64,000 bases of DNA from Cochliopodium minus. Lineage: Eukaryota; Discosea; Himatismenida; Cochliopodiidae. Of this stretch, positions 1 through 64,000 are shown in pieces; within the stretch, counting starts at the first letter, position 1; every line of letters starts with the position of its first letter. Where the stretch lies: NCBI GenBank assembly GCA_024220525.1, contig JAMYWO010000033.1:171910-235909 (forward strand). Reading direction: 5' to 3'. A model generated the notes under the pieces. The model made no database searches. It saw only the letters and a program-made list of their open reading frames with translations, and had not been told where the DNA came from. Made by a program: the position numbers and the translations under genes.

Positions 1-180
1 NNNNNNNNNNNNNNNNNNNNNNNNNNNNNNNNNNNNNNNNNNNNNNNNNNNNNNNNNNNNNNNNNNNNNNNNNNNNNNNNNNNNNTTTGTTTTTTGTTTT
101 TTGTTTTTTGTTTTTTGTTTTTTGTTTTTTGTTTTTTGTTTTTTATTTTTTATTTTTTATTTCTTATTTTTTATTTTTTT
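1..180. repeat. Assembly gap plus T-rich heptamer array
   Basis: Positions 1-75 are N. Positions 76-140 are a tandem array of the heptamer TTTTTTG, changing into TTTTTTA units up to about 180. The array lies in the intron downstream of the last visible exon of the Roco gene, so the gap probably spans more of this simple repeat plus the missing 3' exons. Nothing else is visible. Confidence 0.9.
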
Positions 181-189
181 CTAATTTAC

Positions 190-3100
190 CGTTCATCCAG
201 TAATACTCGCTCAACATTTTGTAAATGTTCTCAGAAGATACACAAGCATTCCTGATTCTGATAAAGAGCATTTTCCAAAGAGAAGATGGCTTGAAAGGAA
301 GAAAGTAAAGGAAGGTCCACTCAAAGTTTTTGGAAACATCATAATAGAATTTTTCATCTTCCATAATATTGTTTGGGTTGTTCAACAGAATTTGGGTTGG
401 CTTGTGCTTTGGAAATAAGAGCGGGATCAAGTATTGTCTCGCTGAATTAATGTTTTTGCTGTCTCCAAATGTTTGTCTTCCTTTCAAAAGCAAAAAATCG
501 AATTTCAACAAGATCTCAATCATAAAATCTTATTTTACAAAATAAAAAATGAAAAATAAAATAATTAAAAAAATAAAAATAAAAAATTAGAAATATAAAT
601 ATAAATAAAATTAAAAATATAAATAAAAAATAAAAAATGAAAAAATGAAAATAAAAAGGTTAAATTTTTAACATCTAATCAAAGTAAAAAAAATATAAAA
701 GTTAAATAATAAAAATAAAAAAAATAAAAATAAAAATTTTAAAAAAAAAATAAAAAAATAAAAAATAAAAACTAATAAAACCTTTTTTCTTAATATCGTT
801 TCTGAAGTCATTTCCCAAGATTTCTTCTATTATCTTGGTTTCTAACTCTTCCTCATCCAAAGACAAAAACAACTGGGACAAGTCCTTGATGTTGTTGAAC
901 CTGTTTTTGAGAAGATCATTGATGACATCTTCTTTGTTTTCGTTGATCAGCTTGTTTTGGACAAATTGAAAAATAACTAATAAAGTCGTAAAGCTAATTT
1001 TATCGACATTAGACTTTTTTCTTTCTTCCAAGTCGTTCCAGATGTCATCAAAGTACATATCGACACATACACCCTTGACCCATTTCATAAACTTTTTGAG
1101 GAAAAGAAAGCAATTTTCTCTTATTTTCGAAAACTCTTTTTCGTCATTGTTTTGAAAGCATAAAAAATAGTCGCTCCCTTCATTGGAGGAACTCAAAAAT
1201 CCGAAATTATTCATAAAGTCATTGTCCTCGACACTATTGGTTACTTTCTCTTCGCTATTTTCCTCATCGAGACTCAAAATGTCCAAGATTTCTTCCAAGA
1301 TTAGCTGTATCTTTCTTCTACCAATATCGATGATTACTTTGAATACCTTTCAATTTGCATTTCTTTATTGTTACCAAAAAACAAAAAAAAAATAAAAATT
1401 ACTTTATTAAACCACTTTGGATCAGGTACAACAACATCTTTCAAAGAAATATCATCAAAAAAAATGATCACTCCCAGTTTATGTAGCTCCACCAGAATGG
1501 TTTCCAGTTTTTCGATGGATTCTTTTGCTTGTATCACTTCTTCCTCATCCTCGTCAAATCCATCTCTAACCCTTATTCTATCTATTTTGAATTCTCCTTT
1601 AGTAACACCTCTCAGACAATCTCTGATCAAAGATACTTCAACAAATGGTTTCTTTTCATCTTCATCTAAAAAAAAAATATTTATTTTCAAAAAAAATTAT
1701 AATTTTTAATTGTTTTGACCATTATCAGAAGCCTCATTTGTGGAAAGTTGTTGAATAAGCTCATAAACCATTTTGTGAGTTAGATTAGCAGAAACACCGT
1801 GTCTAACATCGTCATATTCATTGCAAAGAATATCGAATATATATTTCAATCCTAAATAAAATTGAAAAAAATTTTTTTTTTAAAAAAAAAGAAAATTTGA
1901 AAAAGAATACCAGAATCTGTTTGACAAAGTTCTCTGTTTTTGATAGTAAAAAAATAATAGTTCTTTTTATTTTCTTTGTCTTTCATTTTAAATAAATCAT
2001 TCAGTGTGTATTCTTCTGATGATTTGTCAAGTAGAAGAGGTTCTGGTTCTTTCATTTCAATGTTATTGAAATCTCTCACATCAGCGCTTTTTACCAATAT
2101 TTGTTTATCATCAACAGTGGACAGTGAGACATCTCCTTGGCTGAAATTAATCTTGCTTTTAGACTTGTATGGCTGTCTCGACTTTTCTTTGATTACGTAC
2201 TTTTTAACCAATTTTTCCATTTTGGAGATATGAAAGTGGATAAATTCCACCAAATCTTTCTTCATTTTTTGATCTAGAAAGTATCCCAAAAGTTTTTGTA
2301 CGACAACCGCATTGAAAAAATAATCCTTGAATTTCCCTATTTCGTCGTTATAGTACCCAAAAAAGATCTCGTTAGTATCGTTGGAATACTTCTTCGTCAT
2401 TTCATCCATAGAAAAGTGGATCAATTTAACAAGGGAGCTCATTTGGTTACAAATGTCATCTTCATCGATTTTTTGTGAATTCCGGGACAGGAGATCTATA
2501 ATCTCCAAAAATTTTACTTTTAAAGAAGCAACTTTGCATTTAATCAAGGAACCAACCAAGAGCATCAGATCCGAAATGAGATCGAGTTCATCTACTAGAT
2601 TGTTTACATTGTCGAAATGTCCATAAAATTCTCCATAGACTTTATCTTGAAGAATGACCCTCAATTTTTCGAATTTGTGGTAAGATGAGTAGGTTTTCTT
2701 GATCAGATGATAAATGGAGAAAAAATGATTATTTATGTTTCCGCTCGGCTTTTTGGCGAAAATGTGAAACTTCAAATCAATGTTATTGTTTTCGATTGTG
2801 GATCTAATCACTTTTTAAATTAAGAAAATTAATTAAAAGATGAATTAATGTAAAACGAGATCTTACAATCATCAATTTGCTGAATTCTTTTTTTGATTTT
2901 GATTTTATTTTTTTTGAGCTTGGTCTCGAGCAAGTCCAATTTAGTGGCCAACAAAATAATTCTTTTTTTATTATTAAAACAAAAATAATATTTTTGAATG
3001 TTTTTTTTTTTTTACGTCGCATCTTTTCCGACTTGCGTAAATAAGAAATAAAGCCAATAGAGTAACTTATTTTCTTGCATGATGACGTCCAAGTTATAGG

Positions 3101-6100
3101 AACAATCAAACAAGAGAATATAAATGCAACCGCCACTGAAAAAAAAAGAATGGGCAACGTGGTATTCCTCATGACCAGCAAAATCCCAGATTGAGAATAA
3201 AATCTTTTCTTCTTTCCATTTCGAGATGTCTTTTAAAAAAAAAAATTTAAAAAATTTAAAAAAGAAAGGACAAAAAAAAATTACCAACACCATGAGTCAT
3301 ATGTTCTTCTTTCTTGTCAACTAGAACGACATTATGAGATTCTCGGTTTTTAATGGGATTAGAAATGGAAGTAATCCTTCTTTTAAAACTTGTTTTCCCA
3401 ACATTCTCACAACCTCCAAAAATAACAAGAAGAGAATGAGAAGAATAAATTTAAAAAAAAAAAAGAAATTTTTTTTACCTACAATCATGACCCTTACTCC
3501 TTGGAACGTTCTCTCTCTACTTAATTCTTTTCCCCTTTCGAAGAAAACATAAAACTCTTTGCCCCTTTCGTTCACAATAGATTTCCCGTTTCGCTTCCCA
3601 TTCTCAAATCTACCTTTAAATCTTGTTTGAGTATCAACATTTTTAAGTTCTACCACTGCATCTGGCTCGCCATTGCTCATTTTTCCCTTAAAGCTCCAAA
3701 CTAATTCCTCACTCTCTTTCCAAATGCACTTCCCAGAACCGACCCACTCTCTTGACTAAAATACATTGATTTTAATTAAATGAGTACTGAACAAATTGTT
3801 GGAAAAAAATTTACATTCTTCCATTCTCCTTCCCAAAGTAAAGTGTTTCCATCCATTTTTGTTCCTGTTCCCTCACATACTTTAAATCCCTTGAAAATAC
3901 CTTTTTGAAAAATAATGATAATAAAAATAAAATATAAATACAAAGATAAATACAGTTTTGAAGTGAATAAAAATGATTTTTTTCATCATAAAATTCACAC
4001 ACAAAGTCAGAAAAAGAAGGAAACTCAATCACAAATGTGAGATTAATTTGAAAGCACTCATCTTCATTGTTTCTTTGAGGTTCATAATTATTCCTTTCCA
4101 ACAAATACGATATTGAGTCGTTTTCATCAAATTGAGCCTTTGTGTCATCCATCATTACTTGTAGGATTTTCATATTTTCTGTTTGAAAGGTGTTATGATG
4201 CTTCAAATTTTTTTTGATGCTATCCAAAATTACTTCTCTCAAAGTGTTTTTGTGGTAAATAAAATAACTTTTTATTTCAATTTTGCTCACTTCTTCACCT
4301 TCTTTTAACTTTGTAAAAAATAATTAAAAATAAAACCAGTATTGTTACAAATAACAAAAATTACTTCTAACAAAGTATATGAACGATAAACAATTGAATA
4401 TAAATTCCCTGTTTTTTTGAATTTCATCAGATCTATTGGAGATTTTTTGGAGTTGTTTAAGTGATTAAGGTCGCACTTGGATTCAATTAGATATGACATG
4501 ATATCAGCCGATAAATACTTTTTGGAAGTGATATTATGAAGTGGAGTGTTGGAGGTATCGTTCAAAGCATTTAAATTTGATTTGTTCTCCACCAAAAACT
4601 TGATAATTTCTAAAGAATGGCTGTCAGAACAAGCCAAATGTAATGGTGAGTTCCTCTTATTATCATTTAGGTTAAGATCCGATTTTTTTTCGATCAAAAA
4701 TTTGAAAACATCAATCGAGGTGTAAGAATTTAAAAAAGACAGGTGGAGAGCACTATTCCCATATTGATCGTTCAAGTTGATATCACATTTATTCTCAATC
4801 AAGTACTCTAAGATCTGAGTAGAGACATTGGAATTCTTACAGACGAGATGCAGAGCATTGTACCCGTTTTGATTGGTGATGTTCAAATCGCTCTTTTTTT
4901 CCACTAACAGTTTCAAAATATCTAGCGAGAAGAATTTGTTGTAACCTAAAAGTATATTCAGTATGAGGAAAAAGAAAAAAAAGATCTAAAATAGTTACAC
5001 GCAAAATGAATGGCGATATCGCCATTCTCATTCCTGCAATTTAAATCACACTTTTTTTCTACCAAGTATTCAATACCTTCCACATTTATGTTTTCATTCA
5101 AACAAGCGGTGTGAAGAGGTCGGTTCTTGTTGAAGTCTTTAAGAAGCAAATTGGCCTTGTTTTCAACCAGAAACTTTATTATATCAACGGATACACATTT
5201 ATTCTCCAAAGCAATATTTAATGGAGAATTTTTGTGCTTGTCTCTTAGATTAATGTCACATTTGTGGTTGATCAAATCGTTGATAACTTCTATGTTTATG
5301 TTATTACTTTCACAAGCACAATGCAAAGGAGATTTTCTATTTTTTTCCAAGTTGATCTCTGACTTATTCTCGAGAAGATATTTGATAATCTTCGGGGACA
5401 TATTGTCATTCAAGCAAGCAATGTGGAGCGGAGTGTTGTTCTCTTTGTCTTTAAGGTTGATATCACATTTTCTTTCTACCAATATTTTTATCACTTCAAG
5501 AGATATGTTCTTATTTTTGCAAGCTAAACAAAAAAAAAATATTATAAGAAGCAAGATGATAGTTTTTGAAAAAAATTTTGGGATGTTTTTACCTACATGT
5601 AAAACAGATAGAGATTTGTTCTTGACCAAATTCACATCCAACCCTTTATGCACCAGAAACTCAATAATATCAACAGGAATACTATTTTCACATAAAATGT
5701 GAAGCAAAGAAGAGTCATCCACACTCTTTACATTAACATCAGCCTTATTATCAAATAGATACTTTACAATTTCTACAGACGCTTTCTCATTTTTACACAA
5801 AAAAGTTAATGCTGTTTCTTTTTCAATGTTTGACAAGTTGATGTCAATCTTGGATTCGACCAAATAAGAAATAATATCCATATTCAAGTTGTTACTCTCG
5901 CAAATATAATGAAGAGGCGTGCTTTTGTTTTTGTTTTGAGAATTCACGCTCATTTTTTTTTCAACAAGATATTTTATTGAATCAAGTGTGACATTCTCAT
6001 TCTTTGACAAAAAATGTAAATAAGTGTTTTTCTTATATCCTCCAACTTTCAAATCTGCTTTCTTATCGAGAAAAAATTTGAGTAGATCAAATTCTAGTTT

Positions 6101-6997
6101 AGGGTTGACACAGTAAGTATGAACGCAATTGTTTCCATATTTGTTCTTCGAATTAACATGGGCTTTGTTAAGTACGAGATGTTTAATTGTATCAACTAAA
6201 TGATCTTCACTTTTGCACAGGCTATGTAGAGATGAAAAAAATGCGTCGTTTTTGGTATTGATGTCACTTTTACTTTTCAAAAGATAATCTATTATTTCTA
6301 TTGATGGATGATAGGTGTTGTTCTTAAAGACTGCCATCTGAAAGGGTGTGTTTCCATAAGAGTCAAGTGCTTTTAAAGATTAAAAATAAAAATCTCAAAT
6401 AAAGTTATTGGAAACTACCTTCAAGTGAGGTCTTTGCATCTATTAAATATTTAATTAGCTCTTTTGAACTCAAAGGTTTATTTAGGCAAATATGAAGCGG
6501 AGTGTTATTGAATTTTCCTTTATTCAAAAATATAATTAGAAATGTTAATGAATTGAGTCATATTTACCCTTAATATTCAAATCTGCTTTACTCTCCACCA
6601 TTAATTTGATGATTTCCAAATCTATATTGTGATTAAATCTACAAGATATGTGCAAAGGTGTTTGATTTTGTTTATCTTTGGCATTCAAGTCACTCTTATT
6701 CTCAATTAAGCATCTGATGATGTCTATAGTCAGATTTAGATTTTCAAATGCATTATGCAATGGAGTATCTAAATCAATATTCCTGTTATTAATGTCACAA
6801 TTATTTTCTATTAAGTATTTAATCATATCAAGAGATATAATTTCTTTTTTGCATGCCAAATGTAAAGGTGTATTTCCATTTTGATCCTTCAATTTTGATA
6901 AACCATTTTCCTCTAATATTCTCAAATTCTTTTCCAAATTTAAAAATCCCAAATCCCCAAGAATAGATAATCCTTTATTAATTTGATCTGTTTCCAT
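190..6997 (-). CDS. Roco-family protein: ankyrin repeats, MORN-like repeats, Roc GTPase, COR (3' partial)
   Basis: Sixteen exons with consistent phases: 6568-6997, 6419-6517, 5593-6369, 4999-5523, 4365-4945, 3954-4308, 3815-3900, 3479-3755, 3285-3413, 3016-3229, 2867-2961, 1911-2810, 1720-1851, 1403-1665, 782-1346, 190-528; at least 1922 residues. Residues ~20-800 are roughly 20 ankyrin units (consensus KSDLN...PLH.AC). Residues ~920-1035 hold MORN-like units (FKGFKVCEGTG, RFKGRFENGKRNGKS). The Roc domain (~1040-1190) has P-loop GCENVGKTS, switch II WDFAGHEEYH and G4 TKLD. A ~300-residue insert encoded by exon 12 follows, then COR-A (LHKLGVIIFF, VPDPKWF) and COR-B (YLIPLLFP, FEWTFLYFLPF, ending YYWMNG). 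Known Roco proteins couple Roc GTPase/dimerisation to a kinase; here the kinase would lie beyond the gap. No leucine-rich repeats precede Roc, which is atypical. The junction at 1720/1665 uses a weak GTCAAA donor. A separate ankyrin gene is unlikely because the phases join across 4365/4308. Confidence 0.85.
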
Positions 6998-7045
6998 TTT
7001 TTTTCTAATTCAGATTAAATAAATATTTAATTTATTGTTTTTTTT

Positions 7046-9206
7046 TTAAAAGAAAGAAAGAGATCTCAAAGCGTTTTCAGCATTTGTATCACCACAACTT
7101 GCAGCTTTTTCAAAGTATCCCTTGGCTTTGTCAAAATCCTTATCTACACCCTTTCCGAGTTGATAGGCCTTTCCGAGAAGAAAATTGGAACGAGGGGAGA
7201 CATTGGAAATGGATTCCAACAAAGAAATTGACTTTTGATGGTCCATAGGAACACCCATTCCACGTTGATAACACAAAGCAATACTCAAAGTAGCACTGAC
7301 ATGACCAGCATCAGATGCCTTCAAAAGAAGATTGATCCCTTTGAGCTCATCCTTTTTATTTTAAAATAAATATTTTTTTTTGAAATTAATTCTTTTACCA
7401 CATCAACCCCAAGACCTTTCAAATAGATCTGTCCAATGGCATATAATGCGTCTACATTGTCTTTGGACGTCAAATCGCCATCGGCAAGTAGCTCAAGTTT
7501 TTTGATGGAATCTCGAAGGAGATCGAATATTTCTTCTTTTTGAGGGTGTTTATTGTTGATAAGGTACGCACAAGAAAAGGCAGCGAAAATCTGGCCTTTT
7601 TTAGCTGCACTTAACAAATACTGAACTGCCTTTTCTTCGTTGTACTCAACACCATAAGATCCTTCCTGACATCTTACTCCCATCTCCATCATTGCTTGCC
7701 TTTTAATAAAAACTATTAGGAGATAAACTCAGAAAAGAAAGATATTACGGAGATCCTCTCTCGGCAGCAAAAGTCAAGATTTCATTTGACTTTTTATAAT
7801 CTATTTCAACTCCTTTTCCTGATGAATACAACTTGGCAAGCTCGGTGAATGCAGGAGGGTAACCTATCACGACAGCTCTTTTATAATAATTGAACACTGC
7901 TTGAGCTTGCTCTAATCCTTCATCGTTTCTGACATATCCTTTGTCGAGCCAACCAGCATAAATATATGATGCTAATTTAAAGATTGGAAAGGAATAAGAA
8001 ATTGTATGTTAAATAATTTCTCCAAAAAAGTATACCTTCTGCACTTTGTAAATTAGAAGCATGTTTCATCAACTTTCCTGCTTTTACTTTGTCACTTGTT
8101 CCTTCAGGAGTTAATCCATGAAACAACAAACTGGAATAAAATTGGATTGCAAAAATGACAGTTCTAGTAGGAGGCTGCTTGTGAGAAAGTGTTTTAAGAC
8201 CATCATAACTCTTTCTAAACAATTTCTCAGCTTCCGAAAGATTTTTTTCAACACCACGCCCTGTTTGTAGCAAGGTGGCTTTGAGGTATAGCGCAAGAGG
8301 ATTGTTAAATTGTTCTGCTTTTGTAAGATGATCTATGGATGATTCTGGATTTTGTTCCATATCTAACAAGGCCAATTCTACCAAAGCATCAGATATACCA
8401 TAAGATGCCCTCTCCAAATATCCCCTCGCTTATTTAATTTGTAATATGATAAATATTATTGACTGAACTTATTAAGAGGAATTATTACCTAGATTCAAAT
8501 CTTTGTTCGTAATTGAATTGTCCAAATATAATAATCCCAGCTGATAATTGGATAGATAATAATATACTTCTGATCTATCATTTGGATAATGTACTGATGC
8601 TGATAATTCCAACATTTCAATTATTTCTTTTGTATATTTCTTTGGATTATTTTGAAGATATTGTATAGCTAAGATATGTGATCCTATTACTTGATAAGGT
8701 TTCAATTCAAGATCTCTTTCTTTCAAAGATCTGAGGAGATATTTCTCAATTTCTTCAAATTTTTTTTCTTTTTCAATTGATATCTTTCCATTCAAGATTT
8801 TGGCAGCAATTTCAAAGGAAGATACCTTTGATCCTTGATCGGATGCTTTATACAACATCTTTATTGATTCATCTTTTTTGCCAAATTCTAATAAGAGTCT
8901 ATGATACAAATGTGATGCAAATGGATGATTGAGATTTGATGCATTCTCCAAATGTTTTGCAGCAGTTTCTTTATCATTCTTATCTAGATATTCTTTTGCC
9001 AATTTATATAGTTCTTCACCATTAATATTATCTATATTTGATGTGGAATAATACTTAATTTGACATGAAGAGAATAATTTATTTTCTTTCAATGATTTAA
9101 AATTCGTTCCTATCAATTTATCATTGAATTTGAAAGTTTCTAATGAAGGAAGAAGGAAAGTATCGAATTTGGTAAAAGAGGATATTCTCTTGAAGCTATT
9201 CTTCAT
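7046..9206 (-). CDS. Sel1-like repeat protein, probably mitochondrial
   Basis: Five exons: 8489-9206, 8036-8428, 7749-7971, 7399-7699, 7046-7351, giving 646 residues ending TAA. The N-terminus is basic, rich in Ser, Phe and Lys, and acid-free for the first ~15 residues (MKNSFKRISSFTKF), followed at ~50 by KYYSTS, which looks like a mitochondrial targeting leader. Residues ~65 onward are Sel1-type helical repeats of the form A...L..LY..G.GVE.D..KA...; clear units include LYSSGKGVEIDYKKS, CYQRGMGVPMDHQKS and AYQLGKGVDKDFDKA. Sel1 repeats scaffold protein-protein contacts; no catalytic domain is visible. I chose the first ATG in frame. It is divergent from the PS decarboxylase gene, with only 43 nt between the two ATGs. 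The similar leader of the TPR protein at 30171 suggests a shared organelle. Confidence 0.85.
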
Positions 9207-9249
9207 TTTTTTTTTTCTTTTAATAAAAATATTAAAAAAATTGAGCTCA
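9207..9249. promoter_or_regulatory. Compact divergent promoter region
   Basis: Only 43 nt separate the start codons of the Sel1 protein (minus) and PS decarboxylase (plus). The spacer is a T-run followed by A/T-rich sequence with no recognisable TATA element. Both promoters and both 5' UTRs must share it or overlap the neighbouring coding sequence. This is inference from spacing alone. Confidence 0.5.
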
Positions 9250-10316
9250 ATGAAGTTAATCAAAGGATTTACAGCAGGATTTTTGGCTGCATCATTATTC
9301 TATTTTTCTACAGATGATAATGCATATTTAAAGTTTCAAAGAAGCTCTTCAATCCTTTGGGGAAAATTAACTGGAATTACCTTACCAATATCTGCAAGAT
9401 CATACGTTTATAACTTATATGGAAAACAATTCAATGTAAATTTTGATGAAATAGATGGAGAATTGGAATCATTTCCATCAATCAAAGCATTTTTCACAAG
9501 AAAATTAAAACCTGGTTCAAGAATTTGGTCAAATGAAGGTGAATTGGTAAAAGCAAAAAAATATAAATTAATCTCCTTCTCAAAATAAAGCTATATTTAC
9601 TAATTTAAACCTATATGATAATAAAGGCGAGCCCAGTTGATGGTACTGTGCTCACATTTGGAGAATCAGAAAATGGGAGAGAGATAGAACAAGTGAAAGG
9701 AAAAAATTATTCAATTGAAGAATTTTTGGGACATACGCCAATCCCAGGGTTTTATCCATCAATAAATGAATTATCACAATATGATTATGAAAGACATTCC
9801 TTTTTCAATGCAGCTCGCGCACAACAAAATAAACTTTATCAATGTGTTATTTATTTGGCACCAGGAGATTATCATTGGATACATTCTCCAACTAGTTGGA
9901 ATATACTCAATACAACCCATTTTGCGGGAGGATTATATTCTGTGAGATTATCTGTTGCTCATTCATTGGATCGTTTATTCTGTATAAATGAGAGAGTGGT
10001 AATGGAAGGTGCTTGGAAATATGGCTTCTTTTCTTTGACTGCTGTTGGTGCTTGGAACGTCGGATCTATCAATCTCGTATTTGATAAGGATCTAAAAACA
10101 AACAAGCATGGCACCAAGATTGGATACTCTGATAAAAAACCTGTTGGTGATTCTCTCGAAGGTCTAGAAGTAGAAAAAAGTGATGAACTCGCTTATTTCA
10201 ATTTTGGATCCACTGTCGTTCTTTTGTTCGAGGCTCCTAAAAATTATGAGTGGAATTTGAAAGAAGGACAAAAAGTCAGAATGGGTGAAATGATTGGTAG
10301 AATCAAATCAAATTGA
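9250..10316 (+). CDS. PSD: Phosphatidylserine decarboxylase
   Basis: Two exons (9250-9546 and 9627-10316; 80-nt intron, phase 0) give 328 residues, TGA stop. PSD decarboxylates phosphatidylserine to phosphatidylethanolamine. Family signatures seen: ARSYVYNLYG and SFPSIKAFFTRKLKPGSR in exon 1, SPVDGTVLTFGE spanning the splice, YLAPGDYHWIHSPTSW with the conserved His, and the C-terminal self-cleavage motif FGST (Ser about residue 294), whose Ser becomes the pyruvoyl group after cleavage into beta and alpha chains. The usual mitochondrial motif is LGST, so Phe in the first position is a mild variant. The N-terminus MKLIKGFTAGFLAASLFYF has one likely membrane segment, suggesting inner-membrane or ER anchoring. 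It pairs metabolically with the PS synthase at 55160. Confidence 0.95.
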
Positions 10317-10468
10317 AAAATTTCCTTTTTCCCATCAACAACACATTAAATTATTATTTTCTTGGAAACATTTCCCAATCTTTTTTTTTCCTTTTCAATA
10401 TATCATTTGATAAATTAAATAAATATAATAAAAAAAAAAAATCAAAAAAAAAAATTTGAATAAAGGAA

Positions 10469-13400
10469 ATGAGCTTTTCATTTGGCAATAGGAAAACCAC
10501 CAATGTAGATTTAATCAATGCTGTTATTATGATGCTATATGATATTTCTGTTGGAAATACAACAATCAAAAAAGAAGAGATAAAAAAGAAATTATTGGAA
10601 GGATATGAACAAGGAAAGAATTTCGATTTCTATAAATTATTTCCAGAAATCAAGGTGACCGAAGAGATTGATTTCCTATTGAGCCTTAATGATTCTGCGG
10701 TATCATACACTGAAAAATTTGAAAAAATCGAATTATTTGATCAATTTGGAGAGGAAACAAGATTAGAGTAAAATATATTTTTGCGCAATATATATATATA
10801 TTTTTTAATACATTTTGTTTTAAAGATCAAAGGATCCATTCAAAGAAAATAGAATTCCATCTTCTCTTTTGGGATATATGCTTTCATTTCTATCCATTCA
10901 AGATGTTGGTGCTTTATTAAGCACAAATTATAGTATGAGGAATACAATCTTAAAATGCAAATCATATTGGAGGTTAAATTTTCCAAATAAAATAAATATA
11001 CTTCTAATAAATTATTTTATTAATACCATTTTATTTAACCAAATATAACAGGAAAATTTATCTCAAAAATATGAAAATGAGTAGAGCCTCCAGGATTCTC
11101 AGATTCGTGAGCTTATATCAGCAAGATAATGTCAAGGTAGTGATATTGAATAATTTAAACGGGGATACTAGATACTTGATAGATTATTTGGTCTCAATTA
11201 CATTTCTATTTCCAAATATAGAAGCAATTGCAATCATCAATTCACCTTGTTTTTATGTAAATTCATATTTTTAATAATTCATAAATCTTGATTTTCTTTT
11301 TTTTTTAGTCAAGAGGAATTTATGATGTATCAAAACTTTCCAGTTTTTCCCACAACAACTTGCATATCCTCAATATTTCTAATACCTTTGTCAGTCCAAA
11401 CGATTTCAAAAACTTTGAGCAAGTTTTCCCAAATTTGGAAGTATTGATAGCTCCATCCTCGGCATACAATATTCCCACCAGTAATAACGTTTTTTCCCAT
11501 CAAAATTTGAAGATTGTGGATGTCAGTTTTGGTGAAATCAAGTTTGAAAATACTGGAGGAGCAAAAGTATTTGCAGTTGGTGTAAATATTTGAACTATTA
11601 TTTTTAAAAATTAAAATCTAATTATTCTCATCCAGAACAAATTACATGAAGGACTTGATTGCTTCAATGAAAATATCTATACAATGATGAACAGTGACAA
11701 TTTAAAGGGGACTCCGATCATCAATGCGCTAAAGAACATTATTCCTCATGTAGGGACTTTTGAAATCAAAAGCTACCAAACAGAATTTAACATTTTTCAC
11801 CACGCTTGTATTAATGGAGACTTGGAAACCTTAAAATTTCTATTAGAGCATAATCCCAACTTAATTGAATCTTTAACTAATAACGAAGATAACTTGGAAG
11901 TTGTTTATTATGACAAAGGTCGAAATTTCTGTTTTTTTCTTGTTATTCTTAAAATTTTTTTTTTTAATTAGTTTGTTATCCATTTGACTTCAATGGTAGA
12001 AGAGGATCGAAAAGTGGAAGCGATTCTGATCTTTTCAAGTGTACTCCTTTGGCTCTCAGTATTCAACACGATCAAAAACCTGTTGTTTCTTTTCTTTTGG
12101 AAAAGGGGGCAAATTTGTATAACGGGAACATTTCTTCTCTTTTTATTTCTCTTGGTGTTTGGGGAGACTCACTTAATTTAGAAAAAACAAAATACTACGT
12201 CAATCTTTTGCTAAAGCATGGAGGAGATCTCAATTTCAAGCATTTTTGTAATCCAGTGAAAATTTTTGACAAATCCACCGAAAAGAAAGAATTTTTGCTT
12301 CCTTTGGAGTTTTTGCTGAAAACAGAAAGAGAAAAAGATGGAGATAGACCCCATAGTAATCAAAATGCAGTCCAGTTTTTCCAAATTGTAGACTTTTTGT
12401 GGAAGCAAGGAGCAAAAATTGAAATCATCGACCCCTTTTTTTCATTTGATTACTCTAATTACCAAGAATTACTTGAGTTCTTTGTCTCCAATAATGCTTT
12501 GGTTGGTGGTGATTCTATCAACAAAACTGACCAACTTGGCAGATCAGGTATAATGAGAGCTTTCATGCACGCAAAGAACTTGCAATCCATAGGTCAACTT
12601 CTCTCTCTTTCTTTAATTGGTGAAAAAGCTGGCTTGGTGGATAAAGACAACAACTCCCTTTATCACTATCTCTTTTATCTCCTTAACAACCAAAACTCCA
12701 CTATCGACTCAGTAATCTCAAAACCTGAAATAATTCAAATCTTGTCTCAATTTAAATCTTATAGAGTTCCTGCCACCCAAAACAGCTTTGGATTCAACCC
12801 TCTCCTTTTGCTACACTGTTGCCCTTCCATAAAAAAAACTAACACAAACTTGAACGACGCTTTTTCAGAACTCTCTGCGAATTTGTGCAGCAATGATCCA
12901 GACAAGAATGGATGGACCCCTATCCATCAAGTCGCTTTCCTCAACAATTTCTCTTCGTTGATCGACCTTGTCAATAATGGCTTTGACATAAATGTGGTGG
13001 ATAAAACTGGCACTTCTCCTTTGTTGGCCATTTTCAAACATCCCATTAACGAAAACTTGACTGCTGTTAGATTTGCAACAGATTGTGTAAACACTCCTGT
13101 TGACAAGTTTAACTGTTTCGCTTATCTTTTGTGCAACGGTGCAAAAATGGATATTATTGATGATCAAAAGAGAAACATCTTCCATTTTATCGCTCTCAAG
13201 GACATCAATGAGATTATCTCCTTTTGGTTGTCCAAATGTTTCGAGGAGAAAGCATGGTGTGACACATCCAACATTCCTAACCACTCTTTAGATTTTTCAA
13301 ACTTTGAAACTTCGTCAAAGTTGGTAAATTCTTTAGATGTTGATGGTAACAAAAAATTATTCGATTAATTACTTGATCTAAACCACTTTTTTTTTAGGTA

Positions 13401-16400
13401 ATTCTCCACTTGTCATCGCCGCAGCCAATGGAAACAAAACTCTTGTTAGCTTGCTGTTGACTCTTGGTGCAGATCCGAATGTCCTCAACCAAGAGAACAA
13501 AGACGTGTTGATGAGCATCATCCCAAACCTCAACACCGAAAAAAGATTCGAATCCTCTGAGTCCAATGGATTCGCCAAAGTGATCTTCGATACCGTCTAT
13601 TTGAAAGATTTAGCCTTGATTTATCCAAACTGGTTGTTGGATCACGAAGATAAAAACATCAACATCATCTATGATTCAAAAACTGATACTAAAAAAACCT
13701 CTCTCAGTACCCTCACTTTTAACAGTAAACATTTTTTATTTTTTATTTTATTTTTGTTTTATAAAAATGTTTTATTCTTAGGGAGAGCAGTTTGCATCTC
13801 CTTGATCGAGAAGATCAACAATTTTAATCAAGTTGATTCCATAAACGGAAGAGTAAGATTGAACTACCTTTTTCACCTTTGAATTACCAAAAATTTTTTT
13901 CAAATTGAAATTTTAGGATTGTGTATCTTATATTTCTTCTCAATTGTCTTTGGTCACTGAGCCTTCTGTTTCTGAACGTTTACTCAATCTCAAAGTTAAC
14001 ACCAATAATATTGATAAAACGTAAGTCAAAATTCTACTTTCAGTTTCATTTTAATATTTCTATCTTTTAAAGTGATATCTCTCCATTTCAATATTTCCTG
14101 AGTTCTCTTATTACAAATTGGGTTGTTCCATCTGGATGTAATTTTTTTTAAAAAAAAGAATATTAAAAAATGATTAAACAATATTCAGGGACTTCAGGAA
14201 TTGAGAAATTTGGAAGGTAAGATAATATTTTTTTTAAATAAACAAATTTTTGAAAAACTACTCATTTTAGGATGTTACTGGTTAACGGAGCTAACCCTAA
14301 TTTTGTAGATCCATCATCTAAAAACTCACTTCTAATCACTGCGTGCTCTTTGATAAATTGCCCTTCTTCCATAGTATCAAGTTTGAGTAAGATCATTCGA
14401 AATAATAATTAAGTGAAATTAAAACATTTTATACAAAAAAAAAAAAAAAGTTGAGTTTAAGGCAGACATCAAATATCAATCCCCTATTACAGGGCGTACA
14501 GCTTTGCAAGAATTGTTGATGGTCATTCCTACTTCCAACACACAAAAGTTGGAACAAAGCAAAAAACTCAAAGCAATTTTGGATTGCGAAGAAGTAGAAT
14601 GTGACACATTGGATAACTCTGGCAGAACACCTTTGATAATCTCTGCAATGCAAGGTAACATTAGTGCTTGTTTGTTGTTCCTTGAGGCATCAAAAAGAGG
14701 AAAAAATCTCTTGATAGATCAATGCGAAAAAGAAGGTGATCAGTTTTCAGCTTTGCACTATGCTGCCAGCCATGTAGAATCTTGCGATAAGGTATTATTT
14801 TAAATATTTTTTTCTTTTTAACATTTTTTTTTTAAAAAAATATTAGTATCAAATGTACTTGTACAACCAAATTCTCAACGCTGGTGCAAATTGTAACATC
14901 AAAGACAAAAAAGGGAGAACTCCTCATGACTTGATCTTTTGTGGAAAGGAAAAGAACCTTGAGGAAACCGAAAAAAACAAGAAGATCATTTCTTACATAG
15001 AAAACCTTTGGATGAAAAAAACCGACAACAAATTTGGTTTGTTTCAAGCTCCCAAACAAGATCTATACGATGACATCGATGATAGATTCGATCCTTTTGG
15101 TACTTCCATCGAGGTTTATCAGTACGGCGTGTCCATTCCTTTAGAAAAAAACACCATTTTTCAACCCAAGAAAATTTCTGAGACGGGTGGTGTTCAAAAC
15201 TTCTTCCATAACATCTCATTCCATGACGAATATGTAATTTTTATTATTCGCAATTTTCTTATTTTATTTTTCGACTCTAAATCAAAAATTTTGCAAAGGT
15301 TAATTACTCCAGTGAAGAGCTCAGGTTGGGAAATTGGGCTAGATCTAACTTTAAAGACTTCAAATTTCCTACAAACGAGTTGAAGCCGTCTCCTTTCATC
15401 TCCAGAAGACCCAACCCTTTTTCTTTTGACGCCAACAACACCTCAAGCACTACCAATACTATTGAAGAAAACAAAACAAAGAACCCCTTTGGAAATGACC
15501 CTATCGTTTCTCCATTTGGTGTCCCCAAAGTGTGCAACACAGAAAAAGACTTTCATCCTTTTGACAAAGAACAACCAAAGGCCAAAAGTATCTTTGAAAA
15601 ACCCATTGAAAAACCACTCAGTTATCATTCTTCCTTGAAGCCTCCTGTCTCCAATCAATTCACTGCTGGAAAGAATTTCGGCTTTAACACTTCAAATGAG
15701 GGTGGATTTGTGTTCGCTGCTAAACCTGAGTTGGAGTCTTCCTTTGTTCCTCACGTCGGTCCAAATGAAAAGGTATCTAATTTGGAATTGATCAAGGGTG
15801 GCGGATTTACCATCAAAAACTTTGAACAACTTTCCCAAAAAGAAGAAAACACTTTTGCCACACCTGGATTCACTTTTGAAATCAAAGAGAAAGAGGAAAA
15901 GAAGGGGGAAAATAAAGAGGAAGGTTTTATTTCCACTCCTAATTCTGAATTTGAAATTAAAGAAAAGGATGAGGGGAAGAAGGAAGAAGGCGGAGGGTTT
16001 ACATTTAAAGAATCGGATGGAACTGAAGAAAAATTTACTTTTGGAATCAAAAATAAAGAAGAAAAAGATAAATGGAAACTTTATTATGATGAGAAAGAAA
16101 AAAAAAAGGAGGAAACAAAAAAAACATCAAAGGCTAGTAATTTGTGCATCTTTTTCCAAAGGGGAAATTGCAAAATGGGGGACAACTGCAAATTTTCACA
16201 CGCTTTAAACACAGATCCTAATACCACAAACGACCCTTTTTCTACTGGCACTTTTCAAGAAAGCGAAAAAGACAAAGTTTATGCCTTTGAAAACGAATAC
16301 ACCAAATTCAACAAATCTATCTTTTCTTTTCGCAAAAGAGAGGGTCTCAGTCCTCACAACCAACTCAATCTGGGAGGTGGCTTTGGTGGTGGTTTAGGTT

Positions 16401-16969
16401 TTGGTGGTTTTGGTGGGGGAGCCGTTGGAGGTGGTCTTGGAGGTGGTTTTGCACAAGCTCCTCCAGGTGGATTTGGTGCGCCACTTGGAGGTGGTTTTGC
16501 ACAAGCTCCGGGTGGTTTTGGTGCGCCAGTCGGAGGTGGTTTTGGCCAAGCTCCACAGGGAGGTTTTGGAGGTGGTTTTGGTGGAGGTGCGCCATTTGGA
16601 GGTGGTTTTGGGGGTGGTTTTGGTGCGCCAGTCGGAGGTGGTCTCGGAGCACCAGGTGGTTTTGGTCAAGCTCCACAGGGAGGTTTTGGAGGAGTTTTTG
16701 CTCAACGTCCTGCCACTAAAAACATCTATCGAAATCAAGCAGTCAAAGAGGATGATGAAAACGAAGGCAAAAAAGGTTTTGGACCTCGTTTTGTTTTTAA
16801 AAAGGATGATAACAAAGATGATAAAGATGATAAAGATGATAAAGATGAAAAAAATGATAAAGATGATAAAGAGAGAGATGATGAGAAAAAAAAAGAAAGT
16901 GGATTTTCTTTCGAAAAGAATGATACTAAAAAATATGATTTTACTTTTGGAAACAAAAATGATAAATGA
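10469..16969 (+). CDS. F-box / ankyrin / GLEBS-like / CCCH / FG-repeat protein
   Basis: Fifteen exons with consistent phases: 10469-10767, 10826-10972, 11052-11256, 11309-11581, 11636-11918, 11972-13345, 13398-13724, 13782-13852, 13917-14020, 14073-14137, 14189-14216, 14271-14386, 14451-14791, 14847-15233, 15299-16969; 1896 residues. An F-box-like segment lies at ~107-145 (IPSSLLGYMLSFLSIQDVGA), a short LRR-like stretch at ~150-310 (PNLEVL, NLKIVDVS), and ankyrin repeats at ~335-1245 (GRTPLIISAMQGNI, AGANCNIKDKKGRTP). Residues ~1307-1355 resemble the Nup98 GLEBS motif that binds Rae1/Gle2 (TIFQP, then VNYSSEELRLGNW). A Cx7Cx5Cx3H zinc finger at ~1620 (CIFFQRGNC, then CKFSH) is followed by ~105 residues of GGFG/GFGAP repeats and an acidic Lys/Asp tail. 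CCCH plus FG is the NUP42 arrangement. Inferred role: a nuclear-pore-linked or mRNA-export-linked adaptor, possibly an SCF substrate receptor. The donor at 11919 is GTCGAA, a weak site; 14189-14216 is only 28 nt. Confidence 0.85.
16371..16700 (+). repeat. GGT/GGA-rich minisatellite coding FG repeats
   Basis: Imperfect tandem units around GGAGGTGGTTTTGG(T/G)GC encode GGGFG, GGFGAP and GFGQAP. This is by far the most GC-rich stretch in the window and contrasts sharply with its surroundings. It lies entirely inside the last exon of the F-box/ankyrin gene and keeps the frame. Copy number is likely to vary between strains, and short-read assembly could compress it. A second small array (GATAAAGAT units, about 16805-16866) encodes the Asp/Lys tail. 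Confidence 0.85.
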
Positions 16970-17133
16970 AAAAAATTTGATTTTTTTTTAAACAATTAAA
17001 CCATTAATTATACAATATAATATTTTTATGTATTCAAAATCCCACGACACGTACATAAATATTTGGTCATAAGGGAAATGCTCAGCTTTCTTTCTCGGTT
17101 TTGAATGCAAAAAAAAAAAAAATAAAAAAAAAA

Positions 17134-19080
17134 ATGTTAAACAACAGTGGTAAGATACTATATTCTTTTATTGATTTTTATTATCATTCCCAATAGATAT
17201 TGACGGAGAAAGGGTTGAAGATTTGACATTATTCAAGTCTCCATTAAAAACACTTTATTATTTTCTGAGGGAAACGTTGGATTACATAAATGCAAGTGTA
17301 TCCTTTCTATTATCACATAGGATCCTATTGATATCTATCATCTCTTTCCTTGTCACCGTATTCATGATTAGGACCTATCCAGGTTCCTACGAGAAGGTGG
17401 TGTTGAAGATTGAACAAAGATTTTTGAATTATTTATGGTGGATATTTTTGGGTATATTATCTTCCATAGGATTGGGCACAGGTTTGCATACCTTTGTATT
17501 ATATCTTGGTCCATATATCGCCCAAGTGACATTGGCAGCCTCAGTATGTAAAAACACCAATTTCCCTCTTTATGGACCTGATAGTTTTTTGTGCACAGAA
17601 TCTGCGGTGCTCCTCACAGGATCTGCTTTATTTTGGGCTATATTCAAAAAGGTTCAACTCTTTGCTTTCTTTTGGGGAGCAGGTAAACAAAATATATTCA
17701 CAAAATAAAAAAATTTGAATCACAAAATTAAATCATGTACTCCAAAAGACTCAAATATTCAATGATTAATCAAATAATATTATATACTTTAAATAATATC
17801 ATATATTTGTGAAATATTTTAAAAATTTATAAGTTATGATAGATAATTGAGATTTAAAAATTGTGATCCAATTATATGGCGATTAAATTCAATTTTTTGC
17901 GATACTCATTGTGCCCCAAATAAAAATATCTTTTTTGGAAAGAAAAAACTTTATTATTTGTGTTTATTTTAGATGCGATTCTTGGTTTTAATTCATTTTT
18001 TTATATTGTCAGAAAATTAATCGAAATTTGAAATTAATATTTGCCAACAATATGGAAAGTTTCCAGATAAAAAAAATTGAATCAAACTTTAAATGAATTT
18101 AATAAAATTCAACAAAATAACAAAAACTTATGTCAAAGTTTTATTTGATCTTTTTTAATCTTTTAATAATAAAAATTTGTTTTTCTTCAACAGGAACAGC
18201 AATTGGAGAATTACCACCTTACTTCGTCGCCCTCGCAGCGCGCAACAGCTCTAACTCTAATCTCTTGGATGATGAGTTTTTGAGCACTGAAAAAAAGGAG
18301 GATGTTGTTCAAAAAGACGAAAATGGATTTTTTAAAATTATTCATGGCATCAAAGATTATTTCTCTGCAATTTTGCACAGGTCAATAACTTTTTTTTTAA
18401 ATTTTTTTTTAAAATATTTTTTATTTTTTATTTTTATTTTTATTTTCATTTTATTTTATTTTTTATTTTTTGTTGATTATTTTCAGATTATTAAAACACA
18501 TCCAAAATTTTTGGGTGATATTGTTGTTCGCTTCCATTCCAAATCCTTTGTTCGATTTGGCTGGGTTGACTTGTGGACACTTTGGAGTGCCTTTTTGGAA
18601 GTTTTTTGGGGCAACTGTTATTGGAAAAGGTAATGAAAAAAAAAATTAATTATTTAAATAACAAAATTAATATTTAAATAATAATTAAATTAATATTTAA
18701 AAGAAATCAAATCAAATTTTATTGATTTGTTTTTACCAAAATTCCTTTTTGTAGCATTCATCAAGGCTCACATGCAAGCAGTCTTTGTCATTCTAGTCTT
18801 CTCCGAGGATGTGATCGGCACCGTGATAGCCGCCATCGAGAAGGTTCTCCCCTTCCTCAAAGGCAAGTTCGCCAGCATCGTGGAGAACGAAAAACTCAAG
18901 TTCCACAAGAACACCCAAGCTTCCGCTGCTGCTTCTGGCGTTGTTAAGACCTCCTTCATCAAGATTTTGTGGAACTTGTTCCTTTTTGTCATGATTTCTT
19001 ACTTTGTTGTTTCCATCATCAATTCTCTTGCTCAGACTTACGTTTTGAAGAAACAGAAGGAGAAAAGCAAGACCAAGTAA
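17134..19080 (+). CDS. VMP1: Vacuole membrane protein 1 (VMP1) homologue
   Basis: Five exons (17134-17149, 17197-17682, 18194-18380, 18487-18629, 18755-19080) give 385 residues. VMP1 is a multispanning ER protein of the DedA/VTT superfamily, a scramblase needed for autophagosome formation and ER-organelle contacts. The VTT core is evident: [20 protein letters not shown], then [16 protein letters not shown] across the exon 2/3 splice, and [20 protein letters not shown] (exon 4), with the C-terminal Lys-rich tail [10 protein letters not shown] like an ER retention signal. Family length is about 400, so it is complete. The first exon encodes only five residues. Intron 2 (511 nt) is far longer than its neighbours and contains part of a dispersed repeat. 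VMP1 influences phosphatidylserine distribution in other organisms; PS metabolic genes lie in the same window. Confidence 0.95.
17683..18193 (+). repeat. Long VMP1 intron with degenerate dispersed element
   Basis: This intron is 511 nt, against typical 50-110 nt here. Its block at 17847-17881 (TTGAGAT, then TAAAAATTG, ATCCAA and ATGGCG) matches a block at 47489-47522 in the long intron of the RNA-ligase gene at about four positions in five by eye. No terminal inverted repeats or reading frame are obvious. A decayed short non-autonomous element is my inference. Confidence 0.4.
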
Positions 19081-19320
19081 AACTAAAGTTGTGTTTTTTT
19101 TTTTAAAAAAAAAAGTTTTACTAAACCGTCTTGTTGTGGGTCTATCTCTCAATTTTAATTTTATTTAATAAAAAACAAAAAAAAAAAATTTATTTAAAAA
19201 TATTTATCTCAATGATGATGTTCTCATTTCTTTCCAACAATGAATTTTTGATAGAATATTTCCAATTTTTCAATGAAAATTAATTAATTATAAAATATAT
19301 TAAAAATAAAAAAATTGAAA

Positions 19321-19823
19321 ATGAATTCTCTTCAGAAAATAATTTTATTTGTAATCATATTTGTATCATACTTTATCTCTGGAGCTAATTCAAGAAGTAT
19401 ATACAAATTCTCCATGAAATAAATTTTTTTTCCACAATTAAAACTTATCAAATTATTTTTGGAATATAAGAGCCTGATTATCATGGTAAATAAACATCAA
19501 ATATCATCTCCCTTTGTTATAATAAATTAACCCTAATATTCCCTATATATAATGTTGATATGATAGGATGTATGAAAATTGGACAAGGAAAAAATCAAAT
19601 AGATCTATGTATGGATCTGATTCGACCCAAAACAAATTGCACATTCGTAACACGTTCCACATTAAAGATTTATAAAAAAAAATCTTATTTAATTTTTCGC
19701 TGCATTAATAAAATTAGAAATTGATTGTCACAGAAAATGGATTGACAACAATAGATACAGAATTGAAATTATCAATATTCAAAAACTACACAAATTGCAC
19801 TTATTCAAAAGTGCACAAACATA

Positions 19824-19855
<32 letters not shown>

Positions 19856-20213
19856 TTATTTAAATATTAATAAATGATTTAAAGAATATGTGCCGAAGTT
19901 GAATCGATATGGCATAATGTTGGCTCTGAAGGTAATCTGCTCAAAATAAAATAATTTTTATACAAGATTAAATTAAATAATTTATTACTAAAACGAACTA
20001 ATTCTTTATTTAAAAAACTAATCATTTTTATTTAAAAAAATTGTTTTTTTTTAAATTTTTTTTATAGGAAAGGGAATTGTATATTATCCCAGCAACGGAT
20101 TTGAGGCTAAAGTGTATCAACTGATAAAATACAAAGATGATTACAAAATAAAGGAGTGTATAGAGCCTTGCCCCAACGCTTGTAGTAATTTAGGACAGTG
20201 CACAAAAAGGGGT
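19321..20213 (+). CDS. Secreted Cys-rich protein, incomplete 3' end (EGF-like)
   Basis: Six exons joined in phase: 19321-19396, 19471-19485, 19567-19646, 19718-19827, 19885-19931, 20068 to about 20213. The N-terminus MNSLQKIILFVIIFVSYFIS is a clear signal peptide. The mature part has NYT and NCT glycosylation sequons and ends in a Cys cluster (CIEPCPNACSNLGQC) typical of the start of an EGF-like module. The open frame then runs into an A/T simple repeat (20221-20330) and the module is never completed. A GT donor at 20212 is phase 1 and does not join the downstream multicopper oxidase exon in frame. Exon 2 is only 15 nt. I do not recognise the family. Either the 3' end is lost in the repeat (assembly join) or the gene ends at a stop inside the repeat at 20250. 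Confidence 0.5.
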
Positions 20214-20345
20214 ACAAGAAAAAATAAAAATAAATAAAAATAAACAAAAATAAATAAAATAAAAAATAAAAAATAAAAAATAAAAAATAAAAAATAAAAA
20301 ATAAAAAATAAAAAATAAAAAATAAATTGTTCTCAATTTATTTAG
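20214..20345 (+). repeat. A-rich simple repeat at the junction of two incomplete genes
   Basis: Tandem TAAAAAA units from about 20221 to 20330 followed by a T-rich acceptor (TTTATTTAG). The secreted-protein gene loses its 3' end here and the multicopper oxidase has no 5' part, so the repeat is a suspect point for collapse or false joining. Confidence 0.7.
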
Positions 20346-22655
20346 ATTTAAAGTTGATTACCCTGGTACTTACTTTTACCACGCTCATGGACATGCTATT
20401 GCAGATGGACTCACAGGAGCATTGATAGTCAAAAATAGGAGAACTGCGAATCCTTATAAGAGATCATACACCACCGACGATTCAGTTTTGTTCAGTGCTT
20501 TATCACAAAGAACATCTATCACCACTTTTATTGAAGATGCATTTGCTTATGTGAGACAACCTTCCTCAACAAATTTTTTCCCAGAGCTTTTTTTTCCAGC
20601 GTAATTTTCACTTTTTTTTTGTTTCAAACTTTTTACTATTTGAAAAAAAAAAATTTAAATAGAGCTTCTATGGCTAATGGACGTTCTGTTTTAGCAGTGA
20701 GAAGCGGACAAGCAAAGACGCTTAAAATTAGACCTGGTGAAACAAAGAGAATCAGATTTGTTAGTTTTTTTTTCAAAAAAATTATTTTTTGATTTTTTTG
20801 TTTGTTTTTTGCAGATCAACGCAGATTACAACCAAAACTTATTGATTGGGTTTGGTACTTCAAAATACTTTACTATTGATGGAGGAACCAACGCTCAAAA
20901 CATTACCTCAATCGCCGTAGATGTTCAATATATCGAACCAATTGAATTAAACTGCTATGGAAACGACGTCACTTGTTTTGGAATTGGTAATAATTGTTTT
21001 GATATGAAAAAATGACTTGTTTAAAACAAATTTATTAAAAAAATAGTGATATGATTTTTATTAAATAATTTTTTCCAAATCTTTTAGCTAGTGGTCAACG
21101 TCAAGACATTCTTTACACTGCTCCTCTCGATTTCGTCCGTGATGTAGTCTTTTCAGTCCAAAGCAGCTTCGCTGATTTTTCAAACCAATTGCACTCTGTT
21201 GTCATCATTGAAGCTGACTACACCAAAAGAGAAGAAAAGAGAAATGTGCAAAATAATAATGTTGTAAGAAACTTTTTTATTTTTTATTTTTTTATTTTAT
21301 TATTTTCTTTTTTTTTTTAGGAGCTTAAATTAGAAGAAACCACCAACACCCAAGAAGCCAAAAAAGAAACCACTAACATCAAAACATCTGTTACCAAAGC
21401 ATCTCATTCACATAAAGATATTTATGTTCCACTCCTTGACCCAGGTAAGAAAACAAATATTCAAGATAAAAATAAATTTATATTAAAAAATCATAAATAA
21501 AAAATTTAATTATTTTTTAAAAATAAATTAATTTTTTTTTTTTTACAGTTCCTCATCACTTATCTTATATCGCACCACCAAGCATCCCATTTGGTAAAGA
21601 GAGAATACTTACTATCGATTGGAAATATTTTGCTTCTGCTTCAGAAACCAGCGTAGACGGAACAGTTTCTTTTGTTTCGTTAAGTGAATGGAGAGTGAAA
21701 ATAGACAATGGTGAATACACAAAATTTAGATTTCCAAGTGTCCCGAGTATAGAATATTTCATTGATTTTTTTTATTTTTTTTTTTTATTATTTTTTTATT
21801 AATTTTTTAAAAAGCAATTTTTGATCCTTCACAAACCCACGTCAATAGGATTGATGTGCCATTGGGCCAAGTGGTAGACTTGATTATGTACAACCACGAT
21901 GTGATCCAACGTAAAAAAAAATAGTTTTTAATATATTAATTTATTTTTAGTTTATTTAATTTTTTGTTTTTAAATATTTTTTTTTAAATTTTAGATCCTT
22001 TCCATATTCACGGACATCAGTTTTATTTGACAGGTAGAAGTTACGGAACTTTTAACACAACAGAAAACTCCACAGACATCAACTCTTTGAATTTGGTGAA
22101 CCCCATAAGAAGAGATGTCCACCAACTTGCAGAAGCAGTTGGTTGTATTAATGGTGATGCTCCCCCTTGTATCACCAACACTGTAGCTGACAGTCCTTGT
22201 TCAGGACCCATTGGTACCACATGCGTGCCTGGTATCTTTATTTTTTTTATTTTTTTTTAATATTATTTGTTTACATAATTTCATTTTTTAGGGAGCGGTG
22301 GTTTGGGTGGAAATGTGAAAACTTTTTCTATATTTTTTTTTTTGACAAATTTTATTAACCAAATTTAGAGATCTTGGACTGCTTTTAGAATCATCTTTGA
22401 CCACGAAGGTCCTTGGTTCAGCCATTGGTAATATTAAAAACTCAATTAAAATAAAAAAATAAAAAAAATAAAAAAAATAAAAAATAAATTAAAATTAAAT
22501 TTTAAAAATCTTCCAGTCATCTAGCTGAACACAGTTCACTAGGAATGGGCCAAATTTTCTTGGTGGACGATGGAATTGAAGGATTTGATGTACCTGATTA
22601 CATCCCAACCACCACATTCAAGAGAATCAGAAGAGAACAACATTATCAATTTTGA
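20346..22655 (+). CDS. Multicopper oxidase (laccase/ascorbate oxidase type), 5' incomplete
   Basis: Eleven exons in phase: 20346-20600, 20663-20759, 20815-20986, 21088-21263, 21321-21444, 21549-21746, 21815-21910, 21995-22231, 22292-22314, 22369-22427, 22517-22655; about 525 residues. Multicopper oxidases oxidise phenols, metals or ascorbate with reduction of oxygen to water. Seen: GTYFYHAHGH with DGLTGALIV (end of cupredoxin 1), RFINADYNQNLLIGF (domain 2), HPFHIHGHQFYL and NPIRRD (domain 3), and the terminal T1/T3 copper site HCHLAEHSSLGM with the axial Met. The first part of cupredoxin 1, which should carry the HWHG copper ligands and a signal peptide, is absent: upstream is only a simple repeat. 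Three of the four histidine motifs remain, so this is probably a functional gene broken by assembly. A genuine truncation is possible. Confidence 0.85.
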
Positions 22656-22854
22656 TTAAAAAAATTATGACCAAATTAAATAGACTTAATTCAATCAAAA
22701 AAAGGAATGAAAATACAATGAAAATTTGTTAGTGAATATCAAAGAATGGATCAATATCAATCAACATATATAAATGATAATTTGATCATATTCAATCAAT
22801 GATCAATTTATATACTATCATATGTTAGTGAATATTAAATTCTTACAACAATTT
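22656..22854. other. Convergent spacer with copy of dispersed element
   Basis: This spacer lies between the stop codons of the multicopper oxidase and MED27. The block AATGAAAATTTGTTAGT at 22717-22733 occurs identically at 47394-47410 in the RNA-ligase intron, and the following ~100 nt are similar in pattern (AAATGATAAT, TGAT). No gene is visible. Confidence 0.4.
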
Positions 22855-23694
22855 TTAATTGAATTTTTTTGTATAACAGGTATCATGATAACTTCCCTGA
22901 GCAAAAATTTTTACAGGAGGAAGATGCATATATTCGGAGGAATCAAAGGCAAGATATTTCTCGCACATGGCACATGGGTTCATTTTGGTGTAATATTCGA
23001 TCCATACGGTGAGCCTCTGAAGGGAATCCTTAACAGGAATCGACCTGAATTTCTCCAACAAATTATATCCCTCAATACTTACTTTCTTGTAGAAGAGATG
23101 TTTGGATCTCTTATTGTAAGCTGTAGGATCCTCTTTCTCATCATATCCCACAAAATTGAGATGATCCAAGCTTATCTTGGGCTCCTTCTCCACCAATAAG
23201 AGATCATCGAACATGATATAGCACACGAACATCCCTTGGGACTCCATCGAGATCCCTATGGGCTCCTTATGATATTTGGGGATTATTTTCTTCACCTCCA
23301 ATTGTGCAGAGTTGAGTGTCTTCATTATATTGTCCAATTCATCTACCTTTATGTACGCATGCAGTTCCCTCTTCCTTTTTTTTTCAGGCTGATAATATTT
23401 CTCAAACATATTCTTCAATGTCTTGCATTTCTGTGATCTCTTGTCAGATACCTCTATATCATTCATCAATATATTTACATAATTAAACATATTATGAGGT
23501 ATCCCTATTGTCATCGTTTCAGGATCCTTCATCGTCTTCTCTATCGTCTTATAGATATTTGACAACGAATTATTCGCATTATTCAGCATCTCATGATCTA
23601 TTTCCAACTGCAGCAGTGATTTGGGTATGAATCTGATATCTGTCAATTCTATTTTCGTTTTATCTATCAATTCTATTTTATCTGTCTGATCCAT
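22855..23694 (-). CDS. MED27: Mediator complex subunit 27
   Basis: Single exon, 279 residues, starting MDQTDKIELIDK. Mediator links transcription factors to RNA polymerase II; MED27 sits in the tail/upper head. The diagnostic C-terminal zinc-binding-like signature is present: CAMCEKYLAF, then HLPPVKIF and GSYHDTC, matching the CxxC...LPP...FHDTC pattern of animal MED27. The preceding WIEYYTKMNP fits the conserved aromatic block. The N-terminal half is predicted helical, as in the family. Length fits (human ~311). It is one of few intronless genes here. It is divergent from the F-box gene at 23834 (139-nt spacer). Confidence 0.8.
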   Translation of the reverse strand: MDQTDKIELIDKTKIELTDIRFIPKSLLQLEIDHEMLNNANNSLSNIYKTIEKTMKDPETMTIGIPHNMFNYVNILMNDIEVSDKRSQKCKTLKNMFEKYYQPEKKRKRELHAYIKVDELDNIMKTLNSAQLEVKKIIPKYHKEPIGISMESQGMFVCYIMFDDLLLVEKEPKISLDHLNFVGYDEKEDPTAYNKRSKHLFYKKVSIEGYNLLEKFRSIPVKDSLQRLTVWIEYYTKMNPCAMCEKYLAFDSSEYMHLPPVKIFAQGSYHDTCYTKKFN

Positions 23695-23833
23695 TCTTTG
23701 AAAAATCTATTCTATTTTTGAAAAAATCTTTTCCAATCAATTTCTCAGTGAATGAATCTCCAAAAATAAACTTGCAATTTTTTTTTAATTTTTTTGAAAT
23801 TGAGTTTATCCAAAAATTAAAAAAAAATTGAGG

Positions 23834-25096
23834 ATGAATATCTCGCTTCATTTAGACCAATTGCCCCCTATAATACTCAAGCAAATAATGAGATTTTTAG
23901 AAGATAAGGATATGATGAAAATAAGTGGAGTAAATAAAAGTAAGCAAAAATCAATTAATATTCTTCGTATTCATATTCTGAAATCATCTGTATATAAACA
24001 GATCTCGAAATTTTGATGAAAAGAAATTCCATATAATTTAAATTCTTGCATCACCTATAAATTCTAAAATCAATATTGATTTTACAAAATAGAGTTTTTG
24101 ACATTGACAGGAAAGATAGAGAATTGGTATGGAAGAGATCAGAAGATGGCAGCATCCAAATTCAGATTCATGTTGTTGAGAAAGGAGATAAATGAGAGTC
24201 AATATATGGAGATGAAGAAGAAGATGAAAGAAAATCAAAAGGAAGGAGAATTGGAATCATTCATCAAAGAAGATAACTTGTTGTACAAAGATATCAAGGT
24301 GAAATGGTATAAACATCAAAAAGGGCCTTATTCGAATGACGACAGCGAAAAGATAGAAAAGGCATATCTGAACTATCTGCAGAACAAAAAGGAGGCGATC
24401 TACAATCTTACAATCAAAATACCAGGAACAAAGAAGAATACGTTTGTAGAAAAGAAATTCAAACTAGATTTCGTCAAAATGAAAGAGTTTGATTGCAAAA
24501 GCAAGGACAAGTTCGGTAAAGGCGAAGATATTGTGAGAGGAGCATGGTTCTACAAAGAAAGAGAGGACAGAAAAGTAAAGAACAACAAGAAGGGAAACAA
24601 GGGTGAGTTGTTGCCTTATAGCAATAAGATTGCGGAGAAACTAGAGTCAATATATCTCCTCAAACAAGAATATCTCCAAAACAAAGAATGGAACAAGTTG
24701 CTCGAAAAGAACAACGTCAACATCCAAATTGACAAAAATAAAATTGAACTTTTCCACAAGATGATTGAATCTAAATGGTGTCTGGATATGAGATCGGAGC
24801 AGGCCATCAAACATCAGGACACTGCGGTCGAGCATTACATCAGCATCGAAGAGATGTGTGAAGTTTTTAAGCATAGTGACGAAGATTGTAATCAAAACCT
24901 TGATTACAATCGCATTGTTATCCGAGGCTTCCCTGAGAAGAAGAGAAAGGAAAGGCCCCCCGTGCCTACTCAAGATGCACCCATTGAGCTTGAGAACGAT
25001 GCATCTCCTTCTGAGACTAAAAGTTTTCCCAAATCTGATAAAAAACCTTTTGATAAAAAGAACCAAAGAAAACCCAACAAAAATAACAAAAAATAA
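23834..25096 (+). CDS. F-box protein with PA-PLA1/DDHD-type N-terminal fold, no lipase domain
   Basis: Two exons (23834-23939 and 24111-25096), 363 residues. Residues 1-36 form an F-box (HLDQLPPIILKQIMRFLEDK, then SGVNKRK). Residues ~90-205 follow the pattern of the region before the lipase in phosphatidic-acid-preferring phospholipase A1 proteins: KVKWYKHQKGPYSNDDSEKI, an EAYL-like helix, a basic strand, FKLDFVKM, then VRGAWFYKE and LLPYSNKIAEKLESIY. The catalytic GxSxG and DDHD motifs do not occur. The C-terminus is Pro/Lys-rich and low complexity. Inferred role: SCF substrate receptor whose binding module is a WWE-like fold (WWE domains bind ADP-ribose or partners elsewhere). The splice makes VNKRKIENWYG in frame. 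The match to PA-PLA1 is by eye only. Confidence 0.65.
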
Positions 25097-25577
25097 AAAT
25101 TATAAACATTTCTTAAAAAATTGGTGTGCTTGTTTTTCAAAATCTACCAAAAAGTTTAATGTTAATTGAAAAAAGGAATGTTGGGTAACATACCACAAAT
25201 CATTATTAAGGATCCAAGTTAAATCCATATAACTTAAACTATATTCTAGAATATTCTATTTATCATCATTTTAAATTTTTTTTTTTAGTAGGGGGCAAAT
25301 TTGTTCCCAGACTTTAAAAAAAAGCTATATTAGGATATGAAAATAAAAAAGAATGAAAATAAAAAAATTAATAAAGTTTTATTGAAAAGAGTTCTCCAAA
25401 AGAGTAAATTAAGTTGAATCAAGCGTGGATAATTCCAAAGTGAAAAGTTTGTTTAGCGCAAAAAATTACAAAGAAAAAATTTCAAAGAAACACTTCCAAA
25501 AAAGTTATTTAAGTACGTTTATTTAATTATTGTTTTGAATTTTTCAACTGTAAAGAATTTTTTTTTTCAATTATTTT
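25097..25577. other. Convergent spacer, no gene seen
   Basis: This is 481 nt between the stop of the F-box gene and the stop of the armadillo gene. It is AT-rich with scattered short runs, no open frame of note and no structured RNA that I can recognise. Confidence 0.6.
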
Positions 25578-27966
25578 TTAATCCCAATCATTGGGCTTAG
25601 CAGAATACATCACAAACTTGCAAATATTCCAAAAAATAGGTTTTATGATGAGAAACTTTTGTTTGGTCTGCTTCATCAAAAGCAGAATATGAACAGAACG
25701 CTTATAAGAAGAAGGAAAAAGATGGAAAACAGTCTTCCAATCGGAATAAAAGTCGACGTATTGCTTCTTAAGTTCACAAACCTGGCTCAGTTGGAGAAAA
25801 TATCTGTTTTGAACGTAATGAGCATGCAAAAGATCCCAAATTAATTGTATGTTGTTGAACTCTTGTTCTTTTAAACTATCAAAAATTTTATTGAAAGAAT
25901 TTTTAAATTTATTTTTAATTGTTTAAAAAAGGTGTTAAAGAAAAATTTACTAAACAACAATTTTTTGGACATCATTCTCGATACCACGACCACATTTCTG
26001 CCAAGTAGTCAAATCCTTGGAGCTCAAATCAACAGGAATAACTTCATCGATCAAAGCCTTGGCAGTGGGGAGATGGTGATAAATAGAGAAGAGACTCTCA
26101 CAAGCATACAAATTACATTTGTCATCCTTGATGGAGAAGAGGTAGATGAGAGGGATGAGACCCCCCTCACGCTCCACTATCTCCGAATTTTTTCTTTGGC
26201 GGAGAACGAGGTTGTGGATAACTTTGGTACTGTTCCACACAAGTTGGAGGTTGTCAAGACAGGAGAGAGACTGAACTATAGGGCGGACTGCACCCGCGCT
26301 CACGATGAATTGCTTATTATCTAATTCGTAAAGAAAGTGGAAATTAATTTAAGAATATAACAAAGAAATGAAATTCTTAAATTTAAAAAAATTCAAGATT
26401 ATAAAATATTAAATTAAAAACACTTTAATTATTATTAAATTATTAAATTCAAAGGAAATTTAAAATTGAAAGAAATAAATTTTTTTTTAATAAAACAATT
26501 AATTATACCCAAACTCACCGCAAGACTACAAATCACTTTGGTGCCCATTAAAATTACTTTTTGAGAGTTATTTTGGTTGAGCATATTCACCAAAATTGGT
26601 ATTGCTCCATTTTCTCTAATTAAAATTTTGTTTTCTATTTTTAAAAAATAAAATTTAAAAATTATTAATTAAATTTGAATTTAAAAATAAATTTTACCAT
26701 CATCAAACGCTAGCCTCAATACTGTATGCGCGCACATTGCTAGTTCGGTTTCGTCTTTGGATGTGAGGAGTTGAACAAGAAGAGGAATGCAATTTCGGAA
26801 AAGTTTTTTCCCGCCTTTAAGGAGTTTTAAAATAAATATTTAATATAAAATTAGATAAGAAAAAATTGAATTAAAAAAAATAAATTAATCAAATTAAATT
26901 ATAGATATATTTATATTAAATATATCTATATATATTAATTTTTTTTTACTTTCTAATCCCACCAGATGAGACAACAATCTTACGCATCTATCCCTCACAT
27001 CTTGATATTTTGTATTGATGAAAAGTTCAGACAATGGAATTTGAATCATATTGGTGAGCATCTCTTGCCTATTGGCTGCATCATGACAAGAGAAAGATTA
27101 GAGAATGGAATAAATTTTAATTTTAGAAATAGCGCAAAAAATATTTTATAACGAAACTGAAAAATGTTCTTTTAAAAAATTTTTTGATAAATGTATTAAA
27201 AATTGATGATAATCGTTAAATATATTATAAAATGATCAAATTCAAATCATTATTCAAGAATATTTCATGAAATTTATTTTCATAAAATATGAGTTGAATC
27301 AAATGATTAATTACCCTGCAATGTGGTCAATAAACATAACAATCCAAGTGTATTCACTTGTACTTTTTGAGATTTAGAATTAAGTAGGACGGACAAAGAT
27401 CCGATAGCGGCTTTACCCACTTCTGATAGCTTCTCCTTATTCATGGTGTTGATCAATAGGGCCACAACATTCTCTATTATCTTTTCATTAGATGAATTAA
27501 GAAAGGTGATAAATTGAGGAAGATATTTTGACACTTTTTGAGATATAAATTCATATATGCTCAATTTTGCCAACACATATATACACCTCCATTTCACCTC
27601 TTCGTTTTTATCTTTGAATATCAAATTTATTAATCTTTCCACAATTATATCAGCCTCTTCAGCATGTAATTCATTATCGTATTTATCTGCATCTTTTATT
27701 TTTTAAAATTATGGTGAAATTTTTTTAAAGTGGTACGCAAAATTATATTTTTGAATGGTACCAAGTATGGGATTATGTATTTGATGTATGTATTTATTTT
27801 TATCATTGAATCCACTTTTTTCAAGCAATTTAATTATTTCTATTTTTTTGTTTAAATCTTGATTGGGCAACAGGTTTGCCCAATTTCCATTTTTTTTGAG
27901 TTTTTTCATTGTGGTATTATCTTTTTGATCGTCTATATTTATTTTCCTCTTAATAATTTGATTCAT
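25578..27966 (-). CDS. Armadillo-repeat protein
   Basis: Seven exons: 27762-27966, 27315-27692, 26950-27075, 26698-26814, 26519-26634, 25951-26312 (or starting at 26320), 25578-25875; 533 residues. Armadillo helices are clear, e.g. EVKWRCIYVLAKLS, VQVNTLGLLCLLTTLQ, ENGAIPILVNMLNQN, VSAGAVRPIVQSL and EREGGLIPLIYLF. Length and repeat number are close to importin-alpha, but the N-terminal Lys-rich segment (IIKRKINIDDQKD) is only weakly like an importin-beta-binding domain and the Trp/Asn arrays of the NLS grooves are not evident. I therefore call it only an ARM protein of unknown role. The junction between exons 5 and 6 has two in-frame solutions differing by three residues: canonical donor GTGAGT with acceptor at 26313, or a GTTTGG donor with acceptor at 26321. 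Donor 1 is GTACCA, also weak. Confidence 0.75.
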
Positions 27967-28166
27967 TTCTTCCTTTTTACAGATACACACAATATTTTTT
28001 TTTTTATTAATTTTTTTTTACTTCTCAAGATTTTTTTAAAAAAATTTTGCTTTTTGCTTTTTGAAACAAAATTTTTGAAAGAGAGCAGAACAACAAATTC
28101 TTAATAAACTGTCTAGTCACCTTATTATTTTACCAATTTATCATTTTTAAAAGAATAAAAAAAAAA

Positions 28167-30066
28167 ATGAAGTTCATAAAGCAAAAATATAAATTCAAAA
28201 ATTTCATATCAAGATTATCCAAATCATATTGTACATCAAATATATGGATCAAAGGTAGAATAAAAAATATTTTTAATTATGAAATTAACCAATATAATAA
28301 GCATGTGAATTGGCCAGAGAAGAAGATGTAAGATCTATAAATGTGAATAGTGAAGATAGCAATTGGAAATCACTGTTGAATAAAGTATATGGGGATCTTC
28401 AAAAGCCCAATGAATCAAGCTGGAAGGATTATTACAAACAATTGTCGGAATCGTTGGAAGAGATAGAGGGGATAGAAAGTAAATTGCATTTTCTACTCAG
28501 AAATGGATGTATAAAGGCAATTACAAAAGTATTGAACCCAAATGAATGCCCAAATAACTTCAAATACAAAAATGGGGCAACAATAAGAGCTGATGTGATA
28601 TTGCCACCAGAAAGAGAATTGAATAGAAATACATTGTATCTCTCTGCATATTACGGACACGAGAATCTCGTGAGATTTTTTTATGGATTGGGAGTTGATC
28701 CCTTGAAAAAGATCTCCTTGGGGGATTATCAAAATACTCCAAATTTGTTACATAAAGTAGGAGCATTGACCTATTCGATACATGCTGCATCACATTCTGG
28801 TTCTGTAAGTAATTTTCTTTAATTTTCATTCATATATTTTGTTTGTGATATCGATTATGATCAACATAAAAATTATCATCTTCAGTATGAATAAAGATTC
28901 TCGTGATATCTCTCTCAAAGTTTTAAAAATTAATTTTACAAGAAAATATTTATATCAAAATCTTTTTGGAACAAATTTTACTTTTTTTAATTTCATTTCT
29001 TCACAAAGGCACATTGAAGTTTTTATTGGAGGAAGCAAAATTGAAAAATTATAATGATCTCAATTCCCCGCTGGGACCCGCCATCATCTCCGACCAGCTA
29101 GAAAGTGTAAAGTATCTGATAGAGAGAAGAAACGAATGGGATCTTCTTCCCCAAAAATCCGACGCAGCCAACATACCACCACATTTCGTATCTGTCTACT
29201 TTGATGCTCCTAAATCAACAGAATATCTCTTCACAAAGCACACAGACAAGTTAAATGTCAAGTTTGAAGATCAATACAAGCAGAATCTCCTTCATCACAA
29301 TGCTCTCTTGCCTACTTACTCCGATCCCAACTTCCCTGAGGCTCACCAGAGATCCCCCTTGATCACTCACACTCTCTTGTCTTACAATGTCGAGAGGGAG
29401 GCCAAGTCCCTCTCTGGCAGGACTCCCCTTTCTCTCGCTGCTTCCAATGGTCAATACCTGGTTTGCCAAGAACTCATAAAGGTGAAATTTTTAAAAACAA
29501 TTCAATCAAAATCTATTCATATCCTTATTTTTTGCTTTTTTCCTTTTCGTATTTTTTTATTTATTATTTATTTTTAATTATTTTCATTTTATTATTTTTT
29601 TAATTTATTGATTTTTATTTAATTTTTACTATTTTTTTTATTTTTTGTTCTTTCATAGGGCGGATCTGATATCCACACTCAATCACAAGACGAACAAATG
29701 ACCAAGCTCACCAAAGCCAAGAACCCGACACCCCTCGACTACGCCTGCTTCGGTGGGTTCCCCAACACCGTCAACGTCCTCCTCGAAGGTGGCGCCGTTC
29801 CCACCAATCAGTCTCTATGGAACGCCCTTTACCCGGGAATTATTTTTGCAAGCGGAAGATATCAAGACGAACAAGACTTTGTTTTTTCAAAGGCTAAGGC
29901 TTCCCTCTTCTTGGAATGTGTCCGCCTTCTTCTTGAGAAGTTCCCTACTCTTAAAGACACTAATGTTCCTACCCAGCCCCACTCTTTTCAGCAGGTCACT
30001 GCTTTTGAGGGTGTCACCACTGTTCCTGACATCTTGCTTTCTAAAATTGAGAAGATGAAACTTTGA
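28167..30066 (+). CDS. Ankyrin-type protein
   Basis: Four exons (28167-28254, 28302-28808, 29009-29481, 29659-30066), 491 residues. Ankyrin units are visible at NTLYLSAYYGHENLVRFFY, SIHAASHSGSVSTLKFLLEE (spliced), PLGPAIISDQLESVKYLIE, GRTPLSLAASNGQYLVCQEL and PTPLDYACFGGFPNTVNVLL. The N-terminus MKFIKQKYKFKNFISRLSK is basic and amphipathic and could be a mitochondrial leader, but that is inference. No other domain is recognised. The exon 2 donor used is at 28809 (GTAATT), chosen because the alternative at 28805 breaks the frame. Exon 4 has noticeably higher GC at third positions than the rest. Confidence 0.8.
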
Positions 30067-30170
30067 TTGACTTTTTTGTAATGAAATTTGACTATTTAAA
30101 TTTTTTGAAGTTATTGCATTTCTTTTTAAAGCACCTCAATCAGAAAGCATAAACTTTATAAAAAAAAAAA

Positions 30171-31619
30171 ATGAAAAAACTTTTTTCCAAAAGAAATTTT
30201 TCATTTTCCCATACTAAAAAATACATTTTCTCCTCCTTTTTCAACAAATCATTTTCAACTCAATCCTTGGAAGGCATTTGCCCCAAATCACTAAATTATA
30301 ATTTTAATAATCACAAAAAGGAATTTAACACCAAATATAATGCATCTCCTTCCATCAATAAAATAAGATATTATACAACATCCATTAAGAGCGAGGATGC
30401 GATATATGATTTCGAAAAATTATGGGTGGAGGGTAGAGTGAAGGAAGCATTTGATCTATTGGGCAAGAGGATCGAGGAGGAGCCCAACAATTTCGATTAT
30501 AGATATATCATGGTGGATATGTGTTTGGCAGCATCCAAATGGGAAGATGGGAAAACACATGGAGAAGCTGCATTGGGGATATCAACGGAGGATCAATCCA
30601 AAATGGCCAAATTATACATCAGGAATGGGATATTCAATGAGAGATTAGGGATCAATGATGAGGCGATGAGATATTATGATCTGGCGATGAACAAGGGTGA
30701 TGAATCTATCATGTTGGACGCTGTCGACAAGAAATGCACTATGTTGACTGATCAAGGTGATCTGGCCCAGAGACAGAATAGGACGAATGACAGAGACCGC
30801 TTGTATTACCAATCTCTTTCTTTGCAAGAAGATATCTTGTTGGATCATCCCAAAAAGTAATTTTTTTTTATTATATTAAATTTTAAATAGGTTTTTTCTG
30901 TCAATATTTTTAATTATTTGTTTCAACCAAAATTTGAAAACAGCGTTGATTTATTGTATGGAAAAGCCAGAAACTTATTAAAATTGAGAAAATACCAAGA
31001 GTCGTTGGAAATAACAAATGAAATAGCAAAAATAAACGACTCCTTTGCACCTGTTTACATGCTCCAAGGAGATCTTCTTCAAATATTGCAAAAGTACACT
31101 TCCGCGTCAGCAAGCTACGAAAAATTCTTCACATTGTTCGCTAATTACTACGAGAAAGGTGGCACCACGATCACCTCCCAACAATTGTTGGCTCAAGTTA
31201 TTCTCAAAAAGGGCATTTGTTATTTAAATATGCAAGACTATTCCCTTGCAAAGTCTCATATGAACTCTTTGATTAAAATGAACGAATACATGAATGGTAA
31301 CGTTTATTTCAACCGTGGTTTGTGTTTTTTCAAAGACGGGGATAACTTTGATGCGCTTACTGACTTTAACAAGGCAATCGAACAAAACCCAAACTTGGTC
31401 AATGTTTACAAGTATAGGGCTCAATGTTTGCATCTACTCGATAGACCTGAAGAAGCAGAGAATGACGAACGCCTTTATGAGTACATGTTGAGGGAAAAGG
31501 CTTTTCAGGGCAACCCCATCATAACCAAACCTACCAAGAGGGAAGAAAGAAAAAGCAAAGATAATCAGTACGAAACCAAATTCGATATGTTTGAAAAGGA
31601 AAGGAACCAAAGCAATTAA
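30171..31619 (+). CDS. TPR-repeat protein with mitochondrial-type leader
   Basis: Two exons (30171-30856 and 30944-31619; phase 2), 453 residues. The N-terminus is Lys/Ser/Phe-rich and acid-free for ~30 residues (MKKLFSKRNFSFSHTKKYIF), and at ~65 has IRYYTTS, closely parallel to KYYSTS in the Sel1 protein at 7046-9206; a mitochondrial presequence is likely. Tetratricopeptide helices follow: ISTEDQSKMAKLYIRNGIF, RYYDLAMNKGDESIM, LLKLRKYQESLEITNEIAK, and VYFNRGLCFFKDGDNFDALT with DFNKAIEQNP. TPR arrays bind partner proteins. Nothing points to a specific family. The C-terminus is charged (KREERKSKDNQ). Confidence 0.85.
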
Positions 31620-31749
31620 TTAAAACAAAACTAAAAAAGTAGTTTTTTTTTTTATTAACTTTTTTTTTTTTAATTACAAATATTATCCAAAAATCCAATT
31701 TTAAAGACCAAACTGAACTTAATATTAAAATAGTAGTAACAAAGAAAAG

Positions 31750-32990
31750 TTAGTTGGCAGGTTGATCAAACAAAGTGTGGCTGTTAAATTATAAAAAAAA
31801 ATTAAAGAAAAAAAAAAAGAATTTTTTTTAATTGATTTATAATAAATTATTAATGAATATTTAGAAAATTGAAAAAAAAAAATTTACAAAATCTGGGGTG
31901 TGGCCAAAATTTTTCTTCCAGGACGATATCTTGGATAAACATCTTCAAAAAAGTAATAAATATGACCTACAAAAATTCCCAAGAGATCAAAGACAGGGCT
32001 CTGTCCCAAAAGAAAGCCGATCACCAAAATGAAAATTGGGAGATAAGGAGCCTTGAAGTTGATAACGCCGAGGAAACTCATAGGGGTGTCGGGGTTTCTT
32101 CTGCTCCAAATGTAGACAACGGCGAAGGAGAGGGAAGGACCCAAAAAAATGATTCTCAAAAGGCTGAAATAGAACAATGAAAAACCAACAATCTTTATTT
32201 TTTTAAGAAAAATAAAAAAAAGTTTTGAAATTCAATTTAAATGAAATATCATTTCTAAGATGATTAGAATAATTCTTTGTGCCAAAGAATTTCTATATTT
32301 GAACAGTTTGAACAATATTGAAATAATAAAAAATTTGTAAATAATAATTTATAAATGTCACATAAAGATAAAATTTATATTTGCCAAATTTGTTCATTAT
32401 TATCAATAATTGATCATTTTACATTTATAATCCATCAAATTCTCAAGAAATATTTTATCTCTGTTTTACCAATAGACTGAAACAAAGATATATGAACATA
32501 TAGACAAAAGATCCAGTCCTTCCAGCAAAATCATTTTTTTCAAGATGGATGCAATGAGGTATTCTAATTTAGGGATATATTAATCAAAATTAAAATATTT
32601 TAAAAAGGGAAAAATGTCACTTACAAGAACAACATCTGGAAGATAAAATTCAATCCAAATTTGTCGAAATATAAAAAATTTGTTATTAATCTCCATATCT
32701 GCAAAATGAATTTGTATTTAAATTGAATGTTACAAAAAAAAAATGGATGTTTTTCATAAAATTATTACCTCAAATTTCGAATTTGTTCCAAGTTTGAATA
32801 TGAGTGACCAATTTAAATATAAATGAAGGGGATTAATCAATTCTATATGTACAGCTATCGTAGTTACAAAACATGCAGTTAAATAAGTTCTCGATACAAT
32901 AGGCAAAGATTTATACCAACGTATTATCTTTTATTTTGGGATTTATTAATTTTTCAACATGTAATCAATTTTATTAATTACCATATCCAT
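31750..32990 (-). CDS. Derlin (DER1-family ERAD membrane protein)
   Basis: Six exons (32982-32990, 32769-32927, 32625-32698, 32470-32563, 31888-32192, 31750-31780), 223 residues. Derlins are rhomboid-like pseudoproteases that help move misfolded proteins out of the ER. Signatures in order: RWYKSLPIVSRTYLTACFV (family start), IWRLITNFLYFDKFGLNFIF, LEKNDFAGRTGSFVYMFIY, FLGPSLSFAVVYIWSRRNP, FKAPYLPIFILVIGFLLGQS, FDLLGIFVGHIYYFFEDVYP, and tail GRKILATPQIFHTLFDQPAN. The rhomboid catalytic Ser/His pair is absent, as expected for derlins. Exon 1 is 9 nt (Met-Asp-Met) and the last coding exon is 31 nt; both are needed to give family-like ends. It is divergent from STT3 across 287 nt. Confidence 0.9.
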
Positions 32991-33277
32991 TTTTATAAAT
33001 TTGCTTTGTTCCAAATGGTGTGTTTATTTTGGTTTTTTGTCCTTTATATATGAAATAAATAGTAATTTTTTTTTATTTTTTTTTATTGATTTTTTATTCT
33101 TCAAAAGATGAGTCATTTTTTTTCAAAATTTATTGGAAACATTTGTATGAAAGAATTCTGGTGTTAATTGATCCAAAAGAACAAACAAATGCATTAAATT
33201 GAGAAAAGATTTAATAATTATAAATTACTAATAAAAATATAAAAAAAAAAATTGTTAGCGTGATTTATTTTCTTTAA
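32991..33277. promoter_or_regulatory. Divergent spacer between Derlin and STT3
   Basis: This is 287 nt of AT-rich sequence between the two start codons. It must hold both promoters. No recognisable motif was found. Confidence 0.4.
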
Positions 33278-35614
33278 ATGGAGAAAAGATCAGATAGAAA
33301 ACAATATCGTGATAGACACGAAGAGATACTTGGGAAAAAATCAAGCCCTCTTATAAATATTTCTGATAATAGAGGACAGATTCTTTCCAGATTTGCAATC
33401 TTAACAATGATTTGTATACTGGCATTCAGCACAAGATTATTTTCTGTATTAAGATATGAAAGTGTTATTCACGAGTTTGATCCATATTTTAACTTTAGAA
33501 CAACCCAATATTTGGTAGAAGAAGGATTTTATAATTTTTTGAATTGGTTTGATGATAGAAGTTGGTATCCTCTTGGAAGAATTGTTGGTGGAACCATCTA
33601 TCCAGGTTTGTTTTTCATTAAAAAAAAAAATTTATAAAATTTATAAAATTTTGCTGCTAATTATAAATGCATCTCTTTTAATTTAAATTTTGCTCAAATA
33701 ATTAAATTAATTTATATTGTTGTAGGTCTTATGTTTACTGCAGCTGCAATTTATCATGCATTGAGATATTTCAACTTTACTGTGGTAATCAGAAATGTAT
33801 GTGTATTATTAGCTCCATTTTTCGCAGCAAATACTTCTTTGGCAACATATTTTCTTACAACAGAATTAAGTGATGAGAAATGTGGTCTTGTTGCAGCAGC
33901 GATGATTGGAATTGTTCCTGGTTATATTTCACGTTCAGTAGCAGGAAGTTATGATAACGAAGCAATTGCTATCTTTGCACTCCTCTTCACTTATTTTCTC
34001 TGGTTAAGAAGTGTAAATACTGGATCTATGTTCTGGGCAGCATTGGCTTCATTATCTTATTTTTATATGGTGTCTGCTTGGGGAGGTTATGTATTTATTA
34101 TGAATCTTATCCCTATGCATGTTTTGACATTATTGGTTATTGGAAGAGCATCTACTCGAGTATATGTCGCATATTCTACTTTTTATATCCTTGGAGTACT
34201 GCTTTCCATGCAAATCACCTTTGTTGGATTCCAACCTGCTCAAAGTTCAGAACATATGTTGGCATTGGGAACATTTGGGTTGATCCAATTGGTCTATGGA
34301 ATCAATTGGGTTAGATTACACATCAGTCCTCAGCAATTCACCAAATTTTTGTGGTCCACCATCAGTACCGTTGCAATTACTGCCGCAGTTATCTTTGTTC
34401 TTGGTACCATTACTGGATACATCTCCCCATGGACTGGTAGATTCTACAGTTTGCTTGATCCTACCTATGCCAAAACCCATATCCCTATCATAGCTTCTGT
34501 ATCAGAGCATCAACCTACCACATGGGCATCTTTCTTCTTTGATTTGCATATTTTGACCTTCTTATTCCCTGTTGGTCTCTATTTCTGTTTCACTGAGATC
34601 AATGATACCAATGTATTTATCATCATTTATGGAGTCACCTCTGTCTACTTTGCAGGAGTCATGGTCCGTTTGATGTTGGTTTTGGCACCTGTATCCTGCG
34701 TATTGGGTGGTATCGCCATCTCCAAGACCCTCAGAACTTATACTTCACAAATTAAAGAATTCAGTGTTGATCCTGTCACCACCACTGTAAGTGAAGAACA
34801 AAAAACAAACAAAAAAGTGGAGAAAAAGAAAAAAAAAGAGACTGAAGAGAAATCTGTTTTTGCTATCAAAAGAGAAATTGCATTGATCATGGTCAGTGGT
34901 ATCTTTGTTTTATTGTGCTTTTATGTATTCCATTGTACTTGGGTCACATCTGAAGCATATTCTTCCCCATCCATCGTTCTTGCAGCTAATCAACCTGATG
35001 GAAGTAGAAAGATCTTTGATGACTTTAGAGAGGCATACTATTGGTTGAGAATGAACACCAAAGAAGATGCTAGAATCATGTCTTGGTGGGATTATGGTTA
35101 TCAGTTGGCGGCCATGGCGAATCGAACAGTCTTGGTCGACAACAACACATGGAACAACAGTCACATCGCTCAAGTCGGTCAAGCTATGGCATCCACTGAG
35201 AACAGAGCTTATGAAATCGAACAAGCCCTTGATGTAGATTATGTTTTGGTCATTTTTGGTGGTCTCATCGGATATTCAAGTGATGATATTAACAAATTTT
35301 TGTGGATGGTCCGTATTGGTGGTAGCACTGATCCTAGAATCAAAGAAAATGATTATTATAACAGTATGGGTCAATTTAGAGTTGATAGTCAAGGTTCTGA
35401 AACTCTTCTCAACTGTCTCATGTACAAACTCTCTTATTATCGTTTTGGTGAAATTTATACTGAAGGAGGTAGACCAAGCGGTTACGACAGAGTGAGAGGA
35501 ACTGAAATTGGAAACAAAAACATTCAATTGTTTCATCACGAAGAAGTTTTCACTTCCGAACATTGGATCGTTCGTATTTTCAAAGTATTGCCACCTGGAA
35601 ATCGTGGTTTATAA
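33278..35614 (+). CDS. STT3: STT3 catalytic subunit of oligosaccharyltransferase
   Basis: Two exons (33278-33605, 33726-35614), 738 residues, the usual STT3 length. STT3 transfers the lipid-linked oligosaccharide to Asn-X-Ser/Thr in the ER lumen. Catalytic signatures: first-loop acidic motif [12 protein letters not shown] (~68), DNEA acidic segment after [26 protein letters not shown] (~367; the SVSE motif), and MSWWDYGYQ (~560; WWDYG peptide-binding motif). About eleven hydrophobic segments lie before a lumenal C-terminal domain. A Lys/Glu-rich linker at ~505 ([14 protein letters not shown]) lies between the membrane and soluble parts. The protein looks complete. The coding strand is less AT-rich than most of the window, typical of a highly expressed gene. 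Confidence 0.97.
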
Positions 35615-35738
35615 TAAATTCTTTTGTGGATTTGTGATCCATAAAAACATGGGGATACTTTCCTTTTTTTTAAAAAAATTTATTTAAATAAAATTATTCA
35701 AATCAAAATATAAAAAAAATTGAATTTTCTATTTTGCA

Positions 35739-38736
35739 ATGGGAAATTCTTTTGAAAGATTTGTTGAATCCATATTTTATAATAACATTAATGATTTCAA
35801 ATCTCTGATTGAAAATCAAATTGATCTCAATTTGCAATCACAGGGCCATTCTCCCATTTTCATTTTATTAAAGAGAAATCCCAACAAGGAGATGATTCGA
35901 TTGTTGCTGGAAAAGAAGGCTAATCCCAACCTAATTGAAAATGAAATAATACCTTTGCATATGGCTGTTTTATCCAATTCTGATGTGGAGATTTTCTCTC
36001 TTTTGATAAATCACAAGGCGGATCCCAACAAAATGGATGAATTCAAAAGGACTCCTTTTCATTACATGTTGCAACGAGAGTCCCCTGATTATCAGATCAT
36101 CAAGGTGATGTTGGAAAGCAATTCTGATGTGAATAAAATAGATAGTTTGGGAAAGGCTGCATTGCATTAGTATGTTTTTTAAAAAAAAAAAAAATTTCTT
36201 TCGAATCTTTTTGAAAAAGTATCTTGGGTAAAAACAAACAACAAACTTTTAAAAAATTTTTATTTTTTAATATTTTATTTCAGAAAAACCAAATTTAAAT
36301 GAATCTTCAAATGATCTTGTCAAAATAATGTTGGAAAACAAAGCCAAAGTCAACCAAGAAAATCAATATGGCAGATCATCACTGCACTTGTTGTGCGAAA
36401 GTAAATTTATTGCAAATACTGAATTGTTGGGTAAAAAAAAAATATTTTCATTCATTTTAAACAATTTTACTTATTTTTTTTTTTTAATAAAAAGAGATGC
36501 TTTTGGAGCAAGGAGGTGACTTAAACCTCTCGAACAACCAAAGGGAGTCTGTTTTTCAGCTGTGTTTACAAAACAAGATGATAAACACAAAAATTTTAAA
36601 TATACTGTAAATTTTTCAAATAAATCATTTTTTTAATTTTTTATTTTTTATTTTATATTTTTTTTTATTTTTTAATTTTAATTTTCCTAGATTATTTTTT
36701 AATTTTTTTTTTCTTTTCCCCTCATAGATTGAAATATAAACCTAATGTCAACCTAAACTTGGACAATTCAGGAAATTATCCACTAACATATGCACTCAAA
36801 AACAATAAAGCAAGTCACTACGTGATAAAGGTTTTGCTAGAACAACAAGTCGATGTTTCTCTACTTGATAACTCTCAAAACACTTTTTTACACATTCTCT
36901 TGCAACAAGGACATGCAGATCTCAATCTAGTGAAACTGATCGCAAATGAGAAAAATGTTATTTTGAAAAACAAACAAGGTAAAGAAAGTTTAATATCAAT
37001 AATTTTTATTATTATATATTTTTTATTTTTTATTTTTATTTTTTTATTTTTTTTATTTTTAATTTTGTTTTTCATTTTTTCATTCATTATAAAAAAATAG
37101 GAAATCATCCCATATTTTATGCACTTAACAAACAAGAGATTGACCTCAAAATACTCGATTTTTTGCTTTCCAAAAAGTCAGATGTGAATTGCGAATACGA
37201 GCCAAATAATTTATTCTTTCACATTGCCTTCGAAAAATCAAAGATCGGTTATTTTAAATGGGGTAAATTGAATTAAAAAATTAAAATAATTAAAAAATTA
37301 AAATAATTAAAAAATTAAAATTAATTAAAATTAAAAATTAATTAAATTAAGAATTAATTAAATTAAGAAATAATTAAAATAATTAAATTAATTTTTGTTT
37401 ATATCAGATATTAAAACTTGTGAAGGAGTGATCAATACGATGCTCCCCTATCAACCCAGCTGCGATTATAAACCCAATTATTTAGGGAAGAATTTGTTGC
37501 ATCTGTATTCTAGCAACTTCAAAGACTCTCCACAAATTTTGGATTATCTTTTATCCCATTTATATGGTTTAGTGAATGTTCTGGGTATTTTTTTAATTAT
37601 TCTTTTTAATTATTTTTATTTATTTTATTAATTATTCTGGGTATTTTTTTAATTATTCTTTTTATTAATTATTTTTATTTATTTTATTAATTATTTTTAT
37701 TTACTTCATTTACTTCATATTATATTTATTTATATTTGTATTATTTTTTAATTATTTTTATTTTCGTTTTATTTTTTATTTTTTATTTTTTATTTCTATT
37801 TTTTTTTAAATTTATTTTATTTGTTAAATATTTTATTATATTTACTTTATTTTATTTATTTATTTTATTATTTTTTAGATAGAACTGGTATGACTCCTTT
37901 GCATTACAGTTTCCATAACCCCAAAGCTGTCTATTATTTATTGAAATACAATGGTGATCCCAACCTCACAGTAAAAAATTTTAAATTTTAAATCAATTTA
38001 TTTGTTTTTCCATATTAAAAAATAAATTAGTCTACTAGAAATTGTAGTCCCTTTTACAGAATGTGTCAACTAATAACGATAGAAAGAGAGGTTTTATTTC
38101 TGTTTTTGGCCAATAAAGCAGACTTAAACTATGAAAAGTTTGTAAAGAAATATTGTTTTTTTATTTTTATTTTTGTATTTTTGTATTTTTGATTTTTTGA
38201 TTTTTTATTTTTTATTTTTTATTTTTTATTTTTTATTTTTTATTTTTTATTTTATTCATTAATTTTTTTATATTTTTATTTTTGATTTTTTATTTTTTAT
38301 TTTTTATTTTTTATTTTTTATTTTTTATTTTATTTCAAATTTTTTATTTTTGATTTTTTATTTTTTATTTATTTTATTTTTTATTTTTTATTTTATTTTA
38401 TTTTTTATTTTTTATTTTATTTTTTATTTTTTCATTTTTTCATTTTATTGATTCAATGGTCTGAAAAAGTTTGGACAAGCTCGCATTTTACTCAACAAAC
38501 ATAATTGTTTTGAAGATTTGATTGATTTGTTTTCTAACGGATCTCCTATTTGGAGTCCGACCAACCACCATATTTACCCCATATCCACCCAAAAAGAAAT
38601 TCTTTTTTTTCTGCTCTTCTGCAAACACTTGAAGAAAAACCTCATTGTGAATCTCCCTAGGCCCATTATTTTTTTGATAGCAAACAATATATCAGACTTA
38701 AGATTTCCAAAATATTATAACGAAGAAATAAATTAA
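35739..38736 (+). CDS. Ankyrin-repeat protein with an 8-nt microexon
   Basis: Ten exons: 35739-36169, 36220-36227, 36284-36430, 36495-36606, 36728-36978, 37101-37262, 37408-37584, 37879-37970, 38031-38141, 38470-38736; 585 residues. Ankyrin units throughout, e.g. NEIIPLHMAVLSNSDVEIFS, DEFKRTPFHYMLQRE, NQYGRSSLHLLCES, NSGNYPLTYALKNNKASHYV and DRTGMTPLHYSFHNPKAVYY. The C-terminal ~85 residues (FCKHLKKNLIVNLPRPIIFL) are not ankyrin and resemble the short hydrophobic tails seen on other ankyrin proteins. Without the microexon the frame hits TAG at 36168, or TAA when exon 1 is joined to exon 3; with it the repeat HYILEKPN...IMLENKAKVN is perfect. The last intron is 328 nt of pure T-rich simple repeat. 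Role unknown. Confidence 0.75.
37579..37720 (+). repeat. Tandem duplication copying a splice donor
   Basis: A 56-nt unit beginning CTGGGTATTTTTTTAATTAT at 37581 recurs at 37637. The first copy is the exon 7 donor (CTGG then GTATTT), so the intron carries an exact second donor context 56 nt downstream. Confidence 0.7.
38142..38469 (+). repeat. Intron of T-rich simple repeat
   Basis: Long arrays of TTTTTTA-type units with occasional G and C fill the whole last intron of the ankyrin gene. There is no coding potential. It is comparable to arrays at 42660-43080, 43400-43640, 61800-62040 and 62510-62710. Confidence 0.85.
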
Positions 38737-38927
38737 TTTTTATTAATTTCTAAAGAAAGAATTGTCAAAATTTTTGGCTGTAAATTTATTTCATTTTTCA
38801 CATTTTGAGAAATGAATTCATATATACCATAATTCATTTCATAAAATAAATTTATCAAACATAAAAATTATAATTAATCAAAAGAGAAAATAAAAAAAAA
38901 AAAATAGAGATAATATAAATAAAGAAA

Positions 38928-40355
38928 ATGAACAAAGAATTAATACTGGATACATTGTTCACCAATTTTGAAAAAATTTTCCAATCATTGATCAGTCATC
39001 AGGGTTTTGAGATAGATATGTTGGAGGAATACAACAACTTTTTCCAAATAAAAAATGAGGAAATTGTTCAGATAGAAGAAGTGGGAGAAAAGTTGAATCC
39101 ATTATTCTACGAAAAAATTTCGGTGATTTGTGAAGTAAAAAATAAAATAAAAATAAATTCTTTGAGATTTATTAATAAATGTTAAAGAATATTGAAAAGG
39201 AAAAAGGGGGAGATTATATCAACATGTACCTTAGGAACATTGTAATAATTGAAAGATGGATAAAATCAATGGAGATGATTTTAGGAGATAAAGAAATTAT
39301 CAGAAAAGTAAAAAAAAAAATATTATTTGATATTGAATAATTTAATTGGTTTCAAAAGATGATGAGAGAAATTTCAAATGAAAAAAGCTTTTATTTTGAA
39401 CTTTTAGAAGGAAGAAAGGGATATCTCATGTTGGCGTGTGAGAGAGAGAATCCGAGAAAAGAATTGTTACAAGTACTATGTTTGGTTGGAGAAGATCCAT
39501 GGAAATTAAATAGATATCAAAATTCTCCATTTGAGATCTGTGCTGAAAAAAATAATACAGATGCGTTGTTTCTTTTCAGAGATTTAGAAAAATTGGAGAG
39601 CATGTGGTCACAAGAGCTCCACTATCTTTTCCCAGAAAGCGTCAAAGATATCATCTCTACTTTTATGTTTTGTCTCAACGTGAAAAAAGATGAACACTCC
39701 CATTGGTACGTCAACACCAACTTTCCAAGAAAGTCTTCTTTTTTACCTTTTCATTTGATAAAGAAAATCATATTGGAATCAATCAGAAAATTGGTTATCA
39801 ATCTATCTTCTCTTAAGCAGATGTTTCAGGGAAATAAAAACAAGAGAAAAAGAGAGGAATTCGAAGAAGTCATTTTGTCTTTTCCTGACACCGACGAAGT
39901 TATCATTGCGAACAAAAAAACTCTCCTCAACTCTCTTTTTTTTTCCAATTTATTTAAAGCAAGCCCAGAAACAGAGGAAATTAAAGTTATTTCTATCTCC
40001 CACTCTTCTTTCTCAAAACTATTGATCTTCATGGAGAAACTTGTTGAAGAGCCAAATATTGAGTATGATTCTCCTTTCGTGAGTGAGTTTTTGAATGTTA
40101 ATCAAGTGGAATTATTTGAGTTTATCCTTTCTTCAAATTATTTTGGGGTGGAAAAATTGTTGAACTTTGCGAGCAAATGTATTGCTGATTTAATAAAAGG
40201 TAATAAAATCATTTTTTTTAATTAAATTATTAAACAATTTTTTCTATCTAAATACAGGCAAAACCCCAGAAGAGATCAAAAAAATATTTGGTATTGAAAG
40301 AGATTTTTCTCCTGAAGAAGAGGAAAATGTTCTTCAAGAAAATCCATGGCTTTGA
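38928..40355 (+). CDS. Ankyrin-like protein fused to a Skp1 domain
   Basis: Four exons (38928-39134, 39188-39307, 39359-40199, 40258-40355), 421 residues. Residues ~278-421 are a whole Skp1: POZ-like start ([20 protein letters not shown]), [20 protein letters not shown], then [38 protein letters not shown] and the F-box-binding end [18 protein letters not shown]. Skp1 bridges cullin-1 and F-box proteins. Residues ~110-220 precede it with an ankyrin-like unit ([19 protein letters not shown]) and [14 protein letters not shown], as at the end of ankyrin proteins. Skp1 is normally a free-standing ~160-residue protein, so a 277-residue extension is unusual. The splice at 40199/40258 falls within DLIKGKTPEE and is strongly supported. 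It could be a specialised adaptor rather than the main Skp1. F-box proteins occur at 10469 and 23834. Confidence 0.85.
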
Positions 40356-40429
40356 GAAAGATGAAATGAAAATATTTTAATAAAACTATTAAATTGAAAA
40401 TTTTCTTGGAAAAAAACATAATTTTGTTT

Positions 40430-43396
40430 TTAGTAAATATAAGGTATTATCCTGTAGGGAACATGTTGGCAATACAAGGCCCACTTTTCTCCGTATTTAG
40501 TCCTGCATAACTCATTATCTTCTCTTTCCCTAGTGAAAAGCAAGCCAACATAGTAAATAACATACAACCAAGCAAAAGTTCTTAAAAAAAAAAAGTAAAG
40601 GATAAAAAAACTTTGTTTAAATTGTCAAAATTCATTAATTTTAAATATTTTATTAATTTTTAATGATTTTTATTATAATTTTACCTGCTGAACATACACA
40701 AACCAACGGCCATAACAATTTCTCCTAAGTAATTTATGTGACGTGAAAGGGACCAAAAAAAGGAGCACAAAAGATTTCCACCAATGGTCTTTTGCTCAAC
40801 AAAACCCAAGAATTTCTGTTGAGGCGAGATTTTGAAGTAAAATTTCTGCAAGTTGGATCCGCGTGACAAAGCCCATCCCACAAAAAATGTGGCAGTGCAA
40901 ATGATGCAGTACTCTAAAGAATAATCTCCTTGCTGAAATGCTGAATTCAACAGAAAATTAAATTTAATTTAAAAAATTTAAAGATTAAAATTAAAAAAAA
41001 TTAAAAATTAAAAAAGTTCAAAATTGTTTTTTAAAAAATAATGCCTGCTTTTGATACAAAAAAGGTTCCGAGAGGGTAGAAAAAAGGGTAGAACACGAGG
41101 CACCCAAAAGTGAGTTTGAATCCCACTCTCTCCACAATGAAATCGAATGTATACAAATGTACATTCTCAAAAAACAAGTATTCATTCAACTGAAATTAAA
41201 AGAAGATGAGATTTATTTTATTTTATTTTATCTTCTTTGTTGTTCTTAATTAAGCTAAGTTTAGGGTTGAAATTTAACAATTATGTTTTTATTTTAAAAA
41301 ATGTTCAACAAACTTTTTTTACAACAATAATTTTGTTGAAAAAATAAATTATCATTGTTTTTTAATTATGAATAAAATTATCATTTTAAACAAAAATTAA
41401 TTAAATTCAGTATTAAAAAAATTTTTTTTTAATAAGATAATAAAATGATTAAAAATTTATAAAAATAAAAAAATGAATAAATCAAAACAAATTTAAAAAA
41501 AATCAAAAAAAAAAATTATTTTACCCAGAAAAAGAAAGTGAAAGTATAGAATACGAGGCGGAGGGGATAGTAGTTGTGGAGCTTGTAGAAAAGGAGAAGG
41601 TTGGAGAGCAAAATGATCTCCAAAACGACTGCTCCAAAAAGGTAGCCGAACATTTTGTAGTCGAAAACTGATCCAAACAAAGTGAATCTAGGGTTGAACT
41701 CAAAGCCTTTCAAAAAAATAAAAAAATAAATAAAATATTAATGAAAATTTAATGTAAAATAAATTATAAATTAAAAATTTAAATTTATTCCAATAAAAAA
41801 ATTTTTTTAATTAATATTTTAAAAATAAATAAAAAATTTAAAAATTAAAATATTTTGAAATAAAAAAATAGTAAAAATCAATGTCAATGATTACCAGCAA
41901 AAAAATTTTCCCAAAAAGAATTTTGGGTTGGGTCATTGACACCCATGTTGGTGGTGAGTTGTTTGTTTGTGAAGTCAGAAAGCACGTGGGTTCTTTTGGT
42001 CTTTTCCAAATTTTTGTAGGGAATGTTTTTCCCTTTGATGTAAAAGTAGATGCAAAAGATGATTCCTTAAATAATTTTTTTTTTTTTTTTTTTTTGGAAT
42101 AGAAATAATAATTTAATAAAATGAATAAAATTTACTAAATTAAATTTATTAAATAAAAAAATAAATTAAATGAATGCAAAAAATAAATGAATTAATGAAG
42201 ATTAATGAATAAATCAAGTATTTAAATAAAAAATTTATCAAATTTCTTAAATGAAAAATAAATAAAAAATAAATTGGATTAAGAAAAAATAAAATTAATT
42301 AAAATTTTAAAAATTAATGAAGATAAAATTAAATTAATTAATAAATAATTTAAATGAATGCAAAAAAATAAAAATGAAAATTAATGAATAAAATAAAAAA
42401 TCTAAATTTTTTACCAATTACAAACCCACTAATACAAAAGGGCCAAATATTTACAGAGAAATAAGTGACATCAAAGATGTTGTAACTGTGTAAAGCGAAG
42501 AGTGAGGTGGTGACAATAATGCTGATTCGAAGGCCGTTGAGCTTGTATCTCAATGGTTGACTGTGAGAGTCGCACACATATCCATCTAATAAATTTTTTG
42601 AAACAATAAATTATACAGGGACAAAAAAATTAATTTTTTTTTTATAATTATTTCTTATTTCAACTAAACATTTTATTTTTACATTTTAAAAAATAATTTA
42701 AAAATGATTTTTTTATTTATTTTTATTAATTTTTATTTATTTTTATTTATTTTTTTATATTTTTTTTTTTATTTAGATTTTTGATTTTTTTTTATCATTT
42801 AAATTGCTAGTTATTTTTTATTATTTTATTATTATATTATTTTTTTGTTTAGATTTTTGATTTTTTTTTATTATTTAAATTGCTAGTTATTTTTATTTGT
42901 TATTTGTTATTTTGTATTTTGTTATTTTTTATTATTTTATTATTTTTTTGTTTTATTATTTTTTTGTTTTATATTTTTGATTTTTTTTATTTATTTTATT
43001 TATTTTATTTATTTTATTTATTTTATTTATTTCAATTTTCTAGTTATATTATAATGATTAATATGATCATTTTATTTTTCAAAATTTTTTATTTTTTGTT
43101 ATTTTTGTACCAATGACTTTTCCAGGAACAACCAAGTACAAAATAACCAATAAGAGAAACAAGGAAACGTAGTGAACAGAAGCAAGGAGGAGAGACTCCA
43201 CGGAGACGGTTTGGCTGATATTTCTAATGATGTCCTTATAGTCTTCGATGAAGTAGGAAGCGATGGGCGCTTTTTGGTTGGGAGGTGTATTTGTTTGGAT
43301 CCAATTTTTGTATCTTTGGATATTTTGGACAAAGTAAGCATTTACCTTTTTTAAAAAACCATCATTTTTTTTGAATATTCTTACAATATTTTTCAT
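40430..43396 (-). CDS. ERG24: Delta14-sterol reductase (ERG24/TM7SF2/LBR family)
   Basis: Seven exons (43111-43396, 42415-42585, 41895-42065, 41525-41706, 41045-41189, 40685-40940, 40430-40580), 453 residues. This NADPH-dependent ER enzyme reduces the C14-15 double bond of sterol intermediates. Seen: SQPLRYKLNGLRI near the start, FDFIVERVGFKLTFGCLVFY with YPLGTFF, SRGSNLQKFYF (the RGAN.QK motif, here RGSN), SLSRHINYLGEIVM (ARHPNYLGD motif) and the family end KYGEKWALYCQHVPYRIIPYIY spread over two hydrophobic stretches. Many membrane segments. The donor after exon 5 is best read as GC (AG then GCATTA at 41044-41043); the GT alternative six codons earlier also keeps frame but loses conserved residues. 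C8/C7 relatives share the fold, so substrate is inferred. It converges with the Skp1 fusion (74-nt spacer). Confidence 0.85.
42590..43110. repeat. T-rich low-complexity intron
   Basis: Intron 1 of the sterol reductase holds TTATTTTTT-type arrays including TTTATTTATTTTATTTAT runs at 42990-43030. There is no coding signal on either strand. Confidence 0.8.
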
Positions 43397-43649
43397 TTTT
43401 ATTTTTTATTTTTTATTTGTTTTAAAATTTTGTTAAATTTTATTTATTTTTATATTTTTTATTTTTTATTCTTCAATTTTTTTGATTTTTTATTGTCAAT
43501 ATTTAACTTTTATCTTTATTATCAATTTTTATATTTTTTATTTTTTTTTTAAATCCATTTTCTGTGAATATTTTTTTTTATTTATTTATTTATTATTTTT
43601 TATTTTTTATTCTTATTTTTTATTTTTTTATTTATTTTATTTATTTTTT

Positions 43650-45051
43650 TTATTTTTTTTCAATTTTCAATTTTACAAATTCGTCCATGACTTCTGGCAA
43701 GAGGTTCCCAATGGTGGAAACAAAACCGGTCCATCTGGGTATGGAAACTTCCCTCACTTTTCCATTAATTGCAGCTATCATTTGTTTAGCACATTCTTCT
43801 ACTGTCATGGCTCCTGCAAAATCGTCGTGTTGCTGTAGGAAAAGTTCAAAATTTAAAAAATTGAAAAGTACTGACATGTTTTTTGGTATTATTTATTTTT
43901 ATGGTAATACTTAATTTTTATTTTTTTATTTTTTTTTATTTTTCATTTTTTTTATTTTTTATTATTTATTTTAAATTTTTTATTTTTGAATTTTTGAATA
44001 TTTTATTCATTAATTTTTTTTTTTTTGAACCTTTTCAGTCAAAATAGGACCCAAAGGTAGCACAGTGACATAAATATCTTTGTTGATGAGATTGAGCTCG
44101 TGTCTCAAAGCGTTGAAATAGCCATGCATTGCGTGTTTAGAGCTGGAGTACTCCGCCAAAAAAGGCATTGCTTTCACTCCTGTTTGAGAAGAGACAGCAA
44201 CCTGAAGAAATTTAAAAGATTAAAATAAAAAAAAAAAGGTTTTTAAAAAAATTCAATAAATAAATTTTAAAAAAATGAATATAAAAGTTAAAAATATTAC
44301 GATTGAGGAGCCCTTGTTCATGCTTTTCAAGAGATTTTTGGTGAGCTTGGTGAAACTGAAAAAATTGATGTCCATCACGTTTCTTATCTCTTTTTCTGCG
44401 ATTTCATCGTTTTTCTTAGGAAATTATTTATTAAATATTATTTATTAAAAATATATTTTTTTAATTATTACTGAAATTATGAGCCCCTCTGTTGCTACTG
44501 CGTGATTTAACAACAAGATATCTATTCCAGATTTGAAATTATCATTGACGAATCTAATAAATTTGTCGCTATCATCCTTTTTTGATACATCTTTTGAGAA
44601 AATAATGAATCAAATTTATTTAAAATTATTATACATTCTGTAATGTCTTTGGAAATTTCAAATATCATAATTCATAATTTTCATAGGGGATGAAAAGTAT
44701 TATTTTGTTGAATATAAAGAAAAAATAATAATATATTGGTCATGATATGATATATTGGTCATGATATGATGTTTTTAATTATTGTTTACCAGATTGGATG
44801 ATTTTGACACTTTTTGCACCCCTCTCTATGCATAATCTTCTTGTCTCTTCCAGTAAATCCAATCTTCTCGCAGTTAATATCAAATTGGATCCAAACGACG
44901 AATATTGGAGAGCTAATTCTTTGCCTATCCCGCTGCTGCATCCTGTGATCACTATATTTTTATTTTGAAGTTCTTCTTTGGATGGAGATGAGGGAATGAA
45001 TGAAAGGTAAATCAATACCAACAAAACTATCACTAACAAAAATATCCTCAT
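43650..45051 (-). CDS. Membrane-anchored short-chain dehydrogenase/reductase (DHRS7/11beta-HSD1-like)
   Basis: Five exons (44790-45051, 44472-44590, 44301-44414, 44031-44201, 43650-43832), 282 residues. A single N-terminal hydrophobic helix (IFLLVIVLLVLIYLSFIP) anchors it. The classical SDR set is complete: cofactor loop ITGCSSGIGKELALQY (TGxxxGxG), basic TARR after strand 2 indicating NADP, DVS, LLLNHAV in place of NNAG, catalytic Ser in VAVSSQTG and YSSSKHAMHGY (YxxxK). The C-terminus PRWTGFVSTIGNLLPEVMD resembles DHRS7-type oxidoreductases acting on steroids, retinoids or other lipids. 3-ketodihydrosphingosine reductase is a possible alternative; the substrate cannot be told from sequence. 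It lies tail-to-head on the same strand as the sterol reductase. Confidence 0.85.
44731..44770. repeat. Perfect 19-nt tandem duplication in SDR intron 1
   Basis: ATATATTGGTCATGATATG occurs at 44731-44749 and again at 44750-44768, just upstream in + coordinates of the donor region of SDR intron 1. The CATGATATG core is partly palindromic. It may be a recent slippage duplication. Confidence 0.8.
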
Positions 45052-45569
45052 TTTTTTTTATAAAGAAAAAGGAGAAGTATATACTTTTGGATTGAATTAA
45101 AAATGAACAAAAAATTTTGAGAAAGGCTACAAACAAAGAGTCAAGCAAAATCGAAAAGACAGAATTCAAAAAAAATGATTGTATATTTAAAACATTAGAT
45201 TAGTATTCTCAAAAATACTTCATTGGATCTCAAAAACGAAGTGAGAGTATATCTAAATATTTCAAATCTTACAAGTTGGTCACCATAAAAATGACATAGA
45301 AAGGCAATAAATAAATATTAAAAAATAGAATTAAAATTTTAAATAAATAATAATAAAGATTGGATGGTGAAAATATGAATCTCTTATTAAAATAAAAGTA
45401 CTTAAAACAATGGTATCATTTCTTTAATTCATTTTTTTACTTTATAAACTTTTTAAAGAATTATCTGATAAATAAAAATTGTTCAAAAAGCAAATTTGAG
45501 TTTTATTTAATTTGACAATTAAAATGAACCTTTTTTCAGTCAACACAACAAATTTTTTTAAAAAAAAAA
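45052..45569. promoter_or_regulatory. Divergent spacer between SDR and metallophosphoesterase
   Basis: This is 518 nt, the second-longest spacer. It is AT-rich with a moderately mixed stretch at 45190-45320. No open frame longer than 25 codons with coding character and no recognised RNA gene. It must hold both promoters. Confidence 0.4.
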
Positions 45570-46855
45570 ATGCAAAATCCAATTACGTGGGAGGTCACTC
45601 AAATCTCAAATTGCAGCCACTTCGATGATCCGAATGATGAATTGCAGCCAACCCAAGAATCATTGCCATATGTCCATCAAAGCATCAAAGAGAAGAAAGA
45701 TAAAGATACGATTAGATTGGTATGCATATCTGATACCCATGAACATTTTCCTGAGGGTGAATTCAATTTATATTTGATTTATTTCTTCATCAAATGAATT
45801 TTACTTTCAAAGATTTGCCTGAAGGAGATATTCTGATTCATTCAGGAGATTTGACGTAAATTTGAATTAAATCAACTAATCACTTTATTATTCTCAATTT
45901 GATTTTTTACTTGGGCCATAATTATTAGATTGATCATTTGATAGATTTATTAATAATTATAATTAAGAGATCTCTTTAAAAATAATTCAAAATAAATCTT
46001 TTTGCTTAGACGAATTGGAAACAAAAAAAAAATACTGGAATTCAATGATTGGATGGGCAAACAAAATTTCAAGCACAAAATAGTGATCGCAGGCAACCAC
46101 GACATCTCTTTGGACAAAACATACAACACAACGGGGATCCCCATCAGAATTAAAAACTTCAAGGAGAAGTACAACCCCAACTATGAGTCTGTAGAGGAAG
46201 ACCTTATTTACGACGAAAGTGTCAAATCTAAATTCAACTTTATTTATTTAGAGAATCAAACTGTGGAAGTAGAAGGAATCAAATTTTATGGATCTCCTTA
46301 TTCAAAACATTTGAGTAAAAAATTTAAATTTTTGAACTATAAATTTTTAAATTAATTAATTTTTTTATCTTTTTGGAAAAAAAAAATTCTTAGTGTGATT
46401 TATTTTCTTTAAAATTTTTTCATCTTTTTATTATTTTAAATATGTTTAAATTACAAAATTTATTTATTTTCCAAAAAAATTAAATTAAATCTATTTTGTT
46501 ATTATTTTAAAATTTTTGTTTAGAGCATTGGGCCTTTGGATTAAAAGATAACCTTGCCACACAAGAATGGGGAAAGATTCCATCAGATACTGACGTCCTC
46601 ATCACACACGGGCCTCCTTCTGAATTTGGGGGGATCATGCATGACAAAAGTGATTTGGGATGCCCTTTTTTGCTCAAAAGAATTAAAAAGATCAAAAATA
46701 TAAAGGTTCACATCTTCGGCCACATACACGAGGCTTATGGTGTAAGATCTAGCGGAAACACTTTTTTTGTTAATGCTTGTAGTTTATCTAAAGCTGGAAA
46801 GCTTTCGTACAAACCTGTTGTAGTCGATCTCTCAAAAAAAAAATTAAACTTTTGA
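45570..46855 (+). CDS. Calcineurin-like metallophosphoesterase (MPPED1/2-like)
   Basis: Four exons (45570-45756, 45813-45855, 46010-46314, 46524-46855), 288 residues. The dinuclear-metal ligand motifs are all present: DTHEH (block I), GDILIHSGDLT (block II, GD), VIAGNHDIS (block III, GNHD), ITHGPP (block IV) and FGHIHEAYG (block V, GHxH-type). The FYGSPYS motif and spacing fit the MPPED/239FB subfamily, which act as phosphodiesterases on cyclic nucleotides or related esters. Exon 2 is 43 nt and carries the GD motif, confirming the splices. No signal peptide; probably cytosolic. Confidence 0.88.
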
Positions 46856-46992
46856 TAAAAAAAAAATTACTAACATTAGATATTAAAAAGAATGTAACTA
46901 AAATAACTAGTTATTTTAAGATGATTTGTATTTCATTTTTTTCTTTTTTTTTTTTTTTTATTTTATTTTTATTTTGAAAATCATAAATAAAA

Positions 46993-49256
46993 ATGGAATA
47001 TCCCAAAGAAAATATTAGTCTGGATACTATCATAAAAGAATTTAATTTGGAAGAAGATAAAATATTGAGCATTTTTCTGTTTGGATCTAGAGTATATGGA
47101 ACCCACAACGAAAATAGTGATTATGATTTTTTCATTGTTTTGGAAGATGATTATGATCTTCAAGGACATGATTATCTTGAAGTAGATAGAGGAATGATGA
47201 ATGGAAATCTTTATCACAAATCATTATTCATAGAAAAGTTGAAGGAAAATGAGCTTCAAAAATTGATGTGTTATTTCTTGCCTTCCACATTTGTTTGGAA
47301 GAATGAATTGGAAGGTATGAAAATACAGATATATAAGAGAAAATTATGCCATGAGGTATTGAAAGAAGCAAGTAGGTAAATAAACCAAAGGATAATGAAA
47401 ATTTGTTAGTAAAAATGATCGATAAAGGATCATATACAAATGATAATATGATTATTTGGATCTCATTGATTAAATATATAGTATCTTGTTGAGATATAAA
47501 AATTGATCCAAATTAAATGGCGCATATTAAATTATCACAAAAAAATTTTCAATTTAGACAAAAACATCTTTAATATCATTCAAATAATTTCAAAAAATTT
47601 CTGGCTGAGCCCAAATAACAGAGAAAAAAGATATTGAAAGATTTTATTAAATTTTTTCAAATAAAATAAAAAATTTTTTAATATTTTTTATTGAATGTCA
47701 CAATAATAAAATTTCCTATTGAAAGGCATTTCAACAGTCTTGGAAAGAGGCTTTGGAATAAAGGAGAAATTCAAAAAGCAAAAAAAATGATTAGTTATGC
47801 ATTGAGAGATCTGCTGTTAGGGATACAATTGCTCACAAAGCAAAAGATAGATGATTATAAATGTGCGAATGAACATTTCAGGAAAATGATGCAAGAAGAA
47901 TACGAAAGCTGGGAAGGGATGTGCAAAAAATGGGATCCAATCTATGAAGATCTGAAAAATCAAGTGACATTATTATTGGAGCCGCCAAAAATTAAAGAAG
48001 AAAAGAACAAAACGCACAAAATAATAGATTATATTCTTCAAGAAGGATTGGATAGTCTCCCGTTTCTCTTTTCTTTCAATGTACAACACCATTCTCTCAA
48101 TAAAAACATTGTTTTCGTGAATTACAATAAACAAGAAGCAAAAATGGAAGACGAGATGGTCCGAAAAACAAACGGCATAGTTTTGTCTTTGTCAGAGCAA
48201 CAGAAGATCATTAATGTAGTTTCGTATCCTTTTCAATATCATCACAACTACACCAAGAAACATCTAAATAGTGATATGGACTGGAAAAGCGCTTCCATTT
48301 TCAAATACCACGAAGGTGTCTACTTGAGCTTGTTCTACATCACCTCTCTCGATGTATGGCAACTTTCTTCCTTTTCTTCTACCCTCATTTTGGGAGAGGA
48401 CGGTTTCATTTGTCACTACTCTAAATCTGAAAAGAAATGGGTCTTTCATTCTGAAATTTACTCTCGAATCACTTCCATAATTAACAACGTTTGGAAAGAT
48501 CGAGAGATAACTTTCCCTGAGGAAGATAAAAATATCTGCTTTTTTTATGTGTTGGAATTAAACGAAAGCGATAAGAAAAAATTAAAAGTTCCTCATCAAA
48601 TTTTGTTCACAATTCCTCCCAAGTTGTCGACTTTGGTTTGCTTGGGTTGCAGAATCCAAAATTCCGCTCAAGAAGTTTGCCACCTGAGTTTTAAAGATAA
48701 GTATCCTTCTTGGAAATTTTCCGACAAAATTAGTTTTGAAACTAAAAAAGATTCTTTAAATATTCATCAAATAGAATTATTCTCTTTCCAGTATTCTTCT
48801 GTTTCTTCAAAAGGTTTTTTTATTCGTGACAAAAACTTTAACAGGATAAAATTAAGATCTTCTCATTTCACTTCTCTCTCTTATTTACTAAATAATTACA
48901 AAAAACTTACTTTAAATGTTGTTAAATCTTCTCTCATTGACATTCTTGTTCGTAATGATGATGATACAAGTTGTCTCGAGACATATTTTGAAGAAATAGG
49001 GTATTTAGGACTCTACAAGAATTTAGAGTCTCAATTTTTTCAGCTATGCAAAATCATGGAAAATGAGTACCTGTCTATTTTGAACAGTAAAGAAGAGCTT
49101 CATATACTTTCCAGTTCTTTGAATCCTCTCATTTCTCCTACTCTCGTTAATATGAAAAAATCTAATTTCAACAGTTTTCAATCTTTTGTCAAATCACATT
49201 CTTCACAAATCATCCAAAATTTGATTTTCAATTATTTCAAAGAAAAAAAAAAATAA
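46993..49256 (+). CDS. Minimal nucleotidyltransferase fused to T4 Rnl1-like RNA ligase domain
   Basis: Two exons (46993-47375 and 47738-49256; phase 2), 633 residues. Residues ~20-110 are a polymerase-beta-type minimal nucleotidyltransferase: FLFGSRVYGTHNENSDYDFF gives the GSR and DxD-like metal motif. A HEPN-like helical segment follows the splice (KGEIQKAKKMISYALRDLLL, then CANEHF). Residues ~235-330 follow the nucleotidyltransferase core of T4 RNA ligase 1-like enzymes: VRKTNGIVLSLSE, VVSYPFQYHHNY, LNSDMDWKSASIFKYHEGV with LSLFY. RNA ligases adenylate a Lys in KxDG; here the match is K-Y-H-E-G, so the Asp is missing or shifted and activity is uncertain. The ~300-residue C-terminus is unrecognised. 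Inferred role: RNA or tRNA repair. The intron is long (362 nt). Confidence 0.7.
47376..47737 (+). repeat. Long intron carrying dispersed element
   Basis: This 362-nt intron shares an identical 17-mer (47394-47410) with the spacer at 22717-22733 and a 34-nt similar block (47489-47522) with the VMP1 intron at 17847-17881. It has no open frame. Confidence 0.45.
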
Positions 49257-49629
49257 AAAATTAACGAGGAATGGGTTGGGACATCAATTTGAGAAATGTG
49301 TATCTGATCATCATGATGATTAAATAAAAAAAGAAATTTATCTCATTTATCCCTCAAATTCTCCAGTGAGGACAAGTTTCCCTTCCAATCCCTCTTGCAA
49401 TAACTTGGATCATATTGTTGATTCTTAACAAAAAAAAAATTTTTGAGTGTATTAAATTATAGTTTCCAGTTCTTGTGAATTATCAAGTTCAATTTTAATT
49501 TTAAATTTAAAAAAAGCCTAAAATTTGATTTTGAAATGAGCTCAAAAATTGATAAAAGTTTAAACAAATACAGATGTCTCGAGGATCTTTTCGGGTAATA
49601 TATAAACAAATAGAAGGGAAATCTGGAAA
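49257..49629. other. Convergent spacer with coding-like fragments on the minus strand
   Basis: This lies between the stop of the RNA-ligase gene and the stop of the acidic protein. On the minus strand, 49343-49423 reads NQQYDPSYCKRDWKGN then LSSLENLRDK and stop, preceded by a good acceptor (TTGTTAAG). A further minus frame reads MMIRYTFLKLMSQPIPR before a stop near 49262. No start codon or donor links them to a gene that I can see. Confidence 0.3.
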
Positions 49630-50547
49630 CTAATTGACATCAAAAGAGAATTCCAGAAAAGATTCGAAAGCTTTGCGCTTTTTGTCCCGAGGAGAAGAAG
49701 GAACACCAATCTGAAAGTGAGGATGATCATCAACATTAAAAGATAATTCTTCCGAGAAATCATGGGGGAGAACACCATCACAAGCATCTAAGGTATCAGG
49801 GTTGATGACAGGTGAGAGAAAGTCAAAGATGGCATCATCGAACAAGTTGAAGGTGAGATCTTTCTCGATCTCCAAGTCAGAAGAGACAGGAAAGAAGTTG
49901 TTAAAGTCATTGAAAAGAGGGGTGCTTTGTGCCGAGTTCATGGGTTCAAGGTGTTTAAATTTTTTGATTGAGGGGTTATTCAGGTTGGAATCTTCTTGGG
50001 GTTCCCTTTCAATCACTTCCTGTGTTTTCTTTGGAGGAATTTCCTTTTTTTGAGATTCTTCTGGGAAATCGATGTACATGATCTTGCAAGAATTAAGTGA
50101 TTTGCTTATTTTCATCAGTTCCCCCAATGAGGATCTATATTTCCTGAAATCTCTTTTCAAGAAGGGTATCAGAGAATAATGTTTGAGTGGGTTCACTGAA
50201 AAGCTCCTCCCCTTGTAGTTGGAGAATCTCTTCAATAGACGTATTGAGAGTACCATTATTATATACGTACCCCATTCATATATCTTTACTTCATCTGAAC
50301 TTTCTTCAGGATTATCATGCATCTTTATTGTCTCATCTTTCAATCTCTCCAATAATCTGTTTGTGTGATCTATATTTTTTTTTGTGGATCTTTGGTAGAT
50401 TTTGTCGAAGATATCCTCTATTTTCTTTTTATCTCTTATCCTCGTCAACACATTTTTCTTTTTTTCATCTTTGATTTTGATTACCTTTTTGACAACAAAT
50501 TATATGAAATTTATATTGATAATATTCACAAATTAATTTACCTTCAT
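49630..50547 (-). CDS. Unrecognised protein with basic N-terminus and acidic-hydrophobic C-terminus
   Basis: Two exons: a 6-nt start exon (50542-50547, Met-Lys) and 49630-50484, giving 286 residues with TAG stop. The start rests on the ATG and donor at 50541 joining an acceptor at 50485 in phase 0; an internal start is possible. The N-terminal ~60 residues are highly basic and helical (IKIKDEKKKNVLTRIRDKKK). The middle has TYIIMVLSIRLLKRF and KHYSLIPFLKRDFRKYRSSL. The C-terminal ~100 residues are acidic with repeated bulky hydrophobics (FNLFDDAIFDFLSP, EELSFNVDD, SFLEFSFDVN), a composition often found in transcription activation domains. A regulator is a guess; no DNA-binding family is recognised. 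Confidence 0.55.
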
Positions 50548-51411
50548 TTTTATTTGAAGAGCTGGATTATTTTATTAGTCCCTATTTTTTTTTTTTTTTA
50601 TTTATTTGATTTTATCATTTTTATTTTCTCCTTTATTGAACCCAATTTTTACATAGATTTTAAATAGATCTTGGCGGACTAATTAAACATTATCAATTTG
50701 TTTATTAGTTGTTTCTTTTTTCCTATGGATTTTCTTTGAATTTTTATATCTAAATTTATGATTTTATTTTTCAAAATTTGGATTCAAAGATTTCAAACTC
50801 AATTTGGACCTTCAAAACTCTTTATTTAGTCTTGTTCATAAGTTTTATTGAAATTTCTTTACGGAATGTAATTCGAATTTTTGACCGACTAAAAATAAAA
50901 TATTTATATGAAATTTTAAAATTTATCTTTAGAAATGGTGGATAATTAAATCTCTATTTTGGGAATTTTTGACATGGAATTCCTCTGAGATGAAATGTTT
51001 TGATATTCCTGAAATTCAATGAACCTACTCATGGGGTTCTTTACAACTGATTTTAAAACTATTTAAAAGTGGGCAAAGATCTCTTTTGGAAATTTTTAAT
51101 AATAATAAAGTAAGAAATGTTAAAATATAATAAAAAATAAATTAAAATAAAAAAAATAAAATATAATTTATAAAAATATAAATTAATTATTTGAAAATAA
51201 AATTATTAGACTTTTAATCTTCAACTTTGCATTTGTAAATAAAATTTAAAAATCTAATATAATTTTATAAAACTACAGGCAACAGCTTTACCAGTAAAGT
51301 TTGTTAACTCTTCCAAAAATGGGAAATTTCTTCAACAGAAAGTTTGTGGTTTGAGGTAAGAAGATTAAAAAAAGAAGATTTAATTTATTACAAACTAAAA
51401 AAAAACAAAAA
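50548..51411. other. Long spacer, no gene found
   Basis: This is 864 nt, the longest gene-free stretch. 50640-51060 has more mixed composition (for example around 50960-51060) and 51270-51360 contains GC-richer words followed by a GTAAG, but no open frame, tRNA-like box or structured RNA is evident. An unannotated noncoding RNA or an unseen short exon cannot be excluded. Confidence 0.5.
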
Positions 51412-52290
51412 TTATTTTTGATCGATCAGATGAGAGGGGAAATGGGGAAGTTTCCCATGGACAGGACCAGTAATGAAATAGGGATAATCATGGTAGATGA
51501 GCTTGAAAGTAATTCCTAAGAGCAAGCCGTAGAACAAGAATCCTACGACGATGCTGAGGGGCCAGATCCAGAATCTGTATTTGATGGTATCTTTTTTGAA
51601 GGCGAAAAACTTGACGAGAATCAAGGATGTGATAGTCATCAAAACTGTGGTTGCCCACTATAAAAAATTAGAATTGAAATTAAAAGGGGTTTTGGTAAAA
51701 TTTTAGTTTAAATCAATTTTCCAAATCAATTTTTTGGAGAATTTTTAAAAAAATTTGTTTATCGGTTTATATAAAAAGCAAAATTTTCAGGCAAATATAC
51801 CCTTGAAAGTTGTTGAGCCCATCTGATTTTGTTTTTAGAATTTAAAAGGCAAATAAGTTGGATAATTTACACTGGGGAACTGCAAATTGGGCATTTGGGT
51901 GCTGTGTAATTGAATAAATTGCAATCATGAACTCCACTGGACCAAAGCCAGGAACAACCACATCTTTTAATGGGCAATATGTAATTATTTTTCAACAAAT
52001 TTTTTAATTTTTGGAAATCACCTGAAGAGTGCCCCACAATAAGGAAGAATAAACAAGTATGCAAAAGCATAAGATAATCCAAATAGAAAGGAGGATGCAA
52101 TCAACAATTGTACCCATTCCTTTGAGAAGAATCTTTTCGCCCTTCCAAATCTTCCATATGAATTGATGTTGAAATTGTCCATGGGCAAGATGCAATCCAA
52201 AGAGGAAGAATGTTCAGAGATCATCATATCTTCATCACCAGAAATGAGAGGATGTCTTTCTAAATTTGAGCCGTTATCGCCTCTCTTCAT
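51412..52290 (-). CDS. Three-pass membrane protein with Cys-rich loop, family unknown
   Basis: Four exons (52022-52290, 51871-51963, 51801-51822, 51412-51657), 209 residues. The N-terminal ~60 residues are soluble with a dileucine-like HPLI segment after a run of acidic residues (GDEDMMISEH). Membrane helices are about WVQLLIASSFLFGLSYAFAY, TTVLMTITSLILVKFF and WPLSIVVGFLFYGLLLGITF. Between helix 1 and 2 is a loop CGCSWLWSSGVHDCN then PKCPICSSP, six Cys in paired spacing that could bind zinc or form disulfides. Exon 3 is 22 nt and is needed to keep frame (VWAQQLSR). I do not recognise the family. The C-terminus HGKLPHFPSHLIDQK is soluble. Confidence 0.7.
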
Positions 52291-52456
52291 TTTTTTTTGT
52301 AATTACAAAATATTTAATTTGAATTTTCTTTGGATTTTTTTTTAATTTCCAACATCACGAGATATAAACAAAAGATAACATCAAATGTAAGGAGACTCTT
52401 TTAAAATTTTATCAAAACAAATAAATAAACTTTGAATTCAAAAAAAAAAAAGGGAG

Positions 52457-54948
52457 TTAATCGACATACTCAAAGCGAGCATAACCGGCCAAAGGGTCCA
52501 CGTGAGAACACTTGACATTGACCAACTCACCAAACGGGATATCGCAAGGAGAAAAAAACTCAAAGGTGGTACCTAACTCTGTCAACATGACATTGTGAAG
52601 GTGGTTAGCTTTGAAAGTGTTGGTTGAGTAGTCGAAGGATGAGGTATTTCTATCGATAAATTTGTAAAACCTTCTCTTGATGGGTACGGAACTGTAAACA
52701 CGCTCCATATTGTTTTCTATGTAACGCAAAGTCCAGTATTTGTCTGATTTGTTCCTGGATTAAAAAAATAAATTTGAAATCGTTATTTTCTTTTAGTTTA
52801 AAGAAATTATACTAATAAATTTTATTTTATTGCAACATTAATAACAAAAAAAAAAAATTACATTTTTACTAAATTTATTATTTTATTTAAATATATATAA
52901 TAAAAAAAAAAAATTGTACTCAAGAAGTTTCGCGTCACGGATCGAAGTACACAACCTGCCAGCTATGCCCTGAAGCATTTCAGAAGAAAAAGGGTACGGT
53001 TTTTTCTGATGGAACGCTTTAAGCTGAAAGTGATTAACGATGTCAGGATACCTTCTGAGGGGAGAGGTGACATAAGAATATGCATCCAAGTTTAAGTCTG
53101 CGTGGAAATTTGGTTTTGGAGAGAAAAAACTTTTTGTATGGAAAAAATAAATTAATTGAAACAAAAAAATAATGATGAAAATTAGATTTATAGAAAAAAA
53201 TAATGGATAATGAAAAAACGAATCATTGTATAAACAAAAATAAAAAGAATAAAAAAATAAAGAATAAATCAAAATTTAAAAATTTTAAAAATTACCTGAA
53301 TCTTAATTTGCTTGCTTTGCTTTGGATCATTTGGATGGCTCTTTGGTTTTCTGGTGACAAATCACTGGGAAACTCGTAGTCTTCTATATTCTCGTAAATT
53401 GAAATGGGAGCATCGCTTGAAAGAGTCTGAAGTCTATAAATGAGAGGAATTTCATTTTTGAGAGAAAACTGAGCAACTGTCGCTCCTAAAAAAAATTAAT
53501 TTTTGAAATAATATAAAAATAATAAAAAAAATTTGATTTTAAAATGATTTAATTTTAAAAATTAAAAAATAAAAATAATAAATATCAGTTATAAAATTTT
53601 TTTTTGACCTGCAGATATCATGGCTTCTTCAATTAACTTACTACTCCTCGAAAAACGGTCAGGGTTGATGACAGGAACGCCATTCCTCAAACTTACAGTG
53701 ACAGTGTTATAATTGCCAGCCCTGTCATCTTCGCCCAACCCATCCAAGACCTTGTCCTTACGATTAGATCTCAAATCATTACAAAGGAGCTCAATCTCAG
53801 AAATATTGTTTACATTGGAACTTGGATGCACATTTTTTAGGTGAGAAGGATCATTTGTCTCTAAGAACTTACTTACATCATCGTAAATCAAACATGATAC
53901 ATTTTTGAGCACGGAGGGAATTAATGTTAGATCGGAGATTTTTGCGGTACCTCCGCGGTGATCTATTTTGAGCGCAAAAGTGAATGCGTAGTTGTCCTGC
54001 CCTTTTTTTATGCTAGCCAGATTCTGGCTGAAGATGTTAGGGAACATGGGGTAACAAGCATCTGGGAGATAAATGGTGGTTCCTCTATATCTTGCGAATT
54101 TCTCTAATTCATCACCAACTATATTCGATGAATGTAATCGAATCAAATTAATAGTTCAAGAATTTAAAATTGTTATTTTGATTATATTATAAAAAAAAGA
54201 ATGATCATACCTTCCAGAAATGCTGTTGGATCAGCAATATGTACCAAGAGATATTCTATTTCATTTCCTTTCTTTATAATTGATAATGCATCATCTATTT
54301 CATGTGCAGTGGGACCATCTATGGTGAACACTGAATCATTGAATATAGTCCTGTCTCCCACCACTATATTAGTGCTATTCTGTTTATATTTCAATTCTGC
54401 ACATTCTTTCACAATCTTTGGAGCCAATAAGATTGTTTTGATGGAATATTTATTGATGTTCTCATCTTTATCGAATATTCCTAATTTAATAAGCAAATCA
54501 TACAAATTTTTCTTTGTTCCTTCCAATCCAAAATTCTGAATCAATGATTCTATTTATAAAGAAGATGAAATCAATACTGTTTCTGAATGAGCATTGATGA
54601 TCATTATATTTTACAATAATTTGGAATTTTACTTATTTCATTTGGAATATCATTCATAGAAATACATGCATCAATCATTTTCTTTATTATTTCTTTATCC
54701 TCATCCATATTTGATGGATTCCATTCCAATGCTCCTTCATTCTTCAATTTCTCCTTTAAATCCAATTCCTCTTTCTCTATATTGATATTTATATCATTCC
54801 AATTTGTATATATGGATTCTTTGGCCCTAATCATGAAATTCTTCATTGATTGGCTCATATTCTCAAATTTATTTTGATGAATATATTTTTTATTCAAGAA
54901 AGGAAGGTTTTTGATGTGGCAGGAAAAGAATTTTTTATACTTAAACAT
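52457..54948 (-). CDS. RNase II/RNB-family 3'-5' exoribonuclease, probably mitochondrial
   Basis: Six exons (54633-54948, 54211-54549, 53609-54118, 53296-53485, 52920-53129, 52457-52754), 620 residues. The RNB catalytic domain is clear: FTIDGPTAHEIDDALSI (metal-binding Asp cluster, DxxxxxxDDA), YLLVHIADPTAFL, YRGTTIYLPDACYPMFP, ISDLTLIPSV, SKLIEEAMISAG and SYVTSPLRRYPDIVNHFQLK with the conserved Arg-Arg. No N-terminal cold-shock or PIN domain is seen, separating it from DIS3; a short C-terminal part (VNVKCSHVDPLAGYARFEYV) is S1-like. The N-terminus MFKYKKFFSCHIKNLPFLNK is basic and acid-free, like a mitochondrial leader (compare DSS1/RNR-type enzymes). The exon 1 donor is at 54632; using 54614 would create a stop at the junction. 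Confidence 0.88.
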
Positions 54949-55159
54949 TCCTTGTCTCTCTTATCCTCCTCTGAAAATATGTTTTTTGCCTATTTTTTAT
55001 TTTTCATAAAATAGATTAACTACTTAATATCAAAACAAAAGATTTGTTTGAATGATAGATATTGCATTTTGTTTGTTTGAATGAAATTGGAATTAAAAGC
55101 AATTTAATTTCCCTTTGTTGATAAATATAAAAGAAAAAATAAAGAAAAAAAAAAAATTG

Positions 55160-57138
55160 ATGAAAGATACAAAAAGACCTACTATATTTGGACCTGAATC
55201 AAAGATAGTGGAAGAAAGAAAACAGTGGAATGAGAATTTCTTCCACGATAAAGATATATACACATCACAATTTTATTCAGTGTTGTTCGTGATCATCGCC
55301 ATATTAATTTTCATGGCATATAACTATTATTTATTCAACATCACTTTCACGAATTCAATTAGGAGCAACACGATCAAGTAAAATATAAGAATTATTGTTT
55401 TTTTTCCTCCTTTTTTTAATAGATTCTTTTTTTAACCTCTCAAAAACCCATGATATCAGAGGATTATGGGTTGCTATCATTATTTATATGATTTTTTGCG
55501 CATTTCAAATGAAAGATTCTTGTGTTTATAGACCACATCCAATATTATGGAGAATGGTCAAGGGATTGTTTATATTGTATTGTGCAGGGCTTATATTCTA
55601 CTCATTTCAAGTAAAAAAAATTCTTTATTTTATAAAAGATAAAAATTGATACATAGATCAATGAAAAAAAAAAGATTTATAATGGATTTAATAATTTCAT
55701 TGAAATTAAATTAATTTCCCAAATTCGTTTAAGAATAAAAAGGGTTTTTAAATGAAATATTAGCTGAATCTATAATTTGCTTCTTGATCATGTTATATTA
55801 TAACTTGATTGTTAATCTATAATCATTATAAAACCTCAATTTGACATGTTTTGGTTGAATAACCTCCAAAATCAAATAATTTAAAAGGTTGCTTTGATAT
55901 TTAATCAATGATTAATTATTTGATGTATTTTTTAATTTTTTTTTTTTAGACATTGGAAGATGCAAGATATATGTTATCATATTGGGATCCAAAACTTGGG
56001 GTTCCTTTGCCAGAAAGATCCTATGCAGTGGATTGTGCTCTCTACACGCCTAATCATCCAGAATCTATGTTTTTTAATCTCAGAGAGACTTTATTCGATG
56101 AATTCATCCTTGCTCATTTGATAGGATGGTATATGAAGTATCTTATGTTGAGAGATGTCAATCTATGCATCGTATCTTCCATTATCTTCGAATTATATGA
56201 AATCACATTCGAACATCATCTTCCTAATTTCGCTGAATGTTGGTGGGATCACATCTTGTTGGATGGCATCATTTGCAATGGTAAAAAATACCCAAATTTT
56301 AATATCGGAAATATTTATAAATTATCATCATCCTTCAAATTAAAAAAATATAATATTTATTCTAAAGGATAATATTTATTCTAAAGGAAAATTCATCCTA
56401 TTAATTATCTTTTCTCTTTCATCTCAATCCAATTTTTTAACCACAAAAATCCTCTCTTTCATCAAAGCCTCAAAAAAAATTTTTAACCTTTTTCCATTAA
56501 AAAAAAAACAGGATTGGGTATCTACTTCGGCTGGCTCACCCTTAAATTCTTTAATATCGAGAGACTAAAGTGGATGTCCTTCGAGACCGTCACCTATGAG
56601 GAAGACGGAAAACAAAAACAAAAAACTGTTTGGATGTACTTGGTTACCTTCCGACACTACGTGGGCACCACCATCTGTATCCTCGTCTTGGGTCTCATCG
56701 AACTTAACGCTTTCTTCTTAAAGTTTCTTTTGTGGACTAAACCTACCCATCCTTTAAATTTTTGGAGAGCAATGTTTTGGTGGGTCTGTGGTATCCCAGG
56801 AACAAAAGAGTTTTATTATTATGTCCGTTATCCGTAATTTTTTTTTTTTCCTTCTTTAAATTTGAATCATTTCTTTGTCTATTATTTATTTTAAACTTTT
56901 TTTTAAATTTTTATTTTTTAGTGAAAAACAAAAATCAATAGGGTTGATGGGATTTTTAATTATTTTTAATTCTATTATTGAAGCAATTATTTGGGTCAAA
57001 ATGGGGCAGGGTGTTTTCACCAAGCAGATGCCGGAGAACATAAAGTTGGCTTGGATTGTATTTTTTATTTTCTTTGTTATTTTCACTTTTATATATTTTG
57101 GAATTGTCAAAAAGAAAGAAAAGCACAAAATTGATTAA
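55160..57138 (+). CDS. PTDSS1: Phosphatidylserine synthase (base-exchange type, PTDSS1-like)
   Basis: Five exons (55160-55377, 55460-55610, 55950-56280, 56512-56833, 56922-57138), 412 residues. Type I PS synthase exchanges serine for the head group of PC or PE in ER/MAM membranes. Signatures: YRPHPILWRMVKGLFILY, YWDPKLGVPLPERSYAVDC, FEHHLPNFAECWWDHILLDG (the ECWWD motif), CNGLGIYFGWLTLKFF across the splice, and WRAMFWWVCGIPGTKEFYYY. About ten hydrophobic segments; Lys-rich C-terminus KKKEKHKID suits ER retention. The family usually has ~450-470 residues, so this is slightly short. Intron 2 (339 nt) is unusually long. Its product is the substrate of the PS decarboxylase at 9250. Confidence 0.95.
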
Positions 57139-57291
57139 ATTAAAACATTATTTATTCCATTTAAAAAGGTGTCATTTAATTCGTATTTAATGATTTATGG
57201 ACAACAGTTATTCAACTTTTTCCAAAACCAATTCACATTCCTAAAAGTCTTATCCTAAACAAATCCATCTTTTACAAACAAAATAAAAGGG

Positions 57292-58082
57292 TTATCTAAA
57301 CCTCTGGTACTTCCAACACAAGGTATTTTCATCTAAATAAGAAACTGGGGAGTCTAGTTTATCGAAAGAACATTTTTCAAGTACTTTTTGAGAAGGGATG
57401 TTGCTATAGTCAACATAGGCCACGATTTTGTCGTGTTTGGAGAATCTCTCATTGTTGAAAATGTAATCTACCCAAAATTTAGTGCATTCTGTTGCAAATC
57501 CATTTCCCCAGTACTTTGGTGAGAAATCATATCCTATCTCTGAGAAATTGAGTTTATTTTATATTCAATTTTCATTTATTGAGGAATGAATGGATGTGAT
57601 TATAAAGATTATAATCTTGATAATCAATTGAGATTCAATCAGGTTACCTATTTCTTCTATTCCTTCGGAGTTATCTTTCAATCTTCCTCCTTTCTCGTTC
57701 GTCATTATTCGAAACAATCCAGCCACTCCAATAATATCCCCGCTCTTTTTCTCTATCACCTTTAGCATTCCATATCCCATTTCATCAAAGTCCTTATTGA
57801 ATCCTCTCATCTCTTCTTCCGCCTCTTTCAGTGATTCCAACTAAAATTCAAATAAAATATAAAGCAAATAATATATTTATCTTCGATGATATGGGATCCA
57901 TAAATTATTTAAATAACAGATCAATTGATCTGATAATAAAAAATTTTTTTTTTGATAAAACTAACTCTGCATTCCTGCATGTGTTCGATCACTTTTTCAT
58001 TCGTATAATGTTCGTAGAGAAATTGGGAGTCTTTTTCATCCCATTTTGTAAAAAGCAATCTATTGCTTTGCAAAATCATCAT
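57292..58082 (-). CDS. GNAT-family N-acetyltransferase (RimJ/RimL-like)
   Basis: Three exons (57966-58082, 57648-57840, 57292-57539), 185 residues. The start MMILQSNRLLFTKW is the usual first strand of RimJ/RimL-type acetyltransferases. GYGMLKVIEKKSGDIIGVAG is strand 2-3, EIGYDFSPKYWGNGFATECT is the strand 4/acetyl-CoA loop signature (YWGxGxATE), and VAYVDYSNIPSQKVLEKCSF is the strand 5-helix 4 region (N.xS..vlek.GF), with Cys in place of Gly. It transfers acetyl from acetyl-CoA to an amine; substrate unknown. Complete for the family (~170-190). It is divergent from the DEG9-like protease, 120 nt apart. Confidence 0.88.
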
Positions 58083-58202
58083 CCAATATTTTTATTTTGA
58101 GAAAAATATAATAAAAAAAAAAAATCAAAGAAAACTATATAATTTTATCAGTTTGACAATCACTAAATCAAAAACATCAAATCAAAAAACAACAAAATTA
58201 AA

Positions 58203-61133
58203 ATGATCAGTCCATCCTTACAAAATCAAAGGCCCAATCAAATAGATCTTAATAAAAAGAGAAAGAGGAATTCTACACTTGATGTATCCAATGATGATAT
58301 ATTGAAGGTAAAAATATGTATAAATATACCACATTATTTTTATTACAAAAGAGTGGATTATTACGTTATTTATTTTATAAAATAGGAATTGAAGAAAGAA
58401 AAAAAGATTCCATTGAGATCAATTGTGAAGATATCTTGTTCCATCACAGAACAAAGCAAATTTTTTTTTTTTTTATAAAATCAAATAAAATAATAATCCA
58501 TCAAATACGATAGGCTACATGAGTCCTTGGAAAATGAAAAACTCATTTGAGGTTTCTGGATCAGGATTTTTGATCGGAGACAGAAGAGTGGTAACAAACG
58601 CGCACGTAGTAAATGGGGCTACTTTCATCACAGTCTTTTCTCACGGAAGCACTGTAAACCAAATATACACTATAAAATAATTAGAATTTTTGATTTTATT
58701 TTTTAAATCTTTTTTATTTTTATTTTGTTTATTTATCAGAAAAAATATCCTGCAAGAATCCACGGTATTGGACATGACTGCGATCTAGCAATCTTGAAAG
58801 TCGACGAAGAAGAATTCTGGAAAGGTCAAGACAAAACTTTATAATTGTCTTCTCAAAACTGTTTTTCATTCTTCTTATTTTTTTTTTAAAAAAACAAAAA
58901 CCAATAGATGCCGTAATGTTTAAGTTTGGAAAAACACCAAAGTTGGAACATACTGTTTCTGTGTAATTTTTTTTTTTTATTTTTTATCTACTTATTTATT
59001 TTTCATGTTTTATTTTATTTTATTTAATCTTGTTATATTTATTTCATTTTATTATTAAAATTTAAAGTTTTTATTTCTTATTTTTTTTTTATTTCTTTTT
59101 TCTTTTTTTTTTATTTAGTATCGGTTATCCTTTGGGTGGAGACTCTATTTGCGTAACCAAGGGTATTGTTTCAAGAATAGAAATGATCCAATACTCGTAA
59201 AGTTCAAAATTCGTTTCTTTTTAATCTTTCAAAAAATTTCTAAAAAAAAATTTAAATAAATCAATAATCAATTTTATAACAAAAAAGCTTGAATTTGGAA
59301 CTTTTGTCAGTGCAAATTGATGCTCCAATTAATCCAGGAAACAGGTATTTATTTTTATTTTATTTTTATTTTTATTTCCATTTATTATTTTATTTATTTT
59401 TATTATTTTATTTAATATTTATTATTTCTATTTATTTTTTTTTTATTTTTTATCTTTTTTTAAACTACAATATAGTGGTGGTCCAGTCTTCAACAGTGAT
59501 GGCCAAGTAGTTGGTGTTGCTTTTCAAAAACTAGAACACTCTGATAACATCGGGTAAGAAATAGACATAAAAAAAAATTAAAAAACATTTTAAAAAATCT
59601 CAGTTTATTTTTCATTTTTTTATTTCAAATTTTTTGATTTTTAATTTGTAAAAATTTTTTTTTTAATTTTTTTTTTTTTCATTTGTTAGTTACATCATTC
59701 CTTCCCTCGTCGTAGAAAACTTCATCAAGCAAATAGAAGTGGAGGGAAAGTACTTGGGGTTCGTTTCTCTCGGTATCAAAACGGAGAACATCGAGAGTCC
59801 TCACTTGGCCGAATTTTTGAAACTCGAAGAACCCGAAGGGTAAAAAAAAAAATAAAAAAATAAAATAAAAAATAAAAAAATAAAAAAAATTGAATAAAAT
59901 ATATAAAATAATCGATTTTAATCTGAAAATAAACAAAAAAATAAATATAAAAAATTTTATAGTGTTTTGGTCATCAAATCTTCAAACTTGTTCGACAATC
60001 AAATCAAGGAAGGAGACATCTTGCTAGAAATTGATGGAAAAAAAATTTCTGGTAGAGTTTTACTCATATTATTTTTTTTGATATTATTTTTTATTTTTTT
60101 TTTTCATTTTAATATTTATTTTAAAATTTTTATTATTTTTACTTTTTATTTTATTATTTTTAAAAATTTTTTATTCATTTTTATTTTTTAATTCAGGAAA
60201 TGGATCCGTTGAATGGAGGAAGATGGACAGAATCAACTACAACCACTTCATCACCATGAAGTCCGCAGGTGAGCAAACAGACTTGACTATCTGTAGAGAA
60301 AACGAAGTCCAGTCCATCTCCATCAAGTCCAACATCTTCCCTCACGTTGTCCCTGCAACCCACAGTTAGTTTTTTTATTTTTTTATTTTTGATCTTAATT
60401 ATTTTTTATAAAATTTTATCTTTTATTTTTATTTTTTATTTTTTATTTTTTTATTTTTTTATTTTTTTATTTTTTTATTTTTTTTATTTTTTTATTTTAT
60501 TTTTCAGTTTTAATATATTTTTAATTTAATTTAATTTTATTTTTTATTTTTTTATTTTTACAAAAAACAAACTTTTAGAGGCTTTCCCTTTTTACTATGT
60601 TTGTGGTGGGTTTGTTTTCTGTTCTCTTACTGGTAAATTTTTTGAATATTTTTTCTGCATATTTTTTTATTGTTTTTATTCATAATGCATATTTATTTTA
60701 GGACCTTTCTTTGAAGAATTCATAAAAACTGCTAGTGAATGTCCTTCTCTCTCTCACTTGGAGAAACTTGTCTATTCAGGTAAAAAAAATAAATTATTAA
60801 TAAATGTTGAAATTTTTTTTTTATGTAATTATTTTAAAAGGGGAGTATTGTCACTACGAAAATCACGAAATAGTAGTTCTCTCCAGAATTTTGAAGGACG
60901 AGTTGAATTTTGGGTACGAAAGCTTGGAAGGAACCATCCTAAAGAAACTCAACGGAACTCCTGTCAAAAATCTCCGCCATTTGAAAGAGTTGGTTGAATC
61001 TGCCAAAGACTTTTTCATTGTTTATGAGTTTGACGAGAATAAGAAGGTTGCTCTTAAGAAAAACGTTGTTGAGCAGAGAAATGAATCAATTTTAAAAGTT
61101 CACAAAATCCCTTCCAATTCTAATTTAATTTAA
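58203..61133 (+). CDS. DEG9-like HtrA serine protease with two PDZ domains
   Basis: Fourteen exons: 58203-58307, 58386-58455, 58514-58653, 58740-58824, 58908-58962, 59119-59196, 59288-59344, 59476-59553, 59690-59839, 59963-60051, 60197-60364, 60579-60632, 60702-60779, 60841-61133; 499 residues. ATP-independent protease/chaperone. Catalytic triad: His in VVTNAHVV, Asp in GHDCDLAIL, Ser in INPGNSGGP (split by an intron). PDZ1 spans ~260-365 (GVLVIKSSNLFD, EGDILLEIDGKKIS); PDZ2-like ~385-499 (FYYVCGGFVFCSLT, LNGTPVKNLRHLKELVESAK). The order and KVHKIPSNS end match plant DEG2/DEG9 rather than bacterial DegP. N-terminus KKRKRNSTLD is NLS-like, in line with nuclear/nucleolar DEG9. Intron 2 has no GT donor and is best explained as GC-AG (donor at 58456-58457), restoring TEQSYMSPWKMKNSF. 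Confidence 0.92.
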
Positions 61134-61206
61134 CTTTCAAGAAAAGAAATCAGCTCAAATTTTAATTTATTAAATTTCATAATTTATAAACAAGTTTAAT
61201 GTTCTT

Positions 61207-63814
61207 TTAATTTTGAGAAAGAATATTCTTTCTCAAAAACTCTATGTTTGAGAACTTAGGTTGCTCATAAAACGATTTATCATGGCAACAAAACTCTTTT
61301 CCTAAATTCAAATCAACAAAATCCATTAAAAGATCTTTGCATTTATCAAGGGATATTCTCTCATCTAAGTTCTTATCTTTCATTTTACCCAAAACTTCCA
61401 AAATTTGTTGGGAGATTTTGGTTTTAAAGTCGATGATACCCAGCATCTTCTCAAAAGATGCACCCAAAGAAAAGACATCACTCTTAAAACATTCCCTGTT
61501 TGTATTTAATTCAGGGGCAGAGTAAGGGGGAGAATTTGTAGGTATTTTATCTAAAAAAAAAAAGTAATTGATAAATTAAAATAAATTTATATTTACCTTT
61601 GCTGTCATGTTTTAAAGAGGATCCAAAATCAATCAACACATAAAAAATTTTGCCATCTTTTTCGTAGTACATCATGTTGTCAGGTTTTAAGTCTCTGTGT
61701 AGGTAACCAGCTGCGTGCATCAACCCAAGTTCATTAATAAGAATCAGCATCATTCTCACAAACTCTTTTTCTTTTTCTGTTTAAAAGAGTAAATAAATTG
61801 ATTAGTTTCTTCTTTGAAAATGTTTTTTTTTATTTTTTGATTATTTTTTTGTAAAATTTTTTTTATTTTGATTTATTTTATTTTTATTTTTCATTTTTTT
61901 TATTTTTTATTTTTTATTTTCTATTTTATTTTTTATTAGTTTTTTTCATTATTTTTACTTTATTATTTATTATTTATTATTTATTATTTATTATTTATTA
62001 TTATTATTTTTAATTTATACTTTCATTTATTTTATCCTTATTTTTGTTAAACAAAAAAAACAGTTTTCTTTTTTACCTTTTTCGTTTGAAATTTTTTTGA
62101 ACAAAAGATTTAATCCCATCATGTCAGTCCCTTCAATCCATTCCATAACCAAATATTTGTCCTTGACTTTCAAAGAAGTATCATTCAAAGTACAGATCAA
62201 ACGAGGGGTGGTCAAATCAGGTATTTCCACTTCGATATTTCGGAGAATATCTATTTCTTTCTGCCAGAGATTCTTGGACTCCTCGTTGTCTTTTCTCCTT
62301 TCCTTCATTGCAACTATGGTTGATGTTTCAATGTGTTTTGCTTGTATCAGTCTACCGAAACCTCCTTGTGCGACATACTTTTTTTTTTTATAAAAGTTGT
62401 TAATGTTTGAAGTAAAAATTAATAAATTGTGTTGATGTTAAAGTAAAGAAAAGTTTTAAAAATAAATATAATTAAATAAATAAAACTAAAATTGTTTCAG
62501 TTGTCAAAAAATTTTAAAAAAATAAAAAATAAAAAATAAAAAATAATAAATAATAAATAAAAAATAAAAAATAAAAAATAATAAATAAAAAATAATAAAT
62601 AAAAAATAATAAATAATAAATAAAAAATAATAAATAATAAATAAAAAATAATAAATAAAAAATAAAAAATAAAAAATAATAAATAATAAATAATAAATAA
62701 TAAAAAAAATTAATAAAGTATGTTGATGTTGAGTAAAGAAAAGTTTAAAAAATAAAAATAATTAAATTAATAAAATAAAAAATTTTTAAACAAAAAATTA
62801 AAAAATCAAAAATTTTAAAAAATTTTTAAACAAAAAACTTTTAAAAAAATAAAAAACAATAAACTAAATTTAAAATTAGGAAATTATTTTAAAATTTTTT
62901 CTTACTTTTATCACTGCAAACTGTTTCTCAATCAAAAATTCATTGGTGCAATTACCGCACTCTTCCTGTTTAAAGATAAAAGTTAATGTGATTTTTGATA
63001 TTAAGTAAAACAGTTTACTGGTTCTTCATCCAAGGTAACTCCAAGCCCACAAAAAGTGCACTTGATTTTCTTGAGGTGTTGGCTTTTGGTGGTTAGGTTT
63101 GGGGTCTTTGGTAAGTTGGACAACTCTATTTTTTCTTCTGTATTGTTGTACTCGATCAATAGATTATCTACTGGCGTCTCTTCTTGGTTCTTTTGGTTTA
63201 TTACCATTGATTTTCTAATACATTTCACTTTTTAAAAAAAATAATGTAAACAAAAAAATGAAGTAAAATAAAAATTTGAAATAAAAGATGTATAATAAAA
63301 ATCAAATTAATAAAATAATAAAAATAAAAAATATAAAAAAATAAAAATGAAATTAAAAAAAAACAAAAAAAAAATGAAAAAATAAAAAAAAAAATTAAAG
63401 TAAAAAAGAAAAACAACAAAAAAATAATTAAAAATGAAAAAAATCAAAGAAATAAAAGAAGTAAAAAATAACAAATAAAAAATATAAAAAGTAAATAAAG
63501 TTAGATGTATTAAATTTTTAAAAAATAATCAGAATTTAATATCCACTCAATAGAAAAATTTTGTTTTAAAAAATTTTAGTTACCTTTTATTTGTTTCGAA
63601 ATATTTGGAGCCATCCACTTTGAAACAAACGATTTGATGGAGTTGTGAATTGAAGTAAAGAACAAGTGAGGGTTTTCATTCGTTTTCAGCCTCACTTTCA
63701 TGACCACTTCAACACCTCTTTTCTTCTCTTCATTCTGCTCGTTATTTTCAAAAAACTCTAATTCAAGAATACTAGATTCGTGGCTTTCTAAATTCTCAAA
63801 ATAAAATACCACAC
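61207..63814 (-). CDS. C-terminal part of a second Roco protein: COR end, zinc finger, kinase (5' partial)
   Basis: Six visible exons: 63584-63814, 63019-63227, 62906-62965, 62077-62377, 61597-61776, 61207-61550. The first begins in mid-codon; earlier exons lie beyond 64000. The opening reads GVVFYFENLESH, then VVMKVRLKTNENPHLFFTSI and FVSKWMAP, the pattern that follows YW.xG in the COR-B domain of Roco/LRRK proteins. A CTFCGLGV / CGNCTNEF four-Cys finger follows, then a protein kinase: glycine loop YVAQGGFGRL, VAMK (VAIK Lys), LVMEWIEG, YLHRDLKPDNMM (HRD), VLIDFGSSL (DFG), YSAPEL (APE), DVFSLGASFE. All catalytic residues are present. The C-terminus extends ~70 residues after the lobe without WD40. 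Same strand and family as the Roco gene at 190-6997, whose visible COR ends with the same codon phase just where this one begins. Confidence 0.8.
61790..62040. repeat. T-rich and TTA simple repeats in kinase intron
   Basis: Low-complexity TTTTTTA runs with a (TTATTTA)n stretch at about 61965-62010. Intron between the exons encoding the N- and C-lobes of the Roco kinase. There are no coding signals. Confidence 0.85.
62378..62905. repeat. A-rich (AATAAAAAAT)n intron
   Basis: The 528-nt intron ahead of the kinase glycine loop is almost wholly AATAAATAATAAA-type repeat (62512-62705), flanked by two similar copies of GTGTTGATGTTAAAGTAAAG / GTTGATGTTGAGTAAAG at about 62432 and 62723, suggesting a local duplication around the array. 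Confidence 0.75.
63228..63583. repeat. A-rich low-complexity intron
   Basis: This 356-nt intron separates the COR-end exon from the zinc-finger exon. AAAATAAAAA-type sequence with no open frame. Confidence 0.75.
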
Positions 63815-63834
63815 CTTTCAAGTAAAAAAAAAAT

Positions 63835-64000
63835 GGTGAAAATTTTTATTTTTATTTTTATTTTATTTAATAATTTATTTTATTTCAATTTGATTTTTTT
63901 TTATTTTCAATTTTTTTATTTACATTTTTATTTTTATTTTTATTTTTATTTTTATTTTTATTTTTATTTTTATTTTTATTTTTATTTTTATTTTTATTTT
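63835..64000. repeat. Hexamer (ATTTTT)n array at window end
   Basis: Mixed T-rich sequence changes into a perfect ATTTTT hexamer array from about 63920 to the end. It lies in the intron upstream of the first visible exon of the second Roco gene. Confidence 0.9.

What the first reader, a model, noticed from the sequence alone, without database searches (positions are those of the whole stretch)
10469..16969. F-box/ankyrin protein with a nucleoporin-like tail (GLEBS-like, CCCH, FG)
All 15 exons join in phase, so one 1896-residue product combines an F-box-like N-terminus, a long ankyrin array, a segment matching the Nup98 GLEBS motif by eye (TIFQP, then YSSEELRLGNW), a Cx7Cx5Cx3H zinc finger and about 105 residues of FG repeats. 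GLEBS binds Rae1/Gle2 and CCCH-FG is the NUP42 layout. I know of no described protein joining these to an F-box. It suggests ubiquitin-linked control at the nuclear pore or in mRNA export, or a pore component with an ankyrin docking platform.
Basis: partly seen in the sequence, partly recalled or inferred. Interest (0 to 1): 0.88.

Follow-up and report, generated by a model that had tools for sequence, protein, structure and literature searches.

The report
Ankyrin protein with nuclear-pore-like tail
In a single-celled eukaryote, one transcribed gene joins a degradation-adaptor-like start, a long binding platform and a tail like those that line the nuclear pore; two other genes in the same genome mix similar parts, which suggests this lineage built ankyrin platforms into its nuclear export machinery.

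Summary
The gene is real. All 15 exons join in frame into 1896 residues, and a transcript-derived protein (EukProt, Trinity name) matches end to end apart from one 3-residue repeat unit.

Ankyrin repeats and a CCCH finger are significant. The FG block, 13 FG in 116 residues with 0.9% charged residues, is Nup98-like. The F-box is sub-threshold in Pfam; a collinear paralogue on contig C154 (F-box-like, LRR-like, ankyrin, FG tail) supports it.

The GLEBS call is weak. A core that I trimmed matches Pfam Nup98_GLEBS only at E 0.086. My own profile does not single it out, and one unrelated family scores better on another tile.

The same genome encodes a canonical Nup98, two Rae1-like proteins and, on contig C59, a clear GLEBS-ankyrin protein. 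The theme therefore holds even if this GLEBS does not.

Best reading: a lineage-specific FG-nucleoporin-like ankyrin adaptor on the mRNA-export route, possibly an SCF receptor. Function is inferred.

The parts
10469..16969 (+). Whole gene, 15 exons, 1896 aa
   Evidence: transcript-derived P0001 identical but for one DKD unit
10851..11064 (+). F-box-like, residues 109-153 (intron 10973-11051 inside)
   Evidence: PF12937 E 0.0064 on a cut-out piece, below cut-off; paralogue C154 PF00646 E 0.0006 on a cut-out piece, also below cut-off
11083..11641 (+). LRR-like stretch, residues about 160-310
   Evidence: by eye; no LRR family in Pfam at E up to 10; partly conserved in C154
11774..14993 (+). Ankyrin array, partly degenerate, residues about 355-1260
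   Evidence: Pfam Ank_2 2.7e-27, 5 stretches; limits by eye
15150..15352 (+). GLEBS-like segment, residues 1313-1358 (intron 15234-15298 inside)
   Evidence: PF21240 E 0.086 on a 28-aa core, residues 1331-1358; not singled out by own profile
15356..16138 (+). Charged linker with scattered PFG/FxF/FG motifs, residues 1360-1620
   Evidence: 4 FG in 261 residues, 34% charged
16145..16201 (+). CCCH zinc finger, residues 1623-1641
   Evidence: PF00642 E 7.4e-6, above cut-off
16364..16711 (+). FG block, residues 1696-1811
   Evidence: 13 FG, D+E 0%, R+K 0.9%
16712..16969 (+). Acidic/basic repeat and C-terminal FxF/FG motifs, stop
   Evidence: repeat-number difference in the transcript

Best explanation
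A lineage-specific FG-nucleoporin-like adaptor. The ankyrin/LRR-like half is the partner- or cargo-binding platform (inferred). The disordered tail places the protein in or at the pore: its charge-poor FG block mixes with the FG barrier, the CCCH finger touches RNA or a pore partner, and the GLEBS-like segment holds one of the genome's two Rae1-like proteins (each inferred). The F-box would let SKP1-CUL1 be recruited there (inferred, optional). Shown: gene structure, agreement with a transcript-derived protein, ankyrin, CCCH, FG composition, a collinear paralogue, and a separate GLEBS-ankyrin gene in the same genome.
For: One transcript. The FG block matches published Nup98 FG-domain statistics (11.2 FG per 100 residues, 0.9% charged; published medians 9 per 100 and 2.5% charged, PMC4283134, passages). 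FG is concentrated in the tail: 21 in 631 residues against 5 in 1265 before it. Paralogue C154 has the same order: of 15 BLASTP pieces the only three with E below 0.01 are collinear, at residues 107-212 (9e-12), 235-268 (0.007) and 1064-1183 (5e-4), and it has its own FG tail with 15 FG in 490 residues. C59 joins a GLEBS 55% identical to the local Nup98 GLEBS (E 3.6e-11) to an ankyrin array, GLEBS and first repeat in one reading frame. The local Nup98 has PF04096 at 4e-25. Two Rae1-like loci at E 8e-27 and 7e-26; the best PDB matches of a piece of each are Rae1 chains, 7.6e-30 and 6.6e-29, ahead of other WD40 proteins.
Against: GLEBS: no PDB match for a 109-aa piece; no Pfam match at whole length or with 109- and 49-aa pieces; own 3-sequence profile gives the tail 2.4 bits, reached or passed by 149 of 20,000 tail shuffles, and gives the whole protein 1.2 bits, E 37, rank 67 among 1908 sequences, the rest decoy frames that include the two true GLEBS genes; in the tile scan PrkA (0.047) beats it and UBX7_N (0.094) nearly equals it. 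The usual EDY ending reads GNW here. The F-box is below cut-off, and a two-gene profile finds no PDB chain at E up to 10. No PF13634 hit in this tail. No localisation data.
Confidence: 0.5

Rival explanations
1. FG-tailed ankyrin scaffold at the pore with no ubiquitin role: the F-box-like stretch is only the cap of the LRR-like/ankyrin half.
For: F-box sub-threshold in both paralogues; no PDB match for their profile.
Against: The F-box-like stretch lies inside the best-conserved part between the paralogues.
Confidence: 0.25
2. Cytoplasmic or nuclear RNA-binding protein: CCCH plus a GGFG-rich low-complexity block of hnRNP type (recalled comparison), GLEBS resemblance by chance, no link to the pore.
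For: The block is 49% glycine; CCCH is a general RNA-binding finger (recalled); GLEBS weak.
Against: PFG and FxFG motifs also in the linker; the paralogue's tail is rich in NPFG and FSFG, and NPFG is also common in the local Nup98; C59 shows GLEBS joined to ankyrins in this genome.
Confidence: 0.18
3. The GLEBS-like segment binds Bub3, as the GLEBS of Bub1/BubR1 does (recalled), and the protein acts in mitosis.
For: GLEBS motifs also occur in Bub1/BubR1 (recalled; no call).
Against: No kinase domain in Pfam; the FG block fits the pore better.
Confidence: 0.05

Closest known systems
Nup98 (Nup98-Nup96)
   Same: GLEBS-like segment followed by FG-bearing disordered sequence; charge-poor FG block
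   Different: No autoproteolytic domain (PF04096 absent); the F-box-like, LRR-like and ankyrin half is foreign to Nup98; the genome has its own canonical Nup98 on C173
NUP42
   Same: CCCH finger followed by FG repeats (CCCH position recalled; FG part in PMC5998080 passages)
   Different: Large folded N-terminal half; Gle1-binding motif not tested
F-box/LRR (FBXL) proteins
   Same: F-box-like stretch followed by LRR-like repeats (family recalled)
   Different: Sub-threshold F-box, LRR only by eye, ankyrin array and FG tail added
Ubiquitin ligases linked to Rae1 or the pore: PHR proteins (RPM-1/Highwire) with F-box protein FSN-1 and Rae1; plant HOS1
   Same: Ubiquitin machinery tied to Rae1 or to the pore (PMC4806438 passages; PMC8953349 passages)
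   Different: Rae1 and the F-box protein are separate chains there, the ligases are RING proteins, and no such protein with an ankyrin array plus FG tail was seen in those passages

Membership tests
FG nucleoporin | Charge-poor, FG-dense disordered domain | tested here: met
   116 residues, 11.2 FG/100, 0.9% charged; much shorter than the 400-1000-residue Nup98 domains analysed in PMC4283134 (passages)
FG nucleoporin | Pfam Nucleoporin_FG (PF13634) | tested here: not met
   no hit in the protein at E up to 5 or at this locus at E up to 0.01
FG nucleoporin | Located at the nuclear pore | not testable with these tools
   needs microscopy
Nup98 | Autoproteolytic domain PF04096 | tested here: not met
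   absent; present in C173 at 4e-25
GLEBS motif | Profile match to PF21240 | tested here: inconclusive
   E 0.086 on a trimmed core, none on longer pieces, not listed in the genome search; own profile negative
GLEBS motif | Binds Rae1 | not testable with these tools
   two Rae1-like genes exist
F-box protein | F-box domain | tested here: inconclusive
   E 0.0064 here, E 0.0006 in paralogue C154, both on cut-out pieces and below cut-off; no PDB match
F-box protein | Binds SKP1 | not testable with these tools
   needs a binding assay
Ankyrin-repeat protein | Ankyrin repeats | tested here: met
   Ank_2 2.7e-27
NUP42 | CCCH finger plus FG repeats | tested here: met
   a generic combination, not enough for membership
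NUP42 | Gle1-binding motif | not tested
   no comparison made

The most novel reading that the evidence does not exclude
A pore-tethered SCF receptor: an F-box protein anchored by its own GLEBS and FG tail at the nuclear pore, presenting ankyrin-bound clients for ubiquitylation during mRNA export, in a lineage that has repeatedly welded ankyrin platforms onto GLEBS or FG modules (C33, C154, C59).
Probability: 0.25. Interest if true: 0.85.

Novelty: new variant of a known kind. Interest (0 to 1): 0.6.

Why it matters
Pore composition is usually described as conserved cores with lineage-specific FG proteins. Ankyrin platforms joined to GLEBS or FG modules in at least three genes of one genome would be a new way of adding client binding, perhaps ubiquitylation, to the pore. 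Four searches of an open-access library showed no title or abstract start describing such a protein: 0 papers with all four terms; 15 of 42 listed; 10 of 18 listed; 4 of 4 listed. A review of pore evolution has no occurrence of 'ankyrin' or 'F-box' in its main text (PMC8421043, term search).

Tried and rejected
Two-gene or artefact model: rejected by the transcript-derived protein. Deep GLEBS profile from Nup98 relatives: the local Nup98 GLEBS found 9 candidates, none at E<=10; a carrier query with an animal GLEBS found 710 of 714 candidates at E<=10, but the 120 listed were vertebrates wherever a name was given, bar one hemichordate (one row had no name), so they were not used. The PDB search with alignment A1 hit Nup98 strongly, but a human Nup98 row is in A1, so it is no independent test. 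Other tails like this one in the genome: only the gene itself at E<=1. Other GLEBS copies: C173 and C59; two weaker hits (C235 E 0.027, C318 E 0.105) lie in frames that look unrelated by eye (kinase/LRR-like; beside an F-box-like piece) and were dropped as chance. F-box-like C-terminus of C59 seen by eye: no Pfam match at E up to 10. A second NUP42-type gene: of 11 CCCH hits, one the query itself, loci were given for 8; I read the mid-point frames of the 7 others and saw no FG repeats; 3 hits were not read. Endocytic adaptor (NPF/DPF motifs, recalled): only 2 NPF and 2 DPF in the tail. Organism: not identified; a guess at Anaeramoeba led to one paper searched by terms, whose passages gave no host genome size, and is not claimed; a search by contig number gave nothing useful. 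Structure prediction was not run: the transcript protein exceeds the size limit, joined exons are not admissible letters, single exons would cut the domains in question, and a GLEBS takes its shape with its partner (recalled).

Full report
OBSERVATION. A protein search (words from residues 1-1500; 17 hits among the 8000 candidates scored, those sharing most words) returned P0001, a EukProt entry whose name has the form of a Trinity transcript, complete ORF, 1893 aa. It equals the genomic model except for one missing DKD unit in the acidic repeat. The other 16 hits all carry ankyrin families in their Pfam lists and are 20-39% identical.

DOMAINS. Pfam on the whole protein: five ankyrin families from 2.7e-27 to 1.7e-13, zf-CCCH 7.4e-6 and weaker finger families; nothing for F-box, LRR, FG or GLEBS at E up to 5. 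Cut-out F-box piece: PF12937 E 0.0064, 16.7 bits against a cut-off of 24.3. FG block 1696-1811: 13 FG, no acidic residue, 0.9% basic. Published Nup98 FG domains have a median of 9 FG per 100 and 2.5% charged residues (PMC4283134, passages); the local Nup98 FG domain has 8.9 per 100. The linker before the finger is highly charged (34%) with only 4 FG in 261 residues, so the tail is not one uniform FG domain.

GLEBS. For: a 28-residue core (1331-1358), chosen after inspection, matches only PF21240 in Pfam, E 0.086, 13.4 bits; the local Nup98 gives 18.8 and the C59 protein 18.9 bits on 67- and 70-aa pieces, also below the cut-off of 27. Of 134 tiles across the protein only this one matches PF21240 at E up to 1. 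In an alignment with C173, C59 and human Nup98 the only four invariant columns are Y, S, E and R, and this segment has them. Against: other families reach similar E-values on other tiles (PrkA 0.047, UBX7_N 0.094; 25 of 26 families shown); phmmer against PDB finds nothing; my profile from three GLEBS sequences gives the tail 2.4 bits, reached or passed by 149 of 20,000 shuffles, and the whole protein 1.2 bits, E 37, rank 67 among 1908 sequences. By my arithmetic PF21240 alone gives about 0.086/24,736 x 134, near 5e-4, for this protein, without allowing for the choice of core. I put the label at about 0.55-0.6; that weighs the context, not the sequence match alone.

SAME GENOME (44.65 Mb, 598 contigs, organism unnamed). 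C154: F-box-like (PF00646 E 0.0006 on a 51-aa piece, cut-off not reached), LRR-like by eye, degenerate ankyrins (Ank_2 5.5e-7), FG tail (15 FG in 490 residues), collinear with the window gene; no GLEBS seen. A search with the C154 front half returned only C154 itself at E<=0.1, while the window gene's front half found C154 at 5.2e-9. C59: GLEBS near the N-terminus, linker, then ankyrins (Ank_2 1.4e-34); an 82-bp intron, one of two that keep the frame open, joins two halves of an ankyrin repeat; its GLEBS is 55% identical to that of Nup98, E 3.6e-11. C173: canonical Nup98 with FG repeats and autopeptidase domain. C21 and C539: two Rae1-like loci out of 10 WD40-type matches at eight loci; pieces of both have human-type Rae1 chains as best PDB matches. 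The genome search with PF21240 listed only C173 and C59 (E 0.114 and 0.135, below the family cut-off); the window gene was not listed.

HOW IT MAY WORK. Folded half as platform, disordered half as pore anchor, F-box as optional link to SCF. Precedents for ubiquitin ligases tied to Rae1 or the pore exist: PHR proteins bind Rae1 and the F-box protein FSN-1 (PMC4806438, passages), and plant HOS1 is a RING E3 that binds the pore (PMC8953349, passages). None of the steps of function was tested here.

VERDICT. Observation confirmed, interpretation partly supported. The strongest new point is not the window's GLEBS but the set: three genes of one genome joining ankyrins to GLEBS or FG modules. 

Noticed in passing
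L019 (contig C59) from 4712: GLEBS-ankyrin gene: clear GLEBS at the N-terminus, then a long ankyrin array; a stronger GLEBS case than the window gene. Its 3' end was not modelled.
   Followed up: partly
L017 (contig C154), minus strand: Paralogue of the window gene: F-box-like, LRR-like, degenerate ankyrins, NPFG/FSFG-rich tail; no GLEBS or CCCH seen.
   Followed up: partly
L036 (C21) and L037 (C539): Two Rae1-like genes; a frame just upstream in L037 begins with an FG-containing stretch.
   Followed up: partly
window 4958-6379, minus strand: Another large ankyrin reading frame near the gene studied (an ankyrin hit at 6779-6880).
   Followed up: no
L021, L023, L024, L025: Near-identical CCCH-finger sequences on C23 (two), C18 and C39, one in a 668-residue frame; looks recently amplified.
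   Followed up: no
L029 (contig C104): Long frame with many DVSNLFG-type repeats; hits Nucleoporin_FG but may be something else.
   Followed up: no
window about 16832-16890: The DKD-type repeat differs by one unit between genome and transcript-derived protein, so it may be length-variable.
   Followed up: no
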